From: a virus
Direction: 5' to 3' (one strand)
Virus record (IMG/VR): IMGVR_UViG_3300022208_000009
Span: 1-43,514 of that record
Length of the DNA stretch: 43,514 nucleotides
Positions 1 to 43,514 of this stretch are shown piece after piece. How positions within the stretch are numbered: the first letter of the stretch is position 1; every line of letters begins with the position of its first letter. The notes beneath the pieces are model-generated. The model did no database searches. It saw only the letters and a program-made list of their open reading frames with translations, and had not been told where the DNA came from. A program made the position numbers and the translations under genes.

Positions 1-2
1 CA

Positions 3-221
3 TCATTCTACGGCGGAGGAGGGGGTGGTGGCGGAGCTGCCAGCCTCGGAGGAAATAGCACCTATGGCGGCGGCGGCGGGGGAGCTTCTGGAGGAGGTCT
101 TTCGCTATATGGCGGCGATGGCGGTGTTTCTGCGACAGGCTCGGTGCCTGCTGGTGGGGGTGGCAGCGGCGCTTCTGGGTACGCTGGCGCTCGCGGTGAA
201 GTGCGAGTAACTATTCTGTGA
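3..221 (+). CDS. Glycine-rich tail fibre/tip protein, C-terminal part (continues from 42953)
   Basis: This is the C-terminal 72 codons of a glycine-rich protein whose first 187 codons lie at 42953-43514. The frame is open from the first base: the last base of the window plus bases 1-2 make codon GCA and the frame then runs to a TGA at 219-221. The residues are mostly Gly, Ala and Ser with YGGGG-type runs, ending in ARGEVRVTIL. Glycine-rich C-terminal domains of this kind are usual in adhesive tail fibres, which make host contact. It lies at the end of the tail module and just before the lysis genes. The join is inferred from the reading frame and composition, not from overlapping sequence. 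Confidence 0.85.
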   Translation, partial: SFYGGGGGGGGAASLGGNSTYGGGGGGASGGGLSLYGGDGGVSATGSVPAGGGGSGASGYAGARGEVRVTIL

Positions 222-239
222 TTAGCAAGGAGAACAAAA

Positions 240-545
240 ATGATATTCATCACATGGGCATACGCATTATTTGCATCCTTCCTGATATATGCATCGGTGC
301 GCAGGGCGTGGCACTCACTCAAGCCGGTGGTGAAGCTGTTGCTCATCCCGTTCATGGTGCTGTGGCTGCTGGATGTAGGCTTTAACTTTATCTTCGGCAC
401 GATGATGTTCCTTGAGCTGCCGCGCCAGTGGACTCTATCCGCACGGTGTGCGTTGCATAAGCGTGACTACGGCTTTCGCGGAACGCTTGCGCGTGCGATA
501 TGCAATCACTTATTGAATCCGTTTGACCCAAACCACTGCGAATAA
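240..545 (+). CDS. Small two-helix membrane protein, lysis-region
   Basis: A 101-residue protein with an AAGGAG ribosome binding site. It has two hydrophobic segments, about residues 2-20 and 31-55, then a basic, cysteine-containing tail of about 45 residues. I do not recognise the family with certainty. It is the first gene after the tail fibre and stands before a one-helix protein, a holin-like protein and an endolysin, so a role in lysis or envelope modification is likely from context. It could be a holin or antiholin in its own right. Confidence 0.75.
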   Translation: MIFITWAYALFASFLIYASVRRAWHSLKPVVKLLLIPFMVLWLLDVGFNFIFGTMMFLELPRQWTLSARCALHKRDYGFRGTLARAICNHLLNPFDPNHCE

Positions 546-557
546 GGAGAATCTAAA

Positions 558-848
558 ATGTCACAAGTAAAGGAACAACAAGAGCCAAATCGCAGAGTGC
601 ATTGGCATTTGGAAAAAAGCATTTCCGTCGGGCACATCATAACTACCATCACCATCGCTGGGAGCGTGTTTCTCTGGGCGATGAAGATGGATTCCAGAGT
701 ATCCGTGTTGGAAGCCACCAACGCCTATTCGCAGTACAACGCAGAGAAAGCGGAGGCGCGTTGGAGCAACAGCATCAATCGGCTGGAAGCTACGCTTATT
801 CGCATCGAAACGAAACTCGACAACAAGCAAGATAAAGGAGCCAGATAA
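558..848 (+). CDS. Small membrane-anchored coiled-coil protein (holin/antiholin or spanin-like candidate)
   Basis: A 96-residue protein with a good AAGGAG site. It has a polar N-terminus, one hydrophobic helix at about residues 24-42 and a charged, heptad-like C-terminal half (about 48-90) that should form a coiled coil. Its stop overlaps the next start (TAATG at 846-850), which implies translational coupling to the holin-like gene. One-helix plus coiled-coil proteins of this size occur as antiholins and spanin-like proteins in phage lysis cassettes. I cannot decide between these, as there is no lipobox and no cleavable signal. Confidence 0.75.
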   Translation: MSQVKEQQEPNRRVHWHLEKSISVGHIITTITIAGSVFLWAMKMDSRVSVLEATNAYSQYNAEKAEARWSNSINRLEATLIRIETKLDNKQDKGAR

Positions 849-1411
849 TGGTCGCACCAGTCATAGCAGCACTCACACCATTCGTGAAAGGTCTGTTTGC
901 CAACGGACTGAGTTTACTCGGCAACGCGATCCTGTCGAAAGGTAAGGCGGCGGTCGAAGAAAAGCTCGGTATCAAGTTGCCGGATGAGAACGTGCCACCT
1001 ACGCACGAACAACTCATCGAACTGCGGCAGTTGGAATTTGACCACGAAGAAAAGCTGCTGGAGCTGGACATCGAAAAACAAAAACTGGAGCTGGAATCCG
1101 ACAAGCTCGCGGTTGAAAATACTCAAGGCGCTCGCGACATGAACACGCGCATTCAAGAGTCGGCAAACGCGGATCATATCGCTAAAGTGGCAGCGTATTA
1201 TTTGGACTTCCTGGTGGTGGGTGTGACACTCATAGTCGCGATACTGGTTATTTTCGTGGACATGCCAGCGACCAATGAGAAGATTGCATTCATGGCACTC
1301 GGGTCTTTGCTTACCTTGTGCGGAACCATTGTCAACTTTCACCGGGGTACATCGGCCTCATCGAAAGGGAAAGACGAAACCATTCTTCATGCGATGAAGG
1401 GATTGAAATGA
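848..1411 (+). CDS. Holin of the three-helix GTA type
   Basis: A 187-residue protein resembling the 'holin of 3 TMs, gene-transfer-release' family. The N-terminus has an amphipathic/hydrophobic stretch (about 1-35). The middle is a long charged coiled coil (about 55-100). Two hydrophobic helices follow near residues 117-137 and 142-163, with a short basic tail after them. It would form lesions in the inner membrane to release the endolysin at the end of infection. It overlaps the upstream gene by one base and the downstream endolysin by four (ATGA), as in a lysis cassette. Confidence 0.75.
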   Translation: MVAPVIAALTPFVKGLFANGLSLLGNAILSKGKAAVEEKLGIKLPDENVPPTHEQLIELRQLEFDHEEKLLELDIEKQKLELESDKLAVENTQGARDMNTRIQESANADHIAKVAAYYLDFLVVGVTLIVAILVIFVDMPATNEKIAFMALGSLLTLCGTIVNFHRGTSASSKGKDETILHAMKGLK

Positions 1412-1758
1412 TGACTCTCGGCCAACATCAAGAAGCGTTCAGCCGCGACCTGTGCAAGCTCATGCAGCGCGGCTTTGAGCTGGGCTACGAGCTGCGCGGC
1501 GGCGAATGGATGCGCCCGGTAGAGATGCAGACCATATACGTCCAGACAGGCCGCAGCAAGACGATGAACAGCATGCACTTGAAGAAGTGTGCCGTCGATC
1601 TGCACTGGTTCAAGGACGGCAAGCTGTGCCACCCGCAGGAACTCGGTGTGTATTGGGAAAGCCTGTCACCGCAGAATCGCTACGGAGGCAACTTCGACCG
1701 CGACTGGAACAGGGAGGACAGCTTCAAGGATGCGCCGCACTATGAGAGGCTTGCATAA
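1408..1758 (+). CDS. Endolysin, M15-family zinc peptidase
   Basis: A 116-residue enzyme of the VanY/D-Ala-D-Ala carboxypeptidase type used by many phages as an L-Ala-D-Glu endopeptidase endolysin. It shows the zinc-site pattern SMHLKKCAVD (His57, Asp64) and a third ligand in DAPHYER (His111), plus the conserved GGEWMRP region near the front. There is no signal peptide, so release depends on the holin upstream. ATG codons at 1408 and 1411 are both possible; 1408 overlaps the holin stop as ATGA. It is the last gene of the rightward transcription block. Confidence 0.9.
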   Translation: MMTLGQHQEAFSRDLCKLMQRGFELGYELRGGEWMRPVEMQTIYVQTGRSKTMNSMHLKKCAVDLHWFKDGKLCHPQELGVYWESLSPQNRYGGNFDRDWNREDSFKDAPHYERLA

Positions 1759-1817
1759 AATAACATGGTGCAATTGTCGGTAATTTTAGGGTGCGTTTGG
1801 TTTTTCGCATACCAAAT

Positions 1818-1906
1818 AATCAACAACTTGCGCAATGCGCAGCCATATTAGACACCTCGAAGGTGTATTTCATGGCTGTTTTTCGGGGGTACATTATATG
1901 TTCGAC
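1818..1906 (-). other. Candidate terminal attC of the cassette array
   Basis: The right core GTTCGAC (1900-1906) is the exact complement of GTCGAAC at 2104-2110, as expected for the two ends of one cassette. An AATCAAC (1818-1824) could be the distal core, with the 1840-1878 palindrome between. The distal core is weak and off consensus, so the outer limit of the array is uncertain. This may also be a junction with phage sequence. Confidence 0.4.
1840..1883 (+). terminator. Terminator hairpin after the lysis genes
   Basis: CAGCCAT (1840-1846) pairs with ATGGCTG (1872-1878). Between them ACACCT-CGA-AGGTGT (1852-1866) forms a perfect inner stem, and five T follow at 1879-1883 on the + strand. 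This fits an intrinsic terminator for the rightward late transcript. The same palindrome could also be the body of the terminal attC of the leftward cassette array (see 1818-1906), so it may serve both. Confidence 0.6.
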
Positions 1907-2079
1907 CCCTGTTTAATCTTCTGCCGTTCATCTTCCCTGATTGCGCGTGCAATATCGTTGTATCCAGCATTAAGGTAAACAAAACTGAACCATGCCCATA
2001 TAAACCTAGTGAGTGGCCCAGCTCGTTCTATTTTTCCTCGCAAGCGAAATGGCCCTGCAATCTCGAACATAATTACCAT
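1894..2079 (-). CDS. Cassette 1: small membrane-associated protein, unknown
   Basis: A 61-residue product starting at the ATG at 2079, seven bases after a GGAGAAA site. It has one hydrophobic/aromatic segment (about residues 26-41) flanked by basic residues and a charged C-terminal tail. I do not recognise the family. The last codons (SNI, TAA) read into the attC core at 1900-1906. An earlier start is possible but has no ribosome binding site. Confidence 0.65.
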   Translation of the reverse strand: MVIMFEIAGPFRLRGKIERAGPLTRFIWAWFSFVYLNAGYNDIARAIREDERQKIKQGSNI

Positions 2080-2103
2080 ATTTATTTCTCCGATCAAAAA
2101 GTG

Positions 2104-2162
2104 GTCGAACCCTTCATTCCAGCGGGAACGCCTTCGGCGTCCCCTGAATTCCCATGTTAGGC
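2104..2162 (-). other. attC site A (59 bp)
   Basis: Outer cores are GTCGAAC (2104-2110) and GTTAGGC (2156-2162), exactly 59 bp apart end to end. Inside, GGG-a-ACGCC pairs with GGCGT-CCC around a three-base loop, leaving one unpaired A, and CATTC pairs with GAATT-like bases further out. This is the classic short attC architecture. Confidence 0.92.
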
Positions 2163-2378
2163 ATCAAGTTTGCGCCGAGTTTCTTGGCCTGAATCGCTTA
2201 TGAACAGATAGTCCCCATCAGCTTCATAGTCGCTGCGCTCAAGGCGTATGCCATTAGTTTCCTTCGTCGCTTTCATGCCGTGCGCCACCCAATTTGCTAA
2301 TTTATTTTGCGCAATTTGATCTAGTCCACTGCATATAGATTCCCAAGCCTCTTGTGTTATTTCTTCGTCTCTGTGCAT
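2157..2378 (-). CDS. Cassette 2: small acidic protein, unknown
   Basis: A 73-residue acidic protein preceded by a strong GGAGGTAAAGAC leader. No membrane segment or known motif is seen. Its stop codon TAA is part of the attC core GCCTAAC, a common arrangement in integron cassettes where the reading frame ends in the recombination site. The high-coordinate end of the cassette, GCCTAAC at 2393-2399, is the exact complement of GTTAGGC at 2156-2162. Confidence 0.75.
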   Translation of the reverse strand: MHRDEEITQEAWESICSGLDQIAQNKLANWVAHGMKATKETNGIRLERSDYEADGDYLFISDSGQETRRKLDA

Positions 2379-2392
2379 GTCTTTACCTCCAG

Positions 2393-2452
2393 GCCTAACC
2401 CTGCATTCAAGAGGGAAGCGCTGAAGCGCTCCCCTTCATTCAGGCGTTGGGC
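2393..2452 (-). other. attC site B (60 bp)
   Basis: Cores GCCTAAC (2393-2399) and GTTGGGC (2446-2452). The central stem GGG-a-AGCGCT/AGCGCT-CCC has one unpaired base on one arm, as in site A. CATTC and related L-box positions are kept. Confidence 0.92.
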
Positions 2453-2781
2453 GCCTTTGTTGCTGCCCTGTCTAGCCGCTCAATCTCTGCTATCAGCAGT
2501 GCGGCGGCGCGCACAAGATCACGGCGCGGGTTCTTTGGCTTCCACCACTCTTCGGCCCATGAGTCCGGCCAGTCTTCCGGCATCTGGTCTGCCAAGTAGC
2601 GTTTTGCGCCGTCTACGAAGCTCTCCAGCAGCCATGCGCGGCCCACGTAATGCTTCGCGTAGCACGCACCGGCCAGCGCCATGCTGCTGTCGTTGTGCTG
2701 GTCATCGTGCGATTCCGTCCACCCCTCGGCCTCAATCTGCCGCTTACGCTCCGCTACAACATCATTAATCGCTTTGCTCAT
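2440..2781 (-). CDS. Cassette 3: conserved phage protein of the EGW-HDD type
   Basis: A 113-residue protein with the pattern VxxERxRQxEAEGWTxxHDDxH near residues 8-28, followed by an alanine-rich helix, a WPDSWAEEWWKP segment and a closing helix ending LIAEIERLDRA. Proteins with this motif are widespread in phage genomes and also occur next to nucleotide pyrophosphohydrolase domains; no activity can be assigned to it here. The ribosome binding site is AAAGGA. The last codons run through the attC core (APNA, TGA). Both ends carry matching cores, GTTGGGC at 2446 and GCCCAAC at 2811. Confidence 0.85.
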   Translation of the reverse strand: MSKAINDVVAERKRQIEAEGWTESHDDQHNDSSMALAGACYAKHYVGRAWLLESFVDGAKRYLADQMPEDWPDSWAEEWWKPKNPRRDLVRAAALLIAEIERLDRAATKAPNA

Positions 2782-2810
2782 GGCAATCCTTTCTTCGTAG
2801 TTACGACGGC

Positions 2811-2871
2811 GCCCAACCCGTCATGCAAGCGGGACTGCGCTAAAGCGCTCCCCTTAATTGGTATGTTATGC
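2811..2871 (-). other. attC site C (61 bp)
   Basis: Cores GCCCAAC (2811-2817) and GTTATGC (2865-2871, one base off consensus). The central GCGCT-aa-AGCGC stem is framed by GGG and CCC. Its sequence closely follows sites B and J. Confidence 0.88.
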
Positions 2872-2872
2872 G

Positions 2873-3085
2873 TCACGGTATCAGGTAGCATTCTTTATCG
2901 TACAGGTACGTTAATGAGCTGCGCGCTTGGTCGAGTGTTGGGCAAGACAGTTTTATTGTTTCGCCACTCTTCGTTTGCATTTCGTAGGTTTTATGAGGCA
3001 CGTAGTCGCAACCAGAAACGCATAACACGGCGGTCAACAAGGACAGGCCGATAAGTGATTTCTTTCCAAAGTTTATAGTGTTCAT
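2873..3085 (-). CDS. Cassette 4: small lipoprotein
   Basis: A 70-residue protein with a lipoprotein signal: basic start, hydrophobic stretch LIGLSLLTAVL and lipobox CVSGC (modified Cys near residue 26). The mature part is about 45 residues and keeps two further cysteines. It would be anchored to a membrane on the periplasmic side. Possible roles include superinfection exclusion or an Rz1-like lysis role, but it is not proline-rich, so neither is shown. The ribosome binding site is AAAGGAAAA. Its upstream cassette end is not a recognisable core, so it now shares a cassette with the gene at 3137. Confidence 0.78.
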   Translation of the reverse strand: MNTINFGKKSLIGLSLLTAVLCVSGCDYVPHKTYEMQTKSGETIKLSCPTLDQARSSLTYLYDKECYLIP

Positions 3086-3097
3086 CGTTCAGTTTTC

Positions 3098-3142
3098 CTT
3101 TAAAGTTATTTAGTCGGCCTGCCTGTTACCTCGGCGTTAGGC
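3098..3142 (-). other. attC half-site D
   Basis: The core GTTAGGC (3136-3142) is intact and complements GCCTAAC at 3442-3448. The opposite arm is not a recognisable RYYYAAC. A short CGGCCT...AGGCCG pairing is all that remains of the palindrome. It looks like a decayed or partly deleted attC. Confidence 0.6.
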
Positions 3143-3405
3143 CGCTTCGTAGGTCATTTCAAAAATGTCAGGTTTGCATGCGTATCGCTCACCCTTAACT
3201 CCTGTAATGATCCAATCTCCATCCCTGACTAGGTGCGGCCCTTCTAGGGTTTTAATGACAGGATGGAAACCTTTGGGTTCTCCATCTGCCGGAGGGTCTG
3301 TGAAGTATTGAATTTCAATACCATCAGGAAGAGCGCACGTTTCCTCCATTTCTTTGAAAAACTGCACAGCTTCGATTACTACAGGTTTTTACGGTACTTT
3401 GCCAT
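3137..3405 (-). pseudogene. Cassette 5: MAKYRK-type phage protein with a one-base frameshift
   Basis: The natural start is the ATG at 3403-3405 behind GGAGAAAACTAA, which reads MAKYRKNL and then TAG. One base lower, the frame continues VVIEAVQFFKEMEETC and on to the end at 3137. Phage proteins of this family begin MAKYRKKPVVIEAVQF, so a single base, most simply a C in the CC at 3384-3385, has been lost. Without it, only a GTG at 3367 could start the main frame (76 residues), without a good ribosome binding site. The intact family is common in phages and of unknown function. This could be a real mutation, a sequencing error or, less likely, recoding. Confidence 0.8.
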
Positions 3406-3441
3406 TTTAGTTTTCTCCTTCCGCTCTTCGAGGGTAGAGCG

Positions 3442-3506
3442 GCCTAACCCTGCATTCGAGAGCGACGGCGCAAAAGCGCGCAGCGCCTCAATTTGATATG
3501 TTGGGC
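3442..3506 (-). other. attC site E (65 bp)
   Basis: Cores GCCTAAC (3442-3448) and GTTGGGC (3500-3506). The stem is built on GGCGC-aaaa-GCGCG-type pairing with an unpaired base on one arm, and CATTC is conserved. Confidence 0.9.
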
Positions 3507-3507
3507 A

Positions 3508-3639
3508 TCAATGCCGAGTTTCCTTCACCAGCTTAATAAAAAGCGGTATGAAGCCGAAAAGAAACCATCCGTCCCAATGATATGTGTACGTGTAAATCCC
3601 TTTGGTTTTGGTAGTAGTCCACCATCTAAATACAATCAT
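3508..3639 (-). CDS. Cassette 6: 43-residue basic aromatic protein
   Basis: A very small gene filling the whole cassette between cores 3500-3506 and 3665-3671, which are complementary (GTTGGGC/GCCCAAC). It starts at the ATG at 3639 after AAGGAGAAAATC and ends with TGA next to the core. The product is rich in Trp, Tyr and Phe; the segment about 24-37 (WDGWFLFGFIPLFI) is hydrophobic and may insert in a membrane. The function is unknown. Confidence 0.75.
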   Translation of the reverse strand: MIVFRWWTTTKTKGIYTYTYHWDGWFLFGFIPLFIKLVKETRH

Positions 3640-3664
3640 GATTTTCTCCTTGTTCAAACGTTAT

Positions 3665-3756
3665 GCCCAACCCGGCGTTGCAACGAAGCGCGGCCATAAG
3701 TCCGGCGGGTTTTATTCTGTTATTTTTTAGCGCGCTCGCTGAACTAGATGTTGGGC
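3665..3756 (-). other. attC site F (92 bp, long type)
   Basis: Cores GCCCAAC (3665-3671) and GTTGGGC (3750-3756). This is a longer attC with imperfect pairing of GTTGCAACGAAGCGC against the GCGCGCTCGCTGAAC side and a larger loop. Its first 31 bases match the half-site at 4967 at 29 positions, and its other arm resembles 4436-4459. Confidence 0.88.
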
Positions 3757-3757
3757 G

Positions 3758-3940
3758 TCAGATTAACGCCGCGAAGAAGTATCCATCTTCATTCACCTGA
3801 TCCACCATCACTTCTTTCCATTCACCTTCACCGTCTTTTTTTACACGCAGTTTTTCTCCGACTGTCGGTTTCTTTTTCCCAAATACCTTCACCAGCCAAG
3901 GTTGCGTTCCTATTTTGCATGGTCTCAATTCCGTTTTCAT
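3758..3940 (-). CDS. Cassette 7: small lysine-rich protein
   Basis: A 60-residue protein from the ATG at 3940 behind GGAGATAAAA. It is rich in Lys, Glu and Val with a probable small beta-fold (EKLRVKKDGEGEWKEVMVDQV), similar to KOW/SH3-like short proteins, but I do not recognise a family. Its cassette ends are GTTGGGC (3750) and GCCCAAC (3960), an exact match. Confidence 0.75.
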   Translation of the reverse strand: MKTELRPCKIGTQPWLVKVFGKKKPTVGEKLRVKKDGEGEWKEVMVDQVNEDGYFFAALI

Positions 3941-3942
3941 TT

Positions 3943-4167
3943 TTATCTCCAAGTTTCGTGCCCAACCCTTGCGCTTTTCATTCCTCGTTCCATGAACGCA
4001 CTCACTCCACCAATTAGCTTAGCGTGTTTCTTTATAAGCATTTCCCCGCACTTAGCGCAGCGAAAATGGTAATCTACATGCTCAAAATCTTCACCTGCCA
4101 CAACTACCGTCTGTTCTTTTTCAACTTGCAATGCCCAGAACGGGTGCTCGCACTTAAAAGGCCACAT
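3943..4167 (-). CDS. Cassette 8: small zinc-finger-like phage protein
   Basis: A 74-residue protein from the ATG at 4167 after GGAGAACTGAT. It has CEHP near residue 6 and YHFRCAKCGE near residue 38, then KHAKLIGG. This C-x-H plus C-x-x-C pattern is a likely zinc site and is seen in many small phage proteins of unknown function. Its frame runs past the core at 3960-3966 into the leader of the next cassette (C-terminal RVGHETWR), because most of its attC has been lost. Confidence 0.75.
   Translation of the reverse strand: MWPFKCEHPFWALQVEKEQTVVVAGEDFEHVDYHFRCAKCGEMLIKKHAKLIGGVSAFMERGMKSARVGHETWR
3960..3993 (-). other. attC half-site G
   Basis: GCCCAAC (3960-3966) is intact, followed by a short attC arm, but there is no GTTRRRY core on the gene side; GTTCCAT at 3987-3993 is the nearest. 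The upstream gene reads through this site. Confidence 0.55.
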
Positions 4168-4191
4168 ATCAGTTCTCCGTTTAAAGGAGGG

Positions 4192-4253
4192 GCAGAACCC
4201 CTCATTCAACCCGGACGCGCAAAAGCGCGCGCCGGTTAATTCAAATGTTGGGC
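4192..4253 (-). other. attC site H (62 bp)
   Basis: Cores GCAGAAC (4192-4198, one position off RYYYAAC) and GTTGGGC (4247-4253). The stem CCGG-a-CGCGC/GCGCG-CCGG closes on an AAAA loop with one unpaired base, followed by GTTAATTC on the outer arm. Confidence 0.9.
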
Positions 4254-4432
4254 CACTTATTGATGAAGCCAACATTCCATCCTGCATCCTCATGCTTCTT
4301 GCGCTCTTCTAGCGTTGATGCGCGTCCGAATAGGTATCCCCATGCAGCATCTTCGCTTTCAAATGGCCCCCACCCTTCTTTCTGAGGATCACTTTGTAGC
4401 CACCATTCTTTTTTAGGCTGCTCGGTTTTCAT
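4241..4432 (-). CDS. Cassette 9: small Trp-rich protein, unknown
   Basis: A 63-residue protein with WWLQSDPQKEGWGPFESEDAAW near the front and a charged middle. The C-terminal PNI and stop are encoded by the attC. The start ATG overlaps the stop of the next upstream gene (ATGA at 4429-4432) and lacks a strong ribosome binding site, so it is probably translated by coupling. That overlap arose where the attC between the two genes was truncated. Confidence 0.72.
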   Translation of the reverse strand: MKTEQPKKEWWLQSDPQKEGWGPFESEDAAWGYLFGRASTLEERKKHEDAGWNVGFINKWPNI

Positions 4433-4668
4433 TCGCGCTCGCTCAACTTTATGTTCTGTCCCTGCTCAACCTGAGCGAATGGTCTGGCAGGGATCGAGCT
4501 GCCGTCGCAATTTCTACCTTCCATAGCAGCCTTCCACGCCCTTTTAAAGCCAGCTTCGTACACGCGCCTTCTGTCTAAACTATCTATCTGAGGTCGCGCC
4601 GCAAAATACTCGTCCTCTCCCGCAATGCAGTTAGCTTCCATTAGTGCAATATCACGTTCGTTGTCCAT
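4429..4668 (-). CDS. Cassette 10: small helical protein, unknown
   Basis: A 79-residue product from the ATG at 4668 after GGAGAACTGAT, the same leader as cassette 8. It is acidic at the front and has a helix RRRVYEAGFKRAWKAAM typical of many small phage proteins. The C-terminus (QNIKLSERE) is encoded by a truncated attC and its stop overlaps the start of the next gene. The cassette ends are GTTCTGT (4453-4459) and GCAGAAC (4693-4699), matching at six of seven bases. Confidence 0.72.
   Translation of the reverse strand: MDNERDIALMEANCIAGEDEYFAARPQIDSLDRRRVYEAGFKRAWKAAMEGRNCDGSSIPARPFAQVEQGQNIKLSERE
4436..4459 (-). other. attC half-site I
   Basis: The core GTTCTGT (4453-4459) with an adjoining CGCGCTCGCTCAAC arm that resembles the gene-side arm of site F. 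The rest of the attC and the leader of the next cassette are missing, so the two genes now overlap. Confidence 0.6.
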
Positions 4669-4692
4669 ATCAGTTCTCCGGTTAAAGGAGGG

Positions 4693-4756
4693 GCAGAACC
4701 CCTCGTTCTTGCGGGACTGCGCAAAAGCGCGCAGCCCCAAAACTCAAATGTTGGGC
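4693..4756 (-). other. attC site J (64 bp)
   Basis: Cores GCAGAAC (4693-4699) and GTTGGGC (4750-4756). The stem GGG-a-CTGCGC pairs across an AAAA loop with GCGC-CAG-CCC. It is a close relative of site H and shares its outer core. Confidence 0.9.
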
Positions 4757-4953
4757 ACAGCCCTCTGGTGTTTCCCCCAATTTGCAATCTGATCTTCTGT
4801 CATCTCATCCGGGCAATATTCCAGCATCAGAGAGTCGATCTTCGCTTGAAGAGAATCTATCTCTTTCACAGCTTCGCGCAACAGTTGCGGGCCTTCGCGA
4901 TTATTCTGATGTGGTGCAAGTTGTCTCAGGTACTTTTCAATTTTATTTTTCAT
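4744..4953 (-). CDS. Cassette 11: small coiled-coil protein
   Basis: A 69-residue mostly helical protein with a leucine-spaced central helix (LLREAVKEIDSLQAKIDSLM). Many phages carry short proteins of this type; the function is unknown. The start at 4953 follows AAAGGATAGT. It is the first cassette read after the phage operon, and its ends are GTTGGGC (4750) and GCCCAAC (4967), an exact match. Confidence 0.75.
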   Translation of the reverse strand: MKNKIEKYLRQLAPHQNNREGPQLLREAVKEIDSLQAKIDSLMLEYCPDEMTEDQIANWGKHQRAVPNI

Positions 4954-4966
4954 ACTATCCTTTCAT

Positions 4967-4999
4967 GCCCAACCCGGCGTTGCAGCGAAGCACGGCCAA
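4967..4999 (-). other. attC half-site K at the phage-array junction
   Basis: GCCCAAC (4967-4973) and the next 24 bases match the start of site F almost exactly, then similarity stops at the end of the lysozyme-like gene (stop at 5000). This marks the entry junction of the array: either a truncated attC or a cassette inserted at a non-attI site. Confidence 0.7.
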
Positions 5000-5326
5000 T
5001 CACTTCATCTTCCGATAACAAGCCCACCGATTGCCATGCCCGTGGTCTAGACCCCAGTCCAAGAGGAATAACTGGTGTTGTGGACTTGTCCACTTCGGCG
5101 GCCACATCTTCGCCTGTCGCATCTTGCGCTCGGCCTTGGCGGAGAACTCGTAGAACGTCTCCTTGCGGAACTGGGCGATGCCGAACGATTTACCGTCGTC
5201 ACCCCATATATCGTGCTTCAGGCCGGACTCGCATATCATGATGCGCAGTTTAAGATCAGCACTGGCAGCGGATGTGCTTTCCGCTAGGACGAGCAGCAAT
5301 GCCATGCATATCCAGTGCGCCCTCAT
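5000..5326 (-). CDS. Exported lysozyme-like transglycosylase
   Basis: A 108-residue protein with an N-terminal signal peptide (hydrophobic MALLLVLA, then a small-residue cleavage region near residue 20) and a short lysozyme-like fold: MICESGLKHDIWGDDGKSFG followed by IAQF. The Glu in CESG is the expected catalytic acid of soluble lytic transglycosylases. It would act on peptidoglycan in the periplasm, possibly for DNA entry or local wall opening. The start at 5326 is set by ATGA overlap with the small gene upstream. Its stop abuts attC half-site K, so it may once have been part of a cassette. Confidence 0.75.
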   Translation of the reverse strand: MRAHWICMALLLVLAESTSAASADLKLRIMICESGLKHDIWGDDGKSFGIAQFRKETFYEFSAKAERKMRQAKMWPPKWTSPQHQLFLLDWGLDHGHGNRWACYRKMK

Positions 5327-5469
5327 GATAAGCCGCGCACCCATGTAGCCAGCACGATCAACACGCATCCGCCGAACACCATCGCCGCGATAGCGATGTT
5401 GCTCAATTCGGCATCATCATCTGTCCAATCAGAACAAGTTTCATCACGGTTTTGCTTATCGTCATTCAT
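5323..5469 (-). CDS. Small one-helix membrane protein
   Basis: A 48-residue gene starting at the ATG at 5469 after AAGGGGGAATC. The first half is acidic (MNDDKQNRDETCSDW), the second half a single hydrophobic helix (IAIAAMVFGGCVLIVLATW). It overlaps the transglycosylase start by four bases (ATGA), so the two are translated together. A small membrane partner beside a wall hydrolase suggests a regulator of its export or activity, by inference only. Confidence 0.7.
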   Translation of the reverse strand: MNDDKQNRDETCSDWTDDDAELSNIAIAAMVFGGCVLIVLATWVRGLS

Positions 5470-5478
5470 GATTCCCCC

Positions 5479-5778
5479 TTAATCAAGTGAATACCACGTT
5501 ACGGTGACGACCCAATTGCGCCCATATAATACGGGGCTTGAGGCGTGCGGACTGCGCATGTAATCAATGCACTTTGCCGTCGCTGCGGCGCGCTCCATAA
5601 CCAGCTCTTTGAAGACGCCGGAGAATAATTTCTTGAACGTATAACCATCGCTCGGCGGCGTGTATTCATGCACGGTATCGTCAACGTTCGGCGCGTCATC
5701 ACTGTTGCCGAAAATCTGCGCCATGCTCGCGTCAACCATGCTCTTGATGCGTTCAATTTCTTGTCTGCTCATTTTCAT
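5479..5778 (-). CDS. Hypothetical early protein
   Basis: A 99-residue acidic protein behind AGAGGAGAA, with ATG codons at 5778 and 5772 both possible. The N-terminal helix (QEIERIKSMVDASMAQIFG) is followed by an acidic linker and a YTFKKLFSGVFKELVMERAAA helix. I do not recognise it. It is the first gene after the promoter at 5822-5850 and so heads the transcript that continues into the cassette array. Confidence 0.75.
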   Translation of the reverse strand: MKMSRQEIERIKSMVDASMAQIFGNSDDAPNVDDTVHEYTPPSDGYTFKKLFSGVFKELVMERAAATAKCIDYMRSPHASSPVLYGRNWVVTVTWYSLD

Positions 5779-5821
5779 TTCTCCTCTTTCTAGTCAACGG
5801 AAACATTCAGTTGATGGACGA

Positions 5822-5850
5822 ATTATGAACCGCATTTCGTATAAAATCAA
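5822..5850 (-). promoter_or_regulatory. Leftward promoter P1
   Basis: Read on the - strand: TTGATT (5850-5845), 17 bp, CATAAT (5827-5822). A 20-bp stretch covering the -10 and start region (5812-5831) is identical to 21217-21236 at promoter P2. It lies between the nuclease stop and the start of the gene at 5778, and would drive the genes into the cassette array. Confidence 0.8.
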
Positions 5851-5859
5851 CAATTAAAT

Positions 5860-6297
5860 TTATGTGTATCCAAATATCGCCCGACAAACCTTCTCCCAAT
5901 CAGTTGCGTATGCCGGAACGCACCATTCGCACCTATCTTCCAGCATTTTCCGCGAAAGGGTGCCCAATTCACGCGAATATCGCCCATGCACCAGCCACAG
6001 TTCTTTGCCGCATTGACCTAAAATCCAGCAATTAGCCCCCGCCATGCTGCGTTCATACAGCCAAGCCACCTGCTCAGGACGCAAGCCATACGCCCCTTTG
6101 AAGATAGGGGTATCAGCGCGCGCAGGCAATTCTGGGCGATATTTCAGCTCAACAAACGCACAATCCCCAGACAATCGGGAATGCAAAACCAAATCCGGCA
6201 CCCCCTCCCCGACCATATTCTCGATCCGCTGGGCAAACGCAAACGGTTCAACGCCGGGGCGCATCCGCTGCCATAGCCGTGCCTCACCGCCTTTCAT
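5860..6297 (-). CDS. Putative PD-(D/E)XK nuclease
   Basis: A 145-residue protein with the nuclease pattern GEGVPDLVL (Asp near residue 35) then, 14 residues on, FVELKYR (Glu49 and Lys51), the PD...ExK arrangement of VRR-NUC, RecB and Holliday-junction-resolvase folds. The front (ARLWQRMRPGVEPF) resembles phage nucleases that act on replication intermediates. A role in junction resolution or DNA processing is likely. The ribosome binding site is AAGGATACC; it overlaps the upstream gene by 14 bases. Confidence 0.75.
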   Translation of the reverse strand: MKGGEARLWQRMRPGVEPFAFAQRIENMVGEGVPDLVLHSRLSGDCAFVELKYRPELPARADTPIFKGAYGLRPEQVAWLYERSMAGANCWILGQCGKELWLVHGRYSRELGTLSRKMLEDRCEWCVPAYATDWEKVCRAIFGYT

Positions 6298-6610
6298 TGC
6301 TGGTATCCTTATGTTGTATGCGCTTCAAATGCGCGGTGCGTAGGTTTTCAAACAGCGACTGAACTGCATCGGGCGATTTAAAGCCGCTGTCGATTCTTTC
6401 CTTTTTAGGCATATCTGTGCGCCACCACCCATCCATAACCTTCCCCTCGCGCATCTTCTTGCAATGCCCAATCTTGCCCTCCCGGTGCAACCTGTCGAGG
6501 CTTCGCAGCGTCATCCCAATCGTGCTACCGCGCGCCAGCGTGTGGGTTGACAGCGGCGATTGTTCTGTGCTGCCCTCCAGCATATTCAAAATTCGATCAT
6601 CGAAACTCAT
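6284..6610 (-). CDS. Putative small winged-helix-like protein
   Basis: A 108-residue product from the ATG at 6610 behind AAGGACAA. The segment TLARGSTIGMTLRSLDRLHREGKIGHCKK near residues 25-55 has the spacing of a winged-helix DNA-binding domain (helix, turn, recognition helix, wing). It is basic overall. The function is not known; a transcription or replication accessory role fits its place. It overlaps the nuclease downstream and a 38-residue gene upstream. Confidence 0.65.
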   Translation of the reverse strand: MSFDDRILNMLEGSTEQSPLSTHTLARGSTIGMTLRSLDRLHREGKIGHCKKMREGKVMDGWWRTDMPKKERIDSGFKSPDAVQSLFENLRTAHLKRIQHKDTSNERR

Positions 6611-6713
6611 TTCGTTTGTCCTTGTCTTCTGCACGACCATTGACTGTCGTATAGGTGCCATGCGCGCGCTGTAGGCCGCGATATAGTGCCTCGAATTGGG
6701 TGGCGAGGGTCAT
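6597..6713 (-). CDS. Tiny protein resembling the N-terminus of a phage primase family
   Basis: A 38-residue reading frame from the ATG at 6713, overlapping the upstream stop as ATGA. The sequence FEALYRGLQRAHGTY closely recalls the first residues of large phage bifunctional primase proteins (pattern FxALYRGLxRAHGxY), but stops after 38 codons. It may be a truncated remnant or a stand-alone small protein. Translation is plausible from the overlap but not proven. Confidence 0.5.
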   Translation of the reverse strand: MTLATQFEALYRGLQRAHGTYTTVNGRAEDKDKRNEFR

Positions 6714-6892
6714 GCCCATCCCGCCCGACGCAAAAAGCCATCAATCTCCATGCGAAGCTTATTTTCCGCGTGACCTACCCACGTTGTCTTGCGTTCCCGG
6801 ATGCGATGCAAGTCTCTCGCGGCTTCCGGCGTTCCGATTTCGCGCGCGATGCGCAGCGCAGTGAATAGTTCTGTTGCTGTAGGTTGATTCAT
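6710..6892 (-). CDS. Hypothetical small helical protein
   Basis: A 60-residue basic, helix-rich protein with TALRIAREIGTPEAARDLHRIRERKTTW near the front. No known family recognised. It overlaps both neighbours by four bases, which supports it being a real gene in a tightly coupled operon. Confidence 0.65.
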   Translation of the reverse strand: MNQPTATELFTALRIAREIGTPEAARDLHRIRERKTTWVGHAENKLRMEIDGFLRRAGWA

Positions 6893-6993
6893 TCTTTGAC
6901 CATCCCTGTTTGTTGTTTGGTGGAGGCCGCTTCCGCCTCCGATTTTGCCCGCTCTAATACGTCAATGCGTATCCGCCTTTTTATCAGCGCCAT
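6889..6993 (-). CDS. Tiny basic protein
   Basis: A 34-residue frame (MALIKRRIRIDVLERAKSEA at the front) ending in an ATGA overlap with the next gene. It has no clear ribosome binding site. Charged and helical; function unknown. The overlap is the main support. Confidence 0.4.
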   Translation of the reverse strand: MALIKRRIRIDVLERAKSEAEAASTKQQTGMVKE

Positions 6994-7198
6994 CGCAACA
7001 GGACTTCCGCTGGCCTAGCGGCTCACGACGCTTGCCGTGATTTATCATTAGTGCCGGTTACGTCATCCGGCTTGCCTTACGGCAACGTATTGTGAAGCAC
7101 ATTTAAAATCGGCTGTGCTTCATATGGTTGTTTGCCGGGAAGTCTCACGCCCTTACCATGCGCACGCAACACTCGCTAGCAGCGTTGCGCAAAAACTG
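6994..7198 (-). other. Structured non-coding stretch
   Basis: No convincing gene. It has several hairpins in series: GCCGG...CCGGC, TTGCC-TTAC-GGCAA, a perfect 8-bp stem GAAGCACA...TGTGCTTC with a 12-base loop, and CGCAAC...GTTGCG next to the stop of the gene at 7199. No T-run follows on the - strand, so a simple terminator is not a good fit. It may be a structured leader or a non-coding RNA. Confidence 0.4.
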
Positions 7199-7996
7199 TT
7201 AAAACTCCCCGCTGCGCCCCGAATACTCATCCGCTGGTGCGCCAGCAGCTTGCGGCACTTGCTCCTTGACTTCACCGCTTGATACCGCATCGCGGAAGGC
7301 TTTGGCGGCTTGATACAATTCAGGCGATTCAACCGCGCCTAGCGTCTCGACCTTGAGGCCAAACCAGCTACCCTTGTCGTTGCTTTCCGGCACGGTCGTG
7401 ATGCGGTACTGATGGCTGAACATCGCCGGGGTGTAGTGCGAACCATCGGCGCGCTGCATCTTGATGCCGTTCATTTTGCTCATCCAGTTGCGCGACTTCT
7501 TGATCTGCGAACTTGACAAGCTGATGACTGCCGGTTGATAGCCACCGTCTTTGTCAACGACCAGCACATAATGCGTGCGCGTGTCGGCCAGCAAGTTGCC
7601 TTCTGGGTCATACAGCTTACCATCGGCATCTGCTTTTGCTGCTGCCACAATCGGATCGGAAGGCATCACTTCACCCTTGAACCCTCCGCCGCTGTCGCGC
7701 GGTGCCCATTTGATAAAGCTGCGCTTGAAATAGCAGGGGATGACTGTCACGCCAGCAGCGCCGTCGAAGATTTCCTGCGACACGGAATTATAGAACATGC
7801 CCTCTTCCGCGCCCTTGATATACGCGCCGTCCGACTTCTTACACTGCGGCGACATGCTTTGCAGGATGGACAGGAACGGAATGGCATACGCCGTGCTGTC
7901 CGCGTTTTCGAACCCGCTGCCTGCGTCTTCCTCGAATGCTCCGGCGAGTGCGACGGCTGTGTTTTGTTTTGCTGCGACTTCGTTTTCTTTTTTCAT
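7199..7996 (-). CDS. Conserved phage replication-region protein (possible DNA-binding/recombination factor)
   Basis: A 265-residue protein of a type common in phages beside DNA-processing genes. Recognisable stretches are IPFLSILQSMSPQCKK, GMFYNSVSQEIFDG, GVTVIPCYFKRSFIKWAPR and ISLSSSQIKKSRNW, followed by a low-complexity tail ending in SGRSGEF. The flexible tail ending in a bulky hydrophobic residue recalls single-stranded DNA-binding proteins, but this is inference. The ribosome binding site is TTAAGGAGC. Confidence 0.65.
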   Translation of the reverse strand: MKKENEVAAKQNTAVALAGAFEEDAGSGFENADSTAYAIPFLSILQSMSPQCKKSDGAYIKGAEEGMFYNSVSQEIFDGAAGVTVIPCYFKRSFIKWAPRDSGGGFKGEVMPSDPIVAAAKADADGKLYDPEGNLLADTRTHYVLVVDKDGGYQPAVISLSSSQIKKSRNWMSKMNGIKMQRADGSHYTPAMFSHQYRITTVPESNDKGSWFGLKVETLGAVESPELYQAAKAFRDAVSSGEVKEQVPQAAGAPADEYSGRSGEF

Positions 7997-8058
7997 GCTA
8001 TTGCTCCTTAAAATTGCCAGGCTTGTTTAAATCCGCCGCCCGGCTCAAGCGGCGTTAC

Positions 8059-8232
8059 TTACTTCGAATGCTTCTCGACCGAAGCCTGCGCCTTCGTGAT
8101 GGCTTCTTCCAACTTCGCCAGACGCTTGGCATTTGATGCTGCCGCCTTATCCATCGACACCTTGAATGCGTCGCGTTCTTTTGTCGCCGCCTTCAATTTC
8201 GCGGTTGCCTTTTGTTGTGCAATGATACCCAT
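8059..8232 (-). CDS. Small alanine/lysine-rich coiled-coil protein
   Basis: A 57-residue gene starting at the ATG at 8232 after the near-perfect site GGAGGTGAC. The product is an almost continuous helix rich in Ala, Lys and Glu (KATAKLKAATKERDAFKVSM, then RLAKLEEAITKAQASVEK). It lies just upstream of the gene at 7996 in the same direction. Possibly a DNA-binding or oligomerising accessory factor; unproven. Confidence 0.75.
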   Translation of the reverse strand: MGIIAQQKATAKLKAATKERDAFKVSMDKAAASNAKRLAKLEEAITKAQASVEKHSK

Positions 8233-8273
8233 GTCACCTCCTTCTCAAAATACCTGCATCCGGCAGGCGCGGT

Positions 8274-8444
8274 TTACTTGCCCCAAAGTAGCTTGCGCAG
8301 AATAGCGATGGGCAATGTGAACGGCCAGAAAAAAGCGGCAATCATCGCACCTATTAAATCAGCTATAGTTGGCTTTTCGATAAATGTCGCCACCGTTATG
8401 ATCCAGCCGTACATAAGCGCCCACACGATCAGGTCTGCATTCAT
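8274..8444 (-). CDS. Small two-helix membrane protein
   Basis: A 56-residue protein from the ATG at 8444, overlapping the upstream stop (ATGA). Two hydrophobic segments (about residues 3-22 and 32-50) are linked by a short polar turn EKPTIAD. The function is unknown; it sits in the early region rather than with lysis genes, so it may alter the host envelope. Confidence 0.7.
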   Translation of the reverse strand: MNADLIVWALMYGWIITVATFIEKPTIADLIGAMIAAFFWPFTLPIAILRKLLWGK

Positions 8445-8956
8445 TTTATCACCGCCTTCGTCCAAGTCTGTGCGCCGAACATTTCCAGCGGCACTTCCTT
8501 GCCCTTCGCCATTTGCTCGCTGATTAACGCTTTCAGGCGTGCGGTGTTTACGTCTGTGACCAGTTCCGGCTGCAAGCCAAGCTCACGCAGCCGGGCGGCG
8601 GTCTCGCGCGCTTGTTCTTCTTCCCCGCGCCCAAAGCTAACGCTCACCTCTTCGCTGACAATATCGCCGAAGCCATGCAAGCGCAGCCATGCGCAAACTT
8701 CCTGCTTGCGATCTTTCGGCACGGATACTGTGATGCCGTCTTGTATCTTGATTTTCTCGCCCGTTAACAATTTGAATTCTGTTACGCCTGCTTGCGCCAT
8801 GGCGTTGGGCAGATCAACTTCTTGCGTTTGGCGGAGGGCGGCTTGCGCTGCTTTGAGCTGCACTTCCCGCAACTCTACTTCGCATTGTTGATTTAATTGG
8901 CGTTCTGCCAGTAGCGCAATTTCCTGCATTTCGTTGTTGCTGGGCATTTGGTTCAT
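8441..8956 (-). CDS. Conserved phage protein, coiled-coil N-terminus
   Basis: A 171-residue protein with an N-terminal coiled coil (about 10-45), a middle TEFKLLTGEKIKIQDGITVS region and a C-terminal domain ending KALISEQMAKGKEVPLEMFG. This last signature is shared with many phage proteins encoded near single-strand DNA-binding or recombination genes; the biochemical role is not known. The ribosome binding site is AAAGGAACC. Confidence 0.75.
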   Translation of the reverse strand: MNQMPSNNEMQEIALLAERQLNQQCEVELREVQLKAAQAALRQTQEVDLPNAMAQAGVTEFKLLTGEKIKIQDGITVSVPKDRKQEVCAWLRLHGFGDIVSEEVSVSFGRGEEEQARETAARLRELGLQPELVTDVNTARLKALISEQMAKGKEVPLEMFGAQTWTKAVIK

Positions 8957-8969
8957 GGTTCTTTCCTTT

Positions 8970-9164
8970 CTAGTTGGTTAATTTATTCGGTACGCCTTCA
9001 AATTTGATTAAGCAATTGCCGTCTTCGTCAGTGCCTTCGAGCAATCTGCCATACGCCACACCATCAAGTTCCGCTTGCGAAATGGTAGCAGTGCCACCCT
9101 GCCGTTCGACCAGTACGGCGCAAATGCTCATGAGTGTGCTGTGATCACCAAGATTTGTACTCAC
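8970..9164 (-). CDS. Hypothetical small protein
   Basis: A 64-residue protein starting at a GTG (9164) behind GGGAGGGCGAC and overlapping the upstream stop (GTGA). It reads like a small alpha/beta domain (AVLVERQGGTATISQAELD). No family recognised. Confidence 0.68.
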   Translation of the reverse strand: MSTNLGDHSTLMSICAVLVERQGGTATISQAELDGVAYGRLLEGTDEDGNCLIKFEGVPNKLTN

Positions 9165-9502
9165 GTCGCCCTCCCGCTAGTGTCAACCTGAATCACGATA
9201 TAATCGCGGATGTGATTGTCCCACTGCAATATCTTTATACGCCCACAATTCATTTCCGCCGCAATCGCACCGGCCGCCATGATGCTCGCCGGTGACCCGA
9301 CAGGAATCAAATAATCGACATCGCTGAACTTCGCCAATTTATCGCGCAGGGTGCGTATCATCGGGACGGTTGAAATCATGCTTGCCCCGGCAGGGATAAG
9401 CACTTCCAAGTCACCATACTTGCGCGCAGGGGTCATGTTTATGGCCGTGCGCATTCCGTTTTTGTCGGTCTTATATGGTTCGTTTGTGATGAATACGGTC
9501 AT
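9161..9502 (-). CDS. Hypothetical early protein
   Basis: A 113-residue protein. The ATG at 9502 is chosen because it follows AAAGGAACC and overlaps the upstream stop. It contains MTPARKYGDLEVLIPAGASM and a region rich in small residues, DYLIPVGSPASIMAAGAIAAE, that could bind a nucleotide or phosphate, but I cannot name a family. Confidence 0.7.
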   Translation of the reverse strand: MTVFITNEPYKTDKNGMRTAINMTPARKYGDLEVLIPAGASMISTVPMIRTLRDKLAKFSDVDYLIPVGSPASIMAAGAIAAEMNCGRIKILQWDNHIRDYIVIQVDTSGRAT

Positions 9503-9726
9503 TGTGGTTCCTTTGGTGGTGTTATGTCGCGTGTCCAATGCGTCGGGACAAGTCCGTAATCAGTTAAGCGGTCATTGCCAGCGGTCAGCCACGAATCACC
9601 GCGATATTCTTTGTCTAAGCGGGCGGTGATTATTATGCTTCGCGTTGTGGTGTAACCAGACGGGCAAGCAACAACAACAAACTCGCGGTCGTTTGGTAAT
9701 GCTTCATTTACGCTAATCCATTTCAT
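9499..9726 (-). CDS. DUF551-like protein
   Basis: A 75-residue protein with the DUF551 pattern: an opening WISVNEALP, a central strand REFVVVAC, and a closing HWTRDITPP. The family is frequent in phages and prophages and has no known activity. It has a GGAGAATGAC leader and is the first gene after promoter P4. Confidence 0.82.
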   Translation of the reverse strand: MKWISVNEALPNDREFVVVACPSGYTTTRSIIITARLDKEYRGDSWLTAGNDRLTDYGLVPTHWTRDITPPKEPQ

Positions 9727-9760
9727 TTGTCATTCTCCATTTCTAAACTTTCTTGCTGCA

Positions 9761-9789
9761 ATTATAATATGCTTTGCGGTTTGGAGCAA
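9761..9789 (-). promoter_or_regulatory. Leftward promoter P4
   Basis: Read on the - strand: TTGCTC (9789-9784), 17 bp, TATAAT (9766-9761), a perfect -10. It fills the gap between the stop at 9797 and the start at 9726. Confidence 0.85.
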
Positions 9790-9796
9790 GCTGTTA

Positions 9797-10012
9797 TTAA
9801 AATTTAATGCAACCGCCACCGATGCGGTGTGCTTCTTTTTCAGCATCGGACAGCGCGAAGAATTCCGCGAGGTCATTGTAAACCTTCTTTCCCGCCCGTG
9901 CGCGAATATCGCCGTTCGCTTTCAGCGGCCAGCATCCGCCGTGGCCGTATTCGAATGTCCACTTGCCGAACTGATATGTTCGCGCCATGCAGATATAGCC
10001 CGTAGGATTCAT
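9797..10012 (-). CDS. Hypothetical small protein
   Basis: A 71-residue protein overlapping the helicase stop by ATGA. It has MARTYQFGKWTFEYGHGGCW near the front and a charged helix with AEFFALSDAEKEAHR. A later start at Met9 is possible. No family recognised. Confidence 0.65.
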   Translation of the reverse strand: MNPTGYICMARTYQFGKWTFEYGHGGCWPLKANGDIRARAGKKVYNDLAEFFALSDAEKEAHRIGGGCIKF

Positions 10013-11511
10013 TCAAGCCACCCATTGCTTTCATCGCCAGTGATAAGGTCTGCAACGTCCTTTTTCGCACGTAGCGCGTTAATTATTTTCGTGTCTACTG
10101 TGCCTTTAGCCTCAATATCAATGATGAGCGTTCCGGTTTTCTTTAGCATGTTCTCAGCGCGATCTTCGCTCTGTAATCTTTCGTAAAGTGAAAACGAATT
10201 GGAAAAATAGCACATCACATCCGCCGCATGAAGCGGCAACCCAACGCCGCCCGCACCCTGCTGGCCGACGAAATACTGCACGCGCTTTTCTTGAAACGCA
10301 ATCTTCGCCTCCTCGCGCTCGTCGTCAGAAATATCGCCCCAGTAGCGCGCCACTGGTTTGCCTGTCACCTTCTTGATGTGCGCCACAATCTCATGCAAAT
10401 CAGTTTTGAACCGCGCCCAGAATATGATGCTCGCATCGGGATATGCCTCGATGATTTCCTGCACCGCTTGGATGCGCGGATTATCTTCCGGCTTGTCAAA
10501 CATCTTGGCGTGCTGCATTTCGCCCGTCAACTGCTTCGGCACAATGCCACATACCATGCGCTGATAAAGCATTACCGCCACCATCTTGTTGATGGGTTCC
10601 GGCGTATGTCCCTGCTTCATCGCCAACAGGTATTGCTTGATGAGCTTTTCCTGCTGCGGTGCAAGTTCTACCTCCCAACGCTTGTATAACTTCTCCGGCA
10701 GGTCAGCGCATTCCTTGCGCGTTACCCTGTCGCAACACATATCAACCCATTCTTTCAGCTCTTCGAGGTTCTTGTACATCGGCTTGCCGTCATCATCCTG
10801 CGCGATGATCTGCGGCGCGAAGCGCGTGCCACTCTTGCGCATGATACCCTGCACCATCGGGTGCGATGCGGGCAGGAAGTCTGCATAGCGCGCTTTGAAT
10901 GCAACGTATGATTGCACCGGCACGGCATCTTCGTGCAGGAAAAGGAGCTGCGCGTAAACATCGAGCGGCGATTGCGTCGCAGGAGTGCCGTTCAGTATGC
11001 GCCGATACTTCGCGTGCGGTGCGAGTTTGAAGCAGGCTTTCGTAACAGCCGCCGATGGGTTCTTGATCCGCGTACTTTCATCCACAACCATCATCGCTGT
11101 GGTTGCATTCAAAAAGCGTCGCGCGAATTCCGCACCCTTTTTCGTCGCCAGTGCTTCGATGTTCATTGCAAGGATGCGCAGCTCATGTCCGACGTTGAAC
11201 AGCGATTCAAGCTCGGCGGTTTTCTTTTTGGTTTGATTGCTCGACCAAACGACGGCGATGCGCTGCACCCTGTCGGGCATGTGCGTAGGGATTTCGTCAT
11301 TTATCCAGTTACGATGCACGCCGTTTGGCGCGATGATTAGCAGGCCGTTGATGCGCCCGTGATCGTAGAGCGCGGCGCAAGTGTCAATGATTAGCTTGCT
11401 CTTGCCGGTGCGCTGCTCCCACAGGTGGCCCCAGTATTCCTTGTCCCAGTACAGCGCATGGCGTTCGCGCTGGTGGTCGAAGGGGGTGGTTTTGTATTGG
11501 AAGTTAATCAT
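10009..11511 (-). CDS. SNF2/DEAD-like superfamily 2 helicase
   Basis: A 500-residue helicase. The Walker A motif is EQRTGKSKL near residue 32, motif II is VVDESTRIKN near 140 (DEST in place of DEAH), LNGTPATQSPLDVY is motif III, and the C-terminal lobe holds FVGQQGAGGVGLPLHAADVM and YFSNSFSLYERLQSEDR (motifs V and VI). This layout is that of the SNF2-like helicases found in many phage replication modules, probably acting in replication restart or recombination. The start at 11511 is set by an ATGA overlap. Its N-terminus is repeated in the small gene just upstream. Confidence 0.9.
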   Translation of the reverse strand: MINFQYKTTPFDHQRERHALYWDKEYWGHLWEQRTGKSKLIIDTCAALYDHGRINGLLIIAPNGVHRNWINDEIPTHMPDRVQRIAVVWSSNQTKKKTAELESLFNVGHELRILAMNIEALATKKGAEFARRFLNATTAMMVVDESTRIKNPSAAVTKACFKLAPHAKYRRILNGTPATQSPLDVYAQLLFLHEDAVPVQSYVAFKARYADFLPASHPMVQGIMRKSGTRFAPQIIAQDDDGKPMYKNLEELKEWVDMCCDRVTRKECADLPEKLYKRWEVELAPQQEKLIKQYLLAMKQGHTPEPINKMVAVMLYQRMVCGIVPKQLTGEMQHAKMFDKPEDNPRIQAVQEIIEAYPDASIIFWARFKTDLHEIVAHIKKVTGKPVARYWGDISDDEREEAKIAFQEKRVQYFVGQQGAGGVGLPLHAADVMCYFSNSFSLYERLQSEDRAENMLKKTGTLIIDIEAKGTVDTKIINALRAKKDVADLITGDESNGWLE

Positions 11512-11819
11512 TTCTTGTCCAGCACGAAGCATCCATCAACGGCACTTACGCGAAAAGGCATCCCATTGTTGGTGCAATACTCACTGACGACCCACAATGT
11601 TCCGCCGGTTGAGCTGTAGTACGGCGCATCACTATTAATAAATAAGGTTATGATTTTACGACACGTTGCGCGAGACAATGGCAGGGGGCGTGCGCCATTC
11701 GGTTGTGGTTGTACTGCGCGCAGTTTGATGCGTCCATCACCTTCAAAGCGACCTAGCTTTTGCATCGCGTGACGCGCGCGCTGGTGGTCGGATAGAGCTG
11801 TTTTATATTGGTAAGTCAT
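11508..11819 (-). CDS. Small protein with a duplicated helicase N-terminus
   Basis: A 103-residue protein. Residues 1-18 (MTYQYKTALSDHQRARHAM) match the start of the helicase downstream (MINFQYKTTPFDHQRERHAL), also at the DNA level, while the rest (about 25-103) is unrelated: it has a cysteine pair and an SSTGGTLWVVSEYC strand. This looks like a partial gene duplication captured by another short protein. It overlaps both neighbours by four bases. Confidence 0.7.
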   Translation of the reverse strand: MTYQYKTALSDHQRARHAMQKLGRFEGDGRIKLRAVQPQPNGARPLPLSRATCRKIITLFINSDAPYYSSTGGTLWVVSEYCTNNGMPFRVSAVDGCFVLDKK

Positions 11820-12046
11820 ATAAAGAAATATTCCCCGAGGATAGTTGCGCCGTCGAAGCCGTCTACTACCCCATGCTTCTGCATCAACCCCCACATCACT
11901 TTATCAACCGCCCACCATTTATTTCTCTGATGGGCTGCTTTTGAGTTGGGATTTCTCGCGCATAATATAGGCGCACCTCTTCGCGTTTTCCCCCAGCGCG
12001 CATCAAGCCCGGCAATGCGTAAAGTACCGACAGTATATTTAAGCAT
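11816..12046 (-). CDS. Hypothetical small protein
   Basis: A 76-residue basic protein from the ATG at 12046 behind AGAAAGAGGAG. It begins LKYTVGTLRIAGLDARW and contains KWWAVDKVMWGLMQKHGVVD. No family recognised. It is the first gene after promoter P3. Confidence 0.7.
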   Translation of the reverse strand: MLKYTVGTLRIAGLDARWGKTRRGAPILCARNPNSKAAHQRNKWWAVDKVMWGLMQKHGVVDGFDGATILGEYFFI

Positions 12047-12091
12047 CTCATTCTCCTCTTTCTGATCGCGCAACATTGCAGCGATGGAAGA

Positions 12092-12120
12092 ATTGTCCTC
12101 CTATTTAAAATAAAAAGCAA
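12092..12120 (-). promoter_or_regulatory. Leftward promoter P3
   Basis: Read on the - strand: TTGCTT (12120-12115), 17 bp, GACAAT (12097-12092), in the gap between the polymerase stop and the next gene. The bases after the -10 (TTCTTCCATC) resemble those of P1 and P2. Confidence 0.7.
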
Positions 12121-12128
12121 CAACTATT

Positions 12129-14873
12129 TTATACATCAAGTCTGCGCCATTTCTGGATTATTCCGAATTTGATTCCACGGCACATCTTCAACCGAACCAG
12201 CAGATGTGCGCCGACCGGCACGTTGTTAAATAGTTCTTCTCCCATTTGTTTGTAATCAAAGCGGTGAATGCGCGTGAGAATTTCGCCGGTGTCGTCTCGC
12301 AACCGCAAATCCAAAAATATTGGTTGGCCGCTTTCAACTTTGCCTCCGCGTTTCTTCACATTCACATCTTCATTTATGTCGCGCAAGTTTTTATAGATGA
12401 TTTCGCCAATCATCAGACAGCTTCCCGTTTGCGATCCGTCGAATTGCTCAACGCGATAAAGTTCACCGCCAAGTCCATTGCCAGCAGGATCGTCATACAT
12501 ATGGCCATACTTTGTGCGCAATGGGAAGATGTCTGCAAAAATGTTCTTTGCTGCCGCAACATCATCACGCATCTTCTGCGTCAACGCACCGGCATTCCGT
12601 GCTTCGACGAACTTCTTCGCCTTTGCTTCGCCAAAGCCATGCAGATTCATGAATCCGCCATACAGAATTCCGTCCTTCGCCGCCCAATGCTCTTCCGATT
12701 TGTCAATGTCAAAGGCGACATATTTCAATCCCTCCTTCGTCATCTCACGCAACAATCCGACCGCGCTGTCTTCGTCCTTGGCATTGCGCAGGTTGGCAGC
12801 AGCAAACTCCATCGGGTGGTGCGCCTTCAGATAGGCCGTCCAATAGCTGATGACAGCATAGCTGTAGGTGTGCGCCTTGTTCATCTGCCAAGCGCCCATG
12901 CTGTTGATCAAGTCCCAAATCTCAAGCGATTGTTCTTTGCTCAATCCATTCTCGAGCGCGCCAACTTCGAATTTAGCGTAGAATGTGTCGAAATATTCCT
13001 TGCCAAGACGTTTGCTAACGGCTTTGCGGATGAAGCTGGTTTCTTTCCAGTCGAACTTTCCGATCTCTTTGACTATGGCCATAGTCTGTTCTTGGTAAAC
13101 CGGCAAACCATAAGTCTCCGACATTTGAGCCTCAACAAGCGGGTGCATCGCTGCGTACGGTTCGCCCTTGCTGCGGTTTATGTACTTCTCCGTCACGCCG
13201 CCGCCGAATGGTCCAGGACGAGCCAATGCCGTTACAGCATCAATCTCAACCATCGATTTGAAGTTCACCTGTCCGCCGATGCTGCGCAACGCGCTGCCTT
13301 CAAATTGAAAGATGCCGCTGTAGCGCCCTTCGTTGAACACGCGATATGTCTCAGGATCATCGAACTTCAAGTTGTACCAATCAATTGGCACGCCAGAGTC
13401 TTCCAGCACGCCAAGTGTGCGTAATCCAAGAACGTCTATCTTAAGCAGGCCAAGTTCTTCTGCAGCGCCTTTTTCGACATGTGCGATGCCGTTCGCGTCA
13501 ACCGTGCAGTAGTTTGTGATCTTGTCGTTGCAAACCAACAATCCTGCGGCGTGCACCCCGGTGTGTGATGCATGACCTTCCAATTGGGAGGCGACCAACA
13601 CTTGCGGATACATCTCAACCAGCTTACGACCTGGATCTGTAGTCTTGAGCGTATCTTCCAAGCAATTGTTGGCTCGTGAATCTGCAATGCCGCGCTCAAT
13701 CATCGCGACCTTGACAGCCGCCGTTGCAGCTGATGGAATATTCAATTTCTTGCAAACTTGTATCAGCGCGCTCTTTGGTCTGTAAACGCTGATGGTGCCA
13801 ATGTGCGCCGTATTCTCAGCGCCGTATTTCTCGGCCATATATTCAAACACCATGTGGCGCTTATTGTCCGGGAAATCGCTGTCGATGTCAGGCAAATCTG
13901 CACGGCTGATGTCGATGAATCGCTCAAAGAACAGTTTTGGCGGAATAGGATCAACTTCTGTTATGCGTGCCAAATAGCAAACCAGCGAACCGGCGGAAGA
14001 GCCACGCGATGGACCAACCAACATGTGTTGCTTTGCGTAACGCATCAAGTCTGCGACGATAATGAAATAAGCGACAAAATCCTTCTCACGAATCAGATTC
14101 AACTCATACATCAACCGCTGCTCATAAACATCATTCCAAATTCCTTCCATCTTGCGGAACTTGATGCCTTCGCGACACAATGCTTCCAGATCGCCTTCTG
14201 CACGAATCATCGGTGCTTTCGGCAAAGCGTCTAGCGTGATGCTGTCTGCAATTGCTTGAGCAATGTCCGGTCTTTCCAATTCCATTAATATGTGCTGTGG
14301 TGTTGGCTTCTTTCCGCCGCCGATGAACTCAAATGTGGCTGCGTCTTCCGGTCTTGAATATGCATTGTCAGATATTCCTACGAATGGCAATCCGAGGCTG
14401 CGCTTCTTCATCGCCAATACGCGACTAGCCGGGCTGATGTCAGCGTATGCTCCGACGCTCTTCAGAAATTCTTCGTCTGTGATGTCGCCAGCGAACTTGA
14501 TGATATTGTCGCTCATATTGAACACATCTGACCGGCGCAGCGCCGGGATGTTACCGCGCTTTCCGGCCAACGGCTGTTGGAATGTCTTGCTGCTGAATCG
14601 GTACAGTTCCTGCAACCCTTCCATGTTCTTGGCGAGGAACCACATACGCGGAGAAGTGTCGTCTTCATCGGCGACCACAAGTTCAACGCCAAGCAGCGGT
14701 TTGATGCCTGCCTCTTTACACTTCTTGAACCACCGGACATGCCCCCACGTGCTGCCTTGGTCAACAATGCCAGCTGCTGTGCACCCCTGTTCTTTGAGTG
14801 TGGCGATGACACGGTCAATTGGAGCGTATGTCTGGCCGAATGTGTATTCTGTGCGGATGCGCAACTGTATCAT
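12129..14873 (-). CDS. dnaE: DNA polymerase III alpha-type (family C) replicative polymerase
   Basis: A 914-residue family C polymerase that would copy the phage genome. An N-terminal PHP domain (about 1-200) is followed by the polymerase core with GPSRGSSAGSLV and the active-site pattern PDIDSDFPD near residue 328, then KAHTYSYAVISYWTAYLKAH in the fingers, a helix-hairpin-helix region (GFGEAKAKKF) and an OB-like end. The PHP metal ligands are mostly replaced (LRIRTEYTF where LxVHSxYS is usual), so PHP proofreading is unlikely; a separate DnaQ-type exonuclease is encoded at 15343. It is shorter than the roughly 1,160-residue bacterial enzyme. The start is the ATG right after the upstream stop. 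Confidence 0.95.
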   Translation of the reverse strand: MIQLRIRTEYTFGQTYAPIDRVIATLKEQGCTAAGIVDQGSTWGHVRWFKKCKEAGIKPLLGVELVVADEDDTSPRMWFLAKNMEGLQELYRFSSKTFQQPLAGKRGNIPALRRSDVFNMSDNIIKFAGDITDEEFLKSVGAYADISPASRVLAMKKRSLGLPFVGISDNAYSRPEDAATFEFIGGGKKPTPQHILMELERPDIAQAIADSITLDALPKAPMIRAEGDLEALCREGIKFRKMEGIWNDVYEQRLMYELNLIREKDFVAYFIIVADLMRYAKQHMLVGPSRGSSAGSLVCYLARITEVDPIPPKLFFERFIDISRADLPDIDSDFPDNKRHMVFEYMAEKYGAENTAHIGTISVYRPKSALIQVCKKLNIPSAATAAVKVAMIERGIADSRANNCLEDTLKTTDPGRKLVEMYPQVLVASQLEGHASHTGVHAAGLLVCNDKITNYCTVDANGIAHVEKGAAEELGLLKIDVLGLRTLGVLEDSGVPIDWYNLKFDDPETYRVFNEGRYSGIFQFEGSALRSIGGQVNFKSMVEIDAVTALARPGPFGGGVTEKYINRSKGEPYAAMHPLVEAQMSETYGLPVYQEQTMAIVKEIGKFDWKETSFIRKAVSKRLGKEYFDTFYAKFEVGALENGLSKEQSLEIWDLINSMGAWQMNKAHTYSYAVISYWTAYLKAHHPMEFAAANLRNAKDEDSAVGLLREMTKEGLKYVAFDIDKSEEHWAAKDGILYGGFMNLHGFGEAKAKKFVEARNAGALTQKMRDDVAAAKNIFADIFPLRTKYGHMYDDPAGNGLGGELYRVEQFDGSQTGSCLMIGEIIYKNLRDINEDVNVKKRGGKVESGQPIFLDLRLRDDTGEILTRIHRFDYKQMGEELFNNVPVGAHLLVRLKMCRGIKFGIIQKWRRLDV

Positions 14874-14874
14874 T

Positions 14875-15105
14875 TTAGTAGTCCGAATCTTCGTGATAAT
14901 CAATAACACCTTCTGTGTTTTCACAAACACAATGGACGCGCCATTTGTCTTTGCCGTATATGAATTTTCTTCCTTCTTTTTTTAGCCATTTCTCGACGGA
15001 CTCAATGGCAGAATCTTCATCTTCCACGATAACTGTTACAGATTGCAAATAAGAAGCGAAATAGCTTCCGCAAGTTGAATGGCAATTGACATTATAGACT
15101 TTCAT
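14875..15105 (-). CDS. Hypothetical small protein
   Basis: A 76-residue protein with an AAGGATTT leader and ATGA overlap with its upstream neighbour. It has a C-x-x-x-C near the front, an acidic helix (DEDSAIESVEKWLKKEG) and a second C-x-C. It reads like a small alpha/beta domain. No family recognised. Confidence 0.7.
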   Translation of the reverse strand: MKVYNVNCHSTCGSYFASYLQSVTVIVEDEDSAIESVEKWLKKEGRKFIYGKDKWRVHCVCENTEGVIDYHEDSDY

Positions 15106-15359
15106 TTATAAATCCTTATCTCGTTATATCTGACAAATTCCTGCCAGACCGGGCATTCTCCAACATTTTCTTTGCCGCCATAAACATCACATTCATTTCC
15201 GTCACGGCTGTTGCAATGGTGGCAATCTCCGCCGCCATAATTATTCTCCCATTGCTCGGCAACAACCCAAAAGCCTATGCAACGTCCGCCGCCGAAGCGA
15301 TGTGGGAAGCGATAAGCACGGCAGCGACACGGATGCTCGCCTTTACGCGATTTTCTCAC
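15102..15359 (-). CDS. Cysteine-rich small protein
   Basis: An 85-residue protein starting at a GTG (15359) inside the end of the exonuclease gene. It holds seven cysteines and several histidines (CRCRAYRFPHRF, then CHHCNSRDGNEC and GECP), so it probably binds zinc. It could be a nucleic-acid-binding adaptor. No family recognised. Confidence 0.65.
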   Translation of the reverse strand: MRKSRKGEHPCRCRAYRFPHRFGGGRCIGFWVVAEQWENNYGGGDCHHCNSRDGNECDVYGGKENVGECPVWQEFVRYNEIRIYK

Positions 15360-15867
15360 GGATCACAATCTCGCAAAGTGCACGAACGTCATCCAATGCC
15401 CGGTGCGTCTGTGCCAATGGCCTGCCCATCTTCAATTCATACAGTTGGGTCAATTTTAACCGTCTTCCCTTCTCGTGCATGAACTCCTGCACCGTGCAAA
15501 TGGTCGTTGGAGGCCATGGAAAACCTGTGCGGGCGGCTCTGGAGAGCTCAAACCCTAGCAACCCTACGTCAAAGGGAGCGTTGTGCGCTATAAGCTGTTC
15601 TGCACCGCCAAATGCTTCTTCGATTTCGCCTAGCAATTCACGGAATTTCGGCTTTCCGGCCAAATCAGCGTCCGTAAGGCCGGTGATTTTGGTTATCTCG
15701 GCGGAAAGCGGGCATTCCGGGTCGAATAGCCACGAATGCTCGGCGACGATCTTGCCATGTTCAATTCTGGCCACAGCCAACTCGATGATGCGCGGTTGTT
15801 TGTCCAAATCGGCGCAATCTGGCAGCGGAAGGCCGGTTGTTTCTGTGTCGAAAACGAGAGATATCAT
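15343..15867 (-). CDS. dnaQ: DnaQ-like 3'-5' exonuclease
   Basis: A 174-residue DEDDh exonuclease: Exo I is DTETTG (Asp7, Glu9), Exo II HNAPFD near residue 94 and Exo III HRALDD near 155. It matches the epsilon subunit of DNA polymerase III and would proofread for the phage family C polymerase encoded two genes on, whose own PHP site looks inactive. It overlaps the methyltransferase-like gene upstream by four bases. Confidence 0.93.
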   Translation of the reverse strand: MISLVFDTETTGLPLPDCADLDKQPRIIELAVARIEHGKIVAEHSWLFDPECPLSAEITKITGLTDADLAGKPKFRELLGEIEEAFGGAEQLIAHNAPFDVGLLGFELSRAARTGFPWPPTTICTVQEFMHEKGRRLKLTQLYELKMGRPLAQTHRALDDVRALCEIVIREKIA

Positions 15868-16361
15868 TTCGTCCTCACTAACTGCGTCATCAACGCCAGA
15901 TTACGCTCAACGACTCCGATGATGACGTTGGTGCCAATGCTTAATTTCCATGGTACTTCACGATTCTTGTCATAATATGGCGTTGAGAATAATGTGTGCC
16001 ACGTCTCCTCGCAGAACACGGTCTTGTGGTCAAGGTCGTGCCATGCCATTTGCGACAGACGGTGTGGCACGATGATGTTTGCTGTTCCGCCAATCTTCAG
16101 CACGCGTTCAAATTCGTGAAGCATGAATATGACTCTGGCAGAAGTCAAATGTTCCAGGAAATGGAATGCATATATTGTGTCAACGCTGTCGTCGCCCATT
16201 TTGATGGTGTCAACCTCAGCATTCCATTCTGGGTAATCAAAATTGGTGGCGCCTTGAATTATCTGTTTTCCGGCACCCAAATTGATGGCAACTTCGCCTG
16301 CAGGAATTAACGGCGATATGTCGCGCTTCATTCCAAGCTTAAATAATTCGATGATGTTCAT
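15864..16361 (-). CDS. SAM-dependent methyltransferase-like protein
   Basis: A 165-residue class I fold: motif I AINLGAGKQIIQGATNFD, then the acidic strand and FHFLEHL (motif IV position), and the helix LHEFERVLKIGGTANIIVP. It is the core of a small-molecule or glycan methyltransferase rather than a DNA methylase: no DPPY motif is present. The substrate is unknown. The start overlaps the upstream gene. Confidence 0.8.
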   Translation of the reverse strand: MNIIELFKLGMKRDISPLIPAGEVAINLGAGKQIIQGATNFDYPEWNAEVDTIKMGDDSVDTIYAFHFLEHLTSARVIFMLHEFERVLKIGGTANIIVPHRLSQMAWHDLDHKTVFCEETWHTLFSTPYYDKNREVPWKLSIGTNVIIGVVERNLALMTQLVRTK

Positions 16362-16516
16362 TTCTGTTGTCCTTGTAATTTTGTGAGCATTTGCATTACG
16401 ACCAGTTGGTCGTCAGCCGACAATGAGTGAAACAGCGCAAGGAATTCGAAAGCCTGCGCGATTTCACGGAAGAATGCAGCCTTCTGAGGATTACGTCCTG
16501 TCTGAGGAATATTCAC
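16358..16516 (-). CDS. Small helical protein
   Basis: A 52-residue gene starting at a GTG (16516), ending in an ATGA overlap with the methyltransferase-like gene. The product is helical with FREIAQAFEFLALFHSLSAD in the middle. A GAAGAG leader is present. No family recognised; the overlap supports it. Confidence 0.62.
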   Translation of the reverse strand: MNIPQTGRNPQKAAFFREIAQAFEFLALFHSLSADDQLVVMQMLTKLQGQQK

Positions 16517-16793
16517 GGGTTAACTCTTCAAGCATTGCAGCATACACGCAAGTGTCGTGTGCGCTATCAACATGTCCATTCTCGAAGCTATTGGCATAGC
16601 GCGTCGCCTTGGACATCACTTGGATAAAAATCCCAAGCCGGTTCCAATCTTCTGGCGACTTGACCGTCAGACCTTTAGGGAAGATGGCTGCCATGGCATG
16701 ACCGAACTGCTTGTAATTGTCGCCATAAACCCGGCTACGCTCGTCATAGGTAAAGGCCGCTTGGCGCAATATCTCTGGAACTGATTGGTTCAT
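16491..16793 (-). CDS. DUF6378-like phage protein
   Basis: A 100-residue protein with the pattern ERSRVYGDNYKQFGHAMAAI and a closing AHDTCVYAAMLEEL, matching the DUF6378 family common in phages (RxxxYGDxxxNFxxIA...). The function is unknown; the fold is all-helical and reminiscent of MazG-like nucleotide hydrolases, but no catalytic motif can be pointed out. Confidence 0.8.
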   Translation of the reverse strand: MNQSVPEILRQAAFTYDERSRVYGDNYKQFGHAMAAIFPKGLTVKSPEDWNRLGIFIQVMSKATRYANSFENGHVDSAHDTCVYAAMLEELTREYSSDRT

Positions 16794-17261
16794 TTATGTC
16801 TCCTTCGGTTGAGTGTAAGAACAAGCATTATGAATGGCGCGCACTTCAGCGTTGATGCCGAAGCCATTGTACATCTTAACAACATCATGCCGATCATCGT
16901 AAGCGCAAACGATGTTGTGTAAAAACACCCCGTATTCGGTAAGCCATGCCAGTTGTTTCGTTTTCAACTCTTTGGAATGGCAATGATCGTCGTCGTTGCG
17001 CATCAAAAGATGTTTGACGTTCACACCCTTGCGCTTGAACCATTCTTCCGTCATCGCACGATAATGCACCGGGCGTGCCGTGAAGATGATGATGTCGTGC
17101 TCCGTCTCCAGCAGGTCGGTGTTGCCGACCTCGTCAAAGGCGGACAACGAATGATATTCGTGATAACGCCGTGATGGGTGTTCATGCTGCCAATTGATGC
17201 GCGGGATGCGCCATTCATCATCGGCAATGCAATTGTCTAAGTCCAATATTATGAAACTCAT
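16794..17261 (-). CDS. HAD-family phosphatase, polynucleotide-kinase-phosphatase type
   Basis: A 155-residue HAD domain: motif I DLDNCIAD (Asp7, Asp9), motif II FTARP, then LMRNDDDHCHSKELK and the motif III/IV acidic pair in YDDRHDVV. This order and the RNDDD stretch are those of the phosphatase half of T4-type polynucleotide kinase; the kinase half (Walker A) is absent. It may remove 3'-phosphates from nicked DNA or RNA, or act on nucleotides. Its start overlaps the upstream gene. Confidence 0.85.
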   Translation of the reverse strand: MSFIILDLDNCIADDEWRIPRINWQHEHPSRRYHEYHSLSAFDEVGNTDLLETEHDIIIFTARPVHYRAMTEEWFKRKGVNVKHLLMRNDDDHCHSKELKTKQLAWLTEYGVFLHNIVCAYDDRHDVVKMYNGFGINAEVRAIHNACSYTQPKET

Positions 17262-17443
17262 ATCAACCCCTTCTGGTTAGCGATCCATTGTGACATGACG
17301 ATTCTGCCGACCTTGCCTTTGTGCATTTCGCTTACTTGAGACAGCGGAATCCACATCTGCTCGCTTTCAACCTCGATGAGCACCGCATTGGCAGTTTCGC
17401 GAATGAATGTGCATTCGACTGCGACCTCATTTAGGCGGCTCAT
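17258..17443 (-). CDS. Hypothetical small beta-rich protein
   Basis: A 61-residue protein between ThyX and the HAD phosphatase, overlapping both by ATGA. Its strands (VECTFIRETANAVLIEVESE, QMWIPLSQV) suggest a small beta barrel. No family recognised. Confidence 0.7.
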   Translation of the reverse strand: MSRLNEVAVECTFIRETANAVLIEVESEQMWIPLSQVSEMHKGKVGRIVMSQWIANQKGLI

Positions 17444-18153
17444 GACTTGCGCATCCCGTCAACAATTTTCAGCAGCTCGCCGCGCTCCTTCAGATCAGGA
17501 AATTTGCGCTTGGCAAATTCTTCGATCTCGGAGAAGTAATCACGGCCATGCTTGAACAGGAACTTTTCTGCCCATGGATGAACCTTGAGCACCTCATCGC
17601 ACATCGCGTTGATGACCCTCTGATATTCGCCTTGCGTGCGTCCGCCGGTGCGCGACTTCGCCAACTCAACGAAAGTGCGCAGGTTGAATTTGCAGACGAT
17701 ATTGGTTGCGATGTTTGTCGGCAGGATGCCGCGAGCGTCTTCAGGTGACTGGCCAAGCTCGATCAACTCTTGATATGCTTGCTTGGTCGCCTCGTTGTGC
17801 GATTTGATGATTCCAAGTGCAGCGCCACTCTCTTTGTTCTTGTCCGTGAACACATAGTCAAAGTCGCTCATGTTGAGCACGCGCATCGTCTGCTGGGCGT
17901 AGCTCGCGGCACGCGTGCGAACTTGTTGGTGTGTGTATGCCCGGCTCACGCCTTCCACCAGAAATACGTAGTCAACGAACTCCCAGCTGGAGGGAATGGT
18001 GTTGGCCATGTATTCCAGTTCTTCCATTTTCTTTTCTGGCGACATCGCGTAGATCTCTTCCAGCAATCCAGGCGTCATGTTCAGCCGCGTGGACTTGGTG
18101 AACAGAAGAAGGTTCGCCGCGTCCGGCGTGTAGTTTATCAGCGTTACTTTCAT
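17440..18153 (-). CDS. thyX: Flavin-dependent thymidylate synthase
   Basis: A 237-residue ThyX enzyme: it makes dTMP from dUMP using methylene-tetrahydrofolate, NADPH and FAD. The ThyX motif is present near residue 78 as RTRAASYAQQTMR, a variant of RHRxxSxxxxSxR in which His is Thr and the last Ser is Thr. NLRTFVELAKSRTGGRTQGE near the C-terminus is the usual second substrate-binding region. It supplies thymidylate for phage replication. The ribosome binding site is GAGGAGAATC. Confidence 0.93.
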   Translation of the reverse strand: MKVTLINYTPDAANLLLFTKSTRLNMTPGLLEEIYAMSPEKKMEELEYMANTIPSSWEFVDYVFLVEGVSRAYTHQQVRTRAASYAQQTMRVLNMSDFDYVFTDKNKESGAALGIIKSHNEATKQAYQELIELGQSPEDARGILPTNIATNIVCKFNLRTFVELAKSRTGGRTQGEYQRVINAMCDEVLKVHPWAEKFLFKHGRDYFSEIEEFAKRKFPDLKERGELLKIVDGMRKS

Positions 18154-18317
18154 TTTTGATTCTCCTCTTTCTTTGAAGCGATTCGCATAACATCGGCATT
18201 CATTCCTGCGCGGTAAGCCTCTTTGATGATGGCAATTATGACTGGCTTGTCCTTGTCGCTGAAACGAACGCCGTGCTTATCAAGCAAAGCGTTGCACTGT
18301 GCGTCGTTCGGCTTCAC
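18150..18317 (-). CDS. Small helical protein upstream of ThyX
   Basis: A 55-residue gene starting at a GTG (18317) eight bases after AGGAG, ending in ATGA overlap with thyX. The sequence has CNALLDKHGVRFSDKDKPVI and a basic C-terminal helix. It also overlaps the upstream gene by GTGA. Unknown function. Confidence 0.7.
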   Translation of the reverse strand: MKPNDAQCNALLDKHGVRFSDKDKPVIIAIIKEAYRAGMNADVMRIASKKEENQK

Positions 18318-18721
18318 GCCAAAGACTCCTGCTTGATGATGACGAAGACATATTTTCTGCTTTCATGTTCGAATGTCTCCTTGCCGGAAACCTTTAATGC
18401 CGTGCGGAATCTGATGTGTTTGTTCATCGGCAGATCGAGCGAAGTGAAGGCTTCCGCGACGCTACGATAAGGATTGCCGTCCACCGTGATGCGCTGCTTG
18501 TGTCCTTTTGCATTTGATGGCTTGCTGGGCTTGACGGCTGATGCTTTTTCCACCGGGCGATTTGCCTTTGGCTTTGCGACTTCGCCAGTTTCCTTGAACA
18601 AGCCTTTCTTGAAGAACTCGATTCTTTTTTCGCCAACTGCAACGGTGGAAAACCGCTTGATGTTCTGGCCGGAAAGCTTGTTGAATTCGTCAACAACTTC
18701 TTTCATTGTGCGATTGCTCAT
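18314..18721 (-). CDS. Basic two-part protein, possibly DNA-binding
   Basis: A 135-residue strongly basic protein: an N-terminal helical part with KEVVDEFNKLSGQNIKRFST, a Lys/Pro/Ala linker (about 49-75), and a C-terminal KQRITVDGNPYRSVAEAFTS region that looks like a short DNA-binding fold used twice in some phage proteins. No exact family recognised. It overlaps the FAD protein gene. Confidence 0.65.
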   Translation of the reverse strand: MSNRTMKEVVDEFNKLSGQNIKRFSTVAVGEKRIEFFKKGLFKETGEVAKPKANRPVEKASAVKPSKPSNAKGHKQRITVDGNPYRSVAEAFTSLDLPMNKHIRFRTALKVSGKETFEHESRKYVFVIIKQESLA

Positions 18722-19617
18722 TTTGATGCCTCCTTGGTTTGTTGATAAAGACCCATCTTGATTAAACGCTTGACGACCGACAGGTCGTGAACGACATCGT
18801 CAAGCAGGATATTGCGCCATGTCGCAAAACGACCGACAGAATAGATATTGTGTTGTGTTGATGCACGCAGGATGAAGTTCTTGCGCCACACATCATCAAT
18901 CGGCGCGATCTTTCCGAATTGCTGTTTGGTCTCATCGATAACATCAATCTGCAACAGATGCAGGCCGAATGCGTCCATCAACATCAGAACGTCAGATGAT
19001 TCGACGGCGCCAACAGATTCGACAATCAGCAAGCTGCCGGTGATGCTTGCCCGGTAAACATTGGTGGAATGCTCTGGGAAGTAAATTGTCTGAAACACGT
19101 CCGCATTTTGGATTCTGTAGCGCGTGACAAGTATTGGCGCACTTTTGAATTCTGGTAAATCTGTTTCGCCAAGCATCTTGACAAGCAAAGACATCGGCAT
19201 GGTGCTGATGGTCGGCTCACGCTTGATGCTGTGCAGACCGACATCAAATGCATTATTGAATTCGATGCGAGACCCGGCATTGTCCATCAACTGGCTGATG
19301 AAGTCCTCCGGCGCAATGTAACGATCGACCGCGTCAAGATTCCAGATGCTACGATCTGCCAATTTGCAGATGACCTTCTGTGAATACAAATTGGCAAGCC
19401 GAATGTCTGGCGACACGAATTTGCCGCCGCTCCAAATGCCCTTGAACACGCGCACCTTGCGGAATTCGATGCCGGTTGCATCGGCCACCGCCGTTGAGCG
19501 AAAGCGCAGCAATGCTTTGTGCTCCAGCTTGTCGCGCCCAGCCGCTTCGATGACGCTTGCCTGTGGGAATACATTTGCCGCTATCAATCCGGCGAGTCCT
19601 GCTCCTACGATAAGCAT
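18718..19617 (-). CDS. FAD/NAD(P)-binding Rossmann oxidoreductase-like protein
   Basis: A 299-residue protein with an N-terminal dinucleotide-binding motif MLIVGAGLAGLIAANVFPQA (GxGxxG at residues 5-10) and a C-terminal SVGRFATWRNILLDDVVHD that would complete the FAD site. The middle resembles UDP-galactopyranose mutase/amine-oxidase folds. Similar flavoproteins occur in phages near nucleotide genes; some phage flavoproteins take part in DNA base modification, but no base hydroxymethylase or kinase partner is seen here. The substrate is unknown. Confidence 0.75.
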   Translation of the reverse strand: MLIVGAGLAGLIAANVFPQASVIEAAGRDKLEHKALLRFRSTAVADATGIEFRKVRVFKGIWSGGKFVSPDIRLANLYSQKVICKLADRSIWNLDAVDRYIAPEDFISQLMDNAGSRIEFNNAFDVGLHSIKREPTISTMPMSLLVKMLGETDLPEFKSAPILVTRYRIQNADVFQTIYFPEHSTNVYRASITGSLLIVESVGAVESSDVLMLMDAFGLHLLQIDVIDETKQQFGKIAPIDDVWRKNFILRASTQHNIYSVGRFATWRNILLDDVVHDLSVVKRLIKMGLYQQTKEASK

Positions 19618-19802
19618 TTTCCTATCCTCCCTGTATTGGTGACACGCGAATCAACAAGCTCAACGGCCTCTGTCAATTCATTCTTTTCAAGCTGCCTGAG
19701 CAGAATGTTTCTGGCCACCGTCGGATTGCCCATCTCATCCGACATGGTCACTTTGTACCGTTCTTCAACACTGATGGTGCGTGTGAATATGAATATTTTC
19801 AT
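19605..19802 (-). CDS. Hypothetical small protein
   Basis: A 65-residue protein from the ATG at 19802 behind AAAGGTTGTG, overlapping the flavoprotein start by 13 bases. It begins MKIFIFTRTISVEERYKVTM and ends with an acidic helix; probably a small beta-alpha fold. No family recognised. Confidence 0.65.
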   Translation of the reverse strand: MKIFIFTRTISVEERYKVTMSDEMGNPTVARNILLRQLEKNELTEAVELVDSRVTNTGRIGKCLS

Positions 19803-19813
19803 CACAACCTTTC

Positions 19814-19840
19814 AAAAACGGAACGGCAAATTGCCGTTCC
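19814..19840 (-). terminator. Intrinsic terminator
   Basis: Perfect palindrome GGAACGGCAA...TTGCCGTTCC (19820-19840) followed on the - strand by GTTTTTG. It lies right after the DUF932 gene and would end or attenuate the transcript from promoter P2. Confidence 0.85.
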
Positions 19841-19850
19841 GGGTATCAAT

Positions 19851-20678
19851 TTACGCTACCTGCTTACCAAGCTCTTCGGCCAGCATCCAGAGCGCCTTGT
19901 TCAAGCGCACGTCCTCCGTCACGCTGTTGATCTTCCGGGTGGTGGTGCGCTTGCCCGTGGTGCCGACGCCGCGTAGTCCGCCTTTGATGAAGTTTTCCTG
20001 CACGCGCTGGAATGTATTCCATAGCGTGTTGGTTTGGTCATCGTGGCGGCGAATCATGAGCAGTTGATCCGGTTCGATGGGCGCGCCGTTGTTGCCAGCT
20101 TCGTCGGTAGGATAGCGCAGTTCCAACGCCGCTTTGGCAAAGGCATGTTGTTCATGGTTGCCAAGCTGAATGAGCTTCATGCTTTCGACCTGCTCCATCA
20201 CTTTGGGCATATCGTTGATGATGCTATAGCTGCCTTCGATCACGCGGTCAACAATGTTGCCGCTGTGCTGCACTTTGATGTCGCCGAAGTCTCCGGACTT
20301 GACGATCATACCGTTGCTGCACACGACGCGGAAGACGCCTGCGGAAAGTTGGTAGCTGCTGCTGCGATCGTGGCTGTTGACCAACACAATCTCGGGAATT
20401 TCCTGACCAACCACAGCCACTCGCGGACTCGGATAGGGGCGCGGAACGTCTTGGTCACGCCGAAAGCGAATCAGGTGCTTAGTGAAATCGCCCTTACCTT
20501 CGATGCGCGTCTTAGACTGCATCGCTTTGACCGGCAAGAAGCCTTCGTTACGCAGAGCGTCAACGACTTGGATGGTCGGGATGAAGGCATAACGGTCGCT
20601 GACCTTTTCCCATGGAGCGGAGGCGAAGATGGAAGGGGCTACGCGTTGCAGGTCTTGATTGTTCAATGCTGTTGCCAT
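19851..20678 (-). CDS. DUF932 (phage/plasmid-like) protein
   Basis: A 275-residue member of DUF932: VSDRYAFIPTIQVVDALRNE near residue 25, KHLIRFRRD near 65, FRVVCSNGMIV near 117 and a C-terminal FQRVQENFIKGG. The family is common on phages and plasmids beside recombination and replication genes; its activity is not known. The start at 20678 follows GAGGAGAATAAA. A terminator lies immediately after the gene. Confidence 0.9.
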   Translation of the reverse strand: MATALNNQDLQRVAPSIFASAPWEKVSDRYAFIPTIQVVDALRNEGFLPVKAMQSKTRIEGKGDFTKHLIRFRRDQDVPRPYPSPRVAVVGQEIPEIVLVNSHDRSSSYQLSAGVFRVVCSNGMIVKSGDFGDIKVQHSGNIVDRVIEGSYSIINDMPKVMEQVESMKLIQLGNHEQHAFAKAALELRYPTDEAGNNGAPIEPDQLLMIRRHDDQTNTLWNTFQRVQENFIKGGLRGVGTTGKRTTTRKINSVTEDVRLNKALWMLAEELGKQVA

Positions 20679-20698
20679 TTTATTCTCCTCAAACAAAA

Positions 20699-20878
20699 TT
20701 ACCCGACTTGTTTAGCCGCCGTCGGATTCAAGCGGTGATACAAAATCCAAAGCGCATCGACCTTCAACATAAGCCGGTTGTTCTGCGCGTCAAATTGCAC
20801 TTCAGCTGCCGCGCGATTTACGGCTTGCGGACTGCCGTAATGCGCGGTGAGCTTGGCGATGAGTTGAGTGGTGGTCAT
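20699..20878 (-). CDS. Small hypothetical protein
   Basis: A 59-residue gene between the DUF932 gene and the cysteine-containing gene upstream, with ATGA overlap at its start. The product has TQLIAKLTAHYGSPQAVNRA, resembling a short helix-turn-helix-like segment, and RLMLKVDALWILYHRL. It could be a small regulator; unproven. Confidence 0.7.
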   Translation of the reverse strand: MTTTQLIAKLTAHYGSPQAVNRAAAEVQFDAQNNRLMLKVDALWILYHRLNPTAAKQVG

Positions 20879-21177
20879 GCCGCTGCCATTTCTTTTGCTG
20901 CTGCGCGCCGCGCCGCTGTGTCTGCTTTAACCTCCGCCAGCGTTTTGCCTGCTGCTTGCATTGCTGCAATGCGCGCTGCACGCTTCGGTGTCTTGGTAGT
21001 CAGCTCGCGCAAACAATGCTGGCAGCAATCTTCGGGGGATAACGCCGCCATGAAAAAGAAAGTGTCGCGGTCAGGTATAGTTCCTGTAGGGTCGGTGCTC
21101 TTTCCATGTCCTTGTTTGCCGCAAGCAACACGCCCAAAGCTATAATCCTTTGCCCATTGTATGAAGTGATGTTTCAT
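20875..21177 (-). CDS. Small protein with a cysteine cluster
   Basis: A 100-residue protein with VACGKQGHGK and, further on, CCQHC, which could form a zinc site, and a basic Ala-rich C-terminal helix (KRAARIAAMQAAGKTLAEVK). First gene after promoter P2. No family recognised. Confidence 0.7.
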   Translation of the reverse strand: MKHHFIQWAKDYSFGRVACGKQGHGKSTDPTGTIPDRDTFFFMAALSPEDCCQHCLRELTTKTPKRAARIAAMQAAGKTLAEVKADTAARRAAAKEMAAA

Positions 21178-21226
21178 TTTGCTTTCTCCTCTTTCTGGTC
21201 AGCCGCAAAGCACAACTGATGGACGA

Positions 21227-21255
21227 ATTATGAACCATCTTTTCACAAAAAGCAA
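21227..21255 (-). promoter_or_regulatory. Leftward promoter P2
   Basis: Read on the - strand: TTGCTT (21255-21250), 17 bp, CATAAT (21232-21227). The 20 bases at 21217-21236 are identical to those at P1. It lies between the primase stop and the gene at 21177. Confidence 0.82.
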
Positions 21256-21296
21256 CATATTTTATGAACTTTTTATTTGATTTATGAATCAATGAC

Positions 21297-23462
21297 TTAG
21301 AACGGAACTTTCAGGGATTGCAGCTTCTCGTTTGTGCATTCGACGCCCTGTTTTACATAAACTGCTGCCAATTTGCCGTCATATTTCCAGCGTCCGTCTG
21401 CACGCGCCGGGTTGCGATGCGGAAAATATTTTTGGCGCATCAATGCGGGTGCGAGTCTGCCACCATAATCTTTCACATGACCTGTGCCATTGCGCAGCAG
21501 CACCGCCATGATGGCATCGCTGCGCAGCAAGTCCGGCTCGCCCATCTCATGCAATGCGTCGATGAATTCGTGGTCGGAAGTGAATGAGGTGCTGATGACG
21601 CTCTGATGCGCGTAAGTTTTGCGCTGTCCGTTGTTTGGTGAGAATTTACTCAGATCGCGAGCATGCAAGAATGCGGCCACATGTGCGAACCCGCCATCGT
21701 TGAACCAGTCCCACAGTGTCGAGAAATATTCCTTCACCTTCTCATCATCCGTCAGTCCCATTTCAGCTTTAGAGGCGCACTCAATAACATCGTAGCGCCT
21801 GTCGTCAGCAGGGATGTAGATTCCGGTCAGCAGATGGTTGGTCGTGACAATTACGCCGCAATGCATCTTGACGGAATAGGTGTGGCCGTATTTCGGATTG
21901 ACGGTGGCATAATCTGGTGAGCCTGCGATCAACACCTTCATGCGTTCGTTGAATGCCCATTTGCTCATATCATGCAAATTGGCCGCTTCGCTAACACGCA
22001 CGAGCGTGGCCGTGACGTATTCATTGTAGGCCGAATCCAATATTGATGGCTCTGTGTTGGCCACGTTCCAAGCGCCAATGGCCGGAATGCAGAATTCAAC
22101 TGCCGTGTCCTTGCCGACACCTTGGTCGCCTGCGATCAGCAAAGCGAATCGCGGCTTCTGTTCTGGACATTGGACTCTGTGAGCCATGTAGTCAAGGAAT
22201 TGGTCTGCGTCACCCGGCTTGTTAAACACGCGCTGCACGTGCTCAAGGAACGGTGAAGCTAGGTTTGCCTTGCCTAACTCGATGACGGGCTTCCGGTATG
22301 CGTTAAACACGGCGGAGCCAGTCTCAACGATAAGGTCGCCTTCGCGACAATCGAATCCTTTTATGTAATCGCCCTCCAATGCCGGGGTCTTGGTCATGCT
22401 CGTTGCGAGCATGTGTTGTTGAAGCCATGTTGACGCCTTTATCAGCGCGCCTTCCTGATTGATCTTTCCAACTGCGCAATCAACTGCCGCCGCTATCCAA
22501 AAGCTGGCTGTAGGGCGGTATATGAAATTGTTTCCGGGCGCGAAGAACACAAAATTCTGAATCGGGACGATTCCTATTTCTGGCGACCAACCTCCGCTGA
22601 TGGCCAGATAAACAATTGAGCCTACCGATAAATTGCTGCCTGCCGTCACATCTTGGCTGATGTCGTAAAATGCCTCTTTCATTATCTCATCGTGATTTCT
22701 GCCCTTCTGGCCTCCCCAGCCATCAGACCAATCATTGTATAATTTCCAAGCGTCTTCTGAGCGTCCATATTCACGACCAAGAATTATGCCAATGTTGCGC
22801 CATGTGTCTCGATCGTCCGGAGAGACGTGGTCAAGCATGGTTCTGACTTGGCCTAGGCTGTATTTCTTTTGGCGATTATAGCTTCCGCGTAAATCTTTTT
22901 TCTTCTCAAGCAAATATTCTGGCAGATCGTCGAGCGGTGCATCATTCATCCATTCATATGACGAACCACTGCGATGACGCGATGGCGCGGCAATTATATA
23001 TCCGCCATCAGAGCGCACATCGATGCCTTTCCCAAGACGGTTGCTGCCGGTCTTCAATGCAGAATTGTATTTGAATAATACGTGCAGACCGCCACTGCCG
23101 GTCTTGGACATCAATGTGTTTGGTTCGCCTTTATCGGCTATGAGTGCCGACCATGTCTCTGCACCGCATTTGCCATGGCCGATGTCGATGTCAATCACCG
23201 TGATACCGGAGGCTTTGCCAGTCACAACGCCTATGTTTGATGGGGGAGAATTTTCACCAAACCAACTTTCTATCTGGGCAAGGTCTTGTGATGCTTCTTT
23301 CAACCCACGAGGCGTGCGCGGGTGTTTGCCGGAATCTGGGCATGCAGCCTTGCCACATGAGCATTCGCCACCTTCCAAGACTGTGTGACAAGGAAATATG
23401 CGCCAACCTTGTTCGATATATTTCCTTGCAGCTGATAAAATTTCTTTTCTGTAATTTTCCAT
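21297..23462 (-). CDS. Primase-polymerase/helicase fusion (D5-like replication protein)
   Basis: A 721-residue replication initiator. The N-terminal prim-pol domain (about 1-200) has a zinc-like CSCGKAACPDSGKHPR, the metal site VIDIDIGHG and SGGLHVLFK, followed by GIDVRSDGGYIIAAPS. A PriCT-like linker (RTMLDHVSPDDRDTWRNIGI) leads to a superfamily 3-type helicase with Walker A GDQGVGKDTA near residue 447 and VTTNHLL downstream (sensor 1). It would lay primers and unwind DNA for the family C polymerase. It follows GGAGGCACCG. Confidence 0.93.
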   Translation of the reverse strand: MENYRKEILSAARKYIEQGWRIFPCHTVLEGGECSCGKAACPDSGKHPRTPRGLKEASQDLAQIESWFGENSPPSNIGVVTGKASGITVIDIDIGHGKCGAETWSALIADKGEPNTLMSKTGSGGLHVLFKYNSALKTGSNRLGKGIDVRSDGGYIIAAPSRHRSGSSYEWMNDAPLDDLPEYLLEKKKDLRGSYNRQKKYSLGQVRTMLDHVSPDDRDTWRNIGIILGREYGRSEDAWKLYNDWSDGWGGQKGRNHDEIMKEAFYDISQDVTAGSNLSVGSIVYLAISGGWSPEIGIVPIQNFVFFAPGNNFIYRPTASFWIAAAVDCAVGKINQEGALIKASTWLQQHMLATSMTKTPALEGDYIKGFDCREGDLIVETGSAVFNAYRKPVIELGKANLASPFLEHVQRVFNKPGDADQFLDYMAHRVQCPEQKPRFALLIAGDQGVGKDTAVEFCIPAIGAWNVANTEPSILDSAYNEYVTATLVRVSEAANLHDMSKWAFNERMKVLIAGSPDYATVNPKYGHTYSVKMHCGVIVTTNHLLTGIYIPADDRRYDVIECASKAEMGLTDDEKVKEYFSTLWDWFNDGGFAHVAAFLHARDLSKFSPNNGQRKTYAHQSVISTSFTSDHEFIDALHEMGEPDLLRSDAIMAVLLRNGTGHVKDYGGRLAPALMRQKYFPHRNPARADGRWKYDGKLAAVYVKQGVECTNEKLQSLKVPF

Positions 23463-23472
23463 CGGTGCCTCC

Positions 23473-23709
23473 TCAAGATATTTTTTCGTAAAGAATGAAC
23501 GCTTTTATTGCTCCGCTTTTTGTGCGCCAAATTCCGTCTGGTGTCGTCGGGCAAGGTCGCGGTGCATACCCAAGGTGTCTGGCGACAACAGATGTGTGTT
23601 CTCTGCCACAATTGAATGTCGTGGAATGCACTACCTGTGGCCAGTTTAATTTCTCCAATGCTATGGAGGCTATTTCGATTTTGTCTTGTAAAGATTGTTT
23701 CTTGCCCAT
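23473..23709 (-). CDS. Hypothetical early protein
   Basis: A 78-residue basic protein, first gene of the leftward block. It contains KIEIASIALEKLNWPQVVHS and a HLGYAPRPCPTTPDGIWRT stretch that may contact DNA. The start (23709) has only a weak ribosome binding site. Its place next to the divergent regulatory region would suit an autoregulator, by inference only. Confidence 0.65.
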   Translation of the reverse strand: MGKKQSLQDKIEIASIALEKLNWPQVVHSTTFNCGREHTSVVARHLGYAPRPCPTTPDGIWRTKSGAIKAFILYEKIS

Positions 23710-23741
23710 GGTGAATTGTTATTGCTATTTGTCGTTTTGAA

Positions 23742-23770
23742 ATTATGCCTGGAAAGTTTCTGGAAAGCAA
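23742..23770 (-). promoter_or_regulatory. Leftward promoter P5, main early promoter
   Basis: Read on the - strand: TTGCTT (23770-23765), 17 bp, CATAAT (23747-23742). It has the same -35, spacing and -10 as P2. It starts the leftward block in the divergent gap. Confidence 0.82.
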
Positions 23771-23809
23771 ACTTTATTTTGCTCATAAAATAATACGTTT
23801 TTTGAGGGA

Positions 23810-23930
23810 CGAACGTGGGGGGACGTGCCCCTATAAAGTCCACCCCCCCTATAATTTATACTTTCCCTTTAGATCTACTTAATGATTTATGTTCTCCACC
23901 AAAGTATAGGGGCACGCCCCCCCACGTTCG
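23810..23930. repeat. Inverted repeat with 26-bp arms around an AT-rich core
   Basis: The arm at 23810-23835 and the arm at 23905-23930 are inverted copies with 25 of 26 bases matching. The 69-bp spacer includes a TATAAT (23850-23855). The word CACGTTCG occurs inverted at 23810-23817 and direct at 23923, 23931 and 23963. Position between the two divergent blocks and just before the terminase genes suits an operator, an origin or a packaging (pac) site. Confidence 0.75.
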
Positions 23931-24083
23931 CACGTTCGGTCGGAAGTGCTTGGAAAGTGACCCACGTTCGTGCCCTACGTCCAGTTGAAAAATAACTTTC
24001 CTTTTGCATTCAGATGGCGCATAATTGCAGCAGCAAGTCGTGGTGCATTCAGAAAAAGTTCAAAACGATGAGGTATTGTTACA

Positions 24084-24461
24084 ATGGCTGACGGCAAAGT
24101 TGGTGCACCAAAAGGAAACCGCAACAGCGCGAAGACCCGCATCTTCACCAATACGCTTCTTGACCTCATCAAGAACGAAGAACTCACACTCCCCGAAAAC
24201 AAACGCCGCCTGCGCATGTGCGCTGGCAAATTGCTGTCGAAAGCAGCAGCGGGCGAAGCATGGGCGGTAAAGGAACTCGCAAACCGCATCGAAGGCAAAG
24301 CGATTCAGGGCGTGGAACTTTCTGGCCCCGGTGGTAGTGCGGTAAATTTCTTTGACCCTGCAATGATGCGCAACCTGTCGCCCGGCGAACTGGACAAGCT
24401 CAAGGAACTGCTGGGCAAGGCCGCAGTCGGAATACCCGATGAGGAATATCCCGGTGAATAG
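24084..24461 (+). CDS. terS: Terminase small subunit
   Basis: A 125-residue protein right before the large terminase. It starts GAPKGNRNSAKTRIFTNTLL, the usual opening of phage small terminases, then a helical central part and an acidic C-terminal tail (PDEEYPGE). It should bind the packaging site, probably near the repeats at 23.81-23.97 kb, and pass DNA to the large subunit. It overlaps the next gene by 23 bases. Confidence 0.85.
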   Translation: MADGKVGAPKGNRNSAKTRIFTNTLLDLIKNEELTLPENKRRLRMCAGKLLSKAAAGEAWAVKELANRIEGKAIQGVELSGPGGSAVNFFDPAMMRNLSPGELDKLKELLGKAAVGIPDEEYPGE

Positions 24462-25971
24462 CGCCGCGCACATGCTCGCCGAACTCAACGCACTGGAAGA
24501 CGTGCGCACGAACCCGCTGCATTTCATGCGCGATGTGCTGCACCTCGAAGGCGATCGCTACTACCTCGACAAATGGCAAGAGGAATTGGTCGAGGCGATT
24601 GCGGACGTGTATCGCAAGCAGAACAGCATTCCCACAAAGCTGAACCACGACGGCAAGACGATGTTCACTGTGCGCGCGATGCACGGCCCCGGCAAGACAT
24701 TCACCGTCGCGGCGGTCATGCACTGGTTCAACAATGCGTTTCGCGGGCGCATCATCTGCACCGCACCAAAAGAGAAACAGCTCGCCACGCGCCTGTGGCC
24801 AGCCTTCCGCAAGATCGCAGTTCGCGCAGGCCGCGAATATTCTGACGCAATCAAAATCGACAGCACGAAGATTGTCTGGCATGGTGACGAAGACTGGTGC
24901 GCACTGGCCGAGACCGCATCACAGCCGGAAAACCTCGCGGGCTACCATGACGACTACATGCTGTTCATCGTGGACGAGGCATCGGGCGTGAACGAATTGA
25001 TGTTCCCTGTCATCGAGGGGGCAATCTCTACCGGCACCGTCGTCATCCTATTGCTCATCGGCAACCCGACAAAAAACCAAGGGACATTCTTCGCCTCGCA
25101 CTGCACGCCGAAGGTCGCAAAAAACTATTACCAGATGCACGTTGACCTCGACAAGACAACCCGCGTCAGTCGCGATTGGGTCAAGCGCATGGAAGACAAA
25201 TACGGGCGCAACAGTCCAGTCGTCAAGGTGCGCTGCTATGGGGAGTTTGCGGACACTGATGAGGCGCAGCTTATTCCGTATGACTGGATTGTTGCAGCGA
25301 TGGAAAAAGAAAGCTGCGCCGATGGTTCGGTGCCGCGCTTGCGTATATCGGTTGACGTTGCTGATGGCGGCGATGACTTCACCGTAGTAACTGCGGCGCG
25401 TGTATATGAAACAGGCAAAGACGTGCTGGAGCAACGCCAGTTTAACTTCCCTTCTGCTGAATCGCCAATACTCGCAGCGCAAGCGGCCATCGCGTTGTTC
25501 GATGCGCATCGTGGCGACGTGCGCAATGGCGATGACATGGTGATTGACTCGCTCGGCGTAGGTGCGGGGACTGCGGGCTATCTGATCGAGCGCGGGCATA
25601 ACGTGGTGGCATATAAAGGCGGCGCAGGCTCAGACGATACGACACAGTGGCGCAATCGCCGGACGCAATCCTACATCTGTATGCGCGATGCGCTGCGCGA
25701 GGGCAAGCTGTCATTCGCCGAGGGCTTCACTGACGCGGAAGACATGGACGAGTTCACCGCGCAGATGTGCAGCGTTAAAACGAAACCGGGAAGCGAACGT
25801 CTTGAAGAATTGGAGACCAAAGAAAGTATGAAGGCACGTGGACTTAAATCGCCGGACAAGGCCGATGGCATTGCGATGCTGTACGCAACACAAGCACCAA
25901 CCATGCCGACGCAGTTGGATGTTATCATTCCGACGACTGCTTCTGTCGCAAGTCAGGGGGACTGGTCGTGA
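24439..25971 (+). CDS. terL: Terminase large subunit
   Basis: A 510-residue DNA-packaging motor. The ATPase half has Walker A MHGPGKT near residue 81 and Walker B LFIVDEASG near 177. The nuclease half has ISVDVADGGDD near 302 and DSLGVGAG near 370, which hold the metal-binding acids of the RNase H-like nuclease. No integrase-type or holdfast additions are seen. Headful packaging is likely from the circularly closed assembly, but the cut mode cannot be read directly. Confidence 0.95.
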   Translation: MRNIPVNSAAHMLAELNALEDVRTNPLHFMRDVLHLEGDRYYLDKWQEELVEAIADVYRKQNSIPTKLNHDGKTMFTVRAMHGPGKTFTVAAVMHWFNNAFRGRIICTAPKEKQLATRLWPAFRKIAVRAGREYSDAIKIDSTKIVWHGDEDWCALAETASQPENLAGYHDDYMLFIVDEASGVNELMFPVIEGAISTGTVVILLLIGNPTKNQGTFFASHCTPKVAKNYYQMHVDLDKTTRVSRDWVKRMEDKYGRNSPVVKVRCYGEFADTDEAQLIPYDWIVAAMEKESCADGSVPRLRISVDVADGGDDFTVVTAARVYETGKDVLEQRQFNFPSAESPILAAQAAIALFDAHRGDVRNGDDMVIDSLGVGAGTAGYLIERGHNVVAYKGGAGSDDTTQWRNRRTQSYICMRDALREGKLSFAEGFTDAEDMDEFTAQMCSVKTKPGSERLEELETKESMKARGLKSPDKADGIAMLYATQAPTMPTQLDVIIPTTASVASQGDWS

Positions 25972-26069
25972 ACATGCCCGCCGAAGAATACCAAATGATC
26001 CCGCGACTGATGGTCGTGGACAGCCGAATGGATATTGCTCGGCGGTACAGTATATGCGATAGGGGTTAA
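25968..26069 (+). CDS. Tiny protein between terminase and portal
   Basis: A 33-residue frame starting at a GTG that overlaps the terminase stop (GTGA). It reads MNMPAEEYQMIPRLMVVDSR and ends RRYSICDRG. Small genes with a similar helix-turn-helix look, often starting near this place, occur between terminase and portal genes in Mu-like heads. Support is only the overlap and position. Confidence 0.4.
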   Translation: MNMPAEEYQMIPRLMVVDSRMDIARRYSICDRG

Positions 26070-26123
26070 AAATGCCGCGAATCAAACCGCTGATTATTCC
26101 ATCACCATCAAATGGGTGCAGCC

Positions 26124-28556
26124 ATGAAATTATTTGGACGTGAACTGAGCTTTGCAAAGCAACCCGCCGAACTTCCTGCGATGTCCGGAGAAGCCGCATG
26201 GTCTGAGTCATCCATGTATCGCGGTGCGGACTTTCCGAAATACAACCCCGACGCACTGCTGGCGCGCAAGGGTTACGCCATCTATGGCAAGATGCTCCTC
26301 GACGAACAGATCAAAGCGGTCGTTCGTTTCAAGCGCGACGCAATCACCTCGCGCGATCATCTGTTCACCTGTGACCACGAATTGCTGAGTGCTGACGAAC
26401 AGCAGAAGCGTATCACCATATTCAACAAGACCATCGAGAAGATGGAAGCGCCATTCACCGATGCGCTCAACGGCATCATGTCTGCGATGTATAACGGCTT
26501 CTCCATGACGGAGAAAGTGCTACAACCGATCAACATCGACGGCACGACATGGATGGGCGTCAAGCGTTTGAAGTTGCGCCCATGCGACACATTCTTTTTC
26601 CATGTTGACGAATACGGCAATGTCGAAAAGCTCACGCAGCAATACGAAGGCAACGAGCAGGAACTGGACTTGACGCGCTTCATTCATTTCGTGCAGAATC
26701 CGGACCATGATGAGCACTACGGGCGCAGCGAATTGCGCGAATGCTATCGTGCGTATTTCAGCAAGGACATGATTATCAAGTTCCAGAATATTCATCTGGA
26801 GCGGTTTGCGGCTGGCTTTGTTTGGGCAGCACCAAGAGATGGTAAGACGCTATCGCAGAATTCTGTGGAATTCACGACGCTGAAGAATGTGCTGAACAAC
26901 CTAAAGGCAACGAGCAGCGTCATTTTACCCAGCGGCTATGAGTTGAATATCGAGCACCCCGCAACCACAGACGCATTCGAGCGTGCGATCAGCCAGCACG
27001 ATAAGAGCATTGCCAAGGCATTGCTTGTTCCTAACCTAATGGGCATCAGCGAACAGGGGGGCACGGGCAGCTATAGCCAGTCGCAGACGCAGCTTGAGGC
27101 ATTCCTCTGGACGTTGGACGCAGACGCTACCCGCCTTGAGGCAGCGCTCAATCAGCAATTGTTCAAGGAGCTGGGCGACTTGAACTTCGGCGATGGTATG
27201 TATCCGCAATTCAAGTTTAAGCCAGTCAGCGACACCCGCAAACTGGAGATCGTCAAAATATGGCAGCAGCTTGTGACGGCGGGCGCAGTACAGGCGACCG
27301 ATGCGGACGAGGCATACTTGCGGGACGCGCTGGAGCTGCCGAAGAAGCCTGCTATCGAAGGCGATGCACCTGACTTGATTTTGAATGGCGCGCAGGTCAC
27401 ATCGCTGGTCGGCATTGTTGCGCAGGTGGGCAGCGGTACGCTATCGCCCGAAGCGGCCAAGGCGCTTATCACTGCTGTGTTTCCGATTACAGAGGATCAG
27501 GCAGGCAAGATGGTGGACAGCGCGAAGGTTGAGAAGCCTGAACCCGTTGCTGCATTGCCGGGCGACCCCGAACTCGGCGAAGATGGCAAACCACTGCCGA
27601 AGCCAAACGAGCAGGAAGAAACCATCGTCGGCAAGATGGGCGTATCAGTCAGCGCATTTAGCAAAGCGATGAAGCGCGTGGACTTCGCGGTCATCGCGAA
27701 CAAGGCCGACAACAGTAGCAAGGACACTGCATACGAACTCGCCGCAATTAACAGCGCGGCAGTTGCGCGCATCGTTGCGCTGGCTGAGGACTTGAAGCTG
27801 GGCACCGCTGAAGGCAACCCGAACGACATCCAGAAAATCAGCTACACAGCCGCCGAAATGTCCGCGCTCAAAGCGACCGCATCCAAGGGGCTGGTCGAAA
27901 CATGGCGCATTGGTGCGTCGCACGCGAAGCGCGAACTGCAAAAAGCCAAGGGCGCTGCATTCGCAACCAATGATCTTGCACTGCAAGATGTTGCCGCTGC
28001 GTACATCAAGCAAAAGGGCTACACGCTCGCAGGCGACATCAGCTCCGCGACGAAAAAGACAATCAATAATATTTTATTGGAAGGCGTGAAGGTCAGCAAG
28101 ACAGCGGAAGAAACCAAGCAAGCAATTTACAAGGCGCTGGAAGCGGACGGCATGTTGACGGAAGAGGCGGTTGAAGAAGCCCTTGGTACGACAACGGTGA
28201 AGTCTACGAATGCGCGCATTGAGACCGCCGTTCGCACGACCTCATTCGAGGCAATCAACGAGGCGCGCTACAATTTCTTCAGCGACCCTGAACTGGCAGG
28301 CTTTGTTGAGGCGCTGGAATATAGCGCCGTACTGGATGACCGCACGACTGAGATATGCTCACAGCTCAATGGAGAAACCTATGGCATCGACTCGGACGTG
28401 TGGTCAACCTTCCGTCCGCCGAATCATTTTAATTGTCGCAGCCTGTTGATCCCAGTCACGGTGCGAGACACTTGGACGGAAAGCGGAGAGCCGACAGCAA
28501 TGCCGCAAAAAGGATTCGGCTTTAGTAAATGCAATCATAATCACGGAGGGAAATGA
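26124..28556 (+). CDS. Portal protein fused to a Mu F-like head morphogenesis domain
   Basis: An 810-residue fusion. Residues 1 to about 430 are a DUF935-type (Mu gp29-like) portal, with LDEQIKAVVRFKRDAITSRD and SQLQLEAFL-like stem-to-crown landmarks. The C-terminal third ends in the Mu F-like minor head fold: TSFEAINEARYNFFSD, then SAVLDDRTTEICSQLNG near residue 735 and the FRPPNHFNCRSLLIPV signature. The portal makes the twelve-fold ring for DNA entry; Mu F-like proteins are minor head components. They are usually two genes. The start at 26124 is preferred; an earlier one at 26112 is possible. Confidence 0.9.
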   Translation: MKLFGRELSFAKQPAELPAMSGEAAWSESSMYRGADFPKYNPDALLARKGYAIYGKMLLDEQIKAVVRFKRDAITSRDHLFTCDHELLSADEQQKRITIFNKTIEKMEAPFTDALNGIMSAMYNGFSMTEKVLQPINIDGTTWMGVKRLKLRPCDTFFFHVDEYGNVEKLTQQYEGNEQELDLTRFIHFVQNPDHDEHYGRSELRECYRAYFSKDMIIKFQNIHLERFAAGFVWAAPRDGKTLSQNSVEFTTLKNVLNNLKATSSVILPSGYELNIEHPATTDAFERAISQHDKSIAKALLVPNLMGISEQGGTGSYSQSQTQLEAFLWTLDADATRLEAALNQQLFKELGDLNFGDGMYPQFKFKPVSDTRKLEIVKIWQQLVTAGAVQATDADEAYLRDALELPKKPAIEGDAPDLILNGAQVTSLVGIVAQVGSGTLSPEAAKALITAVFPITEDQAGKMVDSAKVEKPEPVAALPGDPELGEDGKPLPKPNEQEETIVGKMGVSVSAFSKAMKRVDFAVIANKADNSSKDTAYELAAINSAAVARIVALAEDLKLGTAEGNPNDIQKISYTAAEMSALKATASKGLVETWRIGASHAKRELQKAKGAAFATNDLALQDVAAAYIKQKGYTLAGDISSATKKTINNILLEGVKVSKTAEETKQAIYKALEADGMLTEEAVEEALGTTTVKSTNARIETAVRTTSFEAINEARYNFFSDPELAGFVEALEYSAVLDDRTTEICSQLNGETYGIDSDVWSTFRPPNHFNCRSLLIPVTVRDTWTESGEPTAMPQKGFGFSKCNHNHGGK

Positions 28557-28557
28557 A

Positions 28558-28854
28558 ATGAGACTTCACAAAGATGATCTTGGCAATGTGGTGCAGGCGG
28601 TAGGGCTTGGTGTATCGGGCAGCACCACTAATATCGTGACGGTTGCAGCGAGCTGCGCGATTTCCAGCGTGGCACTGGACGGACTGTATCGCATCACCAG
28701 TAATGTGGATGTTCACCTCGCCGTGGGTTCGGCCGCCACGAATGATGAGCCGTTGTGGGCTAATACAGAAACTCACAAATACATCAACAATAAAAAGCTG
28801 GCCGCGTTCTGCGACGTGTCTAGCGGCATTGTTTCAGCCACGCTCTGCCCATAA
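28558..28854 (+). CDS. Small virion-region protein
   Basis: A 98-residue protein right after the portal fusion, with a GGAGGG leader. It is rich in Val, Ala, Ser and Thr and reads as a beta-sandwich-like domain (SSVALDGLYRITSNVDVHLAV). Similar short beta proteins serve as head decoration or fibre subunits. No family recognised. Confidence 0.7.
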   Translation: MRLHKDDLGNVVQAVGLGVSGSTTNIVTVAASCAISSVALDGLYRITSNVDVHLAVGSAATNDEPLWANTETHKYINNKKLAAFCDVSSGIVSATLCP

Positions 28855-28856
28855 TC

Positions 28857-29672
28857 ATGTTAGCAGGCATTTCAAAAATAGGGTGTCTGGGAAATCACGG
28901 GCAGCAGTTGACGCTGAGCCAGCGCATGGCTGCGCTCTTCGCCGCCGGTGAGCAGGGCTTCTTGTACGACCCATCAGACCTATCCACGCTATCACAGAAC
29001 TCCGATGGCACTGGCGCGGTGACAGTCGGCGACCCCGTTGGGAGAATGCTCGACAAGTCCGGCAGAGGGAATCATGCTACTCAATCAATAGCAATCAACA
29101 GGCCGGTATTGCAGATTGATGGTAACGGTAAATACTACTTAGCCTGCAACGGCACAAATACATGGATGCAGGTTGCAAGTTTCACGCCTGGAGTTGGAAT
29201 ACTGGCATTAGCAGTAGGTGTTCGGAAGACTGCGATTGGTAATAACTGGATTATCAGCAGCATGATGTCAGGAGCAATCAATAGAAAATGGCAGTTAAAT
29301 GGCAACGCAAATGGGTACGGATTCCTTCACTATAACGATGTAGGATTGTCCTCAGCCGTAGCTAACACCACAGATTATGCGCCACCAAACACAGCAACGC
29401 TATTGAGCTATTCTGATTATGCTCAAGTTGCTGTGGCGGACGAACTTAAATTAAAAATAAACAGTGTTATTCCTGCTTTGACTTATACGAATAACAATAT
29501 CTCATCTGCAAATTATGCAGCCAGTCAGCTTAGACTATTCGCAGCTTATGATGGCGCGGCAAATTTCTTTACAGGCAATTTCTACGGAGCTGTCGGCAGG
29601 TTCGCAGCTACCAACGCCACCCAACTCACCTCTATGGAAGCTTACATGAACAGCAAGACAGGAGCATATTAA
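28857..29672 (+). CDS. Concanavalin/LamG-like virion protein
   Basis: A 271-residue protein beginning with a short leader and then GFLYDPSDLSTLSQNSDGTG and LDKSGRGNHATQ, the common entry of phage lectin-like (LamG/concanavalin) domains; the rest is beta-strand rich with many Asn, Ala and Tyr and ends in the AAYDGAANFFTGNFYGAVGR strand of this fold. Such domains normally bind glycans from tail fibres; here the gene sits in the head module, so it may decorate the capsid. No ribosome binding site: probably coupled to the gene before. Confidence 0.75.
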   Translation: MLAGISKIGCLGNHGQQLTLSQRMAALFAAGEQGFLYDPSDLSTLSQNSDGTGAVTVGDPVGRMLDKSGRGNHATQSIAINRPVLQIDGNGKYYLACNGTNTWMQVASFTPGVGILALAVGVRKTAIGNNWIISSMMSGAINRKWQLNGNANGYGFLHYNDVGLSSAVANTTDYAPPNTATLLSYSDYAQVAVADELKLKINSVIPALTYTNNNISSANYAASQLRLFAAYDGAANFFTGNFYGAVGRFAATNATQLTSMEAYMNSKTGAY

Positions 29673-29673
29673 A

Positions 29674-30036
29674 ATGGCAAACGAGCAGATATGCTTAATA
29701 GTGACCGCTGCGAATCAAGCGCAGGCGCAGATGTTGTGCGAGACTCTGGGCGGAGCTTCCGGGGCGGGGATGTTCGTGGCTGGCATCTCTCCGGGAGGGG
29801 TCGCGCCTGCTACGCACTTTATCAGCGAAGGGGTTATCCGTGCTGAGATGGCCGCGCTAACGAAGAGCCCCGCTGCATTGTTCGCGGCTTGCCAGCAAGC
29901 GGCATTACCGCAGACGTTGGCGGACTGCGAGGCATTGCTGTCTGCCTCCGACGTTAGCCATGACACCCCCTTCGCAGCGATGGCGCGCCTGAGTCGCGAG
30001 CTCGGGGTGGCGCCTGAATTGCAATTGGTCAATTAG
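29674..30036 (+). CDS. Hypothetical head-module protein
   Basis: A 120-residue Ala-rich protein behind GGAG, with two motifs of unknown meaning (CLIVTAANQAQAQMLCETLG near the start and a helical CQQAALPQTLADCEALL). It is encoded just after the lectin-like gene and may be its partner or chaperone. Not recognised. Confidence 0.65.
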   Translation: MANEQICLIVTAANQAQAQMLCETLGGASGAGMFVAGISPGGVAPATHFISEGVIRAEMAALTKSPAALFAACQQAALPQTLADCEALLSASDVSHDTPFAAMARLSRELGVAPELQLVN

Positions 30037-30053
30037 ATGACAGGGGAATAATC

Positions 30054-31232
30054 ATGCCATACGAAAAGCGAAAAAAAGACGGAAAGATTTGCGTGTATAA
30101 GGAAGGCTCGGATAAGCCGCTGGGTTGTCATGAATCAGAAGCGGATGCGGACGAACAGATCGCCGCGCTGTACGCGAACGAAAAGAATATGTCAACCGGT
30201 GCTACACTCGACGCAGAAATATTTGCAGTTGGCAAGTGGAATGGGATGCACTTTGACAAGGATGATCTGGAGGGTATCGTCGCCGCATTTTCTGCACTAA
30301 ACGGCAATCACGATGTACCGCTGAAATTTGGGCATAACCCTGAGCAACCAATGACAGACGGCCAGCCCGCGCTTGGATGGGTCGAGCGCCTATGGGTTGC
30401 CGGTGATATGCTGATGGCGCGGTTGAAGGACATGCCTGAAATCGTCGCAAGGGCGATCGAGAAAAAGCTGTATAAAAAAGTTTCAATTGAACTGGATTTA
30501 GACGTGCAGTATAAGGCGAAGCACTATCCGTTCGTCCTGTCTGGCGTTGCACTACTGGGTGCTGATATTCCTGCGGTCAACACTCTTAAAGATCTGACGC
30601 ACTACCTTGGCCGAGGCGCTGCATTCAGCGCGGGTCGTCGAGCTGTGTTCTCAGCAATCGCAGGGCAATCACAATCAGGAGACAAGAACATGGAACAAAT
30701 TGAAAAATTGACCAGTCAAGTCGCCGAGCTTACGGGCAAGGTTGCAAACTTCACGACCACCACCGCCACGCTTTCCGCTGAAAATGCGGAACTCAAGGCG
30801 AAGGTTGCGAAGTTTGAAGCTGAGACCAAGGCTCGCGAAGACGCTGACAAAAAGGCGGCGGTCACCGCCAAGCGTGCCGAAGTTACCGGCATGCTCGAAG
30901 ACGGCGTTAAGCGCGAAGTCATCACCCCAGCACAGCGCACGCAATACACCGCGTTGCTGCGCGTAGACGATGACGCTGCTGTCATGGCAATCGACATCGA
31001 AGCGGTCAAGGCATTGGTGCCAGCAGGCGGCAAGCAATTCAGCCGCGAGCAGGGCAAGCAAATTGGCGGCGACAATGCCGCAGGCCTGACCGCACCGCAG
31101 CAAGTCACGCAGGAATGCAATGCGATGATCTCGAAAGGTGAAGCAAAGACCTTTTTCGAGGCGCAGAACTTGCTGTTCACCCGCAACCCGCAGCTCGCAC
31201 AGGAATACGTGCGCTTCAACGAGAAGGAGTAA
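30054..31232 (+). CDS. Capsid maturation protease fused to scaffold
   Basis: A 392-residue protein in three parts. Residues 1-45 form a small Cys-containing leader (KRKKDGKICVYKEG, GCHESEADADEQIAALYANE) seen in front of many phage proteases. Residues about 46-185 match the Mu I-like prohead protease: WNGMHFDKDDLEGIVAAFSA, VPLKFGHN, GWVERLWVAGDMLMARL, LYKKVSIEL. Residues from 213 are a coiled-coil scaffold (SQVAELTGKV, AENAELKAKVAKFEAETKA). It assembles and then processes the prohead. A second start at 30690 gives the scaffold alone. Confidence 0.85.
   Translation: MPYEKRKKDGKICVYKEGSDKPLGCHESEADADEQIAALYANEKNMSTGATLDAEIFAVGKWNGMHFDKDDLEGIVAAFSALNGNHDVPLKFGHNPEQPMTDGQPALGWVERLWVAGDMLMARLKDMPEIVARAIEKKLYKKVSIELDLDVQYKAKHYPFVLSGVALLGADIPAVNTLKDLTHYLGRGAAFSAGRRAVFSAIAGQSQSGDKNMEQIEKLTSQVAELTGKVANFTTTTATLSAENAELKAKVAKFEAETKAREDADKKAAVTAKRAEVTGMLEDGVKREVITPAQRTQYTALLRVDDDAAVMAIDIEAVKALVPAGGKQFSREQGKQIGGDNAAGLTAPQQVTQECNAMISKGEAKTFFEAQNLLFTRNPQLAQEYVRFNEKE
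30690..31232 (+). CDS. Scaffold protein from an in-frame internal start
   Basis: Within the protease gene an AGGAG at 30677-30681 stands eight bases before an in-frame ATG at 30690. Translation from there gives a 180-residue coiled-coil protein without the protease domain. This is the arrangement of lambda C/Nu3, where scaffold is made in excess over protease. The internal ribosome binding site is as strong as those of the neighbouring genes. Confidence 0.7.
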   Translation: MEQIEKLTSQVAELTGKVANFTTTTATLSAENAELKAKVAKFEAETKAREDADKKAAVTAKRAEVTGMLEDGVKREVITPAQRTQYTALLRVDDDAAVMAIDIEAVKALVPAGGKQFSREQGKQIGGDNAAGLTAPQQVTQECNAMISKGEAKTFFEAQNLLFTRNPQLAQEYVRFNEKE

Positions 31233-31235
31233 ATC

Positions 31236-31595
31236 ATGTCCGGACATGGAGACAACATGCAAGTCGCCGTCGCAGCAGGTGCAGACCTGCGCGCCGCGCA
31301 ATACAAGGTAGTGGGCGTAGCGGGCACCATCGCCGCTGCTAACGATGCCGCAATCGGCGTGCTACAAAACAAGCCGAACACTGGCGAGGGCGCAGCGGTG
31401 GCATTCGCTGGGCACATGAAGGCCTACGTCGGCGGCACTGTGACAGCAGGCGGTCGCTTGAAGGTAACAACTTCGGGCTGGCTGGTCGCCGTCGCTTCCG
31501 GTGATGGTAGTTGCGCGAAAGCGTTGGCTGCCGCAAACAGTGGTTCGGTATGTGAGGTTCTCGCGAACTTCGCCGCCGCCGCTACAACGTACTAA
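31236..31595 (+). CDS. Capsid decoration protein (DUF2190-like)
   Basis: A 119-residue Ala/Gly/Val-rich protein with AAQYKVVGVAGTIAAANDAA and GVLQNKPNTGEGAAVAFAGH, the signature of DUF2190-type cement proteins that trimerise on the capsid surface and stabilise it. It lies between protease/scaffold and the major capsid gene, the usual place. The ribosome binding site is AAGGAG. Confidence 0.85.
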   Translation: MSGHGDNMQVAVAAGADLRAAQYKVVGVAGTIAAANDAAIGVLQNKPNTGEGAAVAFAGHMKAYVGGTVTAGGRLKVTTSGWLVAVASGDGSCAKALAAANSGSVCEVLANFAAAATTY

Positions 31596-31607
31596 GGAGA
31601 ACGCAAC

Positions 31608-32756
31608 ATGAAGAAGTTTATCGTATCGATGATCGCAGCATTTGCGATGGTGTTCGCCATGGTGGGTAATACCGCTCTTGCCGCACCGCTTGTCTTGGCG
31701 GCATTCGCAATTGACGTAACGCCCTCTGTCGTTTTCCAGCGCCAGTTCGATGCCGCGCATGCGTGTCTGTTTAACTACATGACGCGGTGCGGCTTGCTCT
31801 TGTGCATGGGCAACGCCACTGGACGTGATGTCCACGTTGACCAAGCACTGACAAGCATGGCGATGGGTTATCGTCCTGACGGCTTCATTGCCGACATGAT
31901 CTTTCCTACCGTACTTGTCCCGAAGCAGGCTGATCTGTATATCGAATTCAGCCGTGCTGACCGGCTGCGCGTGGAGAACACCACTCGCGCGCCTGGCACA
32001 CTGGCTCGGCGTATCACTGAAACCGTCGGCTCGGACACTTACTTCGCGCGTAACTACGCACTAGCGAAGGAAGTGTCGATCGAGGACAAGACCAACGCCG
32101 ACCCGCTGTTGCTTTCCAACCTGTATAATGGCGCGTCTACTTTCCTGCTGGACAAGCTGTATCTGGACTGGGAACGCCGCATCGCGCTAAAGGTGACTTC
32201 GGCCACCAACGTAGGCTCATCTTCGGCGGTGCAATCGGCATGGAACGGCGCTGGCAATCCGCTGGGCAACATCAACACAGCGATTGACAACGTTCGCTTC
32301 TCGAATGGCGTGCGCCCTACGGATGTCATCTTCGGCGAGGAGGCGTGGAATTCGTTCCGCCGCGATAGCAATATCCGCAATCTGATTTTTGGCACGAACA
32401 ACGGCGGCGGGTATCCTACCGAGCAGCAGGTTGCCACGCTGCTGAACGTCAAGCGGGTGCATGTCGCAGGAGCGTTCTACAACTCCGCGCAGGAAGGCCA
32501 GTCCGAATCGCTCAGCTCCATCTGGGGTGACAACGTGCTGGTGTACTACCGTCCTGACGCACCGACCATCGAGCGCCCGAGTTTCGGTTATAATTTCCGC
32601 TGGTCTGCTCCCGGCATTCCGAACCTGCAAGTGGAACGGCATCCATGGGACAGCAAAACGAAATCGGAAGCGATTGAAGTCGGGTTCTACCAAGACGAGA
32701 AGGTCACTGGCGCGAGCTATGGCTTCCTGTTGCGGGCGGTGAACAGCTCGACGTAA
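31608..32756 (+). CDS. Major capsid protein with a signal-peptide-like N-terminus
   Basis: A 382-residue HK97-fold capsid protein. From about residue 67 it follows the usual pattern: VHVDQALTSMAMGYRPDGFI, then FPTVLVPKQADLYIEF, YALAKEVSIEDKTN and the C-terminal WSAPGIPNLQVERHPWDSK. The first 27 residues look like a Sec signal peptide (KK, a hydrophobic core IAAFAMVFAMVG, then NTALAAP), and residues 28-66 are also non-standard. The start is supported by TAAGGAG at the right distance; Met67 has no ribosome binding site. The N-terminal part may be removed by the prohead protease. Confidence 0.88.
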   Translation: MKKFIVSMIAAFAMVFAMVGNTALAAPLVLAAFAIDVTPSVVFQRQFDAAHACLFNYMTRCGLLLCMGNATGRDVHVDQALTSMAMGYRPDGFIADMIFPTVLVPKQADLYIEFSRADRLRVENTTRAPGTLARRITETVGSDTYFARNYALAKEVSIEDKTNADPLLLSNLYNGASTFLLDKLYLDWERRIALKVTSATNVGSSSAVQSAWNGAGNPLGNINTAIDNVRFSNGVRPTDVIFGEEAWNSFRRDSNIRNLIFGTNNGGGYPTEQQVATLLNVKRVHVAGAFYNSAQEGQSESLSSIWGDNVLVYYRPDAPTIERPSFGYNFRWSAPGIPNLQVERHPWDSKTKSEAIEVGFYQDEKVTGASYGFLLRAVNSST

Positions 32757-32775
32757 TATCCTGCCGCCGCAGGGC

Positions 32776-32813
32776 GGGACGTCCACTCTTCACCCCGGTG
32801 GCCGTCCCTTTTT
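32776..32813 (+). terminator. Terminator after the major capsid gene
   Basis: GGGACG-t-CCAC (32776-32786) pairs with GTGG-c-CGTCCC (32798-32808), followed by a T-run. A partial terminator here would keep capsid mRNA in excess over downstream connector genes. Confidence 0.85.
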
Positions 32814-32864
32814 GCGGAGGCTATAGCAATATGGCTTCCGCACTTTTTGCATAGGAGAAATGAA

Positions 32865-33224
32865 ATGTTGACACCAGCGAAAGATGATCCAAACTATAAG
32901 ATTGAACGGGAGCGCCAGAAAAAGAATCCCGGCGCATTCGGAGTTGTGATGGGCAATCCCGATCCGAACCTGCCCACCAGTGGCGGGCTTGTCCCCGCAG
33001 AGCGCGGCACGGCTGCCGTTGTTAACTGCGATGCTGAAAAGTACGCAACAGAATTGAAAGCATGGGCGGAAGAGACCGCAGCGAAGAGCCTTACCGAAAT
33101 TGCGAAGCTGCTCCCGACCATGGAAAGAACACCGCTGGAATGTTTGATTGCAGCGGAGAAGGCAGGCAAACAGCGCAAAAACCTGCTGGATGAATTGAAC
33201 AGCGCATTGACCAAACTGCTCTAA
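32865..33224 (+). CDS. Hypothetical head-module protein
   Basis: A 119-residue protein from the ATG at 32865 behind AGGAGAAATGAA. The front is proline-rich and unstructured; the second half is helical (CDAEKYATELKAWAEETAAK, LTEIAKLLPTMER). No family recognised. It sits between the capsid terminator and the glycosyltransferase fusion. Confidence 0.7.
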   Translation: MLTPAKDDPNYKIERERQKKNPGAFGVVMGNPDPNLPTSGGLVPAERGTAAVVNCDAEKYATELKAWAEETAAKSLTEIAKLLPTMERTPLECLIAAEKAGKQRKNLLDELNSALTKLL

Positions 33225-33238
33225 AGGAGAAAACAATA

Positions 33239-36148
33239 ATGTATATCGTTATGCACTGCGGCGGAATTCCTTTCAATGGCGACACAATAAAAACAAAGTC
33301 GCTTGGAGGGTCGGAGTCGGCTGCCTATTACATGGCACGCGCACTTCAGGATAAAGGGCACAGCGTCATCCTCTTCACGAACTCGGAAGAGACTGGCACG
33401 TTTGATGGCGTGAAATACGAATACGCTGGCGCACCGACAGAACAGCACCCGCTCGGGGAGCGGTTTTCTTTCTACGCGGAGAACACGCCGCACGACATCT
33501 GCATCATCCAGCGCCATCCGCAGGCATTCTCGCGCAAGCTGGCAAGCAAGCAGAATCTGTTATGGCTGCATGACCTTGCGCTGCTGCGCACGAAGGATGC
33601 CATCATTGGGCAGATGTGGAACGTTGACAAGGTGCTGGTAGTCAGCGAATACCACAAGAACCAAGTGCATGACGTATGGGGCATTCCGCTTGATCGTATC
33701 GCGGTGGTGAACAATGCTGTTGACCATACGCTTTATGACATCGTTGAACCTCATGCTTTAACAGAGGGTGTGCGGCACTTGATTTATTCTTCACGCCCCG
33801 AGCGCGGCCTGATTGAGTTGGTCAAGCAAGGCGGCATCATGGAACGCTTGGCAGGCGAACCTATTCATCTGCATGTCTGCGGATACGACAACACTACGCC
33901 GCAGATGAAACAGTTTTATGAGCACCTGTGGAAGCGGTGCGAAGAGCTGCCAAATGTAACGAACCACGGCGCGCTGACGAAGGCGGAACTCGCGGGGCTT
34001 CAACTGGCCTGCGATGCATGGGTGTACCCGACGACCTTCGAGGAGGTGTCCTGCATCACTGCGATGGAAGCGATGGTGGCTGGCCTGCCAGCGATTGTGA
34101 GCGCGGTTGCTGCATTGCCGGAGACGTGCGCTGATAGCGGCACGCTGCTGATCCCGCTACGCGATGGGCAACCCGACATCGCACTGTTCTGTGCTGCGCT
34201 TCTCGAAGATGATTCTCGCGTTTGGGAAAGCTCATCCGCCGCGCAACTCACTGCCGCGCGAAAGTTCACGTGGAAGAATTCCGCGCAGCAATTGCTTGAC
34301 TGCGTGATGAAGACATTCGCGGATGCCGCGATTCCATCATCGCTGGCGCACCATTTCATGCGCCACTCCGACATCAAGCCATTTGAATTGCTGGAGCTGC
34401 ATCACGGCGAATCGAATTTCGTCACGAACATGCGCGATGAATACCGCGAGGGCTACGCATTCTACCGTGACAATGCCTACGCAAAGCACTATGCGGATTA
34501 TTACCAGTATGAAAAAGATCGCGGCGTGAATTATGGCCCGGAAGATGTGACGCGCACCTCGCGCTTCCAAGCTGTTGCGAATATGGTCGCCGAATTGCCA
34601 GAAGGCTCTCGCGTACTGGATTACGGCTGCGCTCATGGCCACTACACGGTGGCATTGGCGAAGCGGTTCCCGAAACTGGCATTCGTCGGTGCAGACCTCG
34701 CGCAGAGCAATATTGATATTGCGCGGAAGTGGGCGGATGATGAAAAGCTGAGTAACGCAACCTTCCTGCACGTGGAGCATGGGGTTGATGATTTGCCGGG
34801 CGAGTATTCCGCTATCATTGCGGCGGAGGTCATTGAGCATGTCGGCAATCCGCAGGCGTATATTGACACCTTGGCTGTGCATCTGAAAGACGGCGGGCGC
34901 ATGGTCATCACCACGCCATACGGACCATGGGAGGCACAAGGCTACCGTGAGCACGGATATTGGCGCGCGCACCTTCATCATTTCGAGCGTGCTGACATCC
35001 TTGAAGCATTCGGCCATCATCCTGATTTCCGTATCATGGCAGCGCCCGCCGGGCAATCCATTTTTGGTTCGCCGCTGGGTAGCTATATCTTCACCTTCAC
35101 GAAGCCGACCGCACCGAGCAACCCGATCAACTATCTCCGCAAGACAATGCTGACGATGCCGGATAATACGGTGTCATGCTGCATGATTGTGAAGAATGCG
35201 GAAGCGGATATTCAGCGTTGCCTGAATTCTGTATTGCCGCACGTTCAGGAAGTGGTCATCGGCGTGGACAAAACCACCACCGACAAAACCCGCGCGATGA
35301 TTACAAGCATCTCATTGAGCAATCCGCTGGTCGCGTTCACCGTATTCGACGCTGAATCGCCACTTGAAATCGGTTTCGCTGAGGCGCGCAACGCCACGTT
35401 AAGCAAAGCATCGTGCGATTGGATACTATGGATTGATGCAGACGAAGTGCTGGTGAATGGAAGCATCATCGTACAGTTTGCCCGCAATTCTATGTATAAC
35501 GCCTTCGCGGTGAAGCAGCATCACCTGAGCCATGATCCGGTTGCCATCATCAAGACCGACTTGCCTTGCCGACTGTTCCGCAATCGCATGGGTATCAAGT
35601 TCTTCGGGATTGTGCATGAGCATCCTGAATTGAAGATGAACGAAGGCCTCGGCCCGGTGATGCTGTTGCCGCGCACAGAGATTGTGCATCATGGTTATCA
35701 TGACGAAGGCGTGCGCCGCAAACGTTTCGACCGTAACCTGCCCTTGCTGACGCGCGACCGCAAAGAAAACCCAACACGCATTCTCGGAAAGTTTCTGTGG
35801 CTACGCGACTTGGCTCAGTCCTGCCAGTATGAAATTGAAGCGGGCAGGGCTGACCCCACAATCATAGAGCAGCGCGCCGCCGAAGGCATTGTGCTGTGGG
35901 AAGAGCTGATGGATGCGAAGAACTACCGCCTTGTGATCGATTCGCTGCCATACTATTCCTTGCTCGCAAAGATTCGCGGCAAAGGCTTTGACTTCTCGTT
36001 CACGCTGGATGCAAACAAGCACGGCACATCACAGGCAGAGAAACAGCCCGTGATCGCCGGATACTTTGACAGCAAGGAGCACGCCCTGCGCCTGCTGACT
36101 GAACTGGCAGAAGACAAGACTGCTACATTTGATCGGAGGTATCAATAA
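33239..36148 (+). CDS. Three-domain GT4-methyltransferase-GT2 fusion
   Basis: A 969-residue enzyme. Part 1 (about 1-380) is a GT-B glycosyltransferase of family 4: LGGSESAAYYMARAL, SSRPERGLIELV and TTFEEVSCITAMEAMVAGLP near residue 266 (EX7E). Part 2 (about 440-630) is a class I methyltransferase: VLDYGCAHGHYTVALA near 458, IIAAEVIEHVGN. Part 3 (about 640-969) is a GT-A glycosyltransferase of family 2: SCCMIVKNAEADIQRCLNSV and WIDADEVL near 731 (DxD). It probably builds or caps a methylated glycan on virion proteins or host sugars. It lies inside the head genes, coupled to the connector gene by TAATG. Confidence 0.9.
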   Translation: MYIVMHCGGIPFNGDTIKTKSLGGSESAAYYMARALQDKGHSVILFTNSEETGTFDGVKYEYAGAPTEQHPLGERFSFYAENTPHDICIIQRHPQAFSRKLASKQNLLWLHDLALLRTKDAIIGQMWNVDKVLVVSEYHKNQVHDVWGIPLDRIAVVNNAVDHTLYDIVEPHALTEGVRHLIYSSRPERGLIELVKQGGIMERLAGEPIHLHVCGYDNTTPQMKQFYEHLWKRCEELPNVTNHGALTKAELAGLQLACDAWVYPTTFEEVSCITAMEAMVAGLPAIVSAVAALPETCADSGTLLIPLRDGQPDIALFCAALLEDDSRVWESSSAAQLTAARKFTWKNSAQQLLDCVMKTFADAAIPSSLAHHFMRHSDIKPFELLELHHGESNFVTNMRDEYREGYAFYRDNAYAKHYADYYQYEKDRGVNYGPEDVTRTSRFQAVANMVAELPEGSRVLDYGCAHGHYTVALAKRFPKLAFVGADLAQSNIDIARKWADDEKLSNATFLHVEHGVDDLPGEYSAIIAAEVIEHVGNPQAYIDTLAVHLKDGGRMVITTPYGPWEAQGYREHGYWRAHLHHFERADILEAFGHHPDFRIMAAPAGQSIFGSPLGSYIFTFTKPTAPSNPINYLRKTMLTMPDNTVSCCMIVKNAEADIQRCLNSVLPHVQEVVIGVDKTTTDKTRAMITSISLSNPLVAFTVFDAESPLEIGFAEARNATLSKASCDWILWIDADEVLVNGSIIVQFARNSMYNAFAVKQHHLSHDPVAIIKTDLPCRLFRNRMGIKFFGIVHEHPELKMNEGLGPVMLLPRTEIVHHGYHDEGVRRKRFDRNLPLLTRDRKENPTRILGKFLWLRDLAQSCQYEIEAGRADPTIIEQRAAEGIVLWEELMDAKNYRLVIDSLPYYSLLAKIRGKGFDFSFTLDANKHGTSQAEKQPVIAGYFDSKEHALRLLTELAEDKTATFDRRYQ

Positions 36149-36609
36149 TGCCACAAGTCTGTTCATGGTCGGATGTGCTGGTGCGGTATCCAGAACTGGA
36201 TAAAATCGTAAACGTAACTTCGTTTACGACTGGCACGGTGATTGATCTTGCGGAGGCCGCAGTCAATGCGCGCCTTGCGTCGCAGTACACCACGCCATTC
36301 AGCAATAACAATCTGACCGCGAAAGACTTGGTCATCGACATGGTGTACGTCCAGAACAATCTCACGCGCCAGCCGGAGAAGGCGCAGGCGTTGAAGGATT
36401 ATCTGGACGAGCGCTTCAAGGCATTGCTGAATGGATCGGCTGAAATGCTGACATCATCCGGCACCGTCGCGCTGGTGGCAATCGGTGACACGGTGTGGTC
36501 GAGCACAGAAGACTACCCACCGACTTTCGGCATGAGCGATATTGAAAAAGCGGAAGTAAGTTCCGCGCAGTTGTATGACGAAGACGTTGCGCGGGGAGAT
36601 TACAGATGA
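36148..36609 (+). CDS. Head-tail connector, gp36-like (DUF1320)
   Basis: A 153-residue protein of the DUF1320 family (Mu gp36-like): WSDVLVRYPELDKI, VIDLAEAAVNARLASQYTTP and LKDYLDERFKALLNGSAEML. It should form the first connector ring under the portal. The start overlaps the fusion gene stop (TAATG), and its end overlaps the next gene by ATGA. Confidence 0.85.
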   Translation: MPQVCSWSDVLVRYPELDKIVNVTSFTTGTVIDLAEAAVNARLASQYTTPFSNNNLTAKDLVIDMVYVQNNLTRQPEKAQALKDYLDERFKALLNGSAEMLTSSGTVALVAIGDTVWSSTEDYPPTFGMSDIEKAEVSSAQLYDEDVARGDYR

Positions 36610-37094
36610 GCATTTCAGTCACGCCGAACAAGGCCACAATCGAAGCTGCTAAGCGCAAGCTGGCTGCTGCGCGTGATGGCTTGAAGAATAACGGCGTGGC
36701 GATGCGGCAAGTCGCGGTGTTCCTTGATCAATGGGTACAGCGCAACTTCCAGAGCAAAGGCGGCAAAGTTGGTGGTTGGGAACCGTTCAAATATGGTGGG
36801 AGGCTGACAACAAAAGCAAAGGCCAATGCCCAATCAATTGATGGAAAGCGATGGGTAAATGGTTCTGCTGCATTGTTGCAGGACACCGGCGCGTTGCGCT
36901 TGTCATTCCTGCCATTCGTTCGGCAAGGGAGCGCGGGCATCGGCTCTGATCTGCCCTATTCAAAGGCGCACGAAGAAGGCTCGAATGATCTTCCGCAGCG
37001 GCGCATGTTGCCGAAAACCGCCGAAGTGCAAGTGGACGTGAAAGAGATTCTGGACAATTTTGTTTTACTCACGATAAGGAAGGCAAATGCTTGA
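36606..37094 (+). CDS. Phage virion morphogenesis protein (Mu gpG-like)
   Basis: A 162-residue protein of the virion morphogenesis family: VAVFLDQWVQRNFQSKGGKV, GGWEPFKYGGRLTTKAKANA, LLQDTGALRLSFLPF and DLPYSKAHEEGS, then RRMLPKT. Members (Mu gpG, HK97 gp10-like) act in joining head and tail. The order after gp36 is the normal one. Confidence 0.88.
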   Translation: MSISVTPNKATIEAAKRKLAAARDGLKNNGVAMRQVAVFLDQWVQRNFQSKGGKVGGWEPFKYGGRLTTKAKANAQSIDGKRWVNGSAALLQDTGALRLSFLPFVRQGSAGIGSDLPYSKAHEEGSNDLPQRRMLPKTAEVQVDVKEILDNFVLLTIRKANA

Positions 37095-37539
37095 TGTATC
37101 TACACTGACCATCGCCCTCCATGGCATCCTTGATGCCGCTGCTGGGTTGTCCACCGCCACCATAGAGCGCGGCACGCGGATAAACTTTGACCCAGCACGC
37201 GCTCTCGATGGGTGGATAGGCGTGTATCCCGGTCAGGTGGACACCGTGCCGCAAGCGATGGCGGGCAAGCAATGGCAGGACAACGTCATGTTGCAAGTTG
37301 TCGTTCAAACTGCATCGTTCCGTGATGATGGGCAAGCGGCCAGCGACTTGCTGGAAGATTTATTGCAGAAAGTTCTCGATGCAATAAACGCAACCAACCT
37401 GACGCTGGGCATCACGGGCGTGCGCATTACGGGATTCAGCCGAGAATATCGGTATGTGGTGTTTGATGATGACGGCGAAGGAGATATTTTCATGCCGCAA
37501 GCAATCATCAAATTCAATTTAACCTGTCGTTCTAATTAA
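37087..37539 (+). CDS. Tail terminator/completion protein (gp37-like)
   Basis: A 150-residue protein with DVSTLTIALHGILDAAAGLS and a beta-rich end, ITGVRITGFSREYRYVVFDD and PQAIIKFNLTC, fitting the Mu gp37-like / tail-terminator fold that caps the tail tube. It stands directly before the tail tube gene. The ribosome binding site is AAGGAAGG; it overlaps the upstream gene by 8 bases. Confidence 0.78.
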   Translation: MLDVSTLTIALHGILDAAAGLSTATIERGTRINFDPARALDGWIGVYPGQVDTVPQAMAGKQWQDNVMLQVVVQTASFRDDGQAASDLLEDLLQKVLDAINATNLTLGITGVRITGFSREYRYVVFDDDGEGDIFMPQAIIKFNLTCRSN

Positions 37540-37556
37540 TTTTTAAGGAGGTCGTC

Positions 37557-38522
37557 ATGTCATACGGTCAAGATGCAAGAGTAGGAATAAGTTTCCAGAA
37601 CAGTTTTGATGCCGCGAATGTGGCATCATTACATTGGCTGGAGCCGATCAGCGAATCCGTCACGTTGAAAAAAGCGCAGCTCACCCAAAAAGGATTGCGC
37701 GGCATCTACGATGCTGGCGCGAATCAGGAAGGGTTGAATACTGTAGCGGGTGACCTTACGCTAGAAGCCAAGGCGAACGCGCTGGGCGTGCTGTTCTCCG
37801 CCACGCAGGGCGCACCGACCACGGTCACCAGCGCCGCGCTGTATACGCATACATTCAAACCACGCACGACAGATCACAATCCACTGAGCGCCGAGCGGCC
37901 ATTCACCTATCTGAAATATATGGGGGATGCGGGTTCCGCACATCAGTTCCACAATATGAACGGTGATACGCTGGAACTCGCCATTTCAAACGGGGAATTG
38001 CTCACCGCGAAGATGGGCATGGTCGGGGGCAGCTTCTCCCGTATCGCAGCAGTAGCGGCCACCTATTCGCAAAGCAACGCCATTGACTGGGCGGTCAGCT
38101 CGGCGGTATGCGGAGGCGTTGCGCTTACCGGCATCCGTTCCCTTACCATCTCGCAAGAAAACAAATTGCAGGCCAAGCATGTTCTGGACACTGACAAGTT
38201 CCCAGCGCGCATCAAGCGCACGGATGCGCGCGTAATTAACATTTCCGGCACGCTGTTGTTTGATGACCAAGTTGAGCTGAACGAATTCCTCGCGCAAAGC
38301 GAGCAGTCATTCATGCTGAACTTGACCGGCACATCGCTGGTGCAGTCGGGCTATTATGAATCGGTGAAGATCGACATTCCGGCGATGCGCTACACTGAAT
38401 TCCCGGTGGCCGTCGGTGGCGCTGGCGAGATTGAAGTCAGCTTTAAGGCGGAGGCCAAGTATCACACCGGCTCGGCAACTGCAATCGCATACACGCTGCA
38501 ATGCGGAAAGGCAGGGTTCTAA
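37557..38522 (+). CDS. Tail tube protein
   Basis: A 321-residue protein behind a perfect AAGGAGGTC. It has the siphophage tail-tube signature: SYGQDARVGISFQNSFDAAN at the front, ATQGAPTTVTSAALYTHTFK, and a C-terminal FKAEAKYHTGSATAIAYTLQ. Strands and the GSFSRIAAVAATYSQSNAI region match tube subunits that hexamerise along the tape measure. No sheath gene is present, so the tail is non-contractile. Confidence 0.85.
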   Translation: MSYGQDARVGISFQNSFDAANVASLHWLEPISESVTLKKAQLTQKGLRGIYDAGANQEGLNTVAGDLTLEAKANALGVLFSATQGAPTTVTSAALYTHTFKPRTTDHNPLSAERPFTYLKYMGDAGSAHQFHNMNGDTLELAISNGELLTAKMGMVGGSFSRIAAVAATYSQSNAIDWAVSSAVCGGVALTGIRSLTISQENKLQAKHVLDTDKFPARIKRTDARVINISGTLLFDDQVELNEFLAQSEQSFMLNLTGTSLVQSGYYESVKIDIPAMRYTEFPVAVGGAGEIEVSFKAEAKYHTGSATAIAYTLQCGKAGF

Positions 38523-38524
38523 TC

Positions 38525-38902
38525 ATGGGACAATGGTCAAACAAGCCCGTAGTGCTCAAGCCCATCGAGTTTGATGGCGACAGCATCGTGTTCTCGGTCG
38601 GTCGCCTTTTGGTTGAGGACATGATGACGCTGGCAAAATTCCACAATGCTTCCAACGGCACGCTGTCTTTCGGTTCGCCGCTAGAAGTATGTGCGATGGC
38701 GCAGGCGATATTGCCGAAGTATGTGAAGAGCATTTCCGGACTTCGCAAAGATGATGGCGGTGAAATGACGGTCGCTGAATTCATCGAAGCCTCGAAGGAG
38801 TTTTATTTTGTGCCGCTGATAGGCACGCTCTTTGCCGAGCTGATAACAGTCAGCACAGTGCAGGCGCAAGCAAAAAACTCCGCTCCGCCTTCGGCAGAAT
38901 AA
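38525..38902 (+). CDS. Tail assembly chaperone, short form (gpG-like)
   Basis: A 125-residue protein (MGQWSNKPVVLKPIEFDGDS at the front), starting three bases after the tube gene stop. It is the short product of the tail chaperone pair that precedes the tape measure in most long-tailed phages and coats it before tube assembly. The C-terminal codons include the slippery site A AAA AAC at 38872-38878, in the correct frame. Confidence 0.85.
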   Translation: MGQWSNKPVVLKPIEFDGDSIVFSVGRLLVEDMMTLAKFHNASNGTLSFGSPLEVCAMAQAILPKYVKSISGLRKDDGGEMTVAEFIEASKEFYFVPLIGTLFAELITVSTVQAQAKNSAPPSAE

Positions 38903-39111
38903 TTCGGGGCGTAAGACGCTCGGAGGCGGTGGAGGTAGCAGGGCTGGAGGCGGCGGAATGGTTAAAGATGTACGCCCATACGCACGCCGACGGCAAGCGG
39001 ATTGAATGGCCTGATGGTGGGTGTTACTTGAAGCAGGTGCAATTGCTGGTGGATATTTGGGAATTGATTGCAGGGGAAATAAGGGAGTATCGCCGTGAGC
39101 AACGTGATTGA
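38525..39111 (+). CDS. Tail assembly chaperone, -1 frameshift form (gpGT-like)
   Basis: If ribosomes slip back one base at A AAA AAC (38872-38878) they read 38878-39111 without a stop, giving a 195-residue fusion: 118 residues of the short form plus 77 (KLRSAFGRIIRGVRRSEAVE then helix WLKMYAHTHADGKRIEWPDG). The downstream part has no start codon with a good binding site of its own. CTCCGC-CCGCC at 38878-38889 can pair with GGCGG-GGAG at 38925-38936 as a stimulator. The frame ends 17 bases inside the tape measure gene. Confidence 0.85.
38872..38936 (+). promoter_or_regulatory. Programmed -1 frameshift site
   Basis: Canonical slippery heptamer A AAA AAC in the zero frame, followed by a GC-rich stem (38878-38889 with 38925-38936). 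It controls the ratio of the two tail chaperone forms, as the G GGA AAG site does in lambda. Confidence 0.85.
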
Positions 39112-41236
39112 ATTCGCAGTACGCGCGATGGATGATTTCAGCGCAACGATGACCAAGTTTCATCGGTCTATGTCTGATGCTGAAAAAATAATGTCCACCC
39201 TCGGCGTTACCGCAGCGGCATATACTGCACTGCGCATGGCGCAAGCATCGCTTGACAATGCTGAGGCCATGGGAGATGCTGCCGAGAAAGCAAATATGGC
39301 AGCAGAGGAATTCTCTGCGCTCGCATGGGCGGCGAAGATGTCAAATGCTGAGCAAGGAAATCTGACCGTTGGCTTGAAGATGCTGGGCAAGGCAATAAGT
39401 GAAGGCGAAGCTGCCGTCACACCGGCAGGAGAAGCCCTGCGCAATCTAGGTGTGTCGGCGCAGGACGCGAACGGTAGGGTGCGCCCTGCGCTGGACGTGC
39501 TGCTAGACATCTCTGATAAATTCCAGAATGCCGCGCAGGACGCGAACAAGACCCGCGTAGCGATGGACTTATTTGGAGCGCGTGCCGGACCGGGACTTGT
39601 CCCATTGCTGAATAAGGGCAGCGAAGCTATCCGCGAAATGATGGGCGATGCGCAAAAGTTGGGCATCGTAGTATCGTCCGACTTTGCAGCTTCTGCAGAT
39701 CAACTCAAGGACAATCTGGCAACACTATCCGCTGTTGTGCAGGGCTCTGTCAATGTCGCAATGTCGCAGCTATCGCCAGTGCTAGAGCAATTGACTGGGC
39801 AGGCGATCGAGCTGGCAACATCGGGCGATAACGTGCAAGAAGCAGGTCAGGTCATCGCAACGGCTTTGCGTCTCGTCATGACTGCCGCACTTGGCACCAT
39901 CGGCACTGTGAAGGCACTTGGCGATGCACTTGGCGGTGTCATAGCTGCATCTGTGATGCTGGCCAGCGGCAACATGCGAGAGGCGTTGGACACGTTGAAG
40001 ATGACCACTCTCGATGTCGGCGGCACAATCAGTGCGACATTTGATCAGGTCAAAAACGTATGGGATGAAAATGCGCAAAGTGCCGCCGCGAATTCTGCGA
40101 AACAAATCAGTGCGGCGATGCAGATGAAGGATTCTCTCGCGTCTCTTGCGAAAGAGGAAGAGGAAGCGATCAAGCGCGAAATAGAGCACAGCAACAAAAT
40201 GCAAGGTATCGTCGCTGATATGCAGCTTGCCTACACTACGTACGGCATGAATGCCGATCAACTCAAGATATACACACTGGCCGTACAGGGTGCTGACGAG
40301 GCGCTAATCGCTGAAGCGGTAAACTTGGCGGCAGCCAATGCCCAGCAGGAAGAGCATTCCGCCACGCTCAAGCGTGGCGAAGAGATATTATTGTCGCTGC
40401 AAACCCCGCTTGAACTGCATAATCAAAAGCTGCAAGAGATCAACGCATCGCGGGAACAGTTGCTGGCGGAGGGCAAGTTTGATGCGGCTCTCGAAGCGGA
40501 AGAAGCTAGGTGGCAGCGCGCGCAGGCCGCTGTGGAATGGTATGGCGTGTCTGTCGCAAGCGTATCGAAGGGTATCGGGGACGCTATGGCCGCAACCGTT
40601 GTGGATGGTGTGAGCTTGGCGAAAGGCTTGGAGAATGTCGCCAAGACGGTGTTGAAGACAGTCATATCCACCCTCGTTCAGATGGGCGCGCAACGGCTGA
40701 TATTGGCGATGCTCGACCGCACTGCAACGACAACCGGCGCATCGCAGAAACTTGCCGCTGGACTGTCTGAAGTGTACGTAAACTCGTTTGCTTCTGCTGC
40801 GGCTATTCCGATGGTGGGCTGGGCGATGGCACCGCAAGTCGCGCTCGCAAATACCGCCATAGCGACCGCAGGAGCTTCCGCTTCCATGGCAGCGGGCGCT
40901 GGGCTGGGCGCAAGCGTCGCGGGCGCGGCACACGGCGGCCTGGACTTTGTTCCCGCAGAATCCACCTTCCTGCTCGACAAGGGCGAGCGCGTTCTTTCCC
41001 CGCGTCAGAATGCTGACCTTACTGCGTTTCTGGAAGAAGGCGGAGCGGGCGGGGAAAAAGTTACAATTCAAAACTTGACCATCCACATTCTAGAAAATGC
41101 CACTAATGTGGATGCGTTTGCACGAATGGACAAAGCGCAATTACGCAACACGCTTGGACAACCGATCATCGATGCGCTGAACGAGATGTTTCGCGCTGGC
41201 ACCGTCCCTAATTTTGCGACACAAGGAGGGAGATAA
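39095..41236 (+). CDS. Tail tape measure protein
   Basis: A 713-residue protein starting at GTG 39095 behind AGGGAG. It is helical, with coiled coils through most of its length, two hydrophobic zones (about residues 260-295 and 560-620), and the typical end AHGGLDFVPAESTFLLDKGE. It sets tail length, and the hydrophobic zones may form the DNA-entry channel. At 0.15 nm per residue it predicts a tail of about 100 nm, consistent with a siphovirus. It is coupled to the next gene by TAATG. Confidence 0.93.
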   Translation: MSNVIEFAVRAMDDFSATMTKFHRSMSDAEKIMSTLGVTAAAYTALRMAQASLDNAEAMGDAAEKANMAAEEFSALAWAAKMSNAEQGNLTVGLKMLGKAISEGEAAVTPAGEALRNLGVSAQDANGRVRPALDVLLDISDKFQNAAQDANKTRVAMDLFGARAGPGLVPLLNKGSEAIREMMGDAQKLGIVVSSDFAASADQLKDNLATLSAVVQGSVNVAMSQLSPVLEQLTGQAIELATSGDNVQEAGQVIATALRLVMTAALGTIGTVKALGDALGGVIAASVMLASGNMREALDTLKMTTLDVGGTISATFDQVKNVWDENAQSAAANSAKQISAAMQMKDSLASLAKEEEEAIKREIEHSNKMQGIVADMQLAYTTYGMNADQLKIYTLAVQGADEALIAEAVNLAAANAQQEEHSATLKRGEEILLSLQTPLELHNQKLQEINASREQLLAEGKFDAALEAEEARWQRAQAAVEWYGVSVASVSKGIGDAMAATVVDGVSLAKGLENVAKTVLKTVISTLVQMGAQRLILAMLDRTATTTGASQKLAAGLSEVYVNSFASAAAIPMVGWAMAPQVALANTAIATAGASASMAAGAGLGASVAGAAHGGLDFVPAESTFLLDKGERVLSPRQNADLTAFLEEGGAGGEKVTIQNLTIHILENATNVDAFARMDKAQLRNTLGQPIIDALNEMFRAGTVPNFATQGGR

Positions 41237-41589
41237 TGGCAGCATACCGCCTATTTGATGGCACCAGCGCAGTTAGTATAACGCCAGAATATGATATTAA
41301 ATTTGACGCGCGCAAGGTGGAAAACTCACATCGCACGCGCTCCGGAGCGAACTACCGCTATCGTTGGAGCACGTATAAGCATGTGAAGGCTACGCTGGAA
41401 TACATCTCATCGTCAGATATGTGCAAGATCAACTCATGGTGGGGCGCAAACACACCCTTGGTGCTGTACGACCTTGGAAGCGTGGCGGTAATTAGCGGCT
41501 ATCTGGTAAACGCGTCCGCGCCAATTGACGGACTTGTGAAGCCATACACCAATTTGTTCAAGGGCATCATCGAATTGGAGAGCTACTAA
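41236..41589 (+). CDS. Minor tail protein (distal tail)
   Basis: A 117-residue protein with AVSITPEYDIKFDARKVENS, RSGANYRYRWSTYKHVKATL and NSWWGANTPLVLYDLG. Its strands and place after the tape measure are those of distal tail or tail-tip attachment proteins. It overlaps the tape measure stop (TAATG). No family name can be given with confidence. Confidence 0.78.
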   Translation: MAAYRLFDGTSAVSITPEYDIKFDARKVENSHRTRSGANYRYRWSTYKHVKATLEYISSSDMCKINSWWGANTPLVLYDLGSVAVISGYLVNASAPIDGLVKPYTNLFKGIIELESY

Positions 41590-42759
41590 ATGTACTCCGT
41601 CTCTTCCGCATTCCTCGCAAAGGCTGCGCTACATAATGCGCAATGGCTTCGCCGGATGTATATCGGTGCTAGCGACTACACGGGCTACGTCGCAAAGTGG
41701 CCTACCATATCCAAGAAGTGGGATGATCTGCGCACGCAGACTGTGTCTATTGAGTTGAGCAACGAAGACAAGACGTTTAATTTCTTGTCGGCCGATCCTA
41801 AGTTGATGCGCAGTACGTGCAGTCTGAAGCTTGGCTTTGCGCACGTCGGTAGTGAAGAATTCATAACTGTTTTTGCAGGCACGATTGATGCTGCACGGTT
41901 TCAAGGTGGCGGCTGTAACATGACGCTTGTTGATAAATTTCGCCGATTAGCTGACCGGAAGATTGGAGATAATTCTTCCGCAGTGTCCTACACAGCATCC
42001 AACTATCTCGTGCATAATATGGCATGGTATGCTTGTACGTCACTTGGCGGCTTGTCTGCAATCGCAAGCACCAGCAACCCAGACATTGATTATCAAAGCT
42101 TCTCTTCGTGGACATCGGCGTTCAGCGCGGACAACGTACGGGTGCAGGCAGAACTGACCGGACAACAGCCAATTGAAATTTTACGCAAGCTGGCGCGACT
42201 GACGCAATCCGCCATTTATGTTGAGAATAACCGCATCAAGTTCACGCGCTTCACCATTGCTGGTAGCGGCTACTACACGCTCGACGAAACAGAAATCGTG
42301 GATGCGGCTGCATCTTTGGATGATCGTGAGTTGGTGAACAAATCATGGGTTAGTGCGGCATACGACGTGTCTTCTCGCATGTTCGGTTTGACTGTCTTTC
42401 AACAGTCATCCGACAGTCAAGCAAATTATGGATTGAGCGAAGAACTTATTTCGGAAAATGCTGTATGGTTGGTTGACTCTGTCTCTGCGCTGAATCTTGC
42501 GCAACGCATAATAAATTCACAAAGCGAAATTAAGAATAAGTATCACATCAAGACGGCGCTGCAAGCATTGCCAGCGACCATCGGCGACACTATACTGTTT
42601 CAAGACGCATTGCTGGAAGTGAGTGATACGTTTCGCATCATGGGGGAATCGCTAAACATGGATACGGGGGAGAAGACGTTTGACATCGATCAGACACAGT
42701 ACTATGGATCGTTTATTTTGGACGTATCGCTGCTTGACGGTACGGATATTTTGGCATAG
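41590..42759 (+). CDS. Tail tip/hub protein
   Basis: A 389-residue beta-rich protein. It begins SVSSAFLAKAALHNAQWLRR, has a repeated VSIELSNEDKTFNFLS-type strand pattern, and a PIEILRKLARLTQSAIYVEN segment that resembles hub proteins (gp27/Mu gp44-like) at the centre of the tail tip. It starts the base after the previous stop. It probably carries the fibre encoded next. Confidence 0.75.
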   Translation: MYSVSSAFLAKAALHNAQWLRRMYIGASDYTGYVAKWPTISKKWDDLRTQTVSIELSNEDKTFNFLSADPKLMRSTCSLKLGFAHVGSEEFITVFAGTIDAARFQGGGCNMTLVDKFRRLADRKIGDNSSAVSYTASNYLVHNMAWYACTSLGGLSAIASTSNPDIDYQSFSSWTSAFSADNVRVQAELTGQQPIEILRKLARLTQSAIYVENNRIKFTRFTIAGSGYYTLDETEIVDAAASLDDRELVNKSWVSAAYDVSSRMFGLTVFQQSSDSQANYGLSEELISENAVWLVDSVSALNLAQRIINSQSEIKNKYHIKTALQALPATIGDTILFQDALLEVSDTFRIMGESLNMDTGEKTFDIDQTQYYGSFILDVSLLDGTDILA

Positions 42760-42768
42760 GAGAAAAAC

Positions 42769-42966
42769 ATGGGAATTAAAAGAACAATCGAATGTGACGT
42801 GTGCGGGGCTATTGCGGAGGAAGCTGCGCCGAACGCTGGATGGCACGGCTGGGGCGCGCTGCATGGCATCACTTTGGATGGCACGGACAACCCTGTTTTG
42901 TGCCCGCCATGCCTCGGCAAAGTTGCCACCTTTATAGACAAGGAGAAGCAGCATGACGTGGACTAA
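42769..42966 (+). CDS. Small zinc-ribbon-like protein
   Basis: A 65-residue protein with ECDVCGAIAEEA near the front and LCPPCLGK near residue 45, two CxxC knuckles that should bind one zinc. The ribosome binding site is AGGAGAAAAAC. It lies between the tail hub and the fibre and overlaps the fibre start by 14 bases. Such proteins may stabilise the tip or assist fibre folding; unproven. Confidence 0.75.
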   Translation: MGIKRTIECDVCGAIAEEAAPNAGWHGWGALHGITLDGTDNPVLCPPCLGKVATFIDKEKQHDVD

Positions 42967-43514
42967 CCTATCTTTTGCATATGGCTCGGTGCTTACGTCT
43001 GCGAAGATGACGCAGTTGTATGATAACCATGCTGCACATTCAGAATCTGGACACCCAAACTATGCGACATTTCGCAAGATATTCACTGCGGGCGGCACAT
43101 GGACAAAGCCCAGCAACGTCGCAGCGAATACGCCCATACTTGTCGAAGTGTGGGGCGGCGGCGGAGGCGGTAGCAGCGGCGGAGGCGGCGGAGGCGGTGC
43201 GTATTCCAGCAAAGTGTTTCTCGCCAGTGAATTGTCCGCGTCAGAAACAGTTACCGTAGGTGGCGGAGGTGCTGCCAGCACTGCTGGCGGCAATTCTTCT
43301 TTTGGCACTAAGGTCACAGCCTTTGGCGGCGGAGGAGGCGCGTCTGGCAGCACTGGCGGGGGCGGTGGCGGAGGAGCACGTGGCGCTGGTGCGAGCGGCT
43401 CTGGTGGCACAGGCGGTACAGGCGGTACAGGGTATGCGGGCACGTCTGGCGCTTCTGGAGTTGTCGGGGTTGGGGATTGTGGTGGCGGTGGCGGGAATAA
43501 CCTCGTCGCTGGAG
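42953..43514 (+). CDS. Glycine-rich tail fibre/tip protein, N-terminal part (continues at 1-221)
   Basis: A fibre-like protein of 260 residues in all; this part encodes the first 187. The N-terminus, FAYGSVLTSAKMTQLYDNHA, joins to the tail and FRKIFTAGGTWTKPSNVAAN then EVWGGGGGG starts the typical glycine-rich domain found in many phage fibres. The frame is open to the last base and continues at base 1 (codon split G/CA), stopping at 221; the combined length, 783 bases, is a multiple of three. This supports a circularly closed genome. Confidence 0.88.
   Translation, partial: MTWTNLSFAYGSVLTSAKMTQLYDNHAAHSESGHPNYATFRKIFTAGGTWTKPSNVAANTPILVEVWGGGGGGSSGGGGGGGAYSSKVFLASELSASETVTVGGGGAASTAGGNSSFGTKVTAFGGGGGASGSTGGGGGGGARGAGASGSGGTGGTGGTGYAGTSGASGVVGVGDCGGGGGNNLVAG

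Follow-up and report, generated by a model that had tools for sequence, protein, structure and literature searches.

The window, the whole 43,514-nucleotide stretch that was analysed, is a 43.5-kb virus record from IMG/VR, and it carries an array of nine integron-type cassettes (1890-4972, minus strand) without an integrase. This array is a CALIN (an attC cluster lacking integrase), and it closes the minus-strand replication block of the phage at its 3' end. We consider it fairly probable that read-through from early phage promoters reaches these promoterless cassettes at the tail of the block, and that a host-integron integrase was the builder of the array. We also lean towards a second proposal, that phage arrays hold a type of attC supplying the next cassette's translation start and about 20 residues (a lipoprotein signal or a soluble lead), with the crossover on a codon boundary, and that recombination at such sites, in arrays under phage promoters, swaps protein fronts together with genes.

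On the minus strand, between roughly 24 and 5 kb of the record, lie genes for a primase, a helicase and a DNA polymerase, together with a match to thymidylate synthase. The plus strand encodes the terminase, portal, protease and tape measure and then, over the joined record ends, small genes leading up to the endolysin (1411-1758). The array is located on the strand of the replication genes, between the 3' end of the minus-strand block and the endolysin, and it is convergent with the lysis genes, which are on the opposite strand together with the structural genes. When positions 42953-43514 are joined to 1-221 (plus strand), they form one in-frame ORF that is glycine-rich and tail-fibre-like. 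Because the record ends join into a single open frame, a complete circular genome cut within this tail-fibre-like gene is possible, and the record may be such a whole genome. In the late block, 33239-36148 (plus strand) encodes a 969-aa protein with glycosyltransferase and methyltransferase matches in separate parts. The cassettes and junctions, from proximal to distal, and the late features that face them are:

4967 to 4998, minus strand: half attC (R' side, family D4) at the proximal edge, 94% identical to the R' half of attC 3665-3756
4744 to 4953, minus strand: cassette 1 ORF, 69 aa
4693 to 4756, minus strand: attC, 80.6 bits
4241 to 4665, minus strand: cassette 2, two ORFs (4429-4665 and 4241-4432)
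4192 to 4253, minus strand: attC, 72.3 bits
3758 to 4167, minus strand: cassette 3, two ORFs (3943-4167 and 3758-3952)
3665 to 3756, minus strand: long attC outside the model-building set, 29.1 bits
3508 to 3639, minus strand: cassette 4 ORF, 43 aa
3442 to 3506, minus strand: attC, 76.4 bits
3137 to 3405, minus strand: cassette 5, phage-type PGDYG-like gene, first ATG out of phase with the main frame
3020 to 3142, minus strand: start-codon attC, R'' GCCTAAC, R' GTTATGC
2873 to 3085, minus strand: cassette 6 ORF, lipoprotein-like, 70 aa, starting within attC 3020-3142
2811 to 2871, minus strand: attC, 72.2 bits, with R'' GCATAAC that complements R' GTTATGC
2440 to 2781, minus strand: cassette 7 ORF, phage protein family (phrog_6628 and others)
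2393 to 2452, minus strand: attC, 65.8 bits
2157 to 2378, minus strand: cassette 8 ORF, 73 aa
2104 to 2162, minus strand: attC, 58.9 bits, followed by CACTTTTT
1890 to 2079, minus strand: cassette 9, ORF 1894-2079 and a lone R'' box GGTCGAAC at 1890-1897 (distal half site)
1839 to 1881, plus strand: intrinsic terminator of the late (lysis) side, -19.6 kcal/mol, then TTTTT
1411 to 1758, plus strand: endolysin, last gene of the convergent late block

Seven minus-strand attC sites are detected by a covariance model (R2) with scores of 29-81 bits; six of them went into building the model, while the seventh, the long site (3665-3756), is independent of it. The structure of the model was set by hand, the automatic structure having been out of register, and the stem is supported by covariation. 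One further long attC, at 3020-3142, lies beyond these seven. The R' and R'' boxes show 4 mismatches within the nine cassettes vs 11 over the eight junctions (permutation p=0.0007). A box match within cassettes and not across junctions is the mark of integrase-type assembly at R', and this mode of assembly, as well as the location and strand of the array and the lack of an integrase in the record, can be read directly from the sequence. As in other CALINs, at least two attC with a stem and R'/R'' boxes occur within a few kb, no integron integrase stands beside the array, and the box match argues that the cassettes would have been joined by site-specific recombination at R'. The picture is not that of a complete integron: a search for Phage_integrase (PF00589) finds no tyrosine recombinase in the whole record, and the proximal edge is a half attC (attI and Pc were considered without dedicated models). 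The integrase that built the array would have come from elsewhere, most likely from a host integron. An Rfam search returns no match, nor does the long attC pattern against bacterial genomes, and no attC is found in the phage's relatives identified through gene 7199-7996, for which most loci were searched.

Both edges of the array are half attC sites (4967-4998; lone R'' 1890-1897). The sequence-only reading had called the array an exchangeable tail of a phage operon; given the half sites at both edges, "exchangeable" is true of the inner junctions only, with an integrase supplied from elsewhere. The half sites also suggest capture by breakage, and together with the frame break in cassette 5 and the majority of cassette proteins that have no known function they speak for silent cargo, that is, an array taken up with a host segment and left unexpressed. 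We regard this as unlikely, however, as most of the ORFs are intact with ribosome sites, two cassettes (5 and 7) hold phage-type genes, and about 3 kb of idle DNA would be costly in a 43.5-kb genome.

The cassette leaders, from crossover to start codon, are about 20-45 nt long and contain a Shine-Dalgarno sequence. A leader with a GAGGGGTTCTGCCCCTC hairpin is common to cassettes 2 and 3 (4192-4140 and 4693-4640, minus strand) and to a cassette of the phage contig G008 (41061-41144), and the leaders with this hairpin use the non-standard R' box GTTCTGC. In cassette 5 (3367-3405, minus strand) the first ATG gives MAKYRKNL and then a stop, and the conserved phage-type frame begins out of phase; the break is either a true frameshift or a sequencing error within an A-run.

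What, then, reads the array? The relevant features upstream of it are:

9761 to 9789, minus strand: stronger sigma70-like site upstream of P1, TTGCTC-17-TATAAT, from the weight-matrix scan
5822 to 5850, minus strand: P1, sigma70-like, TTGATT-17-CATAAT, 9 of 12 consensus positions, plausible and not significant alone
5479 to 5778, minus strand: first gene downstream of P1 (phage gene 1), 99 aa; searches find no relative
5326 to 5469, minus strand: phage ORF 2, 47 aa, one likely membrane span as judged from sequence
5000 to 5326, minus strand: phage gene 3, with a signal peptide and a weak Phage_lysozyme2 match

P1 is present as the sequence-only reading had described it (TTGATT-17-CATAAT at 5850..5822, minus strand), and downstream of it come three phage genes (minus-strand ORFs 5479-5778, 5326-5469 and 5000-5326) and then the array. 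The claim that it is the only strong promoter pointing into the array fails, because the site at 9789..9761 scores higher on the same strand with no strong terminator between, and several equal or stronger sites upstream rule out P1 as a unique promoter. The gap that holds P1 is 81 nt long and AT-rich (5779-5859), and the P1 score is reached in 13% of shuffles of this gap (p=0.13). A consensus scan finds 6 sites in 9 kb vs 7.6 in shuffles, using a sigma70 consensus that may not be the host's, and in the weight-matrix scan P1 is 7th on the minus strand. Sites scoring at least 10, on the other hand, occur in 5 of the 11 intergenic gaps of the minus block vs 0.9 expected (0 of 400 shuffles). Since the gap promoters are enriched as a set, P1 is a fair candidate within it, and most members of the set are probably real. 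Relatives offer no comparison for the conservation of P1: gene 5479-5778 has no relative, and the loci L001-L003 carry other genes after their homologue of 5860-6297.

The cassettes could also be transcribed from promoters of their own, since cassette-borne promoters are on record (PMC8876359, PMC11014356) and sites scoring above 8 are located at 4966-4940, 3940-3912 and 3657-3629. Promoter-like sites inside the array are, however, no more numerous than in shuffles, the best of them scores below the shuffle mean, and the leaders are too short for a promoter; transcription from such sites is in our view very improbable.

A fold scan of the minus strand from 7100 to 1700 reveals no strong intrinsic terminator, which bears out the earlier statement that none is visible between the three phage genes and the cassettes. 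The attC hairpins (-17 to -34 kcal/mol) have no U-tracts except at 2104-2162, where the attC and the following CACTTTTT are a possible weak terminator ahead of the last cassette; according to PMC8876359, attC sites do not terminate transcription. The lysis-side terminator that was thought to bound the far end of the array is real (1839-1881), but it serves the plus-strand late genes and offers no U-tract on the minus strand. The nearest strong minus-strand terminator seen is far upstream of the array, at 19841-19819 (10 pairs, then TTTTT), with a promoter-like site (19815-19786) directly after it. This terminator and the adjoining site indicate that the replication block comprises at least two transcription units.

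The array is thus downstream of the replication genes, on the same strand, with no intervening strong terminator. Layout, strand, short leaders and the lack of strong terminators all fit the tail of an operon, but P1 is one of several candidates for its promoter. We infer that read-through is the simplest and best reading of the array's expression. RNA polymerase would start at early phage promoters (P1 and/or 9761-9789), and transcription would continue past the final phage genes to take in the cassettes as the operon's tail. Both the early promoters as the source of the transcript and its timing are predictions from the layout, with "early" taken from the strand of the replication genes. Each cassette would be translated from its own ribosome site, except cassette 6, for which the loop and the 3' arm of the upstream attC would supply the ribosome site, the ATG and the signal peptide.

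The last phage genes ahead of the array allow a different timing. Gene 3, with its signal peptide and weak lysozyme match, and ORF 2, which resembles a membrane peptide, could form a separate lysis-helper unit (a membrane peptide and a secreted lysozyme-like protein) opened by P1, in which case the array RNA would be late and not early. Against this, everything from gene 3 to the replication genes is on one strand with no strong terminator. Moreover, in a search of 50,697 phage records gene 3 has a single close relative, an unannotated ORF of MW202573.1 (34051-34335, plus strand, 52% identical), and this ORF sits in an operon opposing the late genes. We give the lysis-helper unit only a small chance, and read-through from early promoters stays our preferred reading.

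MW202573 (Myoviridae sp. ctTUS972) is the only phage that shares the last gene before the array, and it has the same layout as the 43.5-kb record. It is one of the phage CALINs already reported by Qi et al. 2023 (PMC9892861). As in the present record, its attC array lacks an integrase, its small cassette genes share one strand, and the array closes an operon that opposes the late genes; there it is convergent with a peptidase M15. MW202573 differs in being another phage, P22-like. Further attC-bearing phage contigs, found by pattern scans, model searches and annotation, are nearly all devoid of a tyrosine recombinase, and the attC likeness among them is partly selected, as the contigs were found with attC patterns. 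Several of them have a gene for replication or recombination inside or next to the array, on the array's strand: a primase and a helicase in G004, DnaB in G008, a RecE-like gene in G010, DnaC in G011 and G013, an exonuclease in G017 and an O-like gene in G001. A general placement of phage arrays at the tails of early operons is nonetheless not borne out. For 23 clusters in 16 phage records, the large gene upstream points the same way as the array in 11 of the 17 cases where it is visible, and 13 of 20 arrays oppose the late strand, a tendency that is not significant by either count. G008 contains 22 attC in three clusters (562-5909, 40396-52098 and 54654-55567), the middle one enclosing a DnaB-like helicase and a DNA methyltransferase.

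We now consider the attC at 3020-3142. Its stem is formed by GGTAACAGGCAGGCCGA with TCGGCCTGTCCTTGTTGACC and has three extrahelical bases; its loop contains the Shine-Dalgarno sequence and the start codon (ATG) from which ORF 2873-3085 begins, and the 3' arm encodes part of a signal peptide, in frame via R' into cassette 6. The site, which we call a start-codon attC, hence carries the start codon and the first ~20 aa of the next cassette's protein. A truncated attC at the junction 3090-3145 is ruled out by the copies in other phages, which are of the long start-codon type. Three pairs show compensatory changes among the six closest copies, and 16 of 17 pairs vary on both sides in an alignment of 32 sites that was fitted to the model and also takes in shorter attC. 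Model R3 detects further sites of about 110 nt, of which 19 were examined, from nine records, with leads of the lipoprotein type or soluble. Copies include:

L099:5186-5295 and L099:2220-2329
L101:1297-1407 and L101:2397-2506
L104:1423-1533
L149:7890-8000
L154:1846-1956
L088:1833-1942

The crossover, between G and TT, falls at a codon boundary in 18 of these 19 sites, by a rule that is lenient at sites with two ATGs, and in about 15-16 of the 19 the frame stays open for at least 45 codons. The binomial probability of this phase (3e-8) makes the case look stronger than it is, since these are related sites and one of the other frames is closed by GTTAG. The stem, the loop with Shine-Dalgarno and ATG, the crossover on the codon boundary and the open downstream frame are all present, and the existence of the start-codon attC and its phase are established at the sequence level.

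In a cleaner test, the inner R' perfectly complements an R'' box close to the stop of the ORF in 9 of 17 sites, and the R'' of its own attC in 0 of 16. As the inner R' pairs with the box at the end of the ORF and not with its own R'', the body of the protein comes from the downstream cassette and its start from the upstream one. The L101 copy at 3515 (minus strand) is followed by an unrelated downstream cassette, and its fused frame stops after six codons, an expected outcome if cassettes exchange. Box complementarity gives indirect support to a possible recombination by IntI at the inner R', and translation would start from the loop of the attC. Because the crossover coincides with a codon boundary, insertion of any cassette in matching phase would give a working fusion, and with the start codon and first residues at the junction, a cassette swap would exchange protein fronts too.

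Searches of phages and plasmids with the start-codon attC pattern return none, and among bacterial genomes the pattern is found in one MAG contig only. At 2032-2145 (minus strand), L153, a contig binned as Candidatus Nitrosotalea, has the same lipoprotein start but no 5' attC arm; the signal-peptide arm may have originated there, or L153 may be a phage contig that was misbinned.

How does the array compare with known systems? It shares with class 1 and chromosomal integrons the attC with extrahelical bases, the R'/R'' boxes and the promoterless cassettes. Those integrons have IntI, attI and Pc, none of which is seen in the record, and an external phage promoter would replace Pc. ORF-11 in attI1 and short ORFs inside attC (PMC8876359) likewise place a translation start in a recombination site to the benefit of the next cassette; there the ORF ends and the ribosome restarts, whereas the cassette 6 ORF crosses the crossover in frame as an N-terminus. 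In fused cassettes such as blaGES-1/aacA4 (PMC4670013) coding units are also joined over a cassette boundary, but most of the attC is lost and the fusion moves as one, while here the stem and both boxes are kept. Phage CALINs are already known, and the portion of PMC9892861 used here describes neither their transcription nor a start-codon attC. The start-codon attC is a type that we propose; it has no description in the literature searched, whose coverage leaves out most subscription journals.

Integron cassettes are regarded as separate genes that depend on Pc, and attC hairpins hinder ribosomes. If phage operons stand in for Pc, a phage has no need to keep an integrase in order to use host cassettes. 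The start-codon attC, if true, would show one route by which ribosomes get beyond these hairpins to translate downstream cassettes; and if an attC carries a start codon in fixed phase, integrons can shuffle protein N-termini.
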